Shown piece by piece: positions 1-64,000 of a stretch of DNA of 64,000 nt (position 1 is its first letter; each line of letters opens with the position of its first letter). This stretch comes from Clostridiales bacterium (lineage in GTDB: Bacteria > Bacillota > Clostridia > Lachnospirales > Lachnospiraceae): positions 1 to 64,000 of the forward strand of contig JAAYNM010000090.1 in assembly GCA_012520815.1 (NCBI GenBank), given 5' to 3'. A model generated the notes under the pieces. It saw nothing but the letters and a program-made list of their open reading frames with translations. It was not told the origin of the DNA and ran no database searches. The position numbers and the translations under genes are program-made.

Positions 1-56
1 AGATCTACAATTTGCTGCTTAAATTCTGGGGTATAGGATTTTTGATTTTTTGCCAT
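1..56 (-). CDS. IS3-family transposase OrfA, N-terminal fragment (runs off window)
   Basis: Reverse complement from 56 reads MAKNQKSYTPEFKQQIVDL, a typical IS3/IS150 OrfA N-terminus (SYTPEFKxQIV). Confidence 0.8.
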   Translation of the reverse strand, partial: MAKNQKSYTPEFKQQIVD

Positions 57-106
57 GATTGAACACTCCTTTGTTATATTATAGAATGTTCAACTTTCCG
101 TGTCCA
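1..106 (-). mobile_element. End of an IS3-like insertion sequence (partial)
   Basis: OrfA start plus a putative terminal sequence TGGACACGGAAAGTTG at 106-91; other end is outside the window. Confidence 0.6.
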
Positions 107-248
107 TAGTTATATACTAACACCAATAATAATGCCATATTTGTGTCGAAGAAGGAAGAAAGTAAAAAGAACGGTTTTAAAATTGACAAAACAGTATCAT
201 TCCCATATAATTAAGGAGTTAAAGTATTTTCTGATGTAGGAGAAGTTT

Positions 249-1298
249 ATGTTATTAAACAGTTTCAAGATTTTAAAAGATAGGCAAAGGAAGTTTGGAT
301 GGCAAAATAGGAGCAAGGCCCAAACAGATAAGATTAGTATTATAGTGCCTGTATATAACTCTAGTAAATACTTGCGCAGTTGCATAGAGAGCATTAGAAA
401 TCAAACATACAGAAACATAGAGATAATTTTAATCGATGATAAGTCCACAGATAATAGCCTTGCTATATGCGAGGAGATTGCTAAGAAGGACAAGCGTATT
501 AAGGTTTTGGCCAATGAAAAAAATGCAGGATGTTCAGCTTCAAGAAATCATGCACTCCCTCATGCAACAGGTGATTATCTTTTGTTTGTTGATAGTGATG
601 ATACTATTGAAAAAACTATGGTAGAGACGCTAAAGCGCGCCTGCGAAGTAAATAAAGCTGAGATAGCAGTATGTGATATTACATATTTATATGATGGTGA
701 TGTATACAAGAAGTCTAAATACGCAAATGGTGATACAGAGATTATTTCTGGAAAGGATTTCGATTTAATATATTTCTTAAATCCAGATATGGTAGTTGAA
801 AATGTTGCGGTATGGAACAAGTTATTTAGAATGGATTTAGTTAAAGACGTTAATTTCATCCCAGGCATCGCACATGCAGATGAGGCTTATACCTTTAAAA
901 TTGTTAATAAAGCTGAGAAGATAGCCTATGTTCATGAATCTTTATATAATTACAGACAGAATCCACAAAGTATTATGGGAAGAGATTTTTCTATTAAGAG
1001 CTTTGACATTTTTAGGGCGTTTTTAGAGAGAATGAGTTTCTATGAGGACAATGGAGAATATGAAATGTTATGGTTCGCTATGAAGAGACATATGCATTGG
1101 TTGTACTTATATAAAGAAAAGGCGAAAGTTGCTGGAATAACAGATAAAAAGGTGTTTTCAAAGAACATTACACCGATTAAGGAATATTATAAAAGAAACA
1201 AGATGTTTTTACCACTTACATCAAAGGACAAGAAACAGATTACCTTATTTACAACATCCTTTAAGATGTATTGTTTTATTAAACACCTACAGTCCTAA
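249..1298 (+). CDS. Family 2 glycosyltransferase
   Basis: N-terminal KISIIVPVYNSSKYLRSCIESIRNQTYRNIEIILIDDKSTDNS and LLFVDSDD motif of GT2 enzymes. Confidence 0.93.
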   Translation: MLLNSFKILKDRQRKFGWQNRSKAQTDKISIIVPVYNSSKYLRSCIESIRNQTYRNIEIILIDDKSTDNSLAICEEIAKKDKRIKVLANEKNAGCSASRNHALPHATGDYLLFVDSDDTIEKTMVETLKRACEVNKAEIAVCDITYLYDGDVYKKSKYANGDTEIISGKDFDLIYFLNPDMVVENVAVWNKLFRMDLVKDVNFIPGIAHADEAYTFKIVNKAEKIAYVHESLYNYRQNPQSIMGRDFSIKSFDIFRAFLERMSFYEDNGEYEMLWFAMKRHMHWLYLYKEKAKVAGITDKKVFSKNITPIKEYYKRNKMFLPLTSKDKKQITLFTTSFKMYCFIKHLQS

Positions 1299-1399
1299 AA
1301 GCAGGAATAATGTACCATTTATTTTTCGACAGCATATGCTATGCTTTTATACAACATGATTAACGATCCGGAGATTGAACATATGCATTAAATGAGAGA

Positions 1400-1561
1400 C
1401 TTACAATAGATGAATATTTAGATGTATTTACGCTGGATCCAACAAGCTATTACTATGGTGTGCTATGGAACAAGCTATACAAAACACAGTACATCAAAGA
1501 CAATGTCAAAACATGTAGGGAGAGCTTATTTCCTTGCAAATCAGATAAAGATGTATTATAA
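1400..1561 (+). pseudogene. Glycosyltransferase (GT2-like) fragment
   Basis: Frame from 1400 reads LTIDEYLDVFTLDPTSYYYGVLWNKLYKTQYIKDNVKTCRESLFPCKSDKDVL*; VLWNKLYK resembles the central part of GT2 proteins; no start or catalytic N-terminus. Confidence 0.55.
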
Positions 1562-1591
1562 TCAGAAAATCAAATCAATGGAGGTATCAAA

Positions 1592-1792
1592 ATGCAAATA
1601 TCAAAAGATATGCTCATTAGCGAGATAATCCAGGTAGACCAGGGAATTATCCCAATTCTTTTAAGTGTTGGAATGCATTGTATAGGATGTCCATCAGCTC
1701 AGGGTGAATCCCTTGACGAAGCTTGTATGGTACATGGTCTAGATGTAGATGTGGTAGTTTCTTCTATTAATGAATATCTTGCTACAAAATAA
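1592..1792 (+). CDS. DUF1858 (hybrid-cluster-protein-associated disulfide) domain protein
   Basis: MQISKDMLISEIIQVDQGIIPILLSVGMHCIGCPSAQGESLDEACMVHGLD: DUF1858/ScdA-N-like with CxxC-type HCIGCPSA motif. Confidence 0.85.
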   Translation: MQISKDMLISEIIQVDQGIIPILLSVGMHCIGCPSAQGESLDEACMVHGLDVDVVVSSINEYLATK

Positions 1793-1801
1793 TATAATGT
1801 T

Positions 1802-1840
1802 AAAAAGCTCGTAATTGAAATTTCAATTACGAGCTTTTTT
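1802..1840. terminator. Bidirectional intrinsic terminator
   Basis: Perfect palindrome AAAAAGCTCGTAATTGAAATTTCAATTACGAGCTTTTT between convergent genes. Confidence 0.85.
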
Positions 1841-1885
1841 GAGAAAAAATGAAAATAAACATTATATCTTAAAGTTAGTAAAAAA

Positions 1886-2689
1886 TTACTGAACTAAAAG
1901 AAGCTTTTGTAGGGCCTTTTTACTGATAATCTTTGTATAATGTTCTTTGTAAAAGGCTTCATTTGCAGCGGCACCGCGTTCGAGAGTGCCGTATTCAAGC
2001 AAGATATTGCATACTTTATTAAAATCCTCGATAGAATGATTACTCTTAGTAACCACCAAATAGTACTTTTGACTAGAGGATGCCTTGTACAAGGTGTTGT
2101 TGCCATTGTACATATCCTGTAGGATAGTCGATACTGATACTATGGTGTATATATCTTTAAAAGAGAAAATCTTTACAATATTTTTGTTTTGGTTCTCAAC
2201 TGATTCCTTGGCTGGTTCCTTCTTGCTCTCCTTGATAGTGATGCTTTTGCTCTTTGAGAGAGCCTGAGGTAAGGGAATAAAGTTATCGCCATTCTTATCC
2301 ACAGCCTTTAATTCATTCTTAATATGGCTGAACATATCTAGAAGTTCAGGTGTGGAATGGGTATAACTACCGTCACCATCAGTTTCTTCAATATCATCAG
2401 GGGATGGGGCGAACCTAGAGAATCGAGTATCTAACTCTTCTGGGTCTTCTACTTTAGTGATAAGAAGAACGATACAATCGCCAGATACTGGAATAGCCTC
2501 TATCATAAGAGGAATATCTTCTGCCTCAAAACCAAATTCGCTAGAAGCCTGTTGCATCATATCTCTGAAAAGATTTTTCGCTTTTTCAGTTCCATACGCA
2601 AGCTCACTTAACTTAATCTGTCTTGAAACCAAATCGGATTTATTTAAAGTACACTTTATCTGATTATCATTTATTTTCTCGATTTTCAT
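1886..2689 (-). CDS. mecA: Adaptor protein MecA
   Basis: MKIEKINDNQIKCTLNKSDL...LFRDMMQQASSEFGFEAEDIPLMIEAIPVSGDCIVLLITKVEDPEELDTRF; start trimmed to MKIEK. Confidence 0.88.
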   Translation of the reverse strand: MKIEKINDNQIKCTLNKSDLVSRQIKLSELAYGTEKAKNLFRDMMQQASSEFGFEAEDIPLMIEAIPVSGDCIVLLITKVEDPEELDTRFSRFAPSPDDIEETDGDGSYTHSTPELLDMFSHIKNELKAVDKNGDNFIPLPQALSKSKSITIKESKKEPAKESVENQNKNIVKIFSFKDIYTIVSVSTILQDMYNGNNTLYKASSSQKYYLVVTKSNHSIEDFNKVCNILLEYGTLERGAAANEAFYKEHYTKIISKKALQKLLLVQ

Positions 2690-2897
2690 ATAACGCACCT
2701 CATTTCTTATGCAGAAGAACTGCATTTTTTATAAAACATGATTAAAGAATCTTGTTTATATTGTTATATAGTATAACCTATCTTTAATTCATATGTAAAG
2801 CGGTTTATATCTAAAAATTGTAAAGTAAATATTAACAAAATGGTATTAGGGTTTATACAAAAATAAAAACAATATATATAAAATGCACAAATAAAAC

Positions 2898-2926
2898 TTG
2901 CATTATAACAATTAATTGTATATAAT
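2898..2926 (+). promoter_or_regulatory. Putative sigma-A promoter of the kinase operon
   Basis: TTGCAT (2898-2903), 17-nt spacer, TATAAT (2921-2926). Confidence 0.6.
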
Positions 2927-2975
2927 CATCAAAGAGGTTGTTTTAGTAAGCGAAGAAAGGAGAAAACAAACATAG

Positions 2976-4397
2976 ATTAGCGAAGAAACAATCATTTTCA
3001 ACAAGTACACTATTATTAAAGAACTCCATTCTGGAGTTAGTGGAAGTGTGTACCTAGCCAGGCATTTATCACTAAATGTAAGTAGAGTTATTAAACGAGT
3101 ATCTAAAGACTCGGTGTATGGCGATAGTTTTTATCGTGAGACAGGGATTTTAAAGGACATAAGACATGAGAGCATTCCCACTATATTTGATATAGAAGAG
3201 GATAATGACAACTATTACATCATTGAGGAGTTTATTGATGGGATCAATCTGTATGACCTAATTACGGAACAGGGAATATTAGCAGAGTCCGTTGCGGTTA
3301 TATATGGCATTCAATTATCAAAACTTATTACTTTCTTACATTCAAGAGAACCAGAACCTATACTATTTCTGGATTTACAACCCAAAAACATCATCATAAA
3401 AGATGAAAAACTTTATCTAATCGATTTTGGAAATTCTTCAGTGGGAGATGAAGCTAATTACAGGAAGATTTTAATGGGAACACCAGGATTTGCTGCACCG
3501 GAGCAGTATTCGGGCACTGCAGGGATGCAAACAGATATTTATGGTATAGGAGCACTGCTGTATTTCATGGTTACAGGAGAGATAATGTTGGACCATGAGA
3601 TAGGGTGTAGTTTTAATAAAAATATTTCACACATGTTCAAAGATATTATTCTAAGATGTTTAGAGAATCAAGAAAGACTTAGATTTTCATCTGCATCAAA
3701 AATCAATCAACAGCTACAGTTATTACATAAGAAAAAATGCGAAGCTTACAAAGAAAACAAACCTCTAGTTATATCAGTTGCAGGGATGGATACAAGGATC
3801 GGTACAACGCACATTGCATTATTAATGAGCAGATTTCTAAAAAATATGGGAATTGATACGCTATACGAGGAAAATAACGACTCTAATCATGTTAGAAAAA
3901 TTGCGGGGCTTCATTCTGATTGTATATATTCTCAAGGAACGTTCATATACAAGAAGCTTAGACTTATTCCGAAATATAGCAATAATGTTTATCTAGAATT
4001 CGATAGCGAGATAGTCGTTAGAGATGAAGGTGAATATAGAGTCGATAAAAAATACGGAGACTTATTATTTATTGTCGCGGGGACGCGAGAATGGGATTTA
4101 TATTTTGCAAAAGAATTTCTCCAAGATGATCCACAGTATGCGGGAATCATTTTCAATCTATCAGATGATGAACAATATAGAAATGCTATTAATTATTTAG
4201 ATGTCGCAGGTTACAAGATGCCTTTTTCCCCCAATATTCATCAACTCGATAAAATCACAGCAGATTTTTACAATGACCTTTTGAAGGAGGTGTTACAAAG
4301 TAGACGTGAACCTGAAAAGAAAAAGAAATATTGGACGCCTTTGGGGATTATCCAAAAGTGGAGAGACAAAAATCATAGGTATAACTGGCGCAGCTAG
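2976..4397 (+). CDS. Hanks-type Ser/Thr protein kinase fused to a ParA/CpaE-like P-loop-type domain; possible ATT start
   Basis: In-frame from 2976: ISEETIIFNKYTIIKELHSGVSGSVYLARH (Gly loop), VIKRV, FLDLQPKNI, LIDFGNS, FAAPEQY; C-terminal VISVAGMDTRIGTTHIALLMSRFLKNMGIDTL. The tracked ORF starts at GTG 3048, inside the Gly loop. Confidence 0.8.
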   Translation: MSEETIIFNKYTIIKELHSGVSGSVYLARHLSLNVSRVIKRVSKDSVYGDSFYRETGILKDIRHESIPTIFDIEEDNDNYYIIEEFIDGINLYDLITEQGILAESVAVIYGIQLSKLITFLHSREPEPILFLDLQPKNIIIKDEKLYLIDFGNSSVGDEANYRKILMGTPGFAAPEQYSGTAGMQTDIYGIGALLYFMVTGEIMLDHEIGCSFNKNISHMFKDIILRCLENQERLRFSSASKINQQLQLLHKKKCEAYKENKPLVISVAGMDTRIGTTHIALLMSRFLKNMGIDTLYEENNDSNHVRKIAGLHSDCIYSQGTFIYKKLRLIPKYSNNVYLEFDSEIVVRDEGEYRVDKKYGDLLFIVAGTREWDLYFAKEFLQDDPQYAGIIFNLSDDEQYRNAINYLDVAGYKMPFSPNIHQLDKITADFYNDLLKEVLQSRREPEKKKKYWTPLGIIQKWRDKNHRYNWRS

Positions 4398-4926
4398 GGC
4401 TGTAGGTACCACCTCATTTGCCTTTGCTTTGGCAGAGTATCTAAGGGCTATAGGCCAATATAAGGTTGCGTTAGTAGAGATGAACAGTCATCAGGATTTT
4501 AGAAAAATTTGCGCCACACTAAAAAAAGCAAAGATGGAGGAAGATCATTCTTTTAGCAATGGTCGGATTACTTTTTATGCTGAAATGAGCAAATTTGGAA
4601 TATCCAAGGTATTTAATGAAGATTATGATTACATAATCATTGATTATGGACATAAGTTCCATAATATTGAGAGTTTTCTTAGATGTAGCTATAAGATTGT
4701 ATGCGCATCAACATATCCATGGAAGTTGCCGGAATATCAACAATTGCTGACACATATTGAAGAGATAAAAGGTAGCGATAAATGGTTGCATGTTATTAGC
4801 GGAGATGAAAAGATATACAAAAATATCCAGCGTAAATATAACATTGCTACAGTGAGGATGCCCTATATTCAAGATATAGAAAAAATAGATGGTATCAGCG
4901 TCGAATTTTTTCAAAAGATTATATAG
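4306..4926 (+). CDS. ParA/CpaE-like protein with non-canonical Walker A motif
   Basis: KIIGITGAARAVGTTSFAFALAEYLRAIGQYKVALVEMNS...YDYIIIDYGHKF; overlaps the kinase ORF by 92 nt in the +1 frame. Confidence 0.65.
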   Translation: MNLKRKRNIGRLWGLSKSGETKIIGITGAARAVGTTSFAFALAEYLRAIGQYKVALVEMNSHQDFRKICATLKKAKMEEDHSFSNGRITFYAEMSKFGISKVFNEDYDYIIIDYGHKFHNIESFLRCSYKIVCASTYPWKLPEYQQLLTHIEEIKGSDKWLHVISGDEKIYKNIQRKYNIATVRMPYIQDIEKIDGISVEFFQKII

Positions 4927-5168
4927 CCTACGGACTTGTTACTAGAAGTCAGAGAACAAATATTTAAAAGACAGAAATAAAAATATAATAAACAGGTAAT
5001 TTGCAGACATATAACATATCACGATCTGGCATAATTACTATCAAACTAAAGATAAGCGTTGATAAATACAAAAGAAATATAAAAATACAAATACAAGCAA
5101 ATAACAAACAGCAAATACAAACAAAAATAAAAAAGAAAGAAGGAAAAAGGAAAACGGAATAATCGTGC

Positions 5169-5370
5169 AGTGGTAGGAATAACCACTAAGAATATATAAT
5201 TAGATCGTCTCGGTCAGACGTAAAAGGACAGGGATCATTTGGGTGCTCACAAACGCTAGATGATATGGGCGGACAGTGGACAGATAAATTTTATTCGTAA
5301 AATTAAAAAAAGAGAACACCTCCATGTGTGCATTTAGTGAAAAAACGAAATGCGCACATAGAAGGTGTTT
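5169..5370 (+). ncRNA. Candidate structured RNA of unknown family
   Basis: Successive stems AGTGGT/ACCACT (5169-5187), CGTCT/AGACG (5206-5220), ATCAT/ATGAT with TTTG/CAAA (5234-5264), then a terminator hairpin; preceded by an A-rich tract. Confidence 0.3.
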
Positions 5371-5374
5371 TTTT
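5315..5374. terminator. Intrinsic terminator
   Basis: AACACCTcCATGTGTGCATTT...AAATGCGCACATaGaAGGTGTT followed by a T run. Confidence 0.75.
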
Positions 5375-5488
5375 GGTTAGTAGTATAATTTGAGTAGAAT
5401 ACAATGCCAAGCGTAAAGGAAAAAATAATGACGATTTATGCATACTATGATATAATTCATGAATACAGATGTATTCGGAGGTAATGAA

Positions 5489-7246
5489 ATGTACAAAAAG
5501 ATCACCAAAAAGGTGTCGATAGCACTACTTATGGCAATGACGACCATTATGCTTGTAGCTTGTGGCGGTAAAAAAGAAAATGACGAATATATGGAATTGA
5601 GAGAATATTTCGGGATTGTGTCACTTGAAGAACATAGTTCGTGCGCAGTGATTGTGGATAATAGCATAGTCGATCAGGGATTGATCATAGATAACCAGAT
5701 TTATATTCCGTATGATACCGTTAGGAAGCAACTAAATAATCATTTTTATGTGGATTACAATGAAAAATTACTTATATATACAGACCCCCATATGAACATT
5801 GATTCTGAATTTGAAACAGAGGTTTATAAAGTGGCAGGCGTTGAAAAGAATTTTGGTAAGCTCATAGTAACGATGGTAGGTGAAAGGGCATACATATCCC
5901 TGGATTTTGTAAGTGAAATGGGAATTAGTAGCGTATATGAAACATTTGCAGAACCTGATAGAATAGTATTTAAAAATGCAATTAGTAGTACTGTTGCCGA
6001 GGCTACTGAGGATAGTTATCTAAAGTATGAGCCAGATTTGATGTCGAAGAGGCTTTGCGATGTTAAAGAAGATGAGAAATTATACGTAATAGAAGAAACT
6101 GCAGGATTTGTAAAAGTGGCAACGACTTCAGGAATAACAGGATATATTAAAAGTGAAATAATATCAGAATATACAGAAGAAATATTTGAGGGTAATACAG
6201 AATTTGTACCATTGGAATATAACCACACGGTTAGGGATCATAAAATTTGTATTGGATGGCATCAGATGGAATTTGCAGCAGGTAATGACAGCATTGGAGA
6301 AGTTACCACAGGTACCACAGGTATGAATGTCATTTCGCCTACCTGGTATCAAATTAATGATGCATATGGCGGATTTTACAATGTATCCTCAGAGAAATAC
6401 GTTACTATTGCTCATAATATGGGATTAGAGGTATGGGCTTTGGTTAGTGATTTTATGGTTAACGAAGAAACGGGTGAATATTACATAAATGAAGTAATTG
6501 GCTCCACATCAACTAGAAGAGCTCTTGTTGAAAATCTTATGCAAGAGGTGGAAATAAATAATTTAGATGGAATTAATATTGACTTTGAAAGAATTTCATA
6601 TGCCAATGGAGAAGCTTACGTACAGTTTATAAGAGAGCTATCCATAAAGTGCAGGGAGAAAGGTGTAGTGTTATCCGTAGATATGTATGTACCTACAGCT
6701 AGCAGTATGTATTATGATAGAACCTCTGTAGGAGAGGCGGCTGATTATGTGATAGTTATGGGATATGATGAGCACTGGGCAGGAGGTGGTAGTGCAGGAT
6801 CAACTGCATCCATTGGATTTGTTACTGATGGTATAACAAACACTATGATGGAAGTTGAACCGTCTAGAATTATTAATGCGATTCCTTTTTATACTAGAAT
6901 ATGGCAAGAAATCCCAGAGGATTTGGCAGAGGAAGGGCAAGAAATAATAGAAGATAATATTATTGGAAATTATGCTTTAGATAGTTGGGCAGTTGGTATG
7001 GGAACAGCAAAAAATACCCTTGCTTCTCATGGCGTTACGCCTGTATGGCTGGAAGAGCAAGGACAATATTACGGAGAATACAAGGAAGATGGAATCACCC
7101 ATAGAATATGGTTAGATGATAGTGAATCTATAGCGTTAAAACTTAGCGTTATGGATGAATATAATTTGGGTGGCGTTGCTTGTTGGAAATTGGGACTTGA
7201 AACTACATCTATATGGGAGACTATTAACGACTATTTACAGAGATAA
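5489..7246 (+). CDS. Lipoprotein with glycoside hydrolase family 18 domain (YaaH/spore-germination-type)
   Basis: Lipobox LMAMTTIMLVACGG; catalytic signature LDGINIDFERI; VMGYDEHWAGG; SH3-like segment; start moved to MYKKITKK after GGAGGT. Confidence 0.88.
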   Translation: MYKKITKKVSIALLMAMTTIMLVACGGKKENDEYMELREYFGIVSLEEHSSCAVIVDNSIVDQGLIIDNQIYIPYDTVRKQLNNHFYVDYNEKLLIYTDPHMNIDSEFETEVYKVAGVEKNFGKLIVTMVGERAYISLDFVSEMGISSVYETFAEPDRIVFKNAISSTVAEATEDSYLKYEPDLMSKRLCDVKEDEKLYVIEETAGFVKVATTSGITGYIKSEIISEYTEEIFEGNTEFVPLEYNHTVRDHKICIGWHQMEFAAGNDSIGEVTTGTTGMNVISPTWYQINDAYGGFYNVSSEKYVTIAHNMGLEVWALVSDFMVNEETGEYYINEVIGSTSTRRALVENLMQEVEINNLDGINIDFERISYANGEAYVQFIRELSIKCREKGVVLSVDMYVPTASSMYYDRTSVGEAADYVIVMGYDEHWAGGGSAGSTASIGFVTDGITNTMMEVEPSRIINAIPFYTRIWQEIPEDLAEEGQEIIEDNIIGNYALDSWAVGMGTAKNTLASHGVTPVWLEEQGQYYGEYKEDGITHRIWLDDSESIALKLSVMDEYNLGGVACWKLGLETTSIWETINDYLQR

Positions 7247-7502
7247 TTTTAATGGTTCTTAATTTAATTTTACATTCATATAATTTATTAAGCATGGCAG
7301 GAATCTTATTCCTGTCTATGTTTTTATAAGGCCAAGGTGCAGGAAAAGTAGCAAACTCTATTATATTGGGTATAGAGGAGTATTTATCACGAATTAATTA
7401 ACACTTTAAAAAATGCATCATATGTGATAAAATAAAACCAAATATGTTAAAAAAATAGTGATGGATGAAAAATTTAGTGGAAAATCCACAAATGGAGACT
7501 AT

Positions 7503-9554
7503 ATGAACATAAAATTAAAATTTAAAGGTAAGATAGTGAGCCATTTATTGTTACCAATAGTACTAGGTGTGTTTATGCTGTTTGCAGGACTCACAATATA
7601 CTTTAGTCAGATGAGTCTAGGCATTGTACTAATGGCTATGTCATTTATTTATATTGTGATTGTTATTATAATGTACTTTGTTAACAAGCCTATTATAATG
7701 CAGGATTTAATGGGTTTTGCGACGGATTATGCACAGATTCAGAAAGAACTGTTACATGATTTAGCACTACCATATGGTCTATGTGATTTGGAAGGCAATA
7801 TTTTATGGAGCAATAAAGAACTGAATCAAATTGTATTAGATGATTCAACAAAGGGCAAGAAAATACAGGAAGTATTTGCTGAGCTTACAAGAGAAAAGAT
7901 GTCTATGGACGAAGAGGAAGAATCTAAGAGCATTGATGTCATATACAATGATTGTAACTATAGAGTTGAATGTAAAAAGATAGATGTTCAAAATGTTTTC
8001 AATGCAACAAAGGTTTTGGATATAGACAAAAAAGATGAATACCTAATTGCATTTTATTTATTTGATGAAACAGCAATTAAACATTTGAAGAAGGAAAATG
8101 AAAATGAAAAACTCGTTGCTGGACTTATATACATTGACAATTACGAAGAGGCAATGGAAAGTGTAGAAGACGTTCGCAGGTCACTCTTGTCGGCATTGAT
8201 AGATAGAAAGATTAATCAGTTTGCAGCCAATATCAACGGAATAGTAAAAAAGATAGAGAAGGATAAGTACTTCATTGCCTTTACGTTTAGACATTTGGAG
8301 GGACTGCAGAATTCAAAGTTTAGTATAATTGATGAAGTAAAGTCCGTGAGTATAGGAAATGATATGGCAGTTACTATAAGCATTGGATTGGGAGTTCATG
8401 GAGACAATTATGTTCAAAGCTGTGAGTATTCCCGCATAGCTATGGATTTAGCCCTTGGTAGAGGTGGTGACCAGGCTGTAATTAAGGATAATGACAAAAT
8501 ATACTATTATGGTGGTAAATCAAAGCAAGTTGAAAAAAATACGAGAGTTAAGGCAAGAGTCAAAGCTCATGCCTTAAGAGAATTACTTGAAACAAAAGAT
8601 AAGATTATAATTATGGGCCATCAGATAGGGGATGTTGATTCCTTTGGTGCGGCATTAGGCTTATATAGAGCGATGAAGGAATTGGATAAAAAAGCTCATA
8701 TTGTGCTTAATGATGTGACAACTTCACTACGACCAATAGTTGAGAGAGTGATAACTAGTGGTGAGTACGAGGATGATTTGATTATTACCAGTGCTGATGC
8801 GTTGGACGCAGTAGATGGGTCAACTATGGTTATTGTGGTTGATGTTAATAGAGTTAGTTATACGGAGTGCCCTGAATTATTAAAAGTATGTAAGTCTGTT
8901 GTGGTTTTGGATCATCACAGACAAACATCAGATGGAATTGAGCACGCAGAATTGTCATATGTAGAGCCATATGCGTCTTCTACGTGTGAGATGGTAGCAG
9001 AGATTCTACAATATATTCAGGATGGTATTAAACTTAAACAAGTTGAAGCAGATGCAATGTATGGGGGAATTATGATAGACACCAACAATTTCTCCCAAAA
9101 GACAGGCGTTAGAACATTTGAGGCAGCAGCATTTTTAAGAAGAAACGGTGCGGATGTGGCTAGAGTTCGCATGATGTTTAGAAGTAATATATCGGATTTT
9201 AAGACAAGAGCTGTGGCGGTGTCACGAGCAGAAGTGTTCTGTGAACAGTTTGCTATATCAGATTTTCCTTCTGTAGATGTGGAAAGTCCTACTATTGTTT
9301 GTGCTCAGGCAGCCGATGAATTATTAAATATAGATGGAATCAATGCATCTTTTGTATTAACTTCATATAATGATAAGATATATATTAGTGCACGAAGTAT
9401 TTCGGATATAAATGTTCAGCTGATTATGGAAAGAATTGGCGGCGGCGGTCATATGAATGTGGCAGGTGCTCAGTTAGAGGATATCACTATGGCAGATGCA
9501 AAAAACACAGTTATCAACGTTGTTACAGACATGATAGAAGAAGGAGATATATAG
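7503..9554 (+). CDS. gdpP: Cyclic-di-AMP phosphodiesterase GdpP (PAS / degenerate GGDEF / DHH-DHHA1)
   Basis: Two N-terminal TM segments, DHH motifs ([25 protein letters not shown]), C-terminal [13 protein letters not shown] start at 7458 is also possible. Confidence 0.92.
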
Positions 9555-9555
9555 A

Positions 9556-10002
9556 ATGGAAGTAATATTATTAGAAGATGTAAAAACACTTGGAAAAAAA
9601 GGAGAAATTGTTAAAGTAAAGGATGGATATGCAAGAAATGTTGTATTACCAAAAAAATTAGGTATAGAGGCAACTACTAAAAATCTTAACGACTTAAAAT
9701 TACAGAGAGCAAATGAAGAAAAGCTTGCAAAGGAAAAACTTGACGAAGCCAAAGCCCTTGCTACAAAAATTGGTGAAGCTTCAGTTGTAGTATATCTTAG
9801 ATCCGGGGAAGGCGGAAAAACCTTCGGCTCTATATCTACCAAAGAGGTGGCAAAGGCAATTAAAGAACAGTTAAATCTTGATATAGATAAGAAAAAGATG
9901 GTATTGGATGAACCGATAAAATCTCTAGGTACACATATTATACAGATTAAACTTCATAAAGATGTAGTTGCTAGTCTTTCGGTTAAAGTAGCTGAGGAAT
10001 AA
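9556..10002 (+). CDS. rplI: 50S ribosomal protein L9
   Basis: [40 protein letters not shown]. Confidence 0.98.
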
Positions 10003-10012
10003 GGAGAACATC

Positions 10013-11356
10013 ATGGATGATGGTTTAATAAAGAAAATACCTCCACATAATGTTGAGGCAGAAAAGTCAGTCATTGGTTCAATGATTATGGATGAAGATG
10101 CAGTGGTAGCTGCCTCTGAGATATTGACAGAGGAAGACTTTTATGGACGTCAATATGGCACACTCTTTACAGCGATGTTGCAACTTTATACATCAGGAAA
10201 AGCAGTGGATCTTGTAACTCTACAAAATAAATTAAAAGAGATGGACGTGCCACCAGAATTAACCAGTGTTGAATTTTTAAAAGATATTATGAGTCAGGTC
10301 TTCACATCTGCAAATGTTCGTCATTATGCGGGAATTGTTAAAGAAAAGGCCACACTTCGTAAACTTATAAAAATAAATGAAGAGATAGCAAATAAATGTT
10401 ATTTAGAGAAGGATTCTGTTGCAACCATAATGGAACTGGCAGAGAGAAAGATCTTTAATATTGTACAAACTCAAGGTAGCGATAAGTTTGTCCCTATTAG
10501 ACAAGTTGTAATAAATGCATTAGAAAAGATAGAAGCAGCTTCAAAAACTACAGGTAATATTACAGGTATACCAACGGGATTTATCGATTTGGATTATCAA
10601 ACGTCGGGACTACAACCATCAGATTTAGTCCTTATTGCTGCTCGTCCTTCAATGGGGAAGACTGCATTTGTACTAAATGTGGCTGAGTATATGGCATTTA
10701 AAAAGGACTATACTGTAGCAATATTTTCTCTGGAAATGAGTAAAGAGCAGTTGGTTAATCGTATGTTCTCAACGGAATCGCGAGTAAGCTCGCAAACCCT
10801 TCGTAGTGGTAACCTCGAGGATGAAGAATGGGAAAGATTAATAGAGAGCGCCCAAATTATAGGCAACTCTCATCTTATTATTGATGATACCCCGTCCATA
10901 TCAATTCAGGAGTTGCGTTCTAAATGTAGAAAATATAAGATGGAACATAATTTAGGAATAGTAATAATCGATTATTTGCAGTTGATGAGTGCAGGAGGAA
11001 ATGAATCCGTGAGTAGACAGCAACAGATCTCGGAGATATCCCGTTCTCTTAAAGCATTGGCGAGGGAATTGTCAGTACCGGTAGTGGCATTGTCCCAGTT
11101 GTCTCGTGCAGTTGAACAAAGAGATGATCATAGACCGATGTTGTCAGATCTTCGTGAATCCGGAGCTATTGAGCAGGATGCCGATGTAGTAATGTTTTTA
11201 TACCGTGATGATTATTACAACAAGGAAACAGAGAAGAAAAACATAGCAGAAGTTATTATTGCAAAACAAAGAAATGGCCCGATAGGAACTATTGAACTTA
11301 CATGGATGCCGGACCTTACAAAGTTCGGAAATCTAGAGCGTGGAAGTCGACATTAA
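10013..11356 (+). CDS. dnaB: Replicative DNA helicase
   Basis: PPHNVEAEKSVIGSMI...LIAARPSMGKTAFVLNVAEY...IIDYLQLM...SQLSRAVEQRDDHRPMLSDLRESGAIEQDADVV. Confidence 0.98.
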   Translation: MDDGLIKKIPPHNVEAEKSVIGSMIMDEDAVVAASEILTEEDFYGRQYGTLFTAMLQLYTSGKAVDLVTLQNKLKEMDVPPELTSVEFLKDIMSQVFTSANVRHYAGIVKEKATLRKLIKINEEIANKCYLEKDSVATIMELAERKIFNIVQTQGSDKFVPIRQVVINALEKIEAASKTTGNITGIPTGFIDLDYQTSGLQPSDLVLIAARPSMGKTAFVLNVAEYMAFKKDYTVAIFSLEMSKEQLVNRMFSTESRVSSQTLRSGNLEDEEWERLIESAQIIGNSHLIIDDTPSISIQELRSKCRKYKMEHNLGIVIIDYLQLMSAGGNESVSRQQQISEISRSLKALARELSVPVVALSQLSRAVEQRDDHRPMLSDLRESGAIEQDADVVMFLYRDDYYNKETEKKNIAEVIIAKQRNGPIGTIELTWMPDLTKFGNLERGSRH

Positions 11357-11479
11357 GGCAATGTTTTGAAATTATAATAAATAATGATTTATTTAAAATT
11401 CACTTGTATAAATCATTAGAATGTATTAAAATTATATCAATTAAGGTGCGATTGCACAATATAGAAGGAGGTTACACTA

Positions 11480-11650
11480 ATGGCACATAAGATTTCTGAA
11501 GAATGCATAATGTGTGGTGCTTGCGAAGGAGCTTGCCCAGTTGGAGCGATTTCAGTTGGTGATAGCATGTATGTTGTTGATGAAGCTACATGTATTGACT
11601 GTGGCGCGTGTGCAGCAATATGCCCTACAGGTGCAGCAGCAGCTAACTAA
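11480..11650 (+). CDS. 2[4Fe-4S] ferredoxin, 56 aa (absent from the ORF track)
   Basis: MAHKISEECIMCGACEGACPVGAISVGDSMYVVDEATCIDCGACAAICPTGAAAAN*; two CxxCxxCxxxCP clusters; GGAGG upstream. Confidence 0.97.
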   Translation: MAHKISEECIMCGACEGACPVGAISVGDSMYVVDEATCIDCGACAAICPTGAAAAN

Positions 11651-11662
11651 AGATTATATTAG

Positions 11663-11695
11663 ATAAGCGTAGCCAAAAGGCTATGCTTATTTTTT
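11663..11695 (+). terminator. Intrinsic terminator
   Basis: ATAAGCgTAGCC aaaa GGCTAtGCTTAT TTTTT. Confidence 0.85.
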
Positions 11696-11709
11696 GCAAA
11701 ATTAGAATA

Positions 11710-11739
11710 AAAAACTGTCGGAAATAAAAAATTTTAATT
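11710..11739 (+). repeat. 30-bp direct repeat, copy 1
   Basis: AAAAACTGTCGGAAATAAAAAATTTTAATT, identical to 15412-15441. Confidence 0.95.
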
Positions 11740-11762
11740 AGTACAAAAAGCGTACGCTCAAC

Positions 11763-11791
11763 TTGACATTTACGCTTTAAAACATTATAAT
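11763..11791 (+). promoter_or_regulatory. Consensus sigma-A promoter with overlapping inverted repeat
   Basis: TTGACA (11763-11768), 17-nt spacer, TATAAT (11786-11791); inverted repeat GCTTTAAAA/TTTTAAAGC at 11774-11782/11799-11807. Confidence 0.8.
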
Positions 11792-11841
11792 TTTAGTATT
11801 TTAAAGCATATAAGTAAATATGAAATGGAGAATGAATTATC

Positions 11842-12801
11842 ATGAAAAAGAAATTAGTAATTTTATTGATGGTTACTTCTATGGTAGCTTCAATATTTGG
11901 TTGTAGCAAAGACGAAAGCTCAAGTGCTAAATACACTGTAGGTATTTGCCAGTTCGCTCAACACGAAGCCTTAGATGCTGCTACAAAAGGATTTAAAGAT
12001 GCGTTAAAGGCTGAATTAGGTGATGATGTTACATTTGATGAACAAAATGCAAATAATGAGTCACCTGCATGTTCAACCATTATAAATGGTTTTGTATCTA
12101 GTAACGTTGATCTTATCTTAGCAAATGCTACTCCTGCTCTTCAAGCTGCTGCTGCTGGAACTACTGAGATTCCTATCTTAGGAACATCAATAACTAATTA
12201 TGAAGATGCTCTTGGTTTAAAAGATTTTAAAGGAACTGTTGGCGGAAATATATCAGGAACTTCTGATTTAGCTCCTCTTGATGAACAAGCTGCTATGATT
12301 AAAGAAATTTTCCCTAACGCAAAGAACATTGGATTACTTTATTGCTCTGCAGAACCTAATTCTTTTTATCAAGTAAAAACAATCAAGGGATATTTAGAAG
12401 ATATGGGATACACTTGTACATATTACGCATTTTCAGATTCAAATGATATCTCTGCTATTACAACATCTGCTGCCGAAAGTAGTGATGTAATATATGTTCC
12501 AACAGATAATACAGTTGCTTCAAACAAAGAGCTAATCAATAATATATGTCTTGAGGCAAAAGTACCTGTAGTTGCTGGTGAAGAAGGTATTGCTTTAGGT
12601 TGTGGTGTTGTTACTTTGTCAATGACATATTATGATCTTGGTTATGCTACAGGTAAGATGGCTGCTAAGATTCTTAGAGACGAAGCTGATATCTCTACTA
12701 TGCCAATCGAATATGCACCTAATTTCGTAAAGAAATACAACGCAAAAAATTGTGAAGAATTAGGCATAACTGTTCCAGAAGGATATGAAGCTCTCAAATA
12801 G
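11842..12801 (+). CDS. ABC transporter substrate-binding lipoprotein (TrpX-like, PF04392-type)
   Basis: Lipobox ASIFGCSKD; YTVGICQFAQHEALDAATKGFKDAL...ILGTSITNYEDALGL. Confidence 0.9.
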   Translation: MKKKLVILLMVTSMVASIFGCSKDESSSAKYTVGICQFAQHEALDAATKGFKDALKAELGDDVTFDEQNANNESPACSTIINGFVSSNVDLILANATPALQAAAAGTTEIPILGTSITNYEDALGLKDFKGTVGGNISGTSDLAPLDEQAAMIKEIFPNAKNIGLLYCSAEPNSFYQVKTIKGYLEDMGYTCTYYAFSDSNDISAITTSAAESSDVIYVPTDNTVASNKELINNICLEAKVPVVAGEEGIALGCGVVTLSMTYYDLGYATGKMAAKILRDEADISTMPIEYAPNFVKKYNAKNCEELGITVPEGYEALK

Positions 12802-12896
12802 TTACTAATAATATTTAATATATTTCTACGGCGAGAGTTGTATTGCTCTCGCCATTATTATATAATCAAGACATATTCTTGAAAGGAGTTATTTAC

Positions 12897-13832
12897 ATGA
12901 ATCTTGATATTTTCGTTCTATTTAATTCAATGCCTGGTGCTGTTGCCCAAGGACTTATATGGGGAATAATGGCTATTGGTGTATATATTACTTACAAAAT
13001 ACTTGACGTTGCTGACTTAACAGTTGACGGATCACTTGCTACAGGTGGTGCTGTCTGTGTTGTTATGATAACTAATGGATATGATGTATGGATAGCTTTA
13101 CTTGCTGCAACTATTGCTGGAATGCTCGCAGGATTTGCAACTGGAATATTACATACATTTATGGGAATTCCTGCTATCTTAGCTGGTATACTAACACAGA
13201 TTTCCCTTTACTCAGTCAATCTTGTTATTATGGGTAAATCTAATTTACCTTTAAATACAAATATTTATAAAGTATTAGTTTCTTTAAGAAATATAAAAGA
13301 ATCAATATTAACAAAAAATACCTTATTTGTTTTAGCGATTATAACTGTTGTACTTATCGCCATATTATATTGGTTCTTCGGTACTGAGTTAGGCTGCTCA
13401 TTACGTGCTACAGGATGCAATCCTAATATGTCACGTGCCCAAGGTATAAACACTAACTTTACAAAAGTTTTAGGCCTTATGCTTTCAAATGCACTTGTTG
13501 CTTTTTCTGGTGCTTTATTAGTTCAATATCAAGGATTTTCAGATGTTAATATGGGACGTGGAGCAATCGTTATCGGATTAGCTGCAGTAGTTATCGGAGA
13601 AGCTATTTTTAGCCGTATTTTCCGTAACTTTGCACTTCAATTATTAGCAACTGTATTTGGTTCAATTATCTACTATGCTGTTTTCCAAGTAGTAACATGG
13701 TTAAGACTTGATACTGATTTGTTTAAATTATTTACAGCAATAATAGTTGCACTTTTCCTTGCATTCCCTTATTGGAAGGGTAAATATTTCTCAAAACCTA
13801 AGAAAGGTGGTAAAGCACATGCTAGAAATTAA
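12897..13832 (+). CDS. ABC transporter permease (BPD_transp_2-like)
   Basis: Multi-TM; MAIGVYITYKILDVADLTVDGSLATGGAV...GIPAILAGILTQISLYSVNLVIMGKSNLPL; start at MNLDIF. Confidence 0.9.
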   Translation: MNLDIFVLFNSMPGAVAQGLIWGIMAIGVYITYKILDVADLTVDGSLATGGAVCVVMITNGYDVWIALLAATIAGMLAGFATGILHTFMGIPAILAGILTQISLYSVNLVIMGKSNLPLNTNIYKVLVSLRNIKESILTKNTLFVLAIITVVLIAILYWFFGTELGCSLRATGCNPNMSRAQGINTNFTKVLGLMLSNALVAFSGALLVQYQGFSDVNMGRGAIVIGLAAVVIGEAIFSRIFRNFALQLLATVFGSIIYYAVFQVVTWLRLDTDLFKLFTAIIVALFLAFPYWKGKYFSKPKKGGKAHARN

Positions 13833-14616
13833 GAATATATCAAAAACTTTTAACCCAGGAACATTAAATGAAAAATGTGCTTTGAACAATGTAAGTTTAA
13901 CACTTGAAGATGGCGATTTCGTAACTGTAATTGGTGGTAATGGAGCTGGTAAATCTACTCTTCTTAATGCAGTAGCGGGAACATGGTATGTAGATGAAGG
14001 AAGCATCAGTGTGGATGGCATTAATGTTACTAAATTATCTGAGCATAAACGTGCAAAATATCTTGGAAGAGTTTTTCAAGATCCTATGACTGGAACTGCT
14101 GCAACTATGGGAATAGAAGAAAATCTTGCACTTGCAAAACGCCGTGGCAAATTAAGAACCTTAGCAAGAGGTATTCATCATAAAGAACGTGCTGAATATC
14201 ATGAGCTTTTAAAAATCCTAGATTTAGGACTTGAAAACCGACTCACTTCAAAAGTTGGATTATTATCTGGTGGTCAACGACAAGCTTTAACATTACTTAT
14301 GGCATCACTTAAAAAGCCAAAGCTTTTATTACTTGATGAACATACTGCTGCTCTTGATCCTAAAACTGCTGCTAAAGTTTTAGAGATAACACAGACATTA
14401 GTAGAACGCGATAATTTAACCACTCTTATGATTACTCATAACATGAGAGATGCAATTCATTATGGAAATAGACTTATCATGATGATGAATGGAAATATAA
14501 TCTTTGATATAAAAGGTGAAGAAAAGAAAAACCTTACAGTTGAAGACTTACTCCATAAATTCCAACTCGTTAGCGGCGAACAATTTGCCGACGATAAGGC
14601 GCTGTTGAGTAAATAA
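13819..14616 (+). CDS. ABC transporter ATP-binding protein
   Basis: Walker A GGNGAGKST, signature LLSGGQRQAL, Walker B LLLLDEHTAALDP; overlaps the permease by 14 nt. Confidence 0.95.
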   Translation: MLEIKNISKTFNPGTLNEKCALNNVSLTLEDGDFVTVIGGNGAGKSTLLNAVAGTWYVDEGSISVDGINVTKLSEHKRAKYLGRVFQDPMTGTAATMGIEENLALAKRRGKLRTLARGIHHKERAEYHELLKILDLGLENRLTSKVGLLSGGQRQALTLLMASLKKPKLLLLDEHTAALDPKTAAKVLEITQTLVERDNLTTLMITHNMRDAIHYGNRLIMMMNGNIIFDIKGEEKKNLTVEDLLHKFQLVSGEQFADDKALLSK

Positions 14617-14700
14617 AAAGAGGTTTATTTATCTAAAGTTTTAATTTAATTTGAAAATTGTAAATTGTAAATCAATCGAAAGCTTGCTTTCGATAAAAAA

Positions 14701-14756
14701 AAGTAGAAAGGTCAATGTCTATGCTTGCATAAGACCATTAATCTTTCTACTTTTTT
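14701..14756. terminator. Hairpin/terminator downstream of the ABC operon
   Basis: AAGTAGAAAG...CTTTCTACTTTTTT with an inner GGTC/TATGC...GCATA/GACC stem. Confidence 0.65.
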
Positions 14757-14758
14757 GT

Positions 14759-14794
14759 TAAAGAGGCTTGTGTTTTATCAACAAGCCTCTTTTG
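14759..14794. terminator. Intrinsic terminator between convergent genes
   Basis: AAAGAGGCTTGT gttttatca ACAAGCCTCTTTT. Confidence 0.8.
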
Positions 14795-14843
14795 ATTTAT
14801 ATAATCTAATTTATATTTATTTCTCCTTGCTTAATTATCTATT

Positions 14844-15275
14844 TTAGTCTATTTTAAATACTTTATTTATGTCATTTAATATTCTTGGATTTTGAATATA
14901 ATCCTTAAATTCCTCAGTTGTAACCCACATATAGCCGTTCAAATCCTCTGATAATATTACCATATCGTTTTCTGCTGTACATAAAAATGCCAATCCAACA
15001 TAAGCAGTCTTACCCACTTCATAATCCCATGTATACAAAATCTTTTCTGGCTTTACTTCTAATGACGTATTTTCAAATACAATTTCTCGAACTGCATCAT
15101 CAGGGCTTTCGCCTTCATTTATTTTTCCATCAATAAATTCCCATTGATATGGTTCGTCAATTCTATCGTCATACCATTTTTGTATTAATAAATATTTATC
15201 TTGATATTTAACTATACCCTTTACTATAATTCTCATCTCTTCCATAGTATTCTCCATTTCTGTGAAATATTTCAT
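14844..15275 (-). CDS. NUDIX hydrolase-like protein
   Basis: GKINEGESPDDAVREIVFENTSLEV resembles the Nudix box but is one residue short and deviates at the EExGU part. Confidence 0.8.
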   Translation of the reverse strand: MKYFTEMENTMEEMRIIVKGIVKYQDKYLLIQKWYDDRIDEPYQWEFIDGKINEGESPDDAVREIVFENTSLEVKPEKILYTWDYEVGKTAYVGLAFLCTAENDMVILSEDLNGYMWVTTEEFKDYIQNPRILNDINKVFKID

Positions 15276-15411
15276 CCAAACAGCTCACTTAACCGATAAT
15301 ATTGTAACCCTCACAATATTTTAAAATATAGCACAAAATACGTGTTTTTTCAACTTATTGTTAGAACGTGTATTTTACTAAAAAAACATTTATTTTTTCT
15401 AAAATTATCAG

Positions 15412-15441
15412 AAAAACTGTCGGAAATAAAAAATTTTAATT
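15412..15441 (+). repeat. 30-bp direct repeat, copy 2
   Basis: Identical to 11710-11739. Confidence 0.95.
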
Positions 15442-15614
15442 GAAAATACATTAAAAACAAGGTATTCTAAATTTAATTGATGAGTGATGATTTTTGAAAA
15501 ACTTGTATATAACATTAATTTGCTTAGAAAAAATATATATGAGAAAGTATACAAAGATACAAAAGTACATAAAAGTTAAAGTAAAGAGTAAAAGTAAAAT
15601 TGGAATGTGGATAA

Positions 15615-17819
15615 ATGCGAGAAGAAATAAATAGGAAGAATAGTAAGATAATAGATGAGAAAGTTGGCAATAAAAAAATCCAGAAATTGAAAAGTAAGAA
15701 AAACACCAAGGCATCTAAGGGCAAGAAAATTGCCAAGAGAATTGCCTTGGGTATTTTTGCGTGTATTTTTCTTGTAGGAGCATTTTTTGCAATAAAGTAT
15801 GGGAAAATGGTATTACAGTATAAAAAGGAAGCGGAATCACTAGTTACCAAGGGTGGAAGTGAAGTGTTTAGAAATACACTTACAAGTACTGTATACGATG
15901 CCAATGGCGAAGTTATTACTAAATTAAGTGGAAGTAGAGACTCTTATTATTTATCCATAGATGAAATTCCTTATGTGGTAAGACGTGCCTTTATTGCAAG
16001 TGAAGACAGAAAGTTCTACGAACATTCTGGCGTGGATTATTCGGCGGTGGGCAGGGCATTTTTAGCATTGGTAGAAAATGAAGGAGAAGTAACCCAAGGA
16101 GGAAGTACTATAACACAGCAGCTAGCTAGAAATATATATCTTTCAAAAGAGGTTTCTATTGAAAGAAAACTAAAAGAAATTTTTATTGCATGGGAGCTAG
16201 AAGATATATACTCAAAGGATGAGATATTAGAGTTCTATATAAATAATATTTATTTTGGAAACGGATTATATGGAATAGAAGCAGCATCTTGGGGGTACTT
16301 TAATAAGCCTGTTGTAGAATTGGACATTTCTCAAATGATATTTCTATGTGCAATTCCCAACAACCCTACACTCTATGATCCAATAGTGAATATAGACAAC
16401 ACATTAAAAAGAAGAGACAGAATTCTAAAGCAAATGAAGGAGTTAGGGGAGATAGATCAAAATTTATATATCCAAGCCATAAATGAAAATATTGTGCTTA
16501 GTATCAGTGAAAAAATAGTAAACAATTACGAAGAGACATTTATAAGGTATTGTGCAACTATTGAGCTGATGAAGCGGGATTCTTTTGTGTTTAGAAATTC
16601 CTTTGTGGATAAGGAAGATGAAGATGCCTATAACGAAATGTATCAGCAAAAATATAGTGAATGTAATAGCAGGTTGTTTACTGGAGGCTATGATATTTAC
16701 ACATCTATTGATATGGATATTCAAGATGAGTTGCAAAAGTCTTTAGATGTTATACTTGGAGGTTATACAGACACAAATGATGAAGGGGTGTATACATTTC
16801 AGGGAAGTGCCACCTGCATCGATAATGCTACTGGTTTAGTAGTGGCAATAGTAGGTGGTAGGAGCCAAGAAACAAAGGGATATACTCTGAATAGGGCTTA
16901 CCAGAGCCATAGACAACCGGGTAGCTCAATTAAGCCATTATTAGTGTACACACCGCTATTTGAAAGAGGATATACACCAGATACTCAGGTGATGGATGAA
17001 TGGTTCCAAGGGGGACCGAAAAACGCCACTGGAACCTATGCTGGCAGGATGAGATTACGCAGTGCAGTAGAGCAGTCGGTAAATACAGTTGCTTGGAAGC
17101 TTTTTGAAAGTTTAGGGGTTAATACAGGAATACAGTATCTTCTGGACATGAATTTTAATAAAATAGTAAAGAATGATTATGTACCATCGGTAGCCATTGG
17201 AGGGTTTACTTATGGAATGTCTTCTTTGGAGATGGCATCAGGATTTTCGACTATTGAAAATGATGGCGTATATAGAACAGCGACGTGCATTAGAAAAATT
17301 GTAAACTCTCGAGGTGAGGTGATTGTAGATAACGTTGCCAATATTTCGGGAGCTAAACAAATATATGAAACAAATGCAGCTAGAATGATGACCAATGTTT
17401 TACAAGGAGTGTTTACAAGTGGAACAGGAAGAAATTATCGTATTGAAAATGCAATATGTGCGGGAAAGACTGGAACCACTAATGATATAAAGGATGTGTG
17501 GTTTGTTGGCTATAGTCATTATTATACTACAGCAGTATGGTGTGGATATGATTTACCTAAGGAAATAACAGATGGGTATGGTAATACATGTGCAGGGCTC
17601 ATTTGGAAGAATTTTATGGAGGTAATACATGAAGGTAAAGAGAAAGTGAACTTTCCACCTTTCGTTGATACTGGTTCTAAATTCCCAGTATATGAGGAAG
17701 AAACTACAACACAGGAGCCAACTATAGACAATGAAATATATATACCAGATGAAACTACTGGATTTGAGAACTATACAACCATTAGCGGTGAAGAGGGTAT
17801 GTATACAGAGGCGGATTAA
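15615..17819 (+). CDS. Class A penicillin-binding protein (PBP1A family)
   Basis: Transglycosylase ASEDRKFYEHSGVD, GGSTITQQLARN; transpeptidase RQPGSSIKP, SVN, KTGTTND. Confidence 0.95.
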   Translation: MREEINRKNSKIIDEKVGNKKIQKLKSKKNTKASKGKKIAKRIALGIFACIFLVGAFFAIKYGKMVLQYKKEAESLVTKGGSEVFRNTLTSTVYDANGEVITKLSGSRDSYYLSIDEIPYVVRRAFIASEDRKFYEHSGVDYSAVGRAFLALVENEGEVTQGGSTITQQLARNIYLSKEVSIERKLKEIFIAWELEDIYSKDEILEFYINNIYFGNGLYGIEAASWGYFNKPVVELDISQMIFLCAIPNNPTLYDPIVNIDNTLKRRDRILKQMKELGEIDQNLYIQAINENIVLSISEKIVNNYEETFIRYCATIELMKRDSFVFRNSFVDKEDEDAYNEMYQQKYSECNSRLFTGGYDIYTSIDMDIQDELQKSLDVILGGYTDTNDEGVYTFQGSATCIDNATGLVVAIVGGRSQETKGYTLNRAYQSHRQPGSSIKPLLVYTPLFERGYTPDTQVMDEWFQGGPKNATGTYAGRMRLRSAVEQSVNTVAWKLFESLGVNTGIQYLLDMNFNKIVKNDYVPSVAIGGFTYGMSSLEMASGFSTIENDGVYRTATCIRKIVNSRGEVIVDNVANISGAKQIYETNAARMMTNVLQGVFTSGTGRNYRIENAICAGKTGTTNDIKDVWFVGYSHYYTTAVWCGYDLPKEITDGYGNTCAGLIWKNFMEVIHEGKEKVNFPPFVDTGSKFPVYEEETTTQEPTIDNEIYIPDETTGFENYTTISGEEGMYTEAD

Positions 17820-17914
17820 GGTGGGAAGGTTAAGGAAAAAAGTTTACAAAGGAAATAGGAAGGTATTGAAGAAGGAATTAAGAAAAGGTAGAATCAAAAA
17901 AAGATAATAATCAT

Positions 17915-17977
17915 AAAAATATCGACCTCTCAAGCATGGGATTGTAAATCCAGTATTTGGGGGTCGATATTTTTTAT
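17915..17977. terminator. Bidirectional terminator
   Basis: AAAAATATCGACC...GGTCGATATTTTTT between convergent genes. Confidence 0.75.
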
Positions 17978-18012
17978 AGTTTTCTATAAGATAAGGTATA
18001 TTATAAAATAAC

Positions 18013-19197
18013 CTATTTATTACCTAATTCTTCTTTGTATTTATTTACTACAGTATGGATACGTCCAACTGGATTGAGAAGTTCGCTAATAGAAGCATCG
18101 TGGTTGAGTGTATCAATAATTAATGATATGTATTTGCTCATATCGCAATTTATGTAGTAAGGTTTTGATAATAATTCAGGTGTTTGGTATGTGAGGTTTG
18201 TAGTAAGGACTCTATTAATGTATCCTTTCTCATAAGCCTCATCAAACTTATCAAGACCGTTTGTAAATAAACCAAATGTAGTAGCAACAAATACCTTTCT
18301 TGCTTTACGTTCTTTTAATTCTTTAGCAACTTCAAGAACACTTTCACCAGAAGAAATCATATCATCAATAATAAGAACATCCTTGTCCTCTACAGAAGAG
18401 CCTAGGAACTCATGGGCAACGATAGGATTGCGTCCGTTAACAATTCGAGCGTAATCACGTCTCTTATAGAACATACCCATATCAAGCCCAAGTACATTTG
18501 AAAGGTAAACAGCACGGCTTGTACCACCTTCATCTGGACTAATAATCATCATATGATTAGAATCAAGATTAAGATCTCTCTCAGTTCTAAGTAAACCTTT
18601 GATAAATTGATAAGCTGGTTGAACAGTCTCAAAACCCTTAAGAGGAATGGCATTTTGAACACGTGGGTCATGGGCATCAAATGTAATGATATTCTCAACA
18701 CCCATAGACGTTAATTCTTGGAGTGCCAGTGCGCAGTCCAATGACTCGCGGCCTGTTCTTTTATGTTGTCTGCTTTCATAGAGGAATGGCATAATAACGG
18801 TAATTCTTCTTGCCTTACCACCGACAGCAGCGATAATTCTCTTTAAGTCCTGATAGTGATCATCAGGAGACATATGGTTGGTTTTTCCGCAGAGTGAATA
18901 TGTCATACTGTAATTTCCTACATCTACTAAAATGTAAAGGTCCTTACCACGAACAGATTCATTAATAATGCCCTTGGCTTCGCCAGAACCAAATCTTGGG
19001 ACTTTAGCATCTACAAGGAATGAATCCTTTTGATATCCTGAGAAAGATAGGGGATGTATAGGGTCACCAGTACGCTCGTCTCTCCAGCGAGTAATGTAGT
19101 TATTGATCTTATCGCCTAAAGACCTGCAGCTTTCCAGTGCAATAATTCCCAAAGGTCCAACAGGTATAGTTTCTAAATTGTTTTCTTCAACTGACAT
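18013..19197 (-). CDS. prs: Ribose-phosphate pyrophosphokinase
   Basis: PRPP-binding loop DVLIIDDMISSGESVLEVAKELKERKARKVFVATTFGLF; AVGGKARRITVIMPFLYESRQHKR. Confidence 0.9.
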   Translation of the reverse strand: MSVEENNLETIPVGPLGIIALESCRSLGDKINNYITRWRDERTGDPIHPLSFSGYQKDSFLVDAKVPRFGSGEAKGIINESVRGKDLYILVDVGNYSMTYSLCGKTNHMSPDDHYQDLKRIIAAVGGKARRITVIMPFLYESRQHKRTGRESLDCALALQELTSMGVENIITFDAHDPRVQNAIPLKGFETVQPAYQFIKGLLRTERDLNLDSNHMMIISPDEGGTSRAVYLSNVLGLDMGMFYKRRDYARIVNGRNPIVAHEFLGSSVEDKDVLIIDDMISSGESVLEVAKELKERKARKVFVATTFGLFTNGLDKFDEAYEKGYINRVLTTNLTYQTPELLSKPYYINCDMSKYISLIIDTLNHDASISELLNPVGRIHTVVNKYKEELGNK

Positions 19198-19271
19198 AAT
19201 GTCCCTCCATGTATGGTTTGTTTAAAGTGCAACAAATATTATAAATGGTTTTACAGATATATGCAATACCA

Positions 19272-20249
19272 TTATTTTAAAACATTTTTATATCGAAGAT
19301 CATCACCAAATATCTTTAGTAGAGTATAGTTGCTGGTAAGTCTTGAAAAAATTCTTTCTGAATAAGTGGCTCTTATATCACCAAGAGAAAGATTAGTAGA
19401 AATAATAATTGGTTTTTTTGCTAAGAAACGTTCGTTAATACAGTTAAAAAAAGCAGAAGCCGTAAATGTATTAACAAGTTCGGTACCTAAGTCATCTATT
19501 ATTAGTAGGTCACAATCTAAGAAGCTTGAGCTTGTACCCTCTTCAAAATCTTTGTGTTTAAATGTTCTATCAGCTAGAATGTCAAATAGTCTAATAGAAG
19601 ATAAGTAAATTACGGAATGGGAGTTGTCCATTAGCTCTTTCGCAATGCAATTTGTAAGAAATGATTTGCCTACACCAGTTTCCCCATAAATAAGCAGATT
19701 GGTAAATGTGGTATCAAAATCTCTCGCAAAGCGCTTGGCTACCTCCAAAGCATTTTTCATATTGTCATAGGCATTACATCCAGTCGCATTATCAGTAATA
19801 TCACGACTATATAAGGATAAGTTAAAGGTATCAAAGTTTTCCTTTGAAAGAACTTCTTTAAGATTTGATTGTTCGTAAAGAACATCTATTATATGTGTTT
19901 TTAAACAATGACACTTCTCGTTTTGGATATATCCAGTATCATGGCAATCAGGACAGTCATAAACGGGGTCCAAGTATCCAGCAGGAAAGTTAGAGGCTAA
20001 AAGCTCTTGTTTCTCAGTTCGTAATGCGGTTAACTGATTTCTGAAGGAATCCATAGAAGCACCTTGGTTTAATAGTAAGGCCTTAGCAGTATCCACAGAT
20101 AGAGAAGAAATAGTATCATCAATCTCTTTTATACGAGGTAGTTTATCATATACATTACGTTGCTTCTCTTCCTTTATATGATGTAATCGAAGTCTTTTCT
20201 GATCGTATAATCGAAGTATTTCATTATACTTTGAAGGTGAAACAGACAT
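19272..20249 (-). CDS. DnaC/DnaI-like helicase loader ATPase
   Basis: CPDCHDTGY..CHCLK zinc-binding region, Walker A IYGETGVGKSFLTNCIAKEL, Walker B LLIIDDLGTE. Confidence 0.92.
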   Translation of the reverse strand: MSVSPSKYNEILRLYDQKRLRLHHIKEEKQRNVYDKLPRIKEIDDTISSLSVDTAKALLLNQGASMDSFRNQLTALRTEKQELLASNFPAGYLDPVYDCPDCHDTGYIQNEKCHCLKTHIIDVLYEQSNLKEVLSKENFDTFNLSLYSRDITDNATGCNAYDNMKNALEVAKRFARDFDTTFTNLLIYGETGVGKSFLTNCIAKELMDNSHSVIYLSSIRLFDILADRTFKHKDFEEGTSSSFLDCDLLIIDDLGTELVNTFTASAFFNCINERFLAKKPIIISTNLSLGDIRATYSERIFSRLTSNYTLLKIFGDDLRYKNVLK

Positions 20250-20258
20250 ATAAGCCTC

Positions 20259-21467
20259 CTATTTGCGTCTCAACAGTTCGCGTTCAAGGGCATCATAGTC
20301 ATAAGAACGCTGTGGGAAGGTGTTAAATCCATTGTTCTTAGTCTTTGGAACTGAAGAAGTATGTGTATTTTTGTTTATGTTTTTAGCGCAGTTGCTGGCC
20401 GCATTATGCTCATCATCAATTTTTTGTAAATCATCAAGTGTTTTAACATTCTTTTTTAACCAACGCTGTAGAATAGAATCTGCATACTTGAAGCTTGGAG
20501 TGTGAATGGCCAAAATAGTTCGATTGCAAGCCTCCACGATAATATCCATAGAGAATCCGTACTCCTTAAGCCATTTGTCTATAAGATTTTTCTCTATAGC
20601 TCCTGGAATCCGTCCGGTTATTCCAAAGGCCTTTAGAACTGGAGTATAAGTTCCTGTATATAGGGAATTGTGTTCCTTTGCTTCCTCAACACAGGTAACA
20701 CCTGAACTTGCCCAATCTAAAGCCACTTTTTCAATGTATCTAAGATTTTTGTGGTTGTTTGATACGCAGTAGTCTATAAGGTATTCAATAAGCTCGATAT
20801 TGAATTTTAAACCATCATAAAAATATAGAATAGTGTTAGTATCAGCAGGGCTAAGAGTCTTACTAAGATAAATCTGAGCTATGTAAAGCAGTTCCTGAAT
20901 GTCGCTATCAGAGGTAAGCTTAGTTAATTCATCAGTTGAAAAACTATGCTTCTTGGCAACTGGAGAAATATCATAGTCTCCTGCTTCTGCTATCTCTTCA
21001 TTAATATTTTTACCAGGGGTGACAACATGAATACCTAGCGGATCAAGGTCTGATGATGTAACTGAGGTTGTATGTATGCTGGAATTATCATGGGCAAGTG
21101 TAGTTTCAGAATTTAAAATAATGGTGTCGTCAGACTTAGTTGGTACATATTTGAATGTAAGAGGAGCATCAGCACGAACATCCTTTAGGGTGATTCTAGT
21201 TAGATGCTTGGCATCGTCGAAACCCAAAGAAATAAGTCCTATTTGTTCCCAATAGGTAAGCGCACGTAAGACATCCTTTTCAGTATATTCAAACACATCG
21301 GCAATATTACTTATAGAAATGTTCATACCACTTCCACAACGGCGTAAAAGGTATAAATAGATCTTGACATATTCACCGTTGGCCTTTGCCATGTATTCAT
21401 CAAGAAAATAATTGGACACAATAGTAACGTCCAATGATGAATTCTTTTCTAATAAAATTGTATTCAT
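20259..21467 (-). CDS. DnaD-domain replication initiation protein
   Basis: MNTILLEKNSSLDVTIVSNYFLDEYMAKANGEYVKIYLYLLRR; DnaD_2-type C-terminal domain; start trimmed from 21695. Confidence 0.88.
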   Translation of the reverse strand: MNTILLEKNSSLDVTIVSNYFLDEYMAKANGEYVKIYLYLLRRCGSGMNISISNIADVFEYTEKDVLRALTYWEQIGLISLGFDDAKHLTRITLKDVRADAPLTFKYVPTKSDDTIILNSETTLAHDNSSIHTTSVTSSDLDPLGIHVVTPGKNINEEIAEAGDYDISPVAKKHSFSTDELTKLTSDSDIQELLYIAQIYLSKTLSPADTNTILYFYDGLKFNIELIEYLIDYCVSNNHKNLRYIEKVALDWASSGVTCVEEAKEHNSLYTGTYTPVLKAFGITGRIPGAIEKNLIDKWLKEYGFSMDIIVEACNRTILAIHTPSFKYADSILQRWLKKNVKTLDDLQKIDDEHNAASNCAKNINKNTHTSSVPKTKNNGFNTFPQRSYDYDALERELLRRK

Positions 21468-21687
21468 AGTTGTCTCTCCTAACGAATCTTTCCATAATGT
21501 TTCCATAGTATAGCACATTTTTTGGGGGATGGGAATAGGTCTTAAGTATGATAAAATCAGTAAATGCGAGTATTTGCCATAAAGTGGAAAATGTGGAAAA
21601 AGCGGATGATTTTTGATATAAAAGCAGAAAAAAATAAAAGTAAAAGGCATAGTAGTCATAAGCACTTTTATAAACGAAAGCAAAAAA

Positions 21688-21744
21688 ATATCCACATAAA
21701 TGATAGGTGTTATAAACCAATCAAATATGTGGATATGTGGATAA
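21688..21744 (-). promoter_or_regulatory. DnaA-box-like sites upstream of dnaD
   Basis: TTATCCACA (complement of 21736-21744), ATATCCACA (complement of 21728-21736) and ATATCCACA on + strand (21688-21696). Confidence 0.5.
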
Positions 21745-21745
21745 G

Positions 21746-23137
21746 TTATTTAGAAAGTAGGTTTTCGCCCACTTTAACAATATCTCCGGCTCCCATAGTT
21801 ATCAACAAATCACCGTTGATACAATTTGTTAATAAAAATTTTGCTATTTCTTCGAATGTAGGGAAGTAGTGGCAGTCAACGCCTAATTTTTTTAATTCAT
21901 TTAGTAGGTCTAAAGAAGTGATGCCAATAGTGTTTTTCTCTCTAGCTGCATAAATATCAGCTAAAATAACTTTATCAGCCAAGGATAATGCTCTGGCAAA
22001 ATCCTTCAAGAATGCGTTTGTACGTGTGTATGTATGAGGTTGGAAAACGCACCAAGTAGTTTTATGAGTATAATTCTTAGCTGTTTTTAAGGTGGCTTCA
22101 ATTTCATTTGGATGGTGAGCATAATCATCGATTACAGTAACACCATTTACCGTACCTTTATATTCAAATCGTCTTTCGGAACCTACACAAGATTTGAGAC
22201 CAGCCTTAATTGTTTCTAGGTCAATTCCCATTGCAAGACCGCAACAAACAGCAGAAAGGGAATTGGTGATATTATGCATACCTGTAACAGATAATTCAAT
22301 TCTTCCATTGGACTCACCATCAATAATTAGGTCATAACTTCCTCTTGCAAACTCATCAAAAGAAATATTTGAGGCAGAGACATAACTTTTGGAAGTATTT
22401 GGGCCAAATGTCATTACCTTGCACTTTAAGTCCTTAATGAAAAAATCAATGTCATCAATATCACTGTTAATTATTAGTACACCATCATCAGGGATAAGTT
22501 CGGCGTATTTCTTAAAGCTGTTGCGGATATCGTCAATATCTTTAAAAAAGTCCATATGGTCTTCACAAACATTGAGGATAACTCCAATGGTTGGGTAGAA
22601 AGATAGGAAACTGTTGGTATATTCACAGGCTTCAGTAATGAATGTATCTGAGTTACCTATACGAATATTACCACCGATAGAATCAAGTACCCCCCCTACC
22701 ATAATAGTAGGATCACTCTTAGCTTCTAATAAAATATGTGAAATCATAGAAGTAGTAGTGGTTTTTCCGTGGGTTCCAGCTACACCAATGGCTGTATTAT
22801 ATTGTTTCATTATAAGTCCTACAAGTTCAGCTCTTGGAATAGCAGGGATATTTAATTCACCAGCACGTATAAGCTCTGGGTTACTTTGATTTACAGCGGC
22901 AGTGTAAACAACAAGCTCAATATCAGGTGTAATATTTTCACTGGAATGTTCATATACTATCTTTGCGCCAAGGGAGGTTAAGTGATTGGTGAGTGGGGAT
23001 TCTCTAGAATCTGAACCAGATATAGCTATTGATTTAGAAAGAAGAATGGTAGCGAGACCGCTCATGCTAATGCCACCGATTCCAATAAAATGTACCTTTT
23101 TTATGTTTGATAAGTTGATATATGAAGTTTTGCTCAT
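21746..23137 (-). CDS. murC: UDP-N-acetylmuramate--L-alanine ligase
   Basis: VHFIGIGGISMSGLA, GVAGTHGKTTTTSM, YAHHPNEIEATL. Confidence 0.97.
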   Translation of the reverse strand: MSKTSYINLSNIKKVHFIGIGGISMSGLATILLSKSIAISGSDSRESPLTNHLTSLGAKIVYEHSSENITPDIELVVYTAAVNQSNPELIRAGELNIPAIPRAELVGLIMKQYNTAIGVAGTHGKTTTTSMISHILLEAKSDPTIMVGGVLDSIGGNIRIGNSDTFITEACEYTNSFLSFYPTIGVILNVCEDHMDFFKDIDDIRNSFKKYAELIPDDGVLIINSDIDDIDFFIKDLKCKVMTFGPNTSKSYVSASNISFDEFARGSYDLIIDGESNGRIELSVTGMHNITNSLSAVCCGLAMGIDLETIKAGLKSCVGSERRFEYKGTVNGVTVIDDYAHHPNEIEATLKTAKNYTHKTTWCVFQPHTYTRTNAFLKDFARALSLADKVILADIYAAREKNTIGITSLDLLNELKKLGVDCHYFPTFEEIAKFLLTNCINGDLLITMGAGDIVKVGENLLSK

Positions 23138-23390
23138 ATTATCCTCCAGTCTCCTAAATTTAATAAGAAAATAATTAAACATTATTATACTACTTGAGCT
23201 GAAATTTGCAAATACATATGAGTAAAAGTTAAGTAAATGCAAATCCCTGTAAAATTATTAAAAAGTACCAAAATATTGCATATCATTATCTGATAACTAT
23301 ATAATTTATATATTTTAGGCACATAAATTAGTTCACTAAATGACTAATATATGATACAATTATTTTATAAACAAACAGCGAGGTGATAAC

Positions 23391-24662
23391 GTGATTAAAA
23401 AAGAGATGATAGCCATGCTTTTGGCTGGGGGACAAGGAAGTCGTTTAGGAGTTCTCACATCAAAAGTGGCAAAACCAGCAGTAGCATTTGGTGGAAAGTA
23501 TCGTATTATTGATTTTCCACTTAGTAACTGTATTAATTCAGGCGTTGATACCGTAGGTGTACTCACTCAGTATCAGCCACTCAGACTTAATACACATATT
23601 GGAATTGGTATTCCATGGGATCTAGATAGAAATATTGGTGGTGTTACAGTGTTACCACCATATGAAAAAAATGGTAATAGTGAATGGTACACAGGTACAG
23701 CAAATGCCATTTATCAAAATATCGGATACATGGAGCAGTACAACCCTGAGTATGTACTTATTTTGTCTGGCGACCATATTTACAAGATGGATTATGAGAT
23801 TATGTTGAATTATCATAAATCCCATGATGCTGATATCACAATCGCATGTATGCCGGTACCTATGGAGGAAGCTAGTAGATTCGGTGTTGTTCTTACGGAT
23901 GATGAAAATAGAATTTCGGAGTTTGAGGAGAAACCAGAACATCCAAGAAGTAACCTAGCATCTATGGGCATTTACATATTTAAATGGTCAGTTTTAAGGG
24001 ATGCATTAATTACACTTAAAGATCAAAAGCAGTGCGATTTTGGTAAGCATATTATTCCATATTGTCACGAAAAGGGCGATAAAGTATTTGCGTATGAGTA
24101 CAATGGATATTGGAAGGATGTTGGTACACTTGGTTCATATTGGGAAGCTAATATGGAACTTATAGACTTGATACCAGTATTTAACCTCTATGAAGAGTTT
24201 TGGAAGATATACACAAATAGTACAACTCTTCCACCCCAGTATATTTCAGATAACAGTAGAATCGACAGAAGCATTATTAGTGAAGGCTGTGATATATATG
24301 GGGAAGTATATAACTCAGTTATTGGTGCAGGAGTTACTATTGGTGCAGGTGCGGTGATAAGAGATTCTATCATTATGCAAAATGTTCAGATTGGTAGTTA
24401 TTGTCGGGTTGACAAGGCTATCATTGCTGACAATGTTACAGTTGAAGAGAATGTCCAAATTGGAGTAGGTGAAGAAGCACCTAGCAAGTTAGATCCAAGA
24501 ATATATTCATTTGGTCTGGCTACTATTGGCGAGAATTCATATGTACCTAAAAATGTTAGGATTGGTAAAAACACAGCCATTGCGGGTATTACCCAGGAGT
24601 GTGATTATCCTGAGGGATTGCTTCCTAGTGGCGAATCTATAATTAAGGCAGGTGATATGTAA
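23391..24662 (+). CDS. glgC: Glucose-1-phosphate adenylyltransferase
   Basis: [40 protein letters not shown]...GDHIYKMDY. Confidence 0.97.
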
Positions 24663-25783
24663 TGAGAGCGATTGGTATTATTTTAGCAGGTGGAAACAAC
24701 AATAAAATGAAAGAACTCTCAACTAAGAGAGCAATTGCTGCTATGCCAATAGCAGGAAGCTATAGAGCGATAGATTTTGCCTTAAGTAATATGTCTAACT
24801 CTAGTATTCATAAGGTAGCAGTACTTACACAGTACAATGCAAAGTCTCTGAATGAACATTTAAGTTCCTCAAAATGGTGGGACTTCGGTAGAAAACAGGG
24901 TGGACTATACGTGTTAACACCATCTATAACAGCTGCTAACGGATTTTGGTACCGTGGAACGGCAGACAGTATTTGGCAGAATATTAATTTTCTTAAGAAT
25001 AGCCATGAGCCATATGTAGTTATTGCTGCAGGCGATGGCATCTATAAGTTAGATTACAATAAAGTATTAGAATATCATATCAAAAAGCAGGCTGACATTA
25101 CTGTGGTATGCAAGAGTATGCCTAATATTACCGATGTAAGCAGATTTGGTCTTGTAAAGATGAATGAAGATAGCAGGATAATTGAATTTGAAGAAAAACC
25201 AATGGCATCAGATTCAACAACAGTTTCTGCAGGCATTTATATTATTAGAAGACGTCAGTTAATCGAACTTATTGAGAAATGCGCAGAAGAGGAAAGACAT
25301 GACTTTGTAAATGATATTTTAGTAAGATATAAGAATATTAAGAAAATCTATGGTTACAAAATGGATAATTATTGGAGTAACATTTCCACTGTGGAATCAT
25401 ATTATAATACAAACATGGCATTTTTAAAACCGGAGGTACGTAACTATTTCTTCAAGGAGTATCCGGACATCTATTCAAAGGTAGACGATATGCCACCTGC
25501 GAAATATAATCCAGGTTCAGATGTTAAGAACAGCCTAGTCTCTAGTGGATGTATTATTAATGGTCAAGTGGAGAATTCCATTCTCTTCAAGAAAGCCTAT
25601 GTTGGAAATAACTGCGTTATTAAGAATTCAATCATTCTCAATAACGTATATATTGGCGACAATACTTATATTGAGAACTGCATTGTAGAAAGTAGGGACA
25701 CAATCAGAGCTAATACAAGACATGTAGGCGAAAATGGTCAAATAAAGATAGTTGTAGAGAGAAATGACCGCTTTGGTCTGTAA
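24662..25783 (+). CDS. glgD: Glucose-1-phosphate adenylyltransferase subunit GlgD
   Basis: GlgC paralog immediately downstream (GIILAGGNNNKMKELSTKRAIAAMPIAGSYRAIDFALSNMSNS), lacking the canonical GGxGSRL. Confidence 0.93.
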   Translation: MRAIGIILAGGNNNKMKELSTKRAIAAMPIAGSYRAIDFALSNMSNSSIHKVAVLTQYNAKSLNEHLSSSKWWDFGRKQGGLYVLTPSITAANGFWYRGTADSIWQNINFLKNSHEPYVVIAAGDGIYKLDYNKVLEYHIKKQADITVVCKSMPNITDVSRFGLVKMNEDSRIIEFEEKPMASDSTTVSAGIYIIRRRQLIELIEKCAEEERHDFVNDILVRYKNIKKIYGYKMDNYWSNISTVESYYNTNMAFLKPEVRNYFFKEYPDIYSKVDDMPPAKYNPGSDVKNSLVSSGCIINGQVENSILFKKAYVGNNCVIKNSIILNNVYIGDNTYIENCIVESRDTIRANTRHVGENGQIKIVVERNDRFGL

Positions 25784-25807
25784 GTGTAATGTGAAAGGGG
25801 ATTTTAC

Positions 25808-26074
25808 ATGCAAATAACAGATGTGAGAATTAGGAAAATAGAAAAAGAAGGAAAGATGAAAGCAGTTGCCTCTATTACTATAGAAGATTGTTTCGTGGTA
25901 CATGACATAAAAATTATAGAAGGTGAGAGAGGATTATTTGTCGCTATGCCTAGTAAACAGGCACCAGACGGTAAATTTAGAGATATTGCACATCCTATTA
26001 ATGCGCAAACTCGAGGTATACTTCAAGAGATTATATTGAATAAATATAATGAAATAGTAGCCGAAAACCTCTAA
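25808..26074 (+). CDS. spoVG: Septation regulator SpoVG
   Basis: [50 protein letters not shown]. Confidence 0.98.
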
Positions 26075-26120
26075 TGTATTTTTGATACTTGTTACTTAAA
26101 AAATGAAATGAACGTTGATT

Positions 26121-26150
26121 ATTTCCCCCTTGCCTAGGTAAGGGGGAAAT
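26121..26150 (+). terminator. Hairpin downstream of spoVG
   Basis: ATTTCCCCCTT gcctaggt AAGGGGGAAAT; weak T tract. Confidence 0.6.
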
Positions 26151-26190
26151 GTTATTATAAAAACACTATAATACGATATAAGGATAATAT

Positions 26191-26970
26191 ATGAGAGATG
26201 ATAATTACGGAATGAACAATTTTACAAGGAAAGAAAATAAAGATGGGTACAGTGAGTATGTATATAATCAATCACAGTACAACCAATCACAGTATGATCC
26301 ATTATCATACCAATTAGATAGTAGTCGGACTCCTATAGATATGTATAACCGAATTCCTGCACCAAACCAGTATAAAAATATAAAATCAAGGCCTACGGCA
26401 TCAGTGCTTTTAAATATTATTATGGGAATATTTTTATTTTTTGCAATGCTTGTATTGGCACTCAGAATGGGAATATTCTCTGGTGATTCATTCCAGGGAA
26501 TGGTAGGAGATGCTAATATATACGATACGATATTCGATTATGCCACAGAGGATATGGAGATTGCAGTGGCAGGTGATGAGACAAAAGAGGTAATGAAGGG
26601 TGCAATAGATTTTGATGAAGTATTATCAAAGATATCCAATGGAGTAATGGTAATGTTTATATTTATAATAGTGATTGTAGCTGTATTAGCTATAGGTCAG
26701 GTGGCCATAGATAAGAATATTAAAATGTCTCTAGAAGGATTTTGGCATTCAACTCTTCCATCTGGAATTATAATTTTAATACTTGGCGGGTTAGGAAAAC
26801 TTATTTTTATGGCTATAGATAATAGCATGGAAGTATCAAATATAATGTCTGGAATATCAAGCTATATATTTGACCCATTCGTTATTTTAGGTGTAGCATT
26901 AATTGTTATAGCTGTAACATTTAAGGTGGTTTCTGTGCTTATAAAAGAAGAAAAAGATAGGTATTTATAA
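26191..26970 (+). CDS. Hypothetical membrane protein
   Basis: Q/Y/N-rich N-terminus followed by several predicted TM segments; no recognised family. Confidence 0.6.
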   Translation: MRDDNYGMNNFTRKENKDGYSEYVYNQSQYNQSQYDPLSYQLDSSRTPIDMYNRIPAPNQYKNIKSRPTASVLLNIIMGIFLFFAMLVLALRMGIFSGDSFQGMVGDANIYDTIFDYATEDMEIAVAGDETKEVMKGAIDFDEVLSKISNGVMVMFIFIIVIVAVLAIGQVAIDKNIKMSLEGFWHSTLPSGIIILILGGLGKLIFMAIDNSMEVSNIMSGISSYIFDPFVILGVALIVIAVTFKVVSVLIKEEKDRYL

Positions 26971-27007
26971 GAATAAATATCAATTAAGTATAAGTATGTA
27001 TAAAAAC

Positions 27008-27047
27008 AATCCCCTATATATCTAGGTTGCTAGATATATAGGGGATT
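27008..27047. terminator. Bidirectional terminator
   Basis: 17-bp stem AATCCCCTATATATCTA ggttgc TAGATATATAGGGGATT between convergent genes. Confidence 0.75.
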
Positions 27048-27096
27048 TGCTATTTCTTAATGTAATAATTACGCTAAAGTAATAAGTAATTGTTAG

Positions 27097-28116
27097 TTAG
27101 TCAATATCTTTATTAATTGAAAGATCATTAAGAATGTCTGTTAAATCATCCTCTGTAAATATAGGTGTTGTAAAAGTAATTGTGCTCCATAAGTCTTCGT
27201 TTACAGTGATTTTTAAGTCTTTGGATAAATCCTTATAATACTCAATTATTTTTTCTTGTTTCATACTTCTTACTTTATCTTCAATGGCAAGAGTTGTAGC
27301 TTCTTCGTCGTTGGAATTTATGCAGTATACAACAAGATAATTTCCATCTTCTTCAACAATATCGCTTTCACCGGTAGCAAGGGATAGACAAAGGTTTTCA
27401 ACGGCGTCTCCTTCAAAGTCACCCCTTCCCACGTTTCCTTCTGTAGCTTGTATACCATATGCATTGGCTACAGTCTTTATATCTTCGCCAGCCTGCACAC
27501 GCTGTAAGATGGCCTTTGCGGTATCTTTAGGGAAATCAACCATACTATCATTTATTTCTACAGCATACACATGGGATTGTCTCAATTCGGCTTCATCTAC
27601 CGAGAAGTCGTCGTTTTCAAACAACATATCGCAACCCTTATTATAAAATGCTTCTAATTCATATATTTCATAGAGAACATCCTCGGTTGCACCAGTGGCA
27701 GCTAAAACCTTTGGATTACTCTTTAGGTAATTTTCAACATAGCCTTTAATTTCTTCATTGTCCTCATCTGAGAGAGTGGCACCGTGGTCTTTAGCATATT
27801 GTGCTACGACATAGAACATTTTGATACGGTCTACAACTTCCTCTTTTACTAGATCTTGTACAGAAGTTTCGGAACCTTCTTCGTAGGCCATTGACCAATC
27901 AATGTTATATCCGTTAGCTAGATAATAAGCTTCGTAGCTTGCTTGCTGATTGTAGGCATAAAATTTTCCCACATCTAAGCTGATAGTTGTGTCTTCAATA
28001 GTAATGAAAGCAGATGTGTCGTCAGAAGTATCTTTGTCATCACTGCATCCCATAATCATCATGCCGGCAGTAATAATAGAAGTACCAAGGGCAATAATTT
28101 TTTTAAGTTTATTCAT
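27097..28116 (-). CDS. PrsA/SurA-like lipoprotein (peptidyl-prolyl isomerase-type foldase)
   Basis: Lipobox TAGMMIMGCSDD; SHVYAVEIND...AKAILQRVQAGEDIKTVANAYG resembles PrsA/SurA organisation. Confidence 0.8.
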   Translation of the reverse strand: MNKLKKIIALGTSIITAGMMIMGCSDDKDTSDDTSAFITIEDTTISLDVGKFYAYNQQASYEAYYLANGYNIDWSMAYEEGSETSVQDLVKEEVVDRIKMFYVVAQYAKDHGATLSDEDNEEIKGYVENYLKSNPKVLAATGATEDVLYEIYELEAFYNKGCDMLFENDDFSVDEAELRQSHVYAVEINDSMVDFPKDTAKAILQRVQAGEDIKTVANAYGIQATEGNVGRGDFEGDAVENLCLSLATGESDIVEEDGNYLVVYCINSNDEEATTLAIEDKVRSMKQEKIIEYYKDLSKDLKITVNEDLWSTITFTTPIFTEDDLTDILNDLSINKDID

Positions 28117-28206
28117 AATATTTCCTTTCTTTATTTAAGGAGATGTTTCCTCCTTTATTCACAAATAAAAACCTAGTCTAGTATACCACAATTGCCCCAG
28201 ATATTG

Positions 28207-31200
28207 TCAATAAATTATAGACATATTCACAAAGAATTCAGAAAGGAAACTATTAATACTATCAATTCCACCAAAAGGTTTTCTAGGGGTGATAGTAAAA
28301 TATGGAGAGGTACCACTTCCATCAAATTTACATTCATTGGGATATATACTAATAAGCTGTGGAATAGCGGTTACATTTACGGGTGCGTGGTTATACATTG
28401 TCAGCTTAAGAGATTTTTTGCCACCCGAAATTTCAGTAATGTACATCTTGTGGGCAAGTGCTTTAATAAGGGCAATTTTTAGAAGGTTTGTGACTGGCCT
28501 TGGAATCTCACCAAAACGGTCAAGAAGTTCATCTTCCATATCCTCGTATTCACTGGCATTTTCAATGCCTGCAATTCTTCTGTAGACATTAAGCTTTTGA
28601 AGTTCATTTTTAATATATTTTGAAGGGATAAAGGCATCTACATCAATATCCACAACTGTTTCAAAGTCATCCTGCTCCTTAATTTCACCCTTCATAATAA
28701 GGACAGCTTCATTAAGCATTTTACAGTAGAGGTCATAACCTACAGCTTCCATATGACCACTTTGTTCAGCGCCAAGAATATTGCCAGCACCACGAATTTC
28801 TAAATCACGCATTGAAATCTTAAAGCCAGAGCCCAGTTCGGTGAATTCCTTTATGGCGGCGAGACGCTTTTCGGCCACCTCTTTAAGAATTTTGTCTCGC
28901 TTATACATTAGAAATGCGTAGGCAGTTCTGTTGGAACGACCGATACGACCTCTTAACTGATACAACTGAGAAAGCCCTAATTTATCAGCATCGTGGATGA
29001 TCATAGTATTCACATTGGAAATATCTAATCCTGTTTCAATAATGGTAGTAGAGACAAGAACATCAATTTCTCCATTAATGAAATCGTACATGATTTGCTC
29101 AAGTTTGCGTTCGCTCATTTGACCGTGGGCATATTCAATCACAGCGTCGGGAAGTAGTAACTTTAATTGATTAGTTATTTCCTCGATGTTATTGACGCGG
29201 TTATATACATAGTAAACTTGGCCGTTTCTAGCTAGTTCTCTATTAATAGCCTCACGTACTATTTCGAGATTATGTTCCATAACAAAGGTTTGAATAGGAA
29301 CTCTGTCTATAGGAGGCTCTTCCAGAACACTCATATCCCTAATTCCCACGAGGGACATATGAAGGGTACGAGGAATAGGAGTAGCTGTTAGGGTGAGAAC
29401 ATCAACATTTTCCTTGAGTTGCTTGAGTCTTTCTTTGTGGGCAACTCCGAAACGTTGCTCCTCATCTACGATAACAAGCCCTAGATTTTTGAAGCAAACG
29501 TCCTTAGATAATACCCTGTGGGTGCCAATAACAATGTCAACAAAGCCTTTCTTTAACTCTTCGATGGTTTGCTTTTGTCTAGAAGCAGAACGGAAACGGG
29601 ACATAAGCTCAATAGAAATAGGAAAATCTTTCATTCGTTCCACAAAGTTATTGTAATGCTGTCCAGCGAGAATAGTAGTAGGAGCTAAAAAAACTACCTG
29701 CTTGCCATCTTGAACGGCTTTAAATGCAGCACGTATGGCAATCTCTGTCTTGCCATAGCCTACGTCGCCACAAATAAGCCTATCCATAATTTTTGTGCTT
29801 TCCATATCTTTTTTGGTATCATCGATGGCGGTTAATTGATCATCAGTTTCTTCAAATGGAAAAAGCTCCTCAAATTCTCTTTGCCATAAGGTATCGGGAG
29901 AATAGGCAAAACCATTTCTGCTTTGTCTGGCTGCATAGAGCTTTACTAAATCTGCAGCAATATCAGTTACAGCAGATTTAACTCGCTTTTTTGTATTACC
30001 CCACTCTTTTGAACCCAGCTTGTTGAGTTTTGGTTTTTTAGAATCAGCATTTGCATACTTTTGTATCATATCTAAGGAAGTAGCAGGGATATATAGGCTG
30101 CCTCCAGAAGCATATTCTATCTTAATATAATCTTTCTCGGTTTTATCTACAATAATCTTTTCAATGCCTTTGTAAACACCCAGTCCATGATTTTCGTGGA
30201 CTACATAGTCACCAACAGCTAGGTCGGTAAAACTTGCAATTTTTTGTCCGGTATATTTAGTTTTGCTACGTTTTTTCTTATGGGCAGCACCAAAAATATC
30301 TGTTTCAGAAATAACAGCTAGTTTAATGCTAGGGAATTCATATCCACTATGAAGACTACCATAAGAGACCATGATTTCCCCTGAAATAAGTTTGTGGTTT
30401 CTATCTTCGGAGTAAAAGCAGGATAGGTCATAATCATTATTTAGAGAGTCACAAAGTCTCCGTCCACGGGTTCTGGATGCGGAAATGATAAGTACTTTAT
30501 ATCCCTTTGATTTAAACTTCTTTAGATCCTTAACAAGAATTTCCATACTTTTATTAAAGGAATTGATGGTTCTCATTGAAACTGAAAAGATTGAGTGGAT
30601 CTTAAAATTCTTGATGGACTGCTCTAGGGTGGTAAAATGAACAGCTTTTTTATCTGATAATAGACTATAAATGCTCTTGCTGCTGGAAAGAATATTCGCC
30701 TGCCCAGGTAATATGTAGCCCTTCTCTAGACGATTTATCATACTCTCTTTGAATTCAAGCTCTACAGCCTCCATATGTTGGCAAACACGAGGTGTCTCAT
30801 CTATAAAGAATATGGCATCGCCGCCGAAATAATCAAATAGAGAAGAAGTTTCTTTATAAAAATAGTCAATATAACTGTCAATGGATACACTAGAATGAGA
30901 AATGGAAAATTGCTCTAAAAACTCCTTCGTAATTGAATGTATACGATGAGATTCCTCTGTCTTCATAGACTTTCTAAAGGTATCCTCCTGCAAAGCGAGT
31001 GCTGATTTAATGGCAGAAATACCAGCATCAGCCATTTCTTCTGTAAGTATGTATTCGGCAGCAGGTGGGATAGTAACTTTAGAAACATTTTCAATAGAAC
31101 GTTGGCTTTCCATATCAAAAGTTTTAATGGAATCCACTTCATTGTCAAACAGGTCAATTCTGTAGGGAACATCACTTATAAGTGGAAATACGTCAATAAT

Positions 31201-31728
31201 GCTACCACGAATGGCAAATTCACCGGGTGAATATATTTGGTCACTATGACTATAGCCCAAAGATGTGAGTTTCTTTGAGATAGCATCAGTTTCAAGAATA
31301 CTATCCATATCAATGGTGAATATTCCCTGCATAAATAATTCTAATGGAATAAGCTTATCCATTAGACCGCTACCAGTGGTAATAATCGTGGCAGAACCAT
31401 TATAAATGGCTTCCATAGCTTTGATTCTTTCAGTTACCATGAGTTTGCTGGAAATATCAGCATTATAAAAGATAAAGTCTTTAGGAGGAAAATATATGGC
31501 ATCTGGTTCAAAGAACTTTACATTTTCATATAATTCTCGTGCTTTTTGTTCACTAAAAGTAACGATGACCTTAAAACTACATGTAGTACCAATGGCACTA
31601 ATCATGTGGGCTAAACCACCGTCTGTAACACCACAAACTTGCACAGATTCTGCTTTGTGGCTGAATATTTCACTGATGGAAGTAACCGCAGCTAAATCCG
31701 CCAGTGGGGAAGTGAGTAAATCGCTCAT
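28207..31728 (-). CDS. mfd: Transcription-repair coupling factor
   Basis: DRLICGDVGYGKTEIAIRAAFKAVQDGKQVVFLAPTTILA, DEEQRFGV, YQLRGRIGRS; CarD-like KIASFTDLAVGDYVVHENHGLGVY. Confidence 0.98.
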   Translation of the reverse strand: MSDLLTSPLADLAAVTSISEIFSHKAESVQVCGVTDGGLAHMISAIGTTCSFKVIVTFSEQKARELYENVKFFEPDAIYFPPKDFIFYNADISSKLMVTERIKAMEAIYNGSATIITTGSGLMDKLIPLELFMQGIFTIDMDSILETDAISKKLTSLGYSHSDQIYSPGEFAIRGSIIDVFPLISDVPYRIDLFDNEVDSIKTFDMESQRSIENVSKVTIPPAAEYILTEEMADAGISAIKSALALQEDTFRKSMKTEESHRIHSITKEFLEQFSISHSSVSIDSYIDYFYKETSSLFDYFGGDAIFFIDETPRVCQHMEAVELEFKESMINRLEKGYILPGQANILSSSKSIYSLLSDKKAVHFTTLEQSIKNFKIHSIFSVSMRTINSFNKSMEILVKDLKKFKSKGYKVLIISASRTRGRRLCDSLNNDYDLSCFYSEDRNHKLISGEIMVSYGSLHSGYEFPSIKLAVISETDIFGAAHKKKRSKTKYTGQKIASFTDLAVGDYVVHENHGLGVYKGIEKIIVDKTEKDYIKIEYASGGSLYIPATSLDMIQKYANADSKKPKLNKLGSKEWGNTKKRVKSAVTDIAADLVKLYAARQSRNGFAYSPDTLWQREFEELFPFEETDDQLTAIDDTKKDMESTKIMDRLICGDVGYGKTEIAIRAAFKAVQDGKQVVFLAPTTILAGQHYNNFVERMKDFPISIELMSRFRSASRQKQTIEELKKGFVDIVIGTHRVLSKDVCFKNLGLVIVDEEQRFGVAHKERLKQLKENVDVLTLTATPIPRTLHMSLVGIRDMSVLEEPPIDRVPIQTFVMEHNLEIVREAINRELARNGQVYYVYNRVNNIEEITNQLKLLLPDAVIEYAHGQMSERKLEQIMYDFINGEIDVLVSTTIIETGLDISNVNTMIIHDADKLGLSQLYQLRGRIGRSNRTAYAFLMYKRDKILKEVAEKRLAAIKEFTELGSGFKISMRDLEIRGAGNILGAEQSGHMEAVGYDLYCKMLNEAVLIMKGEIKEQDDFETVVDIDVDAFIPSKYIKNELQKLNVYRRIAGIENASEYEDMEDELLDRFGEIPRPVTNLLKIALIKALAHKMYITEISGGKKSLKLTMYNHAPVNVTAIPQLISIYPNECKFDGSGTSPYFTITPRKPFGGIDSINSFLSEFFVNMSIIY

Positions 31729-31730
31729 AT

Positions 31731-32297
31731 CTACCTCTGATTATATAAATTCATTGCTTTGTCAAATTCGTGGCGAATAGATGCTTTGGCAGCGTCAGAT
31801 GCCTTTGCAAAAGCATCGTCCATAAGGGATTGCTCCTCTTTGGAAAAATGGGATAAGACATAATCTGCCAAATCATAGCCTTCTGGTTTTCCACCTACAC
31901 CTAGTTTTATTCTTCTGAACATATCAGTGCCTAAATGGGAGATAACACTCTTAATACCATTATGACCACCGGCACTTCCCTTGGAACGAAGTCTTAATTT
32001 TCCAGGAGGTAAATTAATATCATCATATATAATAAGAAGATTTGTGGAGGGGTCAATCTTATAAAATGAAACAGCCTCACCTATAGAGGCTCCACTAAGG
32101 TTCATAAAAGTCATAGGCTTCATAAGCATAACCTTCTCGCCCTCAAAATAACCAGTGCCTGTCATGGCTCTGTGCTTCATAACATCCATCTTAATGTCTA
32201 ATTCCCTAGCTAATACATCAATAGCCATAAATCCTGCATTGTGTCTTGTGTTAAAATATTCTCTTTTGGGATTACCTAAACCTGCTATAATGTACAT
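31731..32297 (-). CDS. pth: Peptidyl-tRNA hydrolase
   Basis: MYIIAGLGNPKREYFNTRHNAGFMAID...LMKPMTFMNLSG...GSAGGHNGIKS. Confidence 0.97.
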   Translation of the reverse strand: MYIIAGLGNPKREYFNTRHNAGFMAIDVLARELDIKMDVMKHRAMTGTGYFEGEKVMLMKPMTFMNLSGASIGEAVSFYKIDPSTNLLIIYDDINLPPGKLRLRSKGSAGGHNGIKSVISHLGTDMFRRIKLGVGGKPEGYDLADYVLSHFSKEEQSLMDDAFAKASDAAKASIRHEFDKAMNLYNQR

Positions 32298-32498
32298 ACA
32301 TAACCTCATTATTCTTTGTGTTTTATAAATGTATATGCTCATATAATTATATAACTATTATATGAATTTCTATCTAGTATATAGATTTTATTGCAAAAAT
32401 TCAAGGATAGCATTAACATTTCCTATGGAAAAAGCAGTTGAATTGTTCTATAATAGTCCAAACGCATAATTTTAGAGTGAAGGAAAGAAGATAAAATC

Positions 32499-33632
32499 AT
32501 GAATTCATATTTAAGATGCTTTGCTACAATCAATCTTGCAGCTGTTGAGCATAATATAGACCAGGTAATAAAAAAAGTTAATAAAGATACTATTGTCTTG
32601 GCAGTGGTAAAAGCCAATGCATATGGACATGGTGCAATAGAAGTGGCTCACCGCCTAAAGGGAAAAGTGGGTTATTTTGGTGTGGCGGCGTTGGATGAAG
32701 CTATCATTTTAAGGCAGGCAGGAATTACAGAACCAATATTAATATTAGGATATACATCCCCTAGCCAATATGACCTTTTATTAGAAAATAATATTACTCA
32801 AACTATTTATTCATATGATATGGCAGTGAAGATGAATGAAACAGGTAAAAAGATAGGTAAAAAGGGTAAAATACATATTGCACTTGACACGGGAATGACG
32901 CGAATAGGTCTTCCTACGGATGAGGCACGAATAGATGAAAGTATATCAATTACATCAGATATTTCAAAATTGGATTCTGTTGAATTAGAGGGTGTGTTTA
33001 CACATTTTTCTTGTGCAGATATGGAGGATAAGTCATATTATCATAAGCAAAAGGAAAAACTACTTAGCTTTTTTGACAAATGCAGTAAAGAAGGAATAAA
33101 TATTCCTATTAAGCATGCGTGTAACAGCGCAAGTATTATGGAATTTGATGATATGCACTTAAATATGGTTAGATCCGGAATTATTACCTACGGAATGTAT
33201 CCTTCAGAGGAGGTTAATAAAGAAGCATTGGACTTGTGGCCAGCAATGGAATTTAAAACCCATGTGGTTAATATACAGGAAGTGCCAGCTGGAGTGGGTA
33301 TTAGTTATGGGGCAACATTTGTAACGAATACACCTATGAAAATCGCAACGCTATCAGTAGGATATGGGGATGGATATAAAAGGTCAATTTCAAATAAGGG
33401 AAGAGTTCTCATTAGAGGTGAGTACGCACCTATAGTGGGAAGGGTTTGTATGGATCAAGTGATGGTAGATGTATCTCATATTGATGGCGTGACTATTGAA
33501 GATGAAGCAACTTTGTTTGGAAAAGATGGAGAAAAATTTATTTCAGTCGAAGAAGTGGCAGATATGTCAGAGAGCTTTAACTATGAATATGTGTGTTCAT
33601 TAAGTGAACGCGTAAAGAAGGTATATATCTAA
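32499..33632 (+). CDS. alr: Alanine racemase
   Basis: VVKANAYGHGAIEVAHRL, GLPTDEA, ATLSVGYGDGYKRSISNKG. Confidence 0.96.
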   Translation: MNSYLRCFATINLAAVEHNIDQVIKKVNKDTIVLAVVKANAYGHGAIEVAHRLKGKVGYFGVAALDEAIILRQAGITEPILILGYTSPSQYDLLLENNITQTIYSYDMAVKMNETGKKIGKKGKIHIALDTGMTRIGLPTDEARIDESISITSDISKLDSVELEGVFTHFSCADMEDKSYYHKQKEKLLSFFDKCSKEGINIPIKHACNSASIMEFDDMHLNMVRSGIITYGMYPSEEVNKEALDLWPAMEFKTHVVNIQEVPAGVGISYGATFVTNTPMKIATLSVGYGDGYKRSISNKGRVLIRGEYAPIVGRVCMDQVMVDVSHIDGVTIEDEATLFGKDGEKFISVEEVADMSESFNYEYVCSLSERVKKVYI

Positions 33633-33713
33633 AGAAAGATTATTTATAAAGAAAAGAAAGTTTAACATAAAACTATTAAATAAAGGATATGGCCCAAGGC
33701 ATATAATAAAGAG

Positions 33714-35123
33714 GTGAAAGATATGACAAACATGAAAAAATTTAACGACTTGAGAGTGTCTTATGATACTTTTATATATGATTCTTACACCATAAGAGAA
33801 GATAAAGATGAAGTACATGTGGTATATCATTTTGAAATTCCGGGTTTGGGAAAATTTGAACCATCCTGGAGATTCCCTAAGGGCGAACATAAAATAAAGG
33901 AATTAACACAGAATGGTACATTTTTAGAAATGGTATTTTCCCTTGGAATGGTGGAACTTATAAGCTATTGGAAGATGGCTTGTTCTCCAAATGTTGTGGT
34001 GAATGCAGGTGAATTAAACGATGATCAAATTAGATGGTGGAAGGAATTATACTACCTTGGATTAGGAGAATTCTTCTATACAAATGGTATTGATACAACT
34101 ATGGAAGATTTTATGAAAATAGATTGTAAGGCTATAATAGAGCAAAAATATGATACATTCACTCTAAAAGATAATTCTGGATGCCTTGTTCCTATTGGTG
34201 GAGGGAAGGATTCGGTGGTATCCTTAGAGTTGTTAAAATCGGCAGGAGAGAATATTAAGTGCTTTATAATAAATCCAAGAGGGGCTACTCTAAAAACAGT
34301 CCAGGTGGGTGGATTTATGGATTCACTCCTTGTTGCTAAGAGGACACTTGACAGAAATATGATTGAGTTAAACAGGAGAGGCTTTTTAAATGGACATACA
34401 CCATATTCGGCAATAGTGGCTTTTTCAGCAACCATTACAGCATACCTTGCTGGATTAAAATATATTTCATTATCAAATGAAGCCAGTGCCAATGAAAGCA
34501 CTGTGAAAGGTAGTGATGTTAATCATCAATACTCAAAAAGTTTCAAATTTGAAGAGGATTTTCACAAATATGAAGAAACATACATTAAAAGTGGAACGTA
34601 TTACTTTAGTTTATTAAGGCCACTTAGTGAATTCCAGATAGCAGCCTATTTTTCTAAATGCACACAGTATCATAGTATTTTTAGAAGCTGTAATGTAGGA
34701 AGCAAGGAGGATAAGTGGTGCGGACATTGTCCAAAGTGTCTATTCGTATTCCTTATATTATCCCCGTTCTTGCCACATAGGAGATTGTGCGAGATATTTG
34801 GGGCCGATATGTTAAATGATGAAACCATGATTGAAACATTAGATAAATTAATCGGAAGGGTGGAAGAAAAACCATTTGAATGTGTTGGCAGCAGGGAAGA
34901 GGTAAATACTGCTATTTGTCTAGCTATAAAGAACTGGACAAAAAATGCCAAAGACAAAGAAGATGTCAAACTTCCAAAGTTATTTTCCTATTACACTACC
35001 ACTGAAGAATATAAGAACTATTATAATAGTTCTTGCCACTTCTTTGAAGAGTTTGATGATAATAATTTATTACCAGAAAAATTTGAAAAATTGGTAAGGA
35101 AGATGGCAGAAGAGCTTAAGTAA
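33714..35123 (+). CDS. murL: MurL-like protein (UDP-MurNAc-L-alanyl-L-glutamate epimerase family)
   Basis: VPIGGGKDSVVSLELLKSAGENIKCFIINPRGATLKT..ISLSNEASANESTVKGSDVNHQYSKSFKFE..CGHCPKCLFVFLILSPF; adjacent to a MurD-like gene. Confidence 0.75.
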   Translation: MKDMTNMKKFNDLRVSYDTFIYDSYTIREDKDEVHVVYHFEIPGLGKFEPSWRFPKGEHKIKELTQNGTFLEMVFSLGMVELISYWKMACSPNVVVNAGELNDDQIRWWKELYYLGLGEFFYTNGIDTTMEDFMKIDCKAIIEQKYDTFTLKDNSGCLVPIGGGKDSVVSLELLKSAGENIKCFIINPRGATLKTVQVGGFMDSLLVAKRTLDRNMIELNRRGFLNGHTPYSAIVAFSATITAYLAGLKYISLSNEASANESTVKGSDVNHQYSKSFKFEEDFHKYEETYIKSGTYYFSLLRPLSEFQIAAYFSKCTQYHSIFRSCNVGSKEDKWCGHCPKCLFVFLILSPFLPHRRLCEIFGADMLNDETMIETLDKLIGRVEEKPFECVGSREEVNTAICLAIKNWTKNAKDKEDVKLPKLFSYYTTTEEYKNYYNSSCHFFEEFDDNNLLPEKFEKLVRKMAEELK

Positions 35124-35225
35124 GAAAGAAGTAAGATAAATACGAAAAAAATTAAAGGCTAAAGGGCTCAAATACGAAACAAGATGAAAATAATATAAAA
35201 GTTAAGAAAAGGACTTGGTGAAACA

Positions 35226-36584
35226 ATGAAGCAAATTCTTAGGGAATTGGTAAAAGGTAAAAAAGTAGCTATTCTAGGCTTTGGTAGAGAAGGTAAGTCT
35301 ACATTGAGATTTCTTATGAATATGGGGGCGGATAAATATAGTTGCCTTTCCATATTGGATAAAAATGATATTGTAGATGAAACCTTTGGGGTGGAGACTA
35401 TAGTAGGTGCCGATTATCAGTTTAACCTTAATGATTATGATGTAGTTATAAAAAGTCCTGGGATTGTTCTTGAAGAGGATATTTCCTCATATAAATGTAA
35501 TATAACAAGTCAAACAGAGATATTCTTTGAGGCATATAGGGATAGAATCATAGGTATTACTGGTACAAAGGGAAAAAGTACTACAACTACACTTGTTCAT
35601 CATATCCTAAAATGCGCAGGGCATGATTGTATATTGGCAGGTAATATCGGTATTCCAGCCTTTGATATAGTCGGTGATATTCACGATAAAAGCATAATAG
35701 TGTTTGAGATGTCTTCTCATATGCTTGAGTATATGAAGGTTTCACCCCACATTGGTGTGCTGATGAACATATACGAAGAGCACTTGGATCATTATGGAAC
35801 CATGGAAAAATACGTGGCAGCCAAAGAAAATATATATGCAAATCAAACGGAACAGGATATTTGTTTTATAAACAGCCTCCTTGCCGAATCGGCTAAAAGA
35901 GCCTCATCAAAGTTGTTTACAGTGTCTAATGAGGATGATACCGCAGATATTTTTATCAGTCATACACACGTTATAAATAATATAAATAACACAGAGTTTT
36001 ATATACCAGAATATGAAATTAATTTAATAGGGGAACACAACTACTTTGATATTGCCATTGCCTATGGAATAACTGAATATATTGGAATTGATAAAAACGA
36101 CTTCATGGAGGGGCTTAAGAGTTATGTTCCACTTCCCCATAGATTGGAGTATATTGGTACAGTAGATGGAGTGAGATACTATGACGATTCTATCTCAACC
36201 ATTTGTGATACAACTATACAAGCCCTTAAAAGTGTGCCAGATGTTGAGACCATAATTATTGGAGGAATGGATAGAGGAATAGATTACACTGACCTTATAG
36301 AATTTTTATCAACGGATAGGGTTTCTAATATAATATTAATGTATGATACAGGACTTAGGATTTATAATGAAATTAAGATTCTATTAGATGAAAATAAATT
36401 TATTAACTTTCAGAGAGTTCATATTGTTGAAGATTTAGAACAGGCAGTGAAGATGGCTAAAACATTGACAAAAGTAGGAAAAAGTTGCGTAATGTCTCCT
36501 GGGGCTGCGTCATATGGAATCTTCAAGAACTTTGAGGATAGAGGTAATGTTTACCGTGAGTTAGTAAAATGTAACAAAAAATAA
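35226..36584 (+). CDS. MurD-family ligase, probable MurD2 type (UDP-MurNAc-L-Ala--L-Glu ligase)
   Basis: VAILGFGREGKSTLRFL, GITGTKGKSTTTTLVHHIL, EMSSHMLEYMKVSPHIGVLMNIYEEHLDHYGTMEKYV; paired with the MurL-like gene. Confidence 0.8.
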   Translation: MKQILRELVKGKKVAILGFGREGKSTLRFLMNMGADKYSCLSILDKNDIVDETFGVETIVGADYQFNLNDYDVVIKSPGIVLEEDISSYKCNITSQTEIFFEAYRDRIIGITGTKGKSTTTTLVHHILKCAGHDCILAGNIGIPAFDIVGDIHDKSIIVFEMSSHMLEYMKVSPHIGVLMNIYEEHLDHYGTMEKYVAAKENIYANQTEQDICFINSLLAESAKRASSKLFTVSNEDDTADIFISHTHVINNINNTEFYIPEYEINLIGEHNYFDIAIAYGITEYIGIDKNDFMEGLKSYVPLPHRLEYIGTVDGVRYYDDSISTICDTTIQALKSVPDVETIIIGGMDRGIDYTDLIEFLSTDRVSNIILMYDTGLRIYNEIKILLDENKFINFQRVHIVEDLEQAVKMAKTLTKVGKSCVMSPGAASYGIFKNFEDRGNVYRELVKCNKK

Positions 36585-36757
36585 TCTGATAAATTCCCCC
36601 ATTGTGTAGATTAATTTCGTTAAAAAGTGGGAGTTGTTTTGAATTATGAATCATGCAACCCTATATCTTGTGGATGAAATACATGATACTCAAGATTTTG
36701 TGTTGTGCATATATATTAAAAATAGGAAATATGTACTAGATTTCATATAAAAAGAGT

Positions 36758-36786
36758 TTGATTTGTATATTAATTTATTGTATAAT
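36758..36786 (+). promoter_or_regulatory. Putative promoter of the type IV pilus operon
   Basis: TTGATT (36758-36763), 17-nt spacer, TATAAT (36781-36786). Confidence 0.6.
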
Positions 36787-36891
36787 ACAATTAAGTGACT
36801 ATATGTTTTTGTAGTACATATTTTTTTTGTTTGGTTTATTTGTCCGGGTGGTTCCGGAATGTTGATTTTGCATAAAAAGGGGACTCAACAC

Positions 36892-38625
36892 ATGGCAGGA
36901 TTTAGAACGAGAATTAGACTTGGTGATGTACTTGTACAAGAAGGATACATTACTGAGGAACAAGTAGGATTAGCACTTGAAGAACAGAAAAAGCAGGGAA
37001 CTCTATTAGGTGAGACTATGGTAGCATTAGGATTTGTTACCGAGGACCAGTTGATAGATGTTCTTTGCGAACAGCTAAAGATTGATTATATAGATTTAAG
37101 AAAAGTAGAATCTATTCCAGAAGATATAATCAGCCTTATACCAGAAGAACTTATTAGAAAATACTCATTATTACCAGTTAGGATGTCATCTACACAGATG
37201 AATACCTTAGTAGTAGCGATGACTGATCCCATGAATATTTATGCGATAGATGATATTTCTATTGTTACAGGATATCAGATAGAACCAGTACTTTCTACCA
37301 CTTCACAGATTAATAGCAAGATTGACCTTATATTTGGTAAACAGCAGGCTCAGAATATTGCTGAAAAGTATAAGAAGGAGCAGGAAGCATATTTTGATTC
37401 TGGGAAGAAGAGCAAAGATGACGACAGTGAGGATGAGGCTAGACGTGAAGATGTTGAGAACTCACCTATCGTTTTGTTAGTTAAAGGTGTTATTGAACAG
37501 GCTGCTAGACAAAGAGCCAGTGATATACATATTGAACCCTTTGAGTATAATGTAAGAGTTAGATTCCGTGTAGACGGTTCGTTAAGAGAGATTATTTCAT
37601 ATGATAAGGCATTATACAATGCTATTATTGCACGTGTTAAGATAATTTCAGGGATGGATATTTCTGAGAAGAGAAAACCACAGGATGGCCGTATTACACA
37701 AGTAGTCGATCGTAAAGAATATGATATCCGTGTATCTTGTTTACCTACAGCTTTTGGCGAAAAGGTTGTTATGCGTCTTGCTTCTAAAGAAGGCTTCAAC
37801 AAGGATAAGAAAGATTTGGGTCTTAGACCTGAAGATTTAGTACAATTTGATAACATATTAAAGAACCCTCATGGTATTATTTTAGTTACAGGACCTACAG
37901 GTAGTGGTAAATCAACCACCCTTTATACAGCCTTAAGTGAATTGAATCGGGAAGATGTAAATATTGTTACAGTAGAGGATCCTGTAGAAGCAAATATTGA
38001 CGGAATAAATCAGGTACATGTTAATGTAAAAGCAAATCTTACATTTGCCAGTGCCTTAAGATCAATTCTTCGACAAGATCCAGATATTATTATGATTGGT
38101 GAGATTCGAGATGGTGAAACAGCAGGCATTGCCATCAAAGCCGCTATTACAGGACATTTGGTTGTTAGTACATTACATACCAACAGTACAGCGAGTACTA
38201 TTGGACGTATGGTGGATATGGGTGTTGAACCGTATTTGCTGGGTGATTCCCTTGTGGGTATTATTGCACAGCGTCTTGTTAGAAGACTTTGTCCAGAATG
38301 TAAAAAAGCTATACAAGCATCCCTTGATGATAAAAAGAAGATGGGTGTTGATATACATCAAGAATACACCATATATGAGCCAGTAGGTTGTCCAGCTTGT
38401 GACAATTCAGGATATAAAGGACGTATTGGTATATATGAAATTCTTACAGTTACAGGTAAAATTAAGAATCTTATCGCAAATAATGCAACTGCGGAAGAAA
38501 TAAAGGCGGGAGCCGAAGCAGAGGGAATGAGCTCACTTAGGAGTTCAGCTGCTAAGTATGTTATAGAAGGTGTTACTTCTGTGGCAGAGATGATGAAGGC
38601 TACATACACCGCGGACGAGGAGTAG
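36892..38625 (+). CDS. pilB: Type IV pilus assembly ATPase PilB/GspE
   Basis: MshEN-type N-terminus; LVTGPTGSGKSTTLYTAL, EDPVEANIDGINQV, Zn motif CPEC...CPAC. Confidence 0.95.
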   Translation: MAGFRTRIRLGDVLVQEGYITEEQVGLALEEQKKQGTLLGETMVALGFVTEDQLIDVLCEQLKIDYIDLRKVESIPEDIISLIPEELIRKYSLLPVRMSSTQMNTLVVAMTDPMNIYAIDDISIVTGYQIEPVLSTTSQINSKIDLIFGKQQAQNIAEKYKKEQEAYFDSGKKSKDDDSEDEARREDVENSPIVLLVKGVIEQAARQRASDIHIEPFEYNVRVRFRVDGSLREIISYDKALYNAIIARVKIISGMDISEKRKPQDGRITQVVDRKEYDIRVSCLPTAFGEKVVMRLASKEGFNKDKKDLGLRPEDLVQFDNILKNPHGIILVTGPTGSGKSTTLYTALSELNREDVNIVTVEDPVEANIDGINQVHVNVKANLTFASALRSILRQDPDIIMIGEIRDGETAGIAIKAAITGHLVVSTLHTNSTASTIGRMVDMGVEPYLLGDSLVGIIAQRLVRRLCPECKKAIQASLDDKKKMGVDIHQEYTIYEPVGCPACDNSGYKGRIGIYEILTVTGKIKNLIANNATAEEIKAGAEAEGMSSLRSSAAKYVIEGVTSVAEMMKATYTADEE

Positions 38626-38633
38626 GAGAAGAC

Positions 38634-39689
38634 ATGATGACCGTTGAAGAGATTTTAACAGTAGCAAAGGAGCTAAAAGCTTCCGATGTTCATATTGCAG
38701 TAGGAATACCACCTAAGGTAAGGGTTCATGGTGAACTTATGAATATGAACTACCCAATGCTTACTAAGGATGATTCAGATAGCATAATTAAAAGTGTTAT
38801 GAATACTAGGCAGATGGAGATATTAGAAGAAAAAGGTGAGGTTGACTTTTCTTTATCGATTCCGAAAGTTGGGCGATTCAGAGTTAATGTATTCAGGCAA
38901 AGAGGAACTCTTTCAGCAGCACTTCGTTTGGTAAATACTATTATTCCAAGACCTGAAGACTTAGGAGTTCCACCATCAGTTGTAAATTTGTTTAAAAAGA
39001 AGAGAGGCCTTGTACTTGTAACAGGACCTACAGGTAGTGGTAAATCTACTACACTGGCTTCTATTATTAACGTTATTAATGAAAATTTACCAGCTCATGT
39101 TATTACCCTTGAGGACCCTATAGAGTACTTACATTCTCACAAGATGGCAACAGTCAATCAAAGAGAGATTGGAATGGATTCACTTTCATATAAGAATGCG
39201 CTTAGGGCAGCACTTCGTGAAGATCCAGATGTAGTTCTTGTAGGAGAGATGAGAGATTTAGAGACCATATCCATTGCTATAACAGCAGCAGAAACTGGAC
39301 ATTTGGTTTTCTCCACATTACATACAATAGGTGCAGCAGCAACTATCGACCGTATTATTGACGTATTTCCACCACACCAACAGCAGCAAATCCGTATTCA
39401 GCTTGCTATGGTACTTGAAGCAGTTGTATCACAGCAATTAATTGCAACAGCAGACGGAAAGTCACGAGTGGCAGCTTTTGAAGTTCTTCACTCCACCCCA
39501 GCGATTAAGAATCTTATCCGTGAGAATAAAACATTCCAGATTGCTTCTACTATGCAGACGAACAAAAAGATGGGTATGCAGACTATGGATGACGCATTGT
39601 TTTACTTATATGCACAGGGAATCATTTCAAGAGATAACGCACTTAATTACGCTCAGGATCCACAATCATTGGAAAGAAAACTTTTCTAG
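38634..39689 (+). CDS. pilT: Type IV pilus retraction ATPase PilT
   Basis: ASDVHIAVGIPPKVRVHGEL, VTGPTGSGKSTTLASIINVIN, AIRLG-like region replaced by AALREDPDVVLVGEMRDLETI. Confidence 0.95.
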   Translation: MMTVEEILTVAKELKASDVHIAVGIPPKVRVHGELMNMNYPMLTKDDSDSIIKSVMNTRQMEILEEKGEVDFSLSIPKVGRFRVNVFRQRGTLSAALRLVNTIIPRPEDLGVPPSVVNLFKKKRGLVLVTGPTGSGKSTTLASIINVINENLPAHVITLEDPIEYLHSHKMATVNQREIGMDSLSYKNALRAALREDPDVVLVGEMRDLETISIAITAAETGHLVFSTLHTIGAAATIDRIIDVFPPHQQQQIRIQLAMVLEAVVSQQLIATADGKSRVAAFEVLHSTPAIKNLIRENKTFQIASTMQTNKKMGMQTMDDALFYLYAQGIISRDNALNYAQDPQSLERKLF

Positions 39690-39703
39690 GAAAGAGGTAT
39701 TAA

Positions 39704-40918
39704 ATGGCACAATTTTCATATGAAGCCGTCGGTATGGATGGCAAGATAAAAAAAGGGAACATTGAAGCTGATAGTATTGAAAAAGCAAAGAGTCTTCTAA
39801 GAGGTGATGGTCTAACAGTTTTAAAATTAGGAGAAGCCAATATATTCAATAAGGATTTGAATTTCAGCTTTGGAAAGAAAAAGAAATTGGGGGCTAGAGA
39901 CTTAAGCGTTTTTTGTAGACAGTTCCTTAGTATTTTAAAGGCAGGAGTTAGTGTTATTATGGCACTAGACATGTTGGGAGACCAGACAGAAAACAAGACC
40001 CTTAAGGCAGCGATAAAGTCCACAAAGGACAATGTAGAAAAAGGTGATACCCTTGCAGCAGCAATGAGAAAGCAAGAAGGAGTTTTTCCATCTATTCTTT
40101 TGAATATGATAGAGGCTGGTGAAGCATCAGGTTCCTTAGAAGTATCACTTGATAGAATGAGTACTCATTTTGAAAAGGATGCTAGAATTAAGGGTATGGT
40201 AAAGAAAGCTTTTATGTATCCTATAGTACTTGTATTTGTTATGATAGCAGTAATTATAGTTATGTTGACATTTGTTATCCCACAGTTTGAAAGTATGTTT
40301 GCAGATCTTGGAGATGAGCTGCCAGCCTTTACAAAAGCAGCCGTGGCCCTTAGCGCTTCATTGCAAAATAGTTGGTACATATATGTAATTGCAATTATTA
40401 TTATTGTAGTAGCTTACAAGTTCTACTCAGCCACACCTAATGGTTCAAGAGTAATGTCAACACTTAAACTTAAGATACCAGTATTTGGGGCTCTAGCTAC
40501 AAAGACAGCCTGTGCAAGATTTTCAAGAACACTTGCTACATTACTTGCAGCGGGAATGCCACTTATTGACGCTATTAATATTTGCTCAAAGATTATGGAC
40601 AACGTTTTATTTAGAGATGCTCTTACAGAAGCGGCAAAGCAGGTTGAACGAGGTCTGCCACTATCAGTTCCGCTTAGACAATCAGGTCTATTCCCGAATA
40701 TGGTACTTCATATGACAGGTATAGGTGAAGAAACTGGTAATATGGAGGAGATGCTTACAAATGTAGCCAACTACTATGACGAAGAAGTAGAGATGACTAC
40801 ACAGCAAGCGACAGCCCTTATGGATCCAATAATTATTGTAGTTATGGCATTAGTTGTATCTGCACTTATTGCTGTTATCTACGCGCCAATGATGCAGATG
40901 TACTCAAGCGTTGGTTAA
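39704..40918 (+). CDS. pilC: Type IV pilus inner-membrane platform protein PilC/GspF
   Basis: Two GspF repeats: LSVFCRQFLSILKAGVSVIMALDMLG and CARFSRTLATLLAAGMPLIDAINICS. Confidence 0.95.
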   Translation: MAQFSYEAVGMDGKIKKGNIEADSIEKAKSLLRGDGLTVLKLGEANIFNKDLNFSFGKKKKLGARDLSVFCRQFLSILKAGVSVIMALDMLGDQTENKTLKAAIKSTKDNVEKGDTLAAAMRKQEGVFPSILLNMIEAGEASGSLEVSLDRMSTHFEKDARIKGMVKKAFMYPIVLVFVMIAVIIVMLTFVIPQFESMFADLGDELPAFTKAAVALSASLQNSWYIYVIAIIIIVVAYKFYSATPNGSRVMSTLKLKIPVFGALATKTACARFSRTLATLLAAGMPLIDAINICSKIMDNVLFRDALTEAAKQVERGLPLSVPLRQSGLFPNMVLHMTGIGEETGNMEEMLTNVANYYDEEVEMTTQQATALMDPIIIVVMALVVSALIAVIYAPMMQMYSSVG

Positions 40919-41004
40919 AAAATTTATCCCCAGTGGATATACCCTCGGGACCCGAGCCAGAGGTTGATATCATAAAATAATAAATCTAAAGGAGATTAAA
41001 GGAA

Positions 41005-41520
41005 ATGAAAAAGACAAACAACAAAGGTTTCTCATTAGTAGAGCTTATCGTAGTTATTGCTATTATGGCAGTACTCATCGGTGTATTAGCACCAGCACTT
41101 ATTGGTAACATTGAAAAATCAAGAGAATCAAAGGATATACAAGCACTTGATGCAGTTTACGCAGCAGTTAAAACAGCTTACGGCGACGAAGCAGGAAATA
41201 AATCAGCAGCTGAAATTGAGGGTCTTACCGAAGGAAAAGGGGTGAAACTTGACACTATTAAGGTAACAGAGGATAATGCATTTGCAAAACAGGTTAAAGA
41301 GTATCTTGAGGGCGAAGACATTGAGTTCTCATCAGGTGCTAATGAAAAAGCTGATGTATATGTTATGATTATTGATGGTAATATTACAGTTTATGCTGCA
41401 GAAAAAGCTGGAACACCTACACAAGCAAAAAAAACAACAAATGAAAAAGGCGAAGGTATTAAGTTCCTCGTTGGTAATAAAGCGAACGTTGGCGAAGCAG
41501 AAGAACCAGCCGAACCATAA
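41005..41520 (+). CDS. pilA: Major type IV pilin (prepilin)
   Basis: MKKTNNKGFSLVELIVVIAIMAVLIGVLAPAL, class III signal peptide. Confidence 0.92.
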   Translation: MKKTNNKGFSLVELIVVIAIMAVLIGVLAPALIGNIEKSRESKDIQALDAVYAAVKTAYGDEAGNKSAAEIEGLTEGKGVKLDTIKVTEDNAFAKQVKEYLEGEDIEFSSGANEKADVYVMIIDGNITVYAAEKAGTPTQAKKTTNEKGEGIKFLVGNKANVGEAEEPAEP

Positions 41521-41545
41521 AAAATATGAAAAAGGAATATAGAAT

Positions 41546-42313
41546 ATGCCTAGTGAGATAATTCTGTTTACATTTATAGTAGTATTTATATACGGTTTAT
41601 GTATAGGTAGCTTTTTAAATGTATGCATATATAGAATACCATTAAAAGAGAATATTGCTGTAAACAGGTCTCACTGCATGTCCTGTGGTGGACAGCTGAA
41701 GTGGTACGACCTTGTACCACTTTTCAGCTATCTGTTTCTTCAAGGAAGGTGCAGATATTGCAAAGAGAAAATATCAATACAATATCCATTAATAGAAAGT
41801 ATTAATGGTCTCGGGTATGTATTAATATTTATTGTAAATGGAATTAATCTCACAAGCATATTATATTCCTTAGCATTTTCAGCATTAATAGTACTAAGTG
41901 TTATTGATTGGAAGACGTATGAAATACCACTACCTATTAATATATTTATATTAGCACTAGGAGTTATTAGGGCAGTACTGGATTACGAAAACTTAATTGA
42001 CTACATTATAGGGTTTGTTTGTGTCAGTGGTTTTCTATTGTTGCTATTTTTTGCAACAAAAGGAAGGGGAATAGGCGGGGGAGATATTAAACTTATGGCA
42101 GCCGCAGGGTTGCTACTTGGTTGGAAAAATATAATATTAGCACTTGTAATTGGATGTGTAGTGGGTTCTATTATACACATCGCGAGAATGAAGATATCAA
42201 AAACAGATCATGTATTAGCATTTGGACCATATCTATCAGTTGGCATTTTTATAGCTATGCTGTGGGGTGATCCAATAATACGCTGGTATTTATCTATGTT
42301 TAACTTAAATTAG
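41546..42313 (+). CDS. pilD: Prepilin peptidase
   Basis: IGSFLNVCIYRIP, CxxC pairs CMSCGG/CRYCKE, GRGIGGGDIKLMAAAGLLLGW. Confidence 0.95.
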   Translation: MPSEIILFTFIVVFIYGLCIGSFLNVCIYRIPLKENIAVNRSHCMSCGGQLKWYDLVPLFSYLFLQGRCRYCKEKISIQYPLIESINGLGYVLIFIVNGINLTSILYSLAFSALIVLSVIDWKTYEIPLPINIFILALGVIRAVLDYENLIDYIIGFVCVSGFLLLLFFATKGRGIGGGDIKLMAAAGLLLGWKNIILALVIGCVVGSIIHIARMKISKTDHVLAFGPYLSVGIFIAMLWGDPIIRWYLSMFNLN

Positions 42314-42383
42314 AAAATAACGTGGGAAACCACGAGTAAATAAATAGAAGGAAAAATAACCGCAAGGTATAGGAGGAAAATAG

Positions 42384-44102
42384 ATGGCTAGAATATTATC
42401 CATTAGAATCGGTAAGAAGTACGTTAAAATATGTGAATTACAGTACTCTTCAGGAAACAGTGTGTACGTTAACAGAATCTTAAAGGCAAAGCTCCCAGAA
42501 GGTGTTGTTGAAGATGGTTTCATTATGGACTTTTATGCTGCAGAGATATTCTTAAGATCAATTCTTACAGAAAACAGCATGACAGCTACAGATGTTATCT
42601 TCTCTATTTTATCATCAAAGATTGCAAGTAAAGAAGTATCAACACCTATAATGAATAAGAAAAGATTGGTGGAGATGATTGATGCCAACGCCAGTGAGTA
42701 CTTCCCAGTATACCTTGAAGATTATATTCTGGCGCATACTGTTCTTGATAAAGGTAATCCTAAAAAGGGGTTAAATACTATGAGGGTTCTTGTGCTTGCA
42801 GCACCAAAGGACCTGATTGATGATTATTATAAGTTAGCAGAAAGACTTAAATTAAATGTTAAGTCTATTGATTATGCTGGAAACTCAGCATATCAAATGA
42901 TAAGAAGACAGATTGATAGCTCTGTATCATTAGTAATTCAGATTCAGGAAGAGAATACAACAGTTAATATTTTAAATGATAACATTCTTAAGCTACAAAG
43001 AGTAGTTCCATATGGTAAAAACTTACCACTAGAGGCGCTTTGTAATGCCAATGGAATAGACGAGGATGAGGCTACTACACTTCTTGAAACGGAGAGATAT
43101 ATCCATGAGACATTTGATGGGGATCCGGTTACAGAATCTATTAAACATTTGTTTAACAATATCTTAAGAGTAGTGGATTACTACAACTCACGTTATGTAG
43201 ATGAACCTATTGAAAAAGCATATCTTGTAGGCGAATCAGTTAGTTTGCTTGGTATAGAGAATTTGTTTGCCAATGAATTTAATTTTCCAGTTATGGAGAT
43301 TAATAAATTCCACGGTGTTAAACTAGAAAATGAAAATGAGTTATTACATAGAATTGTAACAAAGTATGTAGGATGTTTAGGCGCAGGTATTGCATCTGTA
43401 GACTTTATGCCTAAGGAAACCCTTGAAAAAATTAAAAATATAAATAGTTTCCGTATGCTGAAAATCGGTGTTATAGGTGCATTGGCTGCAGGAGTACTTT
43501 TTTGTGCCATACCACTTACACAGATAATATTTGCAACTGCTGAACAATCAAACATCCAAAAGAAGATTGATAGAATAAAAGATATAGAAAAAGTTGTGGA
43601 TGATTATTATGATGCTCACGATATATATTATGATGCAGCAGCATTTAAAGATATGTCAGATAGTAATAATGACTCACTCATTAACTTTATAACAGAATTG
43701 GAACTTACTCAGCCTAGTGATATTGCAATTAGCAATATTACTGTAAAAAATGGACAGGTTAGCATTACTGGTACTACCAGTGTAAAACCTACTATTGCTA
43801 AGTACATTACCCAACTTAAGGGTATGAGCAATGTGGCAGATGTTTTCGTTAGTACACTATCAGAGACAAAGGACGAAAATGGTGTTATTACTACTAAGTT
43901 TACACTTGCATGTTTATTCAAAAAGTTACCAGACTATGTAGATTATGCCGAAACTTTAATTGGTCAAAATGTAATGGATTTCGAAAGTATAATTCGCGAC
44001 CTGATAGACAAACAAAATTCATCAATAGAAGAGGATGAATCAGAGAGTAAAGCGAACAGACCAGATGAAGATGAGACACCAGATTCATCAGAAGAAGAGT
44101 AG
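42384..44102 (+). CDS. pilM: PilM-PilN fusion protein
   Basis: N-terminal actin-like PilM; FMPKETLEKIKNINSFRMLKIGVIGALAAGVLFCAIPL...LINFITELELTQPSDIAISNITVKNGQVSITGTT is PilN-like. Confidence 0.82.
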   Translation: MARILSIRIGKKYVKICELQYSSGNSVYVNRILKAKLPEGVVEDGFIMDFYAAEIFLRSILTENSMTATDVIFSILSSKIASKEVSTPIMNKKRLVEMIDANASEYFPVYLEDYILAHTVLDKGNPKKGLNTMRVLVLAAPKDLIDDYYKLAERLKLNVKSIDYAGNSAYQMIRRQIDSSVSLVIQIQEENTTVNILNDNILKLQRVVPYGKNLPLEALCNANGIDEDEATTLLETERYIHETFDGDPVTESIKHLFNNILRVVDYYNSRYVDEPIEKAYLVGESVSLLGIENLFANEFNFPVMEINKFHGVKLENENELLHRIVTKYVGCLGAGIASVDFMPKETLEKIKNINSFRMLKIGVIGALAAGVLFCAIPLTQIIFATAEQSNIQKKIDRIKDIEKVVDDYYDAHDIYYDAAAFKDMSDSNNDSLINFITELELTQPSDIAISNITVKNGQVSITGTTSVKPTIAKYITQLKGMSNVADVFVSTLSETKDENGVITTKFTLACLFKKLPDYVDYAETLIGQNVMDFESIIRDLIDKQNSSIEEDESESKANRPDEDETPDSSEEE

Positions 44103-44112
44103 GAGGTATAGT

Positions 44113-45258
44113 ATGAAATTAGATTTTAAATTAGCCCCAAAAGATAAAAGACTTTTATTAACACTTTTGATAGTAGTCATCTTAATAGCGGCTGTTATTG
44201 TATATAACATGTTAAGCACAAGCGTATCTGATATAGAAGCAGAAAATGTGAAACTTAAGGCGATTGAAACAGATCTTTCAGAAAAAAGTGCTAATAGGAA
44301 GAACTATGTGGCAAAAACAAATGACTACAAGCTTTTATATGAAGAGATAATTAATTCATATGCAGCAGGACTTGATCAAGAGACGATTATTATGGATTTA
44401 GCATCTATAGAAAGTGATACTGAAGTATGGCTTAAACAAGCTGGTTTAACCCAGGTGGAACTTTTATACTCATTCGGTGATGTGAAATCTACAAATCCGA
44501 CTAAAGAAGGGCAACCAGTATACGTCTCTGACTTACAAGGATACAGTTCAGTTACAACTCTTTCTTATGAATGTACATATGAACAATTTAAGGCTGTAAT
44601 TAAGGCAATTAATCAAAGTGATAAAAAATATAAGATTGATAATATATCAGCGAATTATTCCAAGTCAGAAGACTTAGTTACGGGTGCAATTACACTTGAT
44701 TATTATGCAGTTACAGGTAATAATAGAGTTTTCCCTGGAACAACTATTGATGGAGTACCAGTGGGAACAGATAATATATTCGATTCTAGTACATATAGTG
44801 CAGGTGGTGTGGATGCAAAATACCTTGATAAGATTAAGACAAATTATGATTTATATCTTAACTTAAATGATGCAGCATCGGATGTGGATGCAATAGTGGT
44901 TGGACAAAGAAGCGATGTACTTGGAGAAACAAAAGTATCATCAAATCTCAATGCGACAGAAGTCGTAGAGATTACAGTATCAGGCTCAGGTGGTAACTAT
45001 ACAGTTAGTTACAGAATAGGTGATGAAGCATACCCAATTGATAACTTTATTGAGGGTGCAGCATTCTCCTTTGGTGATAGCCTGGATTTACTTGTTGTAA
45101 GCCGTCCACGTAATGGTGATGCTGATAAGGCAACAGCAAGACTTTCAGTGATTAATAATACTGATGTTACACTTAATATTGGTATCTTAAATGATGATAT
45201 AACAGAACCTAGATGTATACTTAGTAAGAGTTCTGGAGATATCGAAGTATTTCAGTAG
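44113..45258 (+). CDS. PilO-like alignment-complex protein
   Basis: MKLDFKLAPKDKRLLLTLLIVVILIAAVIVYNML then coiled coil and periplasmic-type domain; GGAGG upstream; directly after pilMN. Confidence 0.7.
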   Translation: MKLDFKLAPKDKRLLLTLLIVVILIAAVIVYNMLSTSVSDIEAENVKLKAIETDLSEKSANRKNYVAKTNDYKLLYEEIINSYAAGLDQETIIMDLASIESDTEVWLKQAGLTQVELLYSFGDVKSTNPTKEGQPVYVSDLQGYSSVTTLSYECTYEQFKAVIKAINQSDKKYKIDNISANYSKSEDLVTGAITLDYYAVTGNNRVFPGTTIDGVPVGTDNIFDSSTYSAGGVDAKYLDKIKTNYDLYLNLNDAASDVDAIVVGQRSDVLGETKVSSNLNATEVVEITVSGSGGNYTVSYRIGDEAYPIDNFIEGAAFSFGDSLDLLVVSRPRNGDADKATARLSVINNTDVTLNIGILNDDITEPRCILSKSSGDIEVFQ

Positions 45259-45273
45259 GCAGGAGATGATTAA

Positions 45274-46398
45274 ATGAAGTCTTTAAAAAAGAATAACGAA
45301 GGTTTTTCCCTTATTGAATTAATCGTAACAATAACTGTTATAGCTATAGTGGCGATACCATTCATTAGGAGTTTTATGACCGCTATGAATGTAAATTCAG
45401 AGGCTAGAAGACTTCAGAATGCAACGACTGTCGCACAGGATATGACGGAATATTTTAAGGCAAAAAGTATTGAGGAATTAATGGCTGATTATGAATCATA
45501 TGTCACTAGTACAGAATCATCACCAGTAGACGATACATATGACAGAATATTTACAACATATAAATTTACTTCCATACCAAAAACAGGGGCAGATACAGAG
45601 GATTTTTATGTAGATATAAAGCTAGATCCTATAGAATATACAGATGCCAGCCCTGTAGCAGGTACGGATGCCGCAAAAAATGCGGTTAACAGTATGACTA
45701 GCCCCGAATTTTCAAGTCTTTTTGGCTCTGATGCAGCAATGATATTGAAACAATATACAGGTCCAGATAATGATTTGGAATCATATTTTAGAAGTAAAAA
45801 TGAACTTGCCGCTGGTGACTATGCAAATCTTGTTCCAGGAAAAGTGGTAAAGTCATCAAAGATGGATATAGAGTGCGATTATGATCATTCAACAGGTATA
45901 TATACATATTATATTAAGCTTACAATGACATATACCTTTGATGGCAGTAAAAGTGTTGATGTAGTTAAAACAATTACTAAGACTTATAATACGCCAGAAG
46001 GCCATGCTATATATATGTTACTTCCAGTCTATGATACTGTAAATGAAAACGCATCTGATAGTCTGAATATAAATTACACCTTTCTTAGTGAAGATGACTA
46101 CAAGACAGACGTAAGATTATATCTTGCAGAACAGCAAACAGCAGCGAAAATTCAGAGTGACAAGATAAAGATAAATGGTACCAACTTATATAGCTACAAT
46201 AACAGTGACAATAACTTCAAGGTATATACAAACATTCAAAGAAGTTTGAGTGATATTGCTTCAACAGAGGAAGTACAAGGACTTACATATTCTGAAAAGT
46301 CGGACAATGCAATTCTTTATCAGATAACTGTAGACGTACATTATAAAACTGCTGATGGCAAAGTAATAGCAACCTTTACCAGCACTAAGGAGGATTAG
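45274..46398 (+). CDS. Type IV pilus minor pilin (PilV-like)
   Basis: KKNNEGFSLIELIVTITVIAIVAIPFIRSF prepilin motif. Confidence 0.85.
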   Translation: MKSLKKNNEGFSLIELIVTITVIAIVAIPFIRSFMTAMNVNSEARRLQNATTVAQDMTEYFKAKSIEELMADYESYVTSTESSPVDDTYDRIFTTYKFTSIPKTGADTEDFYVDIKLDPIEYTDASPVAGTDAAKNAVNSMTSPEFSSLFGSDAAMILKQYTGPDNDLESYFRSKNELAAGDYANLVPGKVVKSSKMDIECDYDHSTGIYTYYIKLTMTYTFDGSKSVDVVKTITKTYNTPEGHAIYMLLPVYDTVNENASDSLNINYTFLSEDDYKTDVRLYLAEQQTAAKIQSDKIKINGTNLYSYNNSDNNFKVYTNIQRSLSDIASTEEVQGLTYSEKSDNAILYQITVDVHYKTADGKVIATFTSTKED

Positions 46399-46400
46399 GT

Positions 46401-48845
46401 ATGCTTATGGGAAGAAGAGTATCACCAAAGAAAAATAAAATAGGCTTAAATGATAGTGGTTCCACAATGGTAATGGCAGTTATTGCTATTGCCTTTGTGG
46501 CTATTCTTGCTACTGTCATTTTATCGGCATCACTTGCCAATATTAATATGAAAAGAATGGATTCAAATTCTAAGAATACATTCTATACGGCAGAGTCGGT
46601 TTTAGATGAGGTAAAGGCTGGTATTGGATATGACAGCATTAATGTACTTGGAGAATCTTATACAAAGGTTCTTACTACCTTGGTTAGGCAGGGACCATCA
46701 TATAAGTATATCATTAATAATGAGCAGGCCAATCAGGAATTAAAGGAATACTTTGTAGATGGTGTACTTAGCAAGGTAACAAATAATGAATTGGCCTTTG
46801 ACGACAAAACTTTAGTAACTACAAATAATTCAGTAAAATTAGGCCAGGTAAAAGATTATCTGAACGGATTTATAAAGGGATATGAAGGCGAAGATAAAAC
46901 AGCAGAGGTAAAAAGTATAGGAAAAATAACAGCTGTAAAAGACAAAGATTTGGCAAAATATACAGTTATCCTTAAGGATGTGGTTATTGCATATAAGCAA
47001 GAAAAAGCAGAGAGTAATTACTTTTCAAATATAACAGTAGATTTTAATATAGATTTTCCAGATTTAACTGTTAACTTTACTGGTGGTAATACATTGCCAG
47101 GATTTAAGGAATTCAGTTTAATTACAGATGGTACATTATTAATTAACGGAAATCAGCTTAATGTTAATGCTTCTCATATTTATGCTGGTGAGAAAATAGC
47201 TATAACAGCCGATACAGATGGAAATAGTGGAATTATGAATGTAACAGGAAACGTAGTGACTGTAGATGGCGGAACTGCGAATTCTAATATAATATCTAGA
47301 GGTGATATTGTTGTAAGAGGTTCAGGAAATGCAACTAGTGCACTTTCGGTAGCAGGTGGAGATATTTGGTGTAACAATTTAACAATAGATAGTTACATTA
47401 GTACAATTGGTGGTAAGAGAGATATAACAAAGGGCGGAACTATTAATATAGATTCTTTCTCTAATACATATGTAAATGATGATTTAAATTTATATGGAAA
47501 ATATAGTTCGGCAACGATAGGTGGTAATTTCTACGGCTACAGTTATGATGGAAGTGCTGTTAATTCTCATACAGCATCTAGTTCTGTTATTATTAGCGGA
47601 GAATATTCATTACTTAATTTTAATCTTAATAGATTAATAGTAGGTGGTCGTTCTTATGTTGTTATTCCAGGTTCTGCTACAGGTGACTATATGACAGGTG
47701 AATCCCTTTCTGTTACAGAGGATCAGGATTTATACCTTGTTCAATCAAAGTATATTAGTACAAATCCATCAAATCCTATGGCATATGCTACATGGGAGTC
47801 TATAAAGAACGATGCAGGAGCAAATGTTATAAATACAACGGGATTTTTTGCAGCTGATTTACTGAATCCAACAACACCTTATGTAGAAAAAAGATCTGGT
47901 AATACATTATATATTTACTACAATTTTAAAGATAAGGCTTCGGCTACAGAATACATAAAGAGAATTATTAACGGAGCAGATGCAGAGTTAAAGGGTATAC
48001 TTAACTCATATGCTTCAAAAGTATTCACAGGCAGTTCTTCTCCAGCTGGAGTAAGCATTACAGCTGGTCAACTATATACAGCTGGAACACTGATGCAGAC
48101 TAGTAGCTTATCTGCTTTTGCAGGTGTAGGTTCTAATCAATCAGGACAGATGAATGATATTTCTTATGCAAGCGGAACTAACTCCATAGGGAATGATGTC
48201 TTTGTATTGAATGCACTTAACTGTAAAAATAGATATGATATTATTACGCACTTATTGGTGGATATACCAGCAACTAAAAATGGAGCAGAATATATTGTAG
48301 ATAATAGCGATGCTGCACTAAAAGAATTTTATGATAATTACGAGGCATCGGGAAGTGAAATGTCCAATGATGCATCTTCAAATATCATTAATTATAACTT
48401 GTTAGATTCTGGTATACAGTACAATAAAGACGAACAACTTATAATGTATGACTCTGGTTATATAAAACTAGCAATAAATAGAGCATCATATGTTGTTCCA
48501 AATAATGTAAAAGGTGGCATTATAGTATGTACGGGTTCTGTAATTTTGAATCATGATTTTAAAGGCTTGATAATATGTAAAGAGGGAATTCAAATTACAA
48601 ACAATGCTACAGTTACAACAGATGTAGCACTTATAGAAAACCTCATTATTAACGAATATGCATTTGCTGATGGTACAGTAATAGATCCAGAGGATGCGAC
48701 AACAAAGAGGTTCAAAGAATTCTTCTACGCATATGCTTCATCAGCTCCAGATGATGAGTCATCAGAAGCTCTAAGAATTGAAAATATAAGTTACACTGAC
48801 ATAGTAGGATGCACCAATTGGAGAAAATATGATGATGGCGAATAA
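46401..48845 (+). CDS. Very large PilX-like minor pilin, possible beta-solenoid domain
   Basis: NDSGSTMVMAVIAIAFVAILATVILSASLANINMKRMDSNSKNTFYTAESVLDEVKAG; long G/N/T/S-rich strand-repeat region. Confidence 0.75.
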   Translation: MLMGRRVSPKKNKIGLNDSGSTMVMAVIAIAFVAILATVILSASLANINMKRMDSNSKNTFYTAESVLDEVKAGIGYDSINVLGESYTKVLTTLVRQGPSYKYIINNEQANQELKEYFVDGVLSKVTNNELAFDDKTLVTTNNSVKLGQVKDYLNGFIKGYEGEDKTAEVKSIGKITAVKDKDLAKYTVILKDVVIAYKQEKAESNYFSNITVDFNIDFPDLTVNFTGGNTLPGFKEFSLITDGTLLINGNQLNVNASHIYAGEKIAITADTDGNSGIMNVTGNVVTVDGGTANSNIISRGDIVVRGSGNATSALSVAGGDIWCNNLTIDSYISTIGGKRDITKGGTINIDSFSNTYVNDDLNLYGKYSSATIGGNFYGYSYDGSAVNSHTASSSVIISGEYSLLNFNLNRLIVGGRSYVVIPGSATGDYMTGESLSVTEDQDLYLVQSKYISTNPSNPMAYATWESIKNDAGANVINTTGFFAADLLNPTTPYVEKRSGNTLYIYYNFKDKASATEYIKRIINGADAELKGILNSYASKVFTGSSSPAGVSITAGQLYTAGTLMQTSSLSAFAGVGSNQSGQMNDISYASGTNSIGNDVFVLNALNCKNRYDIITHLLVDIPATKNGAEYIVDNSDAALKEFYDNYEASGSEMSNDASSNIINYNLLDSGIQYNKDEQLIMYDSGYIKLAINRASYVVPNNVKGGIIVCTGSVILNHDFKGLIICKEGIQITNNATVTTDVALIENLIINEYAFADGTVIDPEDATTKRFKEFFYAYASSAPDDESSEALRIENISYTDIVGCTNWRKYDDGE

Positions 48846-49419
48846 AAAACTCAAACTAAATAACAAAGGTGCAACCTTGGTTGAAGTGATTGTGGTTGTA
48901 GCTATTATGATTGTTGTTATTGGTGGTATGACTATAGGATTTTCACTTATAACTAATACCTACACAAGACAAACTAAAGATACATTAGAAGATTACATAG
49001 GCTCAGCTAGAACCAAAGCAAAGACAGTGACAGCCGATGAGTGGAATGTTGAAATTGCGAAGGAGAGCAATGGAGATTACAAATTTACACTTAATAAGGT
49101 TGTTAAGGAAATGAAAGCGGATGGAAGTATAACTTCAACTCCTGAAGTTGTCGACGAAAAACTAGTTAGTGGTGATGTGATTATTAGCTTTGTAAATGAT
49201 ACAGGTTACAAGGTTGATATCGATGATACTTCATCGAATCTTAAGATAGTGTTTGAGGCATCTAAAGGTAGCGTATCAAATATTATGGTAAACGATGTAA
49301 GCATTGCTACTGATGGAGATATGGGTAGTATGGGAACATTTACCGTAACCAAAGGCTCGTTCAGCAAAAAACTTGAACTTTACTTCATCACAGGTAAATG
49401 TGAAGAAGTATTCGACTAG
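48829..49419 (+). CDS. Minor pilin (GspH-like)
   Basis: NNKGATLVEVIVVVAIMIVVIGGMTIGFSLI; overlaps the previous CDS by 17 nt. Confidence 0.85.
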   Translation: MMMANKKLKLNNKGATLVEVIVVVAIMIVVIGGMTIGFSLITNTYTRQTKDTLEDYIGSARTKAKTVTADEWNVEIAKESNGDYKFTLNKVVKEMKADGSITSTPEVVDEKLVSGDVIISFVNDTGYKVDIDDTSSNLKIVFEASKGSVSNIMVNDVSIATDGDMGSMGTFTVTKGSFSKKLELYFITGKCEEVFD

Positions 49420-49430
49420 GCGGTGAGAAA

Positions 49431-50090
49431 ATGAAAAGTATTAAAACTAATCAAAAACTGAATAATGAAGGTTTTACGCTTATTGAATTATTAGTATCTA
49501 TGGCGATTAGTGGAATAGTGATAGTTTTGATTGCAGCCTTAATGACTAATGGATCTCTGCTCTTTAAAACGGAGAGTGAGAAAATAGATGTGCAAAATGA
49601 GCTGCAGATGGTAGATACGTTCATTACCGAAACTATCATGGAAGCAAAAACGTTAGATATAGTAGAAGATAGTGAAGGAACATTAACACTTTATACAGGA
49701 ATTAGAGGAAGCGGCAATGAGCTTCTAGCGGTTCCATCAGAAGATGGATTAAAAACTACAGAAAGAATCATCACATATGATCCAGAAAACTTTTCAATGT
49801 ATATTACAGATAAATATATTGCAGATATTCCAAAAGGGTATCAAATTTCAAATTATGTTAGAACCTTTAAGGTGAGCATCGATGATAGTTGTAAAACGTA
49901 TCGAGATGAGGTGCCTACTGGAGAGACAGAACCAGTAGCTGTACATAAGGGATATTCAAATCCAATCATACTAAATATAGATTTGGTAGTAGGAACCGAG
50001 GATAGACAAAAAGTTGAAACAATGCGAATAGTACTTAGAAATAAAATAGATATGGTAACTGTTAACGGCACTGAATACAATGTAGAATAG
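49431..50090 (+). CDS. Minor pilin (PilW-like)
   Basis: NNEGFTLIELLVSMAISGIVIVLIAALMTNG. Confidence 0.87.
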   Translation: MKSIKTNQKLNNEGFTLIELLVSMAISGIVIVLIAALMTNGSLLFKTESEKIDVQNELQMVDTFITETIMEAKTLDIVEDSEGTLTLYTGIRGSGNELLAVPSEDGLKTTERIITYDPENFSMYITDKYIADIPKGYQISNYVRTFKVSIDDSCKTYRDEVPTGETEPVAVHKGYSNPIILNIDLVVGTEDRQKVETMRIVLRNKIDMVTVNGTEYNVE

Positions 50091-50100
50091 GAGTTTGGAG

Positions 50101-53100
50101 GAAAAAATGAAAAAGATTAAAAGCAAAATTCTAAAAATGAGCATCCAATCCAAAATAATTTGTGTACTGCTGACGATAACATTAGTAGTAAGCGCGGTAA
50201 TATACAATTTTAGCGGTGTGGAAGCACAAGGCGAAGAAGTAGTTACAGATAAAACATACCTATCAGACATAGTGGATAGAATTACAGCCGGTAAGCAAAA
50301 ATATTTTACAATTCTTGAGATTGTACCATATACTGGTATGGGGGAATTTAGATATTTTGCTGGTTCTGATGAAGTAGAAGCAGGACTTCTTAATAAGAGT
50401 CAATCAGAGCTTAAGGAACTCTACAATAAGTGTGGAGGATATGGTATAAAAAATGATTGGGTTAAGATGAACTACCTTTTTTCAAACTTTAACTACGAAA
50501 TCAAATATGATGAATACCAAAATACTTATAAAATAAAGTGTGATGAAATATTCAACAACTACGTGTTACAAGATCCTTTCGATTCGTTACTTGAAGGAAG
50601 AATTATGGTTAACACTGTTGAGGCTAATGACCTTACTCAGGCGGATCTTGATTCGGCTGATTTAGTTATTATATCCGTGACACCACAGGATAATAGTACT
50701 ATTGCAGCGTATAATTACTATTCTAAGGAAAATGCTAAATGTAGTGAAGAAAATGATGAATCTACGAATGTATATGATAAAGAAGGCAAAGAACTTCATT
50801 GGAGTAAAATTACATATGAGACATATGAAAAGAGCGGAAGTGACCTTATAAGCCGTGATATTTCATGGGAAATGGCAACAAAACTTCTAGATTATATGAT
50901 GGTGGGAAGAGATCTTAAGGGTGATGGTAAATATACCAAGACTCCAGTTATTCTTGATGCAAGAGCAAGTGAAGGATTATCTCGCGATTGTAATATGTAT
51001 AAGATAGCATTGATATACAGAATGCTGGAATCTAGTCAGTACAAAGATTTTATGACAAATCATATGACTACAGTTGATGAAAATGGAAAGCAATATATAA
51101 ATAAAACAGGTGTGACAACTGCAGCTCTTTATTATACAGACGAAAGTGCAGTGATTCCAACAACCCCAGAAGCTACTACACCAAAGCCAGAACCAACAAC
51201 CCCGGAAGAGACTTCAGAGGGTGAGACTCCGGCAGAGGGAGAAGAAACAACCCCAGAATCTACAACCCCAGAATCTACAACCCCAGAACCTACAACCCCA
51301 GAGCCTACTACACCACCTGCAAGTAATGTGATTAGGGTTCTTGAGTTTACACATGAAGATATAATCAAGTGTGTAGATGCTAATGAATGTATTGATACCA
51401 ATCCAAACGCGAGAAAAAGACTTACAAATGATTACTGGGTACATAGTGGTGATGCTAGAATTATTCCATCAAATCGCGATCGTGTTGTTACAGAAAACGA
51501 TTACGTTGGTATAAACGAAAGAGGACTGAATAATAAAACAGTAGCAGATATTATTAGATATCTTCTTGGATGCAAGGGTTCATATGTTATAGATTATGAC
51601 TTTAGTGATGGTCCAATTAGAATTCTTGAAGTTGAACCATGTAACTCATTTAGATATTCAGATTTTACTAGTATTAAGGCATTGGCTGATGGCATGGGTC
51701 TTGATACAAGTAAGTGGAATTCAACAAATTATAAGCAGTATTTAACTGTGACTTGCCTTTCAACCAAGGCACTTAATACAGTGACAACCGATCTTATCTC
51801 AACATATGATGCAATTATTATTGGTGATAAGGACGACATGCTTACCAAAGATAGTGCGAAAAAGACAATTTATAATGATAAGACATTGAACGGATACGTA
51901 TACTTAGCATATGGAGATTTATCAAAACTTTCTTCTCCACTTTTAGGTAATCTTCCAATAGATTATGTTGCTTATAAAGGAAGTATCAATAATAGTACTG
52001 GAGAACTAACAAATAGTGACTGTAGCAAAGGGCTAAAAAGAATAACTGATTATGAAACTATACCACGTAGAAAACATAATTGGGGAAGCTCAAATGGATA
52101 TGCTGACTGGACTGATTTAGAACATCAAATGAAGTATAACTATATGTATACTGTATCAGAAACAACAAAAAGTGTCTGGACTGATTATCAGTGGGATTTT
52201 CTAAGTGAAAAGCACTCAGGTCAGTTAGTAGGTGTAATAGATACATATAATTATTATAAAAATCATAAAAAGACGACAAGTAATGATGATTTATTTGCAG
52301 ATCCTATTGGAAACGGTAGATTTAGTGATAATGATTTCACAGAGAGAACAAAAGAAAAGCTTGTGCAGTATGCTGATGCCGGAAAGTTATTGATAATGGC
52401 GGATATGGTATACGACAATGACGGTTCAAAGGTATATCCTACTTCAAAAGTTGCCGAATTTTCAAGCTATGTAACAGCTCCAGGTTCTGGTGCAAACTAT
52501 TTAAGACAGAAAAATATTAAGGGATTACTTACCCATGTAAATGTAATGTCCCCTACACTTAAGTTTACCCTTGAACCAACCACAATTGCATATGATGACA
52601 ATGGAATTATAAATAAGTACAATTCGACAGGTCATGAATTAAATTATGCATTTACTATAGATGCATATGCAAATACTACATACAAAATAAAGCTTATTAT
52701 TGATAAAAACGGTGATGGTATCTTCTCTGATGAAGGAGGATATGTTCAAGATGACACGAATGAAATTTTTAAAACAATGGTAGTGACCACCGATGCATCA
52801 GGTCGTGCAGATGTTTCCTTATCAACCAACTTGGCGTCAAATTACAACGGAATTGTAGCGTGGAAGATTGAAGTTGCCCAAATGAAAGATACACCATCGG
52901 GTAAGATAGAAACAACTCTTAGATCTTCACAGATAGGATATACAGCAGTAAAGAGTGAGGAAGTAATGAGTATAAAAGTTCTTCAGATTCTTCCAACCAG
53001 ACAATATTTTGGCGGAGGTGATTATGGTCTTGCACTAAATATGTCATCTTCTGTTCTTTCAGGTGATAATATTCCAAAGGGATATAATGATGGATTTAAG

Positions 53101-54630
53101 CAAGTGCTAGAGGCTGTTAATGGTAAAGTTGGATATCAAATTGAAATTGTTGGTCTTAGGACTTATGAATTTGAGAACAAATATAATAAAAATGTAGAAA
53201 CTGGAGCAATCCGTGGACAAAAATATATAGAGGGTGAAAGTTATGGCAAAAATGAAGATTACCTAAATGCTAATAAGTATGATATGGTAGTTATTGGATT
53301 TGCTGACAGTTATAATTTTGATGATATTTCTAACACTTACGGTGCCGTAGACAATATAAAGGACTTTATTAAAGCAGGAAAATCGGTAATGTTCGCTCAT
53401 GATACAATGAGTTATAACTCTACGATAAACTATTTCCAAATAACACAAGATGGACTGACGGCTACATCTCTTAAACCAAAAGCAAAATATATAACTAATG
53501 ATTCTGATATTAAAGAGGTTGATAAGATATGTACAGAACTAACAAGCGTACTTAGAAATACAGTAGGTATGGATAAGTATGGAATTACATTATCGGTAGA
53601 TGATAGAGACGGAAAAACAAAACCTACATATTATAGTGGAGCAAAGGTTAGCTATGCTACAGAAACGTCTAGTGATGGAAAATATTATGTAAATGAATTA
53701 CAAGGGTTTTCAGATTGGGCTCAATGGAAGTATAGTCTTGTTCAAGATTACAAAGACAACAATACAGATGGTGGATTATATAATGTTAAACCTTATAATA
53801 CAGCTTCATATCTTTATAGGTTTAGTCCTTCTAAATTAGAAGAAATTTTTGACTGGAAAACAAATCGTGTTGAAAAGGTAAATGAAGGACAGGTAACAAT
53901 GTTCCCATATAAGATGGATAGTTCTATTAAAGTAGCACCTACTCACTGTCAGTGGTACCAGTTAGATATGAACGATCCGGAATTAGTAGTGTGGTATACA
54001 TTATCAGGAGATAACTATTATAGGGATACTAAACTTGATGGACAGAACAACTACTACATTTACTCAAAGGGAAATGTTACATATACAGGTGCTGGACATG
54101 GAGATATCTTTGGTGATAATCCAGAAGAGCAGAAATTATTTGTTAATACTATTATCAGGGCTATCGGAGCTGCTAATGCGATTCCAGATGTAACAGTTAC
54201 AAATGGTTCAATGGGTAGTGGTATTTACAATATTTACGCAAGTGTTGGCGATAAATACACATTGAAGTTTAAGGCTACAGATGCAGATCTTCTTACACCT
54301 GAAGCAGTAAATTATGATTACAACAGTGTTGGTTTATTCAATGCTGGTCGTGTAATATATGATAAAAATGACGATGGTGTTTATAATGAAGGTGATGTTG
54401 TTATTAAGACATATGGAGCAATGGATGAGGCAGGTTCAAAACTTATGAATGATGTAGTAAATTCTATTGAACTGGAAGGGAATGCAGCATTACAGCCACA
54501 TTGGGACGAAGTTAGAGGTAAAATAGAAGCTAGTGGTGCTAAGTTTATTATTGAAGCTTATGATAAGTATAATGAGAAAGGTACTGCTGTAGCTAAGATT
54601 ACAACAAGAGAACTATTTGCATTAGATTAA
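50101..54630 (+). CDS. Large secreted/surface protein, DUF5057-like
   Basis: Signal/TM anchor; repeated ILEIVP / ILEVEP / VLQILP segments; PTTPE repeats; EF-hand-like DKNGDGIFSDE and DKNDDGVYNEGD. Track start 50095; ATGs at about 50107-50109 also possible. Confidence 0.7.
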   Translation, partial: EKMKKIKSKILKMSIQSKIICVLLTITLVVSAVIYNFSGVEAQGEEVVTDKTYLSDIVDRITAGKQKYFTILEIVPYTGMGEFRYFAGSDEVEAGLLNKSQSELKELYNKCGGYGIKNDWVKMNYLFSNFNYEIKYDEYQNTYKIKCDEIFNNYVLQDPFDSLLEGRIMVNTVEANDLTQADLDSADLVIISVTPQDNSTIAAYNYYSKENAKCSEENDESTNVYDKEGKELHWSKITYETYEKSGSDLISRDISWEMATKLLDYMMVGRDLKGDGKYTKTPVILDARASEGLSRDCNMYKIALIYRMLESSQYKDFMTNHMTTVDENGKQYINKTGVTTAALYYTDESAVIPTTPEATTPKPEPTTPEETSEGETPAEGEETTPESTTPESTTPEPTTPEPTTPPASNVIRVLEFTHEDIIKCVDANECIDTNPNARKRLTNDYWVHSGDARIIPSNRDRVVTENDYVGINERGLNNKTVADIIRYLLGCKGSYVIDYDFSDGPIRILEVEPCNSFRYSDFTSIKALADGMGLDTSKWNSTNYKQYLTVTCLSTKALNTVTTDLISTYDAIIIGDKDDMLTKDSAKKTIYNDKTLNGYVYLAYGDLSKLSSPLLGNLPIDYVAYKGSINNSTGELTNSDCSKGLKRITDYETIPRRKHNWGSSNGYADWTDLEHQMKYNYMYTVSETTKSVWTDYQWDFLSEKHSGQLVGVIDTYNYYKNHKKTTSNDDLFADPIGNGRFSDNDFTERTKEKLVQYADAGKLLIMADMVYDNDGSKVYPTSKVAEFSSYVTAPGSGANYLRQKNIKGLLTHVNVMSPTLKFTLEPTTIAYDDNGIINKYNSTGHELNYAFTIDAYANTTYKIKLIIDKNGDGIFSDEGGYVQDDTNEIFKTMVVTTDASGRADVSLSTNLASNYNGIVAWKIEVAQMKDTPSGKIETTLRSSQIGYTAVKSEEVMSIKVLQILPTRQYFGGGDYGLALNMSSSVLSGDNIPKGYNDGFKQVLEAVNGKVGYQIEIVGLRTYEFENKYNKNVETGAIRGQKYIEGESYGKNEDYLNANKYDMVVIGFADSYNFDDISNTYGAVDNIKDFIKAGKSVMFAHDTMSYNSTINYFQITQDGLTATSLKPKAKYITNDSDIKEVDKICTELTSVLRNTVGMDKYGITLSVDDRDGKTKPTYYSGAKVSYATETSSDGKYYVNELQGFSDWAQWKYSLVQDYKDNNTDGGLYNVKPYNTASYLYRFSPSKLEEIFDWKTNRVEKVNEGQVTMFPYKMDSSIKVAPTHCQWYQLDMNDPELVVWYTLSGDNYYRDTKLDGQNNYYIYSKGNVTYTGAGHGDIFGDNPEEQKLFVNTIIRAIGAANAIPDVTVTNGSMGSGIYNIYASVGDKYTLKFKATDADLLTPEAVNYDYNSVGLFNAGRVIYDKNDDGVYNEGDVVIKTYGAMDEAGSKLMNDVVNSIELEGNAALQPHWDEVRGKIEASGAKFIIEAYDKYNEKGTAVAKITTRELFALD
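51247..51306 (+). repeat. 15-bp tandem repeat encoding TTPE(S/P)
   Basis: Units acaaccccagaatct x2, acaaccccagaacct, acaaccccagagcct. Confidence 0.9.
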
Positions 54631-54805
54631 ATGTAGATAAAGATGAAGAATTCTCCAATTGCTTTAAGGCATATAAGTCAATTATTAGAAACAGTAGTAA
54701 TTGACTAGCCTCATGGTAATTGGAGATTTGTATTTAATGGTTTTAAAAAGATATATACTTGAAGAATGATATAATGAAAAATAGACAATAGAAAGTGAGA
54801 ACAAT

Positions 54806-55564
54806 ATGAAAAAATTCATATCATGGAATGTTAATGGAATTAGAGCTTGTGTAAAAAAAGGTTTTTTGGATTATTTCAAGGAAATGGATGCGGATATTTT
54901 TTGTATTCAAGAAAGTAAAATGCAGGAAGGGCAATTAGTACTAGAATTGGAAGGATATTATCAATATTGGAATTATGCCATAAAAAAAGGATATTCTGGA
55001 ACAGCTATATTTACAAAAGAGGAACCAATATCAGTTTCATATGGTATAGGTATAGAAGAACATGATAATGAGGGAAGAGTTATCACTCTAGAGTTCGATA
55101 ATTTCTATATGATTACAGTATATACGCCAAATTCTCAGACTGAGTTAGCTAGATTGGATTACAGAATGAAATGGGAGGATGATTTTAGAGAGTATCTTAT
55201 AAAATTAGATAAAAAAAAGCCAGTGGTAGTTTGTGGAGATATGAATGTTGCTCATAAGGAAATAGATCTTAAAAATCCTAAGACAAACCATAAAAATGCT
55301 GGCTTCACTGATGAAGAAAGAGAAAAAATGACCAAGCTTCTATCATCAGGATTTGTAGATACATTCAGATATTTTTATCCAGAGCAAAAAGATATATATT
55401 CATGGTGGTCATATAGGTTTAGTGCAAGAGCAAAGAATATAGGTTGGCGTATAGATTATTTTCTAACATCAAAATCTCTTGAGGGAAATCTTATTGATGC
55501 AAAAATTCATACTGAGGTAATGGGTTCAGACCACTGTCCTGTAGAATTGGATATAGAGATTTAA
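54806..55564 (+). CDS. xth: Exodeoxyribonuclease III
   Basis: MKKFISWNVNGIRACVKKGFLDYF...DIFCIQESKMQ...VVCGDMNVAHKEIDLKNPKTN...GSDHCPVELDI. Confidence 0.96.
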   Translation: MKKFISWNVNGIRACVKKGFLDYFKEMDADIFCIQESKMQEGQLVLELEGYYQYWNYAIKKGYSGTAIFTKEEPISVSYGIGIEEHDNEGRVITLEFDNFYMITVYTPNSQTELARLDYRMKWEDDFREYLIKLDKKKPVVVCGDMNVAHKEIDLKNPKTNHKNAGFTDEEREKMTKLLSSGFVDTFRYFYPEQKDIYSWWSYRFSARAKNIGWRIDYFLTSKSLEGNLIDAKIHTEVMGSDHCPVELDIEI

Positions 55565-55703
55565 AAATACAAGTGACAAGCTAAAAATAGGTTTCATTCC
55601 TGAAATTATGCATTTAAATTATCGAGAAGTTACAAAATTAAATTTAAAATCTGTTAGATATGCCCAAAAATCAAGTAAACTACGCATAAATGCGCTAAAT
55701 TCC

Positions 55704-55732
55704 TTGACAAAATCTGTGAAAAAGTTTATAAA
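55704..55732 (+). promoter_or_regulatory. Putative promoter of hup
   Basis: TTGACA (55704-55709), 17-nt spacer, TATAAA (55727-55732). Confidence 0.65.
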
Positions 55733-55825
55733 TAAGTAGATGGGTAGACATACATATGCACCCGTGAATAACCCAAGCATTTGGGCTCAAAATATAAACT
55801 ATAAAAACAGAGGAGGAGTTTATCC

Positions 55826-56104
55826 ATGAACAAAGCTGAATTAGTAGCAGCTGTGGCTGCAAAGACAGAATTAACAAAGAAAGATTCTGAAAAGGCATTA
55901 AAGGCTTTCATCGAAGTAGTAACAGAAGAATTAAAGAAAGGTGACAAAGTTCAATTAGTTGGATTTGGTACTTTTGAAGTTGCTAAGAGAGCTGCTAGAG
56001 AAGGAAGAAACCCACAGACAGGAAAGGTAATGAAGATTGCGGCTTCTAAGGCTCCTAAGTTTAAAGCTGGTAAGGCTTTAAAGGATGAAGTTAACAAAAA
56101 GTAA
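55826..56104 (+). CDS. hup: HU-family DNA-binding protein
   Basis: [28 protein letters not shown]...[22 protein letters not shown]. Confidence 0.97.
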
Positions 56105-56136
56105 TAATTGTTGATTCTTAAAATGGATAATCCGGA

Positions 56137-56171
56137 GAAAGGTCTTACTTTACAGTAAGACCTTTCTTTTT
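56137..56171 (+). terminator. Intrinsic terminator of hup
   Basis: GAAAGGTCTTACT ttac AGTAAGACCTTTC TTTTT. Confidence 0.9.
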
Positions 56172-56247
56172 AATGTAAGGTAGGAAATAGAGACTTAAAT
56201 AAGCGTTGATATATAAATATAACTAGAAAAGGATAAGAGTGAGCCAT

Positions 56248-56487
56248 ATGAGATTGGACAAGTACCTAAAGGTATCAAGGTTAATAAAACGTAGAACTGT
56301 TGCTAAGGAAGCTTGTGATGCAGGTAGGGTTTTGGTGAATGATAAACCGGCTAAGGCATCTTTGGATGTATTGGTTGGAGATAAAATAGAAATTCAGTTT
56401 GGAACACGTAATGTGGCGGTTAAGGTTACAAGCATTGCAGAGACAGTAAAGAAAGAAGAAGCAAAAGAAATGTATGAGTATCTGTAA
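56248..56487 (+). CDS. rqcP: S4-domain RNA-binding protein RqcP (YabO-like)
   Basis: MRLDKYLKVSRLIKRRTVAKEACDAGRVLVNDKPAKAS. Confidence 0.92.
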   Translation: MRLDKYLKVSRLIKRRTVAKEACDAGRVLVNDKPAKASLDVLVGDKIEIQFGTRNVAVKVTSIAETVKKEEAKEMYEYL

Positions 56488-56620
56488 TAATTAGAGCATC
56501 TAGCCAATAATATTATACTCAATACCGTCTTGAAAAAAACCATAAAAAAAGTTACAATAGGAATATCTAAGCTACTAAAAAGAATGTTAAGTAAGCGCAA
56601 GGTGAAGTCTGGAGAAGCAA

Positions 56621-56920
56621 ATGAGCACAAAAAGAAGAGGCGCAAATAAATCAAATAAAGCGGGTATTTTTGGTATTTCAGTGGTTGTTATTCTGCTGGC
56701 TTTCTTTTTGTATACTCAGATTGACTCTAGGGGGACAGAACTGGAAAAATTACGACAGCAGGAGGCCGCCTTACAGTCTAAGTATGATGATGAGATAAGT
56801 CGGGCTAAGGAGCTAGAGGAGAAGCGCATATATGTTAAGACAAAGAGATATGTTGAAGAGGTGGCTAAACAGTTAGGGCTTGTCTATCCAGATGAGATTA
56901 TATATAAACCAAAGAATTAA
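56621..56920 (+). CDS. divIC: Septum formation initiator (DivIC/FtsB family)
   Basis: Single TM plus coiled coil, ending AKQLGLVYPDEIIYKPK. Confidence 0.85.
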   Translation: MSTKRRGANKSNKAGIFGISVVVILLAFFLYTQIDSRGTELEKLRQQEAALQSKYDDEISRAKELEEKRIYVKTKRYVEEVAKQLGLVYPDEIIYKPKN

Positions 56921-57123
56921 GGTTACCAAAAAATGTTATCAAAAATGTAAGCATAAAAAATATATGCAAAATTTTTTTGTTCCTCCATATAATCCACTTT
57001 CATAGGGCAAAAGCCCTGAAGAAATAAATGATTATATGACGGTTCTTGTTATAGGAATATGGGATAAGCTTGCTTGATTTTGCCAATTTTATCAAGTATA
57101 GTTAGGAAAATAGGAACCAAATT

Positions 57124-58635
57124 ATGAAAGATGAAGATATGGAATATAAGAAGATAAACGAAGAAAAAGATAAAAACACAACTAAGAAAAAAGATGATAA
57201 AAAAGACCTGAATGTAAATTCAATAAAGCATAAGATAGAAGGCAAAGTTCTTGATTATATTAGGGAGAATAAAATGATAGATTTTAAAGAATCAGTGGTC
57301 GTTGGAGTATCTGGCGGCTCTGATTCTATGTGCTTGTTAAATATTTTGCTGGATTTATCTAGAAAGATGGAACTATCTCTTCATGTTGTACATATTCATC
57401 ATGGTATCCGTGGAATGGATGCTGACAATGATATGGCATTTGTGGAAAGATTTTGTAAAAGGAGGAATATTTCATTTTCTGGTTTTAAGTTTGATGTGCC
57501 AAGGATGGCAAAAGAAAAGGGTTTAAGCTCAGAGGAGGCAGGAAGGCTCCTTAGATATGAGGCATTTAGGGAAGTAGCATCAAAATATGAAAATTGCAAA
57601 ATAGCTGTGGCCCATAATGAAGATGATGTAGCAGAGACAGTATTATTTAATCTGTTTCGTGGAAGTGGAATTAAGGGTCTTACAGGTATTGCCCCAGTAA
57701 GAGATGAAATCATTAGACCTATATTATGTTTAAATAAATCGGAGATATTACAGTATTTATCTGCAAGTAATATTACATATTGCACGGATGCAACCAATTT
57801 AAGAGAAGAATACACACGGAACAAAATAAGACTTTCGGTTTTGCCATATATTGAAGAAAATATTAATGAAAAGGCAAAAGAGCATATTGCAGAATGTGCA
57901 ACCATTTTAAGGGAAACAGATGAGTATATGAACAGTGTGTCGAAGAATTTATTTGATAAAACGGTGATTTTAGAAGGAAATGGTCTTGCTGGGACTACAT
58001 TTGCCGAGATTACATTTTCAAATGATTTGTTTGAGAAAAATCCTCATATTCTTGTATCTAGAGTGATTAGAATGGGAATAATGACTGTGGTTAATACACT
58101 TAAAGACATTTCCAATACTCATATAGAAGATGTTATTAAATTATTTTCAAGGGAGACTGGAAAAAAAATAAATTTACCATATGGAATCAGCGCTACTAAG
58201 ACTTATGATGGTATTTTACTTCGAGTTGATAGGAAAGAAAATGTTGCTATCCAGGTTATAATAGACGGAGTTGGAGAATATAATATCCCTGGTGAAAAGG
58301 CACTGCTTAGAGTATCTAGAGAAGAATTTGTTAATACAAAATTTACCGAAAAATTATATACGAAATGGGTTGCTTATGATATACTAGGGGATAATCTGAC
58401 GCTAAGAACCAGAAAAACTGGAGACTACATAGTAGTGGATGACTTAGGCTCTAGAAAAAAAATCAAGGACTATTTCATAGATATAAAAATTCCAAGACAT
58501 TTGAGAGATAAGGTATTGCTGATTGCCAATGGACAAGAAATAGTATGGGTGATTGGTTACCGAATAGGAGCTAATTACAAAATAGATGAAGGCACTCCTA
58601 TAGTGACTAAGCTTGAATATATGAAAGAGTTGTAG
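57124..58635 (+). CDS. tilS: tRNA(Ile)-lysidine synthase
   Basis: VVVGVSGGSDSMCLLNILLDLS PP-loop; VVHIHHGIRG; HNEDDVAETVLFNLFRGSGIKGLTGI. Confidence 0.95.
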   Translation: MKDEDMEYKKINEEKDKNTTKKKDDKKDLNVNSIKHKIEGKVLDYIRENKMIDFKESVVVGVSGGSDSMCLLNILLDLSRKMELSLHVVHIHHGIRGMDADNDMAFVERFCKRRNISFSGFKFDVPRMAKEKGLSSEEAGRLLRYEAFREVASKYENCKIAVAHNEDDVAETVLFNLFRGSGIKGLTGIAPVRDEIIRPILCLNKSEILQYLSASNITYCTDATNLREEYTRNKIRLSVLPYIEENINEKAKEHIAECATILRETDEYMNSVSKNLFDKTVILEGNGLAGTTFAEITFSNDLFEKNPHILVSRVIRMGIMTVVNTLKDISNTHIEDVIKLFSRETGKKINLPYGISATKTYDGILLRVDRKENVAIQVIIDGVGEYNIPGEKALLRVSREEFVNTKFTEKLYTKWVAYDILGDNLTLRTRKTGDYIVVDDLGSRKKIKDYFIDIKIPRHLRDKVLLIANGQEIVWVIGYRIGANYKIDEGTPIVTKLEYMKEL

Positions 58636-58725
58636 AAGATAAATTGTTTCAACTAGCTAAATAAAGAAATACGAAATACGCATAAAAGATTTGGTTACAA
58701 TGATAAAGAATGATGGAGGCATGTA

Positions 58726-59247
58726 ATGAGCGAAAAGATAAGTGTACTTATCGACGAAGTGACAGTAGATAACAAGATTAAAGAAATAGCAGACCAGATA
58801 AGCAAGGATTATGAAGGTAAGTCAGTAACTCTTCTTTGTATTTTAAAAGGAAGTGTTTTTTTCGTTTGTGAACTTGCAAAGAGGATAACAGTTCCAATAA
58901 CTTTGGATTTCATGTCAGTTTCAAGCTATGGCTCTGGGACTGAAAGTACTGGTAGAGTCAAGATTGTTAAAGATTTAGATGAATCAATAGAAGGCAAAGA
59001 TGTACTTGTTGTTGAGGATATTATCGATTCAGGTAGAACACTAAGTCACCTTGTAACATTACTTAGTGCAAGGAAACCTAATAGTTTAAAGATATGTACA
59101 CTATTGGACAAACCAGATAGAAGAGTGGTTCCTATGGATGTGGATTACACATGCTTTGAGATACCAGACAAGTTTGTAGTAGGCTACGGTCTTGACTACG
59201 ATCAAAAATATAGAAATCTTCCATATGTAGGTGTGGTTGAATTATAA
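58726..59247 (+). CDS. hpt: Hypoxanthine phosphoribosyltransferase
   Basis: CILKGSVFFVCELAKRI; VLVVEDIIDSGRTLSHL; GYGLDYDQKYRNLPYVGVV. Confidence 0.96.
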   Translation: MSEKISVLIDEVTVDNKIKEIADQISKDYEGKSVTLLCILKGSVFFVCELAKRITVPITLDFMSVSSYGSGTESTGRVKIVKDLDESIEGKDVLVVEDIIDSGRTLSHLVTLLSARKPNSLKICTLLDKPDRRVVPMDVDYTCFEIPDKFVVGYGLDYDQKYRNLPYVGVVEL

Positions 59248-59265
59248 ATTGGAGGTAACAAACAA

Positions 59266-61083
59266 GTGACAAATAAAAAACCGACTAGTGGATTTTATTT
59301 TATGTTATTGCTTGCCATCCTTATGATATGGTATGTAATATCAGTAATGATGGGAAACTCAAGAAATGAATATACATATGATAATTTCTTAAGTGATTTA
59401 GAAAAAGATAAAATTTCAGAAATATATATTGGACAAAACAAAGAGGTTCCTACTGGATATGTAACAGTTGCTACCTCCTCTAAAGAGACAAAGACAGTAT
59501 ATGTACCTGTTATCAGTGATGCTATAAAAGATATTAAGGATGCAGGCTACACATATAAATTGGGGGATGTTGAAAGAGACAGTATTTTCCTAACGACATT
59601 TCTACCTATTCTGATTGTTTCAGTAGTAGTAATATTTCTATTTTTATTATTCAATGCCAATGCCGCCAATGCAGGTGGAGGTGGTAATGGAAAGTTAATG
59701 AACTTTGGAAAGAGTAGGGCAAAAAGAATTGATCCTACTGAAAACAGCAAGACTTTTAGAGATGTAGCAGGTCTTCAGGAAGAAAAAGAGGAGATGGAGG
59801 AAATTGTAGATTTCCTTCGTTCACCAGCTAAATATGTTGAGGTTGGGGCTAGAATTCCTAAGGGCGTTTTGTTAGTAGGACCTCCGGGAACTGGTAAGAC
59901 TTTACTTGCAAAGGCTATAGCCGGAGAAGCAGGAGTTCCATTCTTTAGTATTTCTGGTTCAGATTTTGTAGAGATGTTTGTAGGTGTGGGTGCATCAAGA
60001 GTAAGAGACTTATTTGAAGAAGCTAAGAAAAATGCACCATCTATGATATTTATTGATGAAATAGATGCTGTAGCAAGAAGAAGAGGCACAGGCATGGGCG
60101 GCGGTCATGATGAAAGAGAACAAACTCTAAATCAGATGCTTGTGGAAATGGATGGCTTTGGGGAAAACGAAGGCATTATCGTATTGGCAGCTACCAATAG
60201 AGTGGATATTTTAGACCCTGCTATTTTACGTCCAGGTAGATTTGATAGAAGAATTTCTGTTGGTAGACCAGACGTTAGAGGACGTAGAGAAATATTAGAT
60301 GTACACGGCGCAAACAAGCCACTGGGTGATGATGTTAATCTTGATGAAGTGGCACAGACAACAGCTGGATTTACCGGTGCAGATCTTGAGAATCTTATGA
60401 ATGAAGCAGCTATCCAAGCAGCAAAGAATGGTAGAAAATACATTATTCAAGAAGATATTAACAGATCGTTTATCAAGACTGGGATTGGTACAGAAAAGAG
60501 AAGTAAAGTTATTTCAGATAAAGATAAGAGAATTACTGCATATCATGAAGCTGGTCATGCAATACTGTTTCATGTGTTAAGCGAGGTAGGACCTGTTCAT
60601 ACTATTTCCGTTATTCCTACAGGTGATGGGGCAGCAGGATACACAATGCCACTTCCTGAGAAAGATGAGATGTTTAACACAAAGGGAAGGATGCTTCAGC
60701 ACATCATGGTAAGTCTTGGTGGACGTATTGCAGAGGAACTTACTTTTGATGATATTACTACAGGTGCATCACAGGATATAAAACAGGCAACATCAGTAGC
60801 TAAATCAATGGTAACAAAGTATGGTATGTCAGATAATTTAGGACTTGTATGTTATAGTGATGATGACGATGAAGTATTTATTGGTAGAGATTTGGCACAT
60901 ACGAAAGCATATGCAGATTCTACAGCGTCAGCTATAGATAAGGAAGTTCAATCTATTGTTACTGAGTGTTATGCAAAAGCAAAAGAAGTGATAGTTAAAC
61001 ACAGGGATGTCCTTGAAAAGTGTGCGCAGCTCCTTATTGAAAAAGAAAAGATTGGAAGAGAGGAATTCGAAGCTCTCTTTTAA
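59266..61083 (+). CDS. ftsH: ATP-dependent zinc metalloprotease FtsH (GTG start)
   Basis: [55 protein letters not shown]. Confidence 0.98.
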
Positions 61084-61250
61084 ATGGAACAGACAAAAAC
61101 TATGTAAAAAATGCACAAAAACGCAAGGTGAAACTTGTTGAATTTGTGCAGACTTATTACGGGACAGATGATATACTACTTTTCGTAAAACCCCCCCCAA
61201 TACATTATATAGTTTTTGCAACACCCCATAAAAACTAAATACCTTCTCCT

Positions 61251-61279
61251 AAAAAAGACAGTTTACAACTGTCTTTTTT
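61251..61279 (+). terminator. Intrinsic terminator
   Basis: AAAAAAGACAGTT tac AACTGTCTTTTTT. Confidence 0.88.
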
Positions 61280-61423
61280 ACATTAAAATAAAACAGATAT
61301 AGGCTTAATCTATTCGTTTGTTGTTTTTTGAATGAGTTGGGGAAAAAATGGGGGAATTTAATATTGAATAATAATAATATTTGTTATAAAATTGTAGTCA
61401 GTTGTAAAAAAAGGAGTAACGGC

Positions 61424-63538
61424 ATGGTAACGTTTAAAGAAAAAATATCAGAACTCAATAAAAAACTTATTTACATCCAGAGTGTACAGCCTATTTTGGA
61501 TAAGGAGCTTTTGTACAGCGATTGTACAGAGAACTTCCTTACACCATGTGAGCCAAATGCATTTGAAGAATTATCAATAAGGTTTAGAACTGCAAAGGCA
61601 AATGTTGATAGTGTGTTAATGTGTATAGATGGCAAGGAATTACCACTTAGTCTTCTTGCAAGTGGAACAAATTTTGATATATATGAGATAAAGTATAGAA
61701 TAGAGGACAGACCTATAAAATACTGTTTTAAAGTAGTGACGGGTTTTGAGGGATGTTATTTTGATAGGGCAGGTGTGTGTGATGAGATCAGACAGATGTA
61801 TCTATTCCAAATCACGCCGGGATTTAAGACTCCAGACTGGGCTAAGGGTGCAGTAATGTATCAAATCTACGTGGATAGATTTTTTAACGGAGACGAGACC
61901 AATGATGTTCTACAAAATGAGTACGTATATATAGATGAATATACTGACAAAGTAAATGATTGGAATAAATATCCTGCAACTATGGGGGTGAGAGAGTTTT
62001 ACGGTGGAGATTTGCAGGGTGTTATGGATAAAATGGACTATTTAGAGAAATTAGGTGTAGAGGTTATCTACTTTAATCCATTATTTGTATCGCCATCTAA
62101 CCATAAATATGACATTCAAGATTATGACTACATAGATCCTCACTTTGGAAAAATAGTAAAGGATGAGGGGGAGGTATTAGCTAACGGAGTTATGGATAAT
62201 AAACAGGCTAGCAGATATATTACGAGAGTTACAGACAAGGCAAATCTTGAAGCATCCAACGAACTATTCGCAAATCTAGTAAGGGAAGCACACAGACGTA
62301 ATATAAAAGTTATTATTGATGGTGTATTCAATCACTGCGGTTCATTCAATAAATGGATGGATAAAGAGAGAATATACCAAGATCAAATTGGATATGCAGA
62401 TGGTGCATATGTATCGAAAGATAGCCCATATCATTCATTCTTTAAGTTTTATGAAGAAAATGAAGATAAATGGCCATATAATAACAGTTATGACGGATGG
62501 TGGGGACACGATACATTACCAAAGTTAAACTATGAAGGTTCAAAAGAATTAGAAGAATATATTTTATATATTGCGCGCAAATGGGTATCACCACCATACA
62601 ATGTAGATGGATGGAGACTTGACGTGGCTGCTGATTTAGGTCATAGTAGCGACTATAATCACGAATTCTGGAAAAAGTTTAGAAGGGCAGTGAAAGAAGC
62701 AAACCCTAATGCAATCATTTTGGCGGAACACTATGGTAATCCTGAGAGTTGGTTATCAGGTGATCAATGGGATACCGTTATGAATTATGATGCCTTTATG
62801 GAACCGCTTACATGGTTCTTAACAGGAATGGAAAAACATTCGGATAGTAAGCAGGAAAACCTACTTGGAGATGCGACTGGTTTCTTTAGAAATATGACTT
62901 ACTATATGTCTAGATTTCAAACACCATCTCTTATGGTAGCTATGAATCAACTATCAAACCATGACCATTCAAGATTTCTGACTAGAACAAACGGAGTGGT
63001 AGGTCGTGTTGCTTACCTTGGACCTGAGGCAGCTAATGAAGGTGTAAAAAAAGCCGTTATGAAAGAGGCTGTTATTGTGCAAATGACATGGCCAGGAGCT
63101 CCTACTATTTATTATGGAGATGAAGCTGGTGTGTGCGGCTGGACAGATCCTGATAATAGACGAACATATCCTTGGGGACATGAAGATTTAGAACTTATAG
63201 AGTTTCATAAGGATGTAATTCGTATACATAAGAGAAATGAGGCTTTAAGAAAAGGTTCATTTAGGCCACTTCATGAAGATTATAATGTAATTGCATTCGG
63301 TAGATTTTATTTAGATAATATACTATTTACGGTCATCAATAATAATGACTATGAAAAGGAAGTGAAATTTAGTGTCCGCGCATTAGGTCTTGGATACGAG
63401 GAGGACGTGGAAAGATTGATGCTTTCTAGCGAAAACAACTACAACGCTGGCGTATTACGTAGTCATATAAGCAATGGTATTTTCACTGCCACAATGCCAC
63501 CTAGAAGTGGTGCAATATATAGAAAAGTAACAGAGTAA
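61424..63538 (+). CDS. GH13 alpha-amylase-family protein (neopullulanase/cyclomaltodextrinase-like)
   Basis: AVMYQIYVDRFFNGD, VIIDGVFNHCG, VDGWRLDVA, AEHYG, QLSNHDHSRF; start moved to MVTFKEK after AAGGAG. Confidence 0.93.
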   Translation: MVTFKEKISELNKKLIYIQSVQPILDKELLYSDCTENFLTPCEPNAFEELSIRFRTAKANVDSVLMCIDGKELPLSLLASGTNFDIYEIKYRIEDRPIKYCFKVVTGFEGCYFDRAGVCDEIRQMYLFQITPGFKTPDWAKGAVMYQIYVDRFFNGDETNDVLQNEYVYIDEYTDKVNDWNKYPATMGVREFYGGDLQGVMDKMDYLEKLGVEVIYFNPLFVSPSNHKYDIQDYDYIDPHFGKIVKDEGEVLANGVMDNKQASRYITRVTDKANLEASNELFANLVREAHRRNIKVIIDGVFNHCGSFNKWMDKERIYQDQIGYADGAYVSKDSPYHSFFKFYEENEDKWPYNNSYDGWWGHDTLPKLNYEGSKELEEYILYIARKWVSPPYNVDGWRLDVAADLGHSSDYNHEFWKKFRRAVKEANPNAIILAEHYGNPESWLSGDQWDTVMNYDAFMEPLTWFLTGMEKHSDSKQENLLGDATGFFRNMTYYMSRFQTPSLMVAMNQLSNHDHSRFLTRTNGVVGRVAYLGPEAANEGVKKAVMKEAVIVQMTWPGAPTIYYGDEAGVCGWTDPDNRRTYPWGHEDLELIEFHKDVIRIHKRNEALRKGSFRPLHEDYNVIAFGRFYLDNILFTVINNNDYEKEVKFSVRALGLGYEEDVERLMLSSENNYNAGVLRSHISNGIFTATMPPRSGAIYRKVTE

Positions 63539-63593
63539 AGAGTGAAAAATACTTGCAAGCAATATTTCGCTATGCTATAATACACTCGCCTAT

Positions 63594-63674
63594 GGATGGA
63601 TTCCCGAGTGGCCAAAGGGGACAGACTGTAAATCTGCTGCAATTGCTTCGGTGGTTCGAATCCACCTCCATCCA
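63594..63674 (+). tRNA. tRNA-Tyr (GTA)
   Basis: Acceptor GGATGGA/TCCATCC, anticodon GTA in GACTGTAAATC, T arm GGTGGTTCGAATCCACC, class II variable arm. Confidence 0.95.
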
Positions 63675-63677
63675 TCC

Positions 63678-63761
63678 GCCGGCGTGGCGGAATTGGCAGA
63701 CGCACAGGACTTAAAATCCTGGGGAGTTAAATCCGTACCGGTTCGATTCCGGTCGCCGGCA
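63678..63761 (+). tRNA. tRNA-Leu (TAA)
   Basis: Acceptor GCCGGCG/CGCCGGC, anticodon loop CTTAAAA in CAGGA/TCCTG stem, T arm CCGGTTCGATTCCGG. Confidence 0.95.
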
Positions 63762-63762
63762 T

Positions 63763-63794
63763 AAAAAGGAACGTGTATACACGTTCCTTTTTTT
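63763..63794 (+). terminator. Intrinsic terminator after tRNAs
   Basis: Palindrome AAAAAGGAACGTGTATACACGTTCCTTTTT. Confidence 0.85.
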
Positions 63795-63821
63795 CTTTAT
63801 TTATTTTTAAGATTTTTTTAT

Positions 63822-63866
63822 TTGACATTATGAAATCTCGGGAGTATACTTCACTAACAGTGTTAG
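63822..63866 (+). promoter_or_regulatory. Promoter with downstream palindromic operator candidate
   Basis: TTGACA (63822-63827), 17-nt spacer, TATACT (63845-63850); palindrome CTAACAGTGTTAG at 63854-63866. Confidence 0.75.
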
Positions 63867-63888
63867 ACAAAACTAGAAAGGTGGTAAG

Positions 63889-64000
63889 ATGGATTATAAA
63901 AAATGTGCAGAGGAGACGATGCATTATATAATGAATCATCCAAGTAAACCAAGGCGCAAGGAATCGGATACTTTTTATAAAGGCGAGATGAAGATACTTG
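63889..64000 (+). CDS. N-terminal fragment, possibly a MarR-type regulator (truncated by window end)
   Basis: MDYKKCAEETMHYIMNHPSKPRRKESDTFYKGEMKIL; SD GGTGG upstream. Confidence 0.5.
   Translation, partial: MDYKKCAEETMHYIMNHPSKPRRKESDTFYKGEMKIL

Follow-up and report, generated by a model that had tools for sequence, protein, structure and literature searches.

A Hanks-type kinase fused to a TadZ-like domain and its free TadZ-like neighbour open a divergent Tad-like operon in relatives of a Lachnospiraceae bacterium

Results

A kinase-fusion gene and a free-domain gene lie between mecA and a GH18 gene

The window, that is, the whole 64,000-nucleotide stretch of DNA that was analysed, contains two overlapping genes that encode a Hanks kinase ending in a ParA/MinD-fold domain and a free protein of the same kind as that domain. 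The features of the locus were as follows.

1886-2725, minus strand: mecA, the divergent neighbour, kept across Lachnospiraceae (Pfam MecA, E 5.4e-75; synteny)
2957-2962, plus strand: Shine-Dalgarno-like AAGGAG, 5' of the kinase frame (sequence)
2976-3740, plus strand: Hanks Ser/Thr kinase domain (Pfam Pkinase, E 4.4e-34; AlphaFold and Foldseek to PknB-type kinases)
3741-4397, plus strand: the fused ParA/TadZ-like domain, which ends in a basic C-terminal tail (profile-profile comparison with the free domain, 99.6% and 99.8%; AlphaFold)
3783-3812, plus strand: degenerate P-loop GMDTRIGTTH of the fused domain, without the Walker A lysine (sequence, family alignments)
4306-4926, plus strand: free ParA/TadZ-like protein of 206 aa (sequence; AlphaFold; Foldseek)
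4387-4416, plus strand: degenerate P-loop GAARAVGTTS of the free domain, without the Walker A lysine (sequence, family alignments)
5311-5373, plus strand: strong hairpin and T run between the pair and the GH18 gene, a probable terminator (RNA fold)
5459-7246, plus strand: GH18-family glycosidase, the conserved 3' neighbour (Pfam Glyco_hydro_18, E 1.6e-24; synteny)

The kinase gene extends from 2976 or 3048 to 4397 and overlaps the free-domain gene by 92 bases. Its frame can be read from ATT 2976 onwards, and GTG 3048, the first ATG, GTG or TTG codon, lies within the glycine-rich loop, which begins 5' of it; the kinase domain is therefore longer than the mechanical list of open reading frames gives. 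When ATT 2976 was taken as the first codon, the domain comprised residues 1-255. The region 5300-5385 folded at -33.6 kcal/mol (z -8.0); the Rfam matches in the gap between the pair and the GH18 gene were low-scoring and of miRNA type, lay over this terminator-like hairpin, and were rejected as spurious.

The kinase domain retains its catalytic residues

The VIK lysine, DLQPKN and DFG motifs that had been read from the sequence in the original prediction were all present in the kinase. In an alignment of 46 diverged orthologous fusions the catalytic lysine was conserved in all 43 that had a letter at that position, and the glutamate, the HRD aspartate, the asparagine, the DFG aspartate and the APE proline and glutamate were invariant. 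From the retention of these residues across the family the Hanks kinase appears to be catalytically competent.

An AlphaFold model of the whole fusion had a pLDDT of 88.7, and a Foldseek search with this model returned protein kinases, a result driven by the larger domain. Among bacterial PDB entries the kinase domain was closest to PknB of S. aureus and M. tuberculosis and to StkP. The window protein differed from PknB/Stk1-type kinases in that it had no PASTA repeats and, by hydropathy, no transmembrane stretch; the NCBIfam PASTA-kinase match spanned the kinase part alone and scored 102 bits against a cut-off of 450. The family also differed in its motifs, with the HRD arginine replaced by leucine in 46 of 46 aligned fusions and the DFG glycine by aspartate in 27 of 46; the window kinase keeps this glycine (position 152).

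Both ParA-fold domains belong to a family without the Walker A lysine

The two peptides on which the original prediction had been based were present, ISVAGMDTRIGTTHIALLMSRFL within the frame of the kinase and IGITGAARAVGTTSFAFALAEYL within the open reading frame that follows, and their alignment to the MinD/ParA P-loop with GTT in place of GKT was correct. The fold of the free domain, for which structure prediction had been proposed as a check, was assigned with confidence to the SIMIBI class: the AlphaFold model (pLDDT 89.5) matched HypB, ParA, FlhG, MinD and BcsQ in Foldseek, and the TadZ protein of Eubacterium rectale (3fkq) was rank 41 in the same list. The fused domain, modelled with pLDDT values mostly above 90 apart from the tail, was assigned to the same fold by profile-profile comparison with the free one (99.6%, E 9.7e-24). 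The two domains are homologous, and a tblastn comparison also detected this relationship (E 6.6e-5).

In the wider set of relatives the Walker A lysine was absent from 91 of 91 fused and about 77 of 77 free domains. Its loss is a family trait and is therefore neither chance nor a sequencing slip. The lysine position was occupied by T, V, A, C or I in the 46 aligned fusions (lysine in 0/46), the next residue was T in all of them, and a histidine followed this threonine (GxTH) in 43. At the signature-lysine position of ParA proteins the fused domain of the window has D and the free domain A; lysine or arginine was found there in 54 of 91 fused domains. The deviant Walker A motif of ParA/MinD ATPases, with both the signature and the Walker A lysines, was thus found in neither of the two window domains. 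The position of the switch-I aspartate of ParA/MinD was asparagine in 41 of 46 fused and 36 of 44 free domains in our own alignment, which favours, but does not prove, that the domains bind nucleotide and turn it over inefficiently. In 40 of the 46 aligned fusions the basic tail was found, with a median charge of +6.5.

The two genes often have no canonical start codon

In this family the kinase and free-domain genes often combined a strong Shine-Dalgarno site with the absence of ATG, GTG or TTG at normal spacing (loci L069 to L148). Frames without any such codon from the last in-frame stop up to the domain numbered 19 of 80 for the kinase and 12 of 77 for the free domain, and the same test on the neighbouring genes gave 0 of 70 mecA and 0 of 78 GH18 frames. 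For mecA, the 62 codons matched at the expected start position were all ATG, GTG or TTG. The mecA Shine-Dalgarno sites were weak, so a per-gene comparison of "Shine-Dalgarno plus canonical start" was uninformative.

Among the roughly 64 kinase loci without a canonical start, 35 had a near-cognate codon 7-8 nt past the Shine-Dalgarno site, where 9 were expected (9 in 64), a comparison to be read with the loci being related and the spacing having been picked after inspection. The codons counted, by hand, were ATA, ATC, ATT, GTA, GTC, TTA and TTC. About 17 kinase loci had a codon at this spacing that was not near-cognate (AAG, GAG, GCA and others) and are left unexplained by near-cognate initiation; about ten free-domain genes had ACG at the start spacing. 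In the window ATT opens the kinase frame, and the free-domain gene has GTA 4300 or GTG 4306 after AAGGAGG (region 4284-4306). Programmed frameshifting was rejected as the cause of the missing starts, there being no conserved shift site in the upstream sequences when these were inspected by eye.

The pair occupies a conserved slot in Lachnospiraceae

The search for further fusions and their neighbourhoods that had been suggested in the original prediction was carried out on the whole collection and gave 359 candidate relatives, of which 80 were kept. Most of these are listed as Lachnospiraceae or as gut organisms of Clostridiaceae type, and the named hosts included Hungatella, Enterocloster, Lacrimispora, Anaerocolumna and Clostridium symbiosum. 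Most of the 80 loci had the usual Lachnospiraceae arrangement, with mecA diverging from the kinase-fusion gene, which is followed by the free-domain gene and the GH18 gene. A CpaB-like gene lay between the free-domain and GH18 genes in 7 of the 80 loci, all from Lachnospiraceae, and no credible match to a CpaB-like remnant was found in the window gap. A conserved small open reading frame (ending ...DGSFYMGDYV..EIRFDRVY) followed the pair in 53 loci, among L074 to L136 and their neighbours; it was not found in the window gap. Elsewhere in the window, positions 36859-50087 carry type IV pilus genes (PilB- and PilT-type ATPases, T2SSF, prepilin peptidase, PilM/PilN and N_methyl pilins).

In other families the pair opens a Tad-like operon

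Outside Lachnospiraceae the kinase-fusion and free-domain genes were the first two genes of a single operon in five loci (L202, L203, L207, L055 and L060). Their order was kinase fusion, free domain, CpaB-like SAF protein, further ParA-like proteins, CpaF/TadA-type motor, TadB-like protein and pilin-like proteins. The CpaF-like ATPase is about 530-630 aa long, and the TadB-like platform is a single protein of about 510-680 aa; in these five loci the lengths are about 600 aa and about 570-680 aa, respectively. In L055 the operon is bordered by mecA on one side and by GH18 and amidase genes on the other, which is the slot of the reduced pair. This genetic home, a divergent Tad-like operon, had been missed in the original prediction. 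One further stretch (L201) contained the motor half alone and ended at the contig end; in that genome (G056) the kinase and free-domain genes lie on another contig that is also cut at its end (L049), so the whole operon is not displayed.

Profile-profile comparisons (hhalign, with small alignments) gave 98.8% for the CpaF-like proteins against conventional CpaF and 93.2% for the TadB-like proteins against TadB, whereas unrelated pairs scored no more than 9%; TadC was not matched by the second half of the TadB-like protein (1.2%). By the same small-alignment method the free domain gave 94.7% against conventional TadZ and the fused domain alone 33%. A free-domain HMM matched the TadZ proteins of sister genomes at 3e-5 and 1e-4, and 12 of 44 free domains were weakly matched by the NCBIfam CpaE-homologue model TIGR03815. 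Above the curated cut-offs the free domain had no match to any Pfam or NCBIfam model. The N-terminal receiver domain was absent: the free protein begins about 20 residues before the P-loop strand, and in the fused protein this place is taken by the kinase. The linked operon is apparently an undescribed relative of the Tad pilus machine.

Several other loci were noted. In L206 (13525-14577) a free-domain gene has a different N-terminal region of about 160 aa, which had no match to the TadZ receiver region, and no kinase gene was present in the stretch fetched. Large proteins of about 1000-1055 aa lie near the pilin-like genes of L220, L221 and L223 and are candidate surface or tip proteins; the single one tested contained DUF5704. 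A second clade (L065, L066 and L067) has longer kinases (548-578 aa) adjoining a PP2C-like gene, and in L065 a TadZ with the P-loop GGVGTST follows downstream.

The operon is split in the genus of the window

In the window genome (G000) a separate contig (C35) carries ParA-like, CpaF-like and TadB-like genes and ends just past the TadB-like gene; no pilin-like gene was found in this assembly. Sister genomes have the same type of locus with pilin-like genes. In this genus, then, the operon is split, with the pair and the motor locus on separate contigs of G000, and we infer that the two may still act together. The window genome also has a conventional Tad locus (contig C76, L149) with its own TadZ (P-loop KRSGRTS) and a cut CpaF, adjoining flagellin-type genes. 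The idea that the pair is simply the missing TadZ of this conventional locus was rejected because the locus has its own TadZ and CpaF, and a CpaF-like gene on contig C40 was set aside as a partner because it lies in an apparent mobile element with a relaxase.

Across 246 genomes of the order the free domain and the CpaF-like motor occurred together in 24, the motor alone in 6, the free domain alone in 17 and neither in 199 (Fisher p 4.6e-17, uncorrected for shared ancestry). Among 37 genomes of the family of the window the corresponding counts for the cassette and the motor, likewise uncorrected for ancestry, were 11 for both, 1 for the motor alone, 7 for the cassette alone and 18 for neither. 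Eight of the 12 motor-positive genomes of this family belong to one genus, which dominates the Lachnospiraceae signal. In Lachnospiraceae the pair and the motor were unlinked, and most cassette-bearing genomes outside the genus of the window had no motor, which weakens the case for a coupling of pair and motor in this family. One sister genome (G001, 90% complete) had the motor locus with no cassette found, two assemblies of few contigs (G128, 3 contigs; G227, 1 contig) had the pair with no CpaF-like motor match, and in G022 the CpaF-like gene was truncated. From the spread of the operon over several families we read the full operon as ancestral and the reduced pair as derived.

Discussion

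The nearest described family to the two domains is TadZ/CpaE. They share with it the SIMIBI fold and a deviant P-loop without the Walker A lysine (compare 3fkq) and, in relatives, linkage to CpaF-, TadB- and CpaB-like genes. In the relatives from other families these genes lie together with pilin-like genes, and in the genus of the window they are split into two loci. They differ in having no receiver domain, in the fusion of one copy to a Hanks kinase, in the presence of at least two divergent copies per machine, in the near-invariant histidine past the P-loop and in the weakness of their matches to family models. A match to CpaE/TadZ had been named beforehand as a result that would count against the original prediction. 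The domains did prove to be TadZ-like, but since they have no receiver domain and no TadZ model matched above its cut-off, they are not filed as plain TadZ. The machine as a whole resembles a conventional Tad/Flp pilus in the CpaF-type motor, the TadB-like platform and the CpaB-like SAF protein of the relatives, and differs in the size of the CpaF-like protein, the one-protein platform, the several ParA-like subunits, the kinase fusion and the pilin-like proteins, which had no family match.

Certain type VII secretion variants are also Gram-positive machines that carry kinases, and in one such variant, from clostridia, a TadZ-like receiver domain forms part of a protein (PMC11217815). The kinases of those variants, however, are separate proteins, membrane-bound where described, and no kinase-TadZ fusion is reported among them (PMC11217815); the operons studied here contained no recognisable WXG100 or FtsK-type gene. 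The kinase fusion, the association of several ParA-like subunits with this motor and the motor-less pair were undescribed in the family libraries and open-licence papers searched. The original suggestion of an undescribed system is supported in that an apparently competent kinase coupled to two ParA-fold domains lacking the Walker A lysine had no match in Pfam, NCBIfam or those papers.

Since the pair opens a Tad-like machine operon in related bacteria, its products are probably control and docking parts, and we consider it fairly likely that they form a module that controls and docks a divergent machine of the Tad-like (type IV filament) kind. For the Tad machine of Caulobacter, CpaE dimers have been modelled around CpaF, and a C-terminal amphipathic helix of CpaE is thought to take it to the membrane (PMC13170226). 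As TadZ/CpaE-type ParA-fold proteins, the fused and free domains would probably bind nucleotide and dimerise, with poor or no turnover, and would be located at the membrane, at the base of the motor. A role in membrane docking would fit the basic tail of the fusion. The fused domain would then keep a soluble Hanks kinase at the motor base, where phosphorylation of the motor, the platform, the CpaB-like protein or the free domain could decide whether a filament is built. In Lachnospiraceae without motor genes the module has presumably been reused. A more detailed scenario, which we put forward with considerable doubt, is that a docking ATPase became a nucleotide-clamped scaffold with its own kinase, that phosphorylation at the motor base switches filament assembly, and that the kinase-scaffold pair was kept alone for signalling in many gut Lachnospiraceae, with low translation from near-cognate starts.

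It is possible, although we do not think it likely, that, at least in Lachnospiraceae, the pair has ceased to serve a Tad-like machine and acts as an envelope signalling module of its own, with the neighbours in its slot, or the small protein encoded after it, as working partners. The retention of the slot in most of the 80 loci with a CpaB-like gene in so few, the motor-less genomes G128 and G227 and the conserved small open reading frame are all consistent with such a module, whereas a tie to the machine is favoured by the single operon that joins these genes to motor, platform and pilin-like genes in several other families, and by the motor locus that the window genome and its sister genomes retain. 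Stepwise gene loss in Lachnospiraceae, including the truncated CpaF-like gene, together with the window lacking a CpaB-like gene, might suggest functionless, decaying remnants of a lost pilus locus. Decay is very improbable, however, given kinase catalytic residues that are invariant across 46 diverged orthologues.

The original prediction had combined an active kinase with two pseudo-ATPases. The kinase half stands as far as its residues go, and the lysines are indeed gone, but a pseudo-ATPase character is not established. Both lysines are missing from the TadZ of E. rectale, which is nonetheless reported to have ATPase activity by means of a lysine that a neighbouring helix supplies (cited in PMC10482377); lysine loss by itself is therefore not new. 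Active MinD/ParA-like positioners that use another lysine, with a kinase that merely tunes them, would accord with this precedent and with the basic residue at the signature position of many fused domains. We regard this as unlikely, since the switch-I catalytic aspartate position is mostly asparagine in both domains and the signature position is non-basic in those of the window. An anti-phage defence kinase, suggested by matches of the kinase domain to PADLOC defence-kinase models, is the least credible proposal, as those matches span the kinase domain in its generic part, none of the models matches the free domain, and no gene of the slot was recognised as a defence gene.

Weak initiation of the kind proposed here has a precedent in S. 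aureus, where infC, ccpN and cvfC1 combine strong, extended Shine-Dalgarno sites with AUU or AUA starts and translation is lowered (PMC13009471). The likeness lies in the strong site with a weak start codon; the present case differs in that it involves two genes of one cassette and a wider set of codons, and is drawn from sequence alone. If confirmed, the pattern would add a further class of genes kept low by weak initiation. For the family as a whole, a gene pair that is widespread in gut bacteria but has no name is given a genetic home, and a Hanks kinase is linked directly to the TadZ-like base of a pilus-type machine. The range from complete operon to motor-less pair offers a natural series for studying the role of the control module without its motor.
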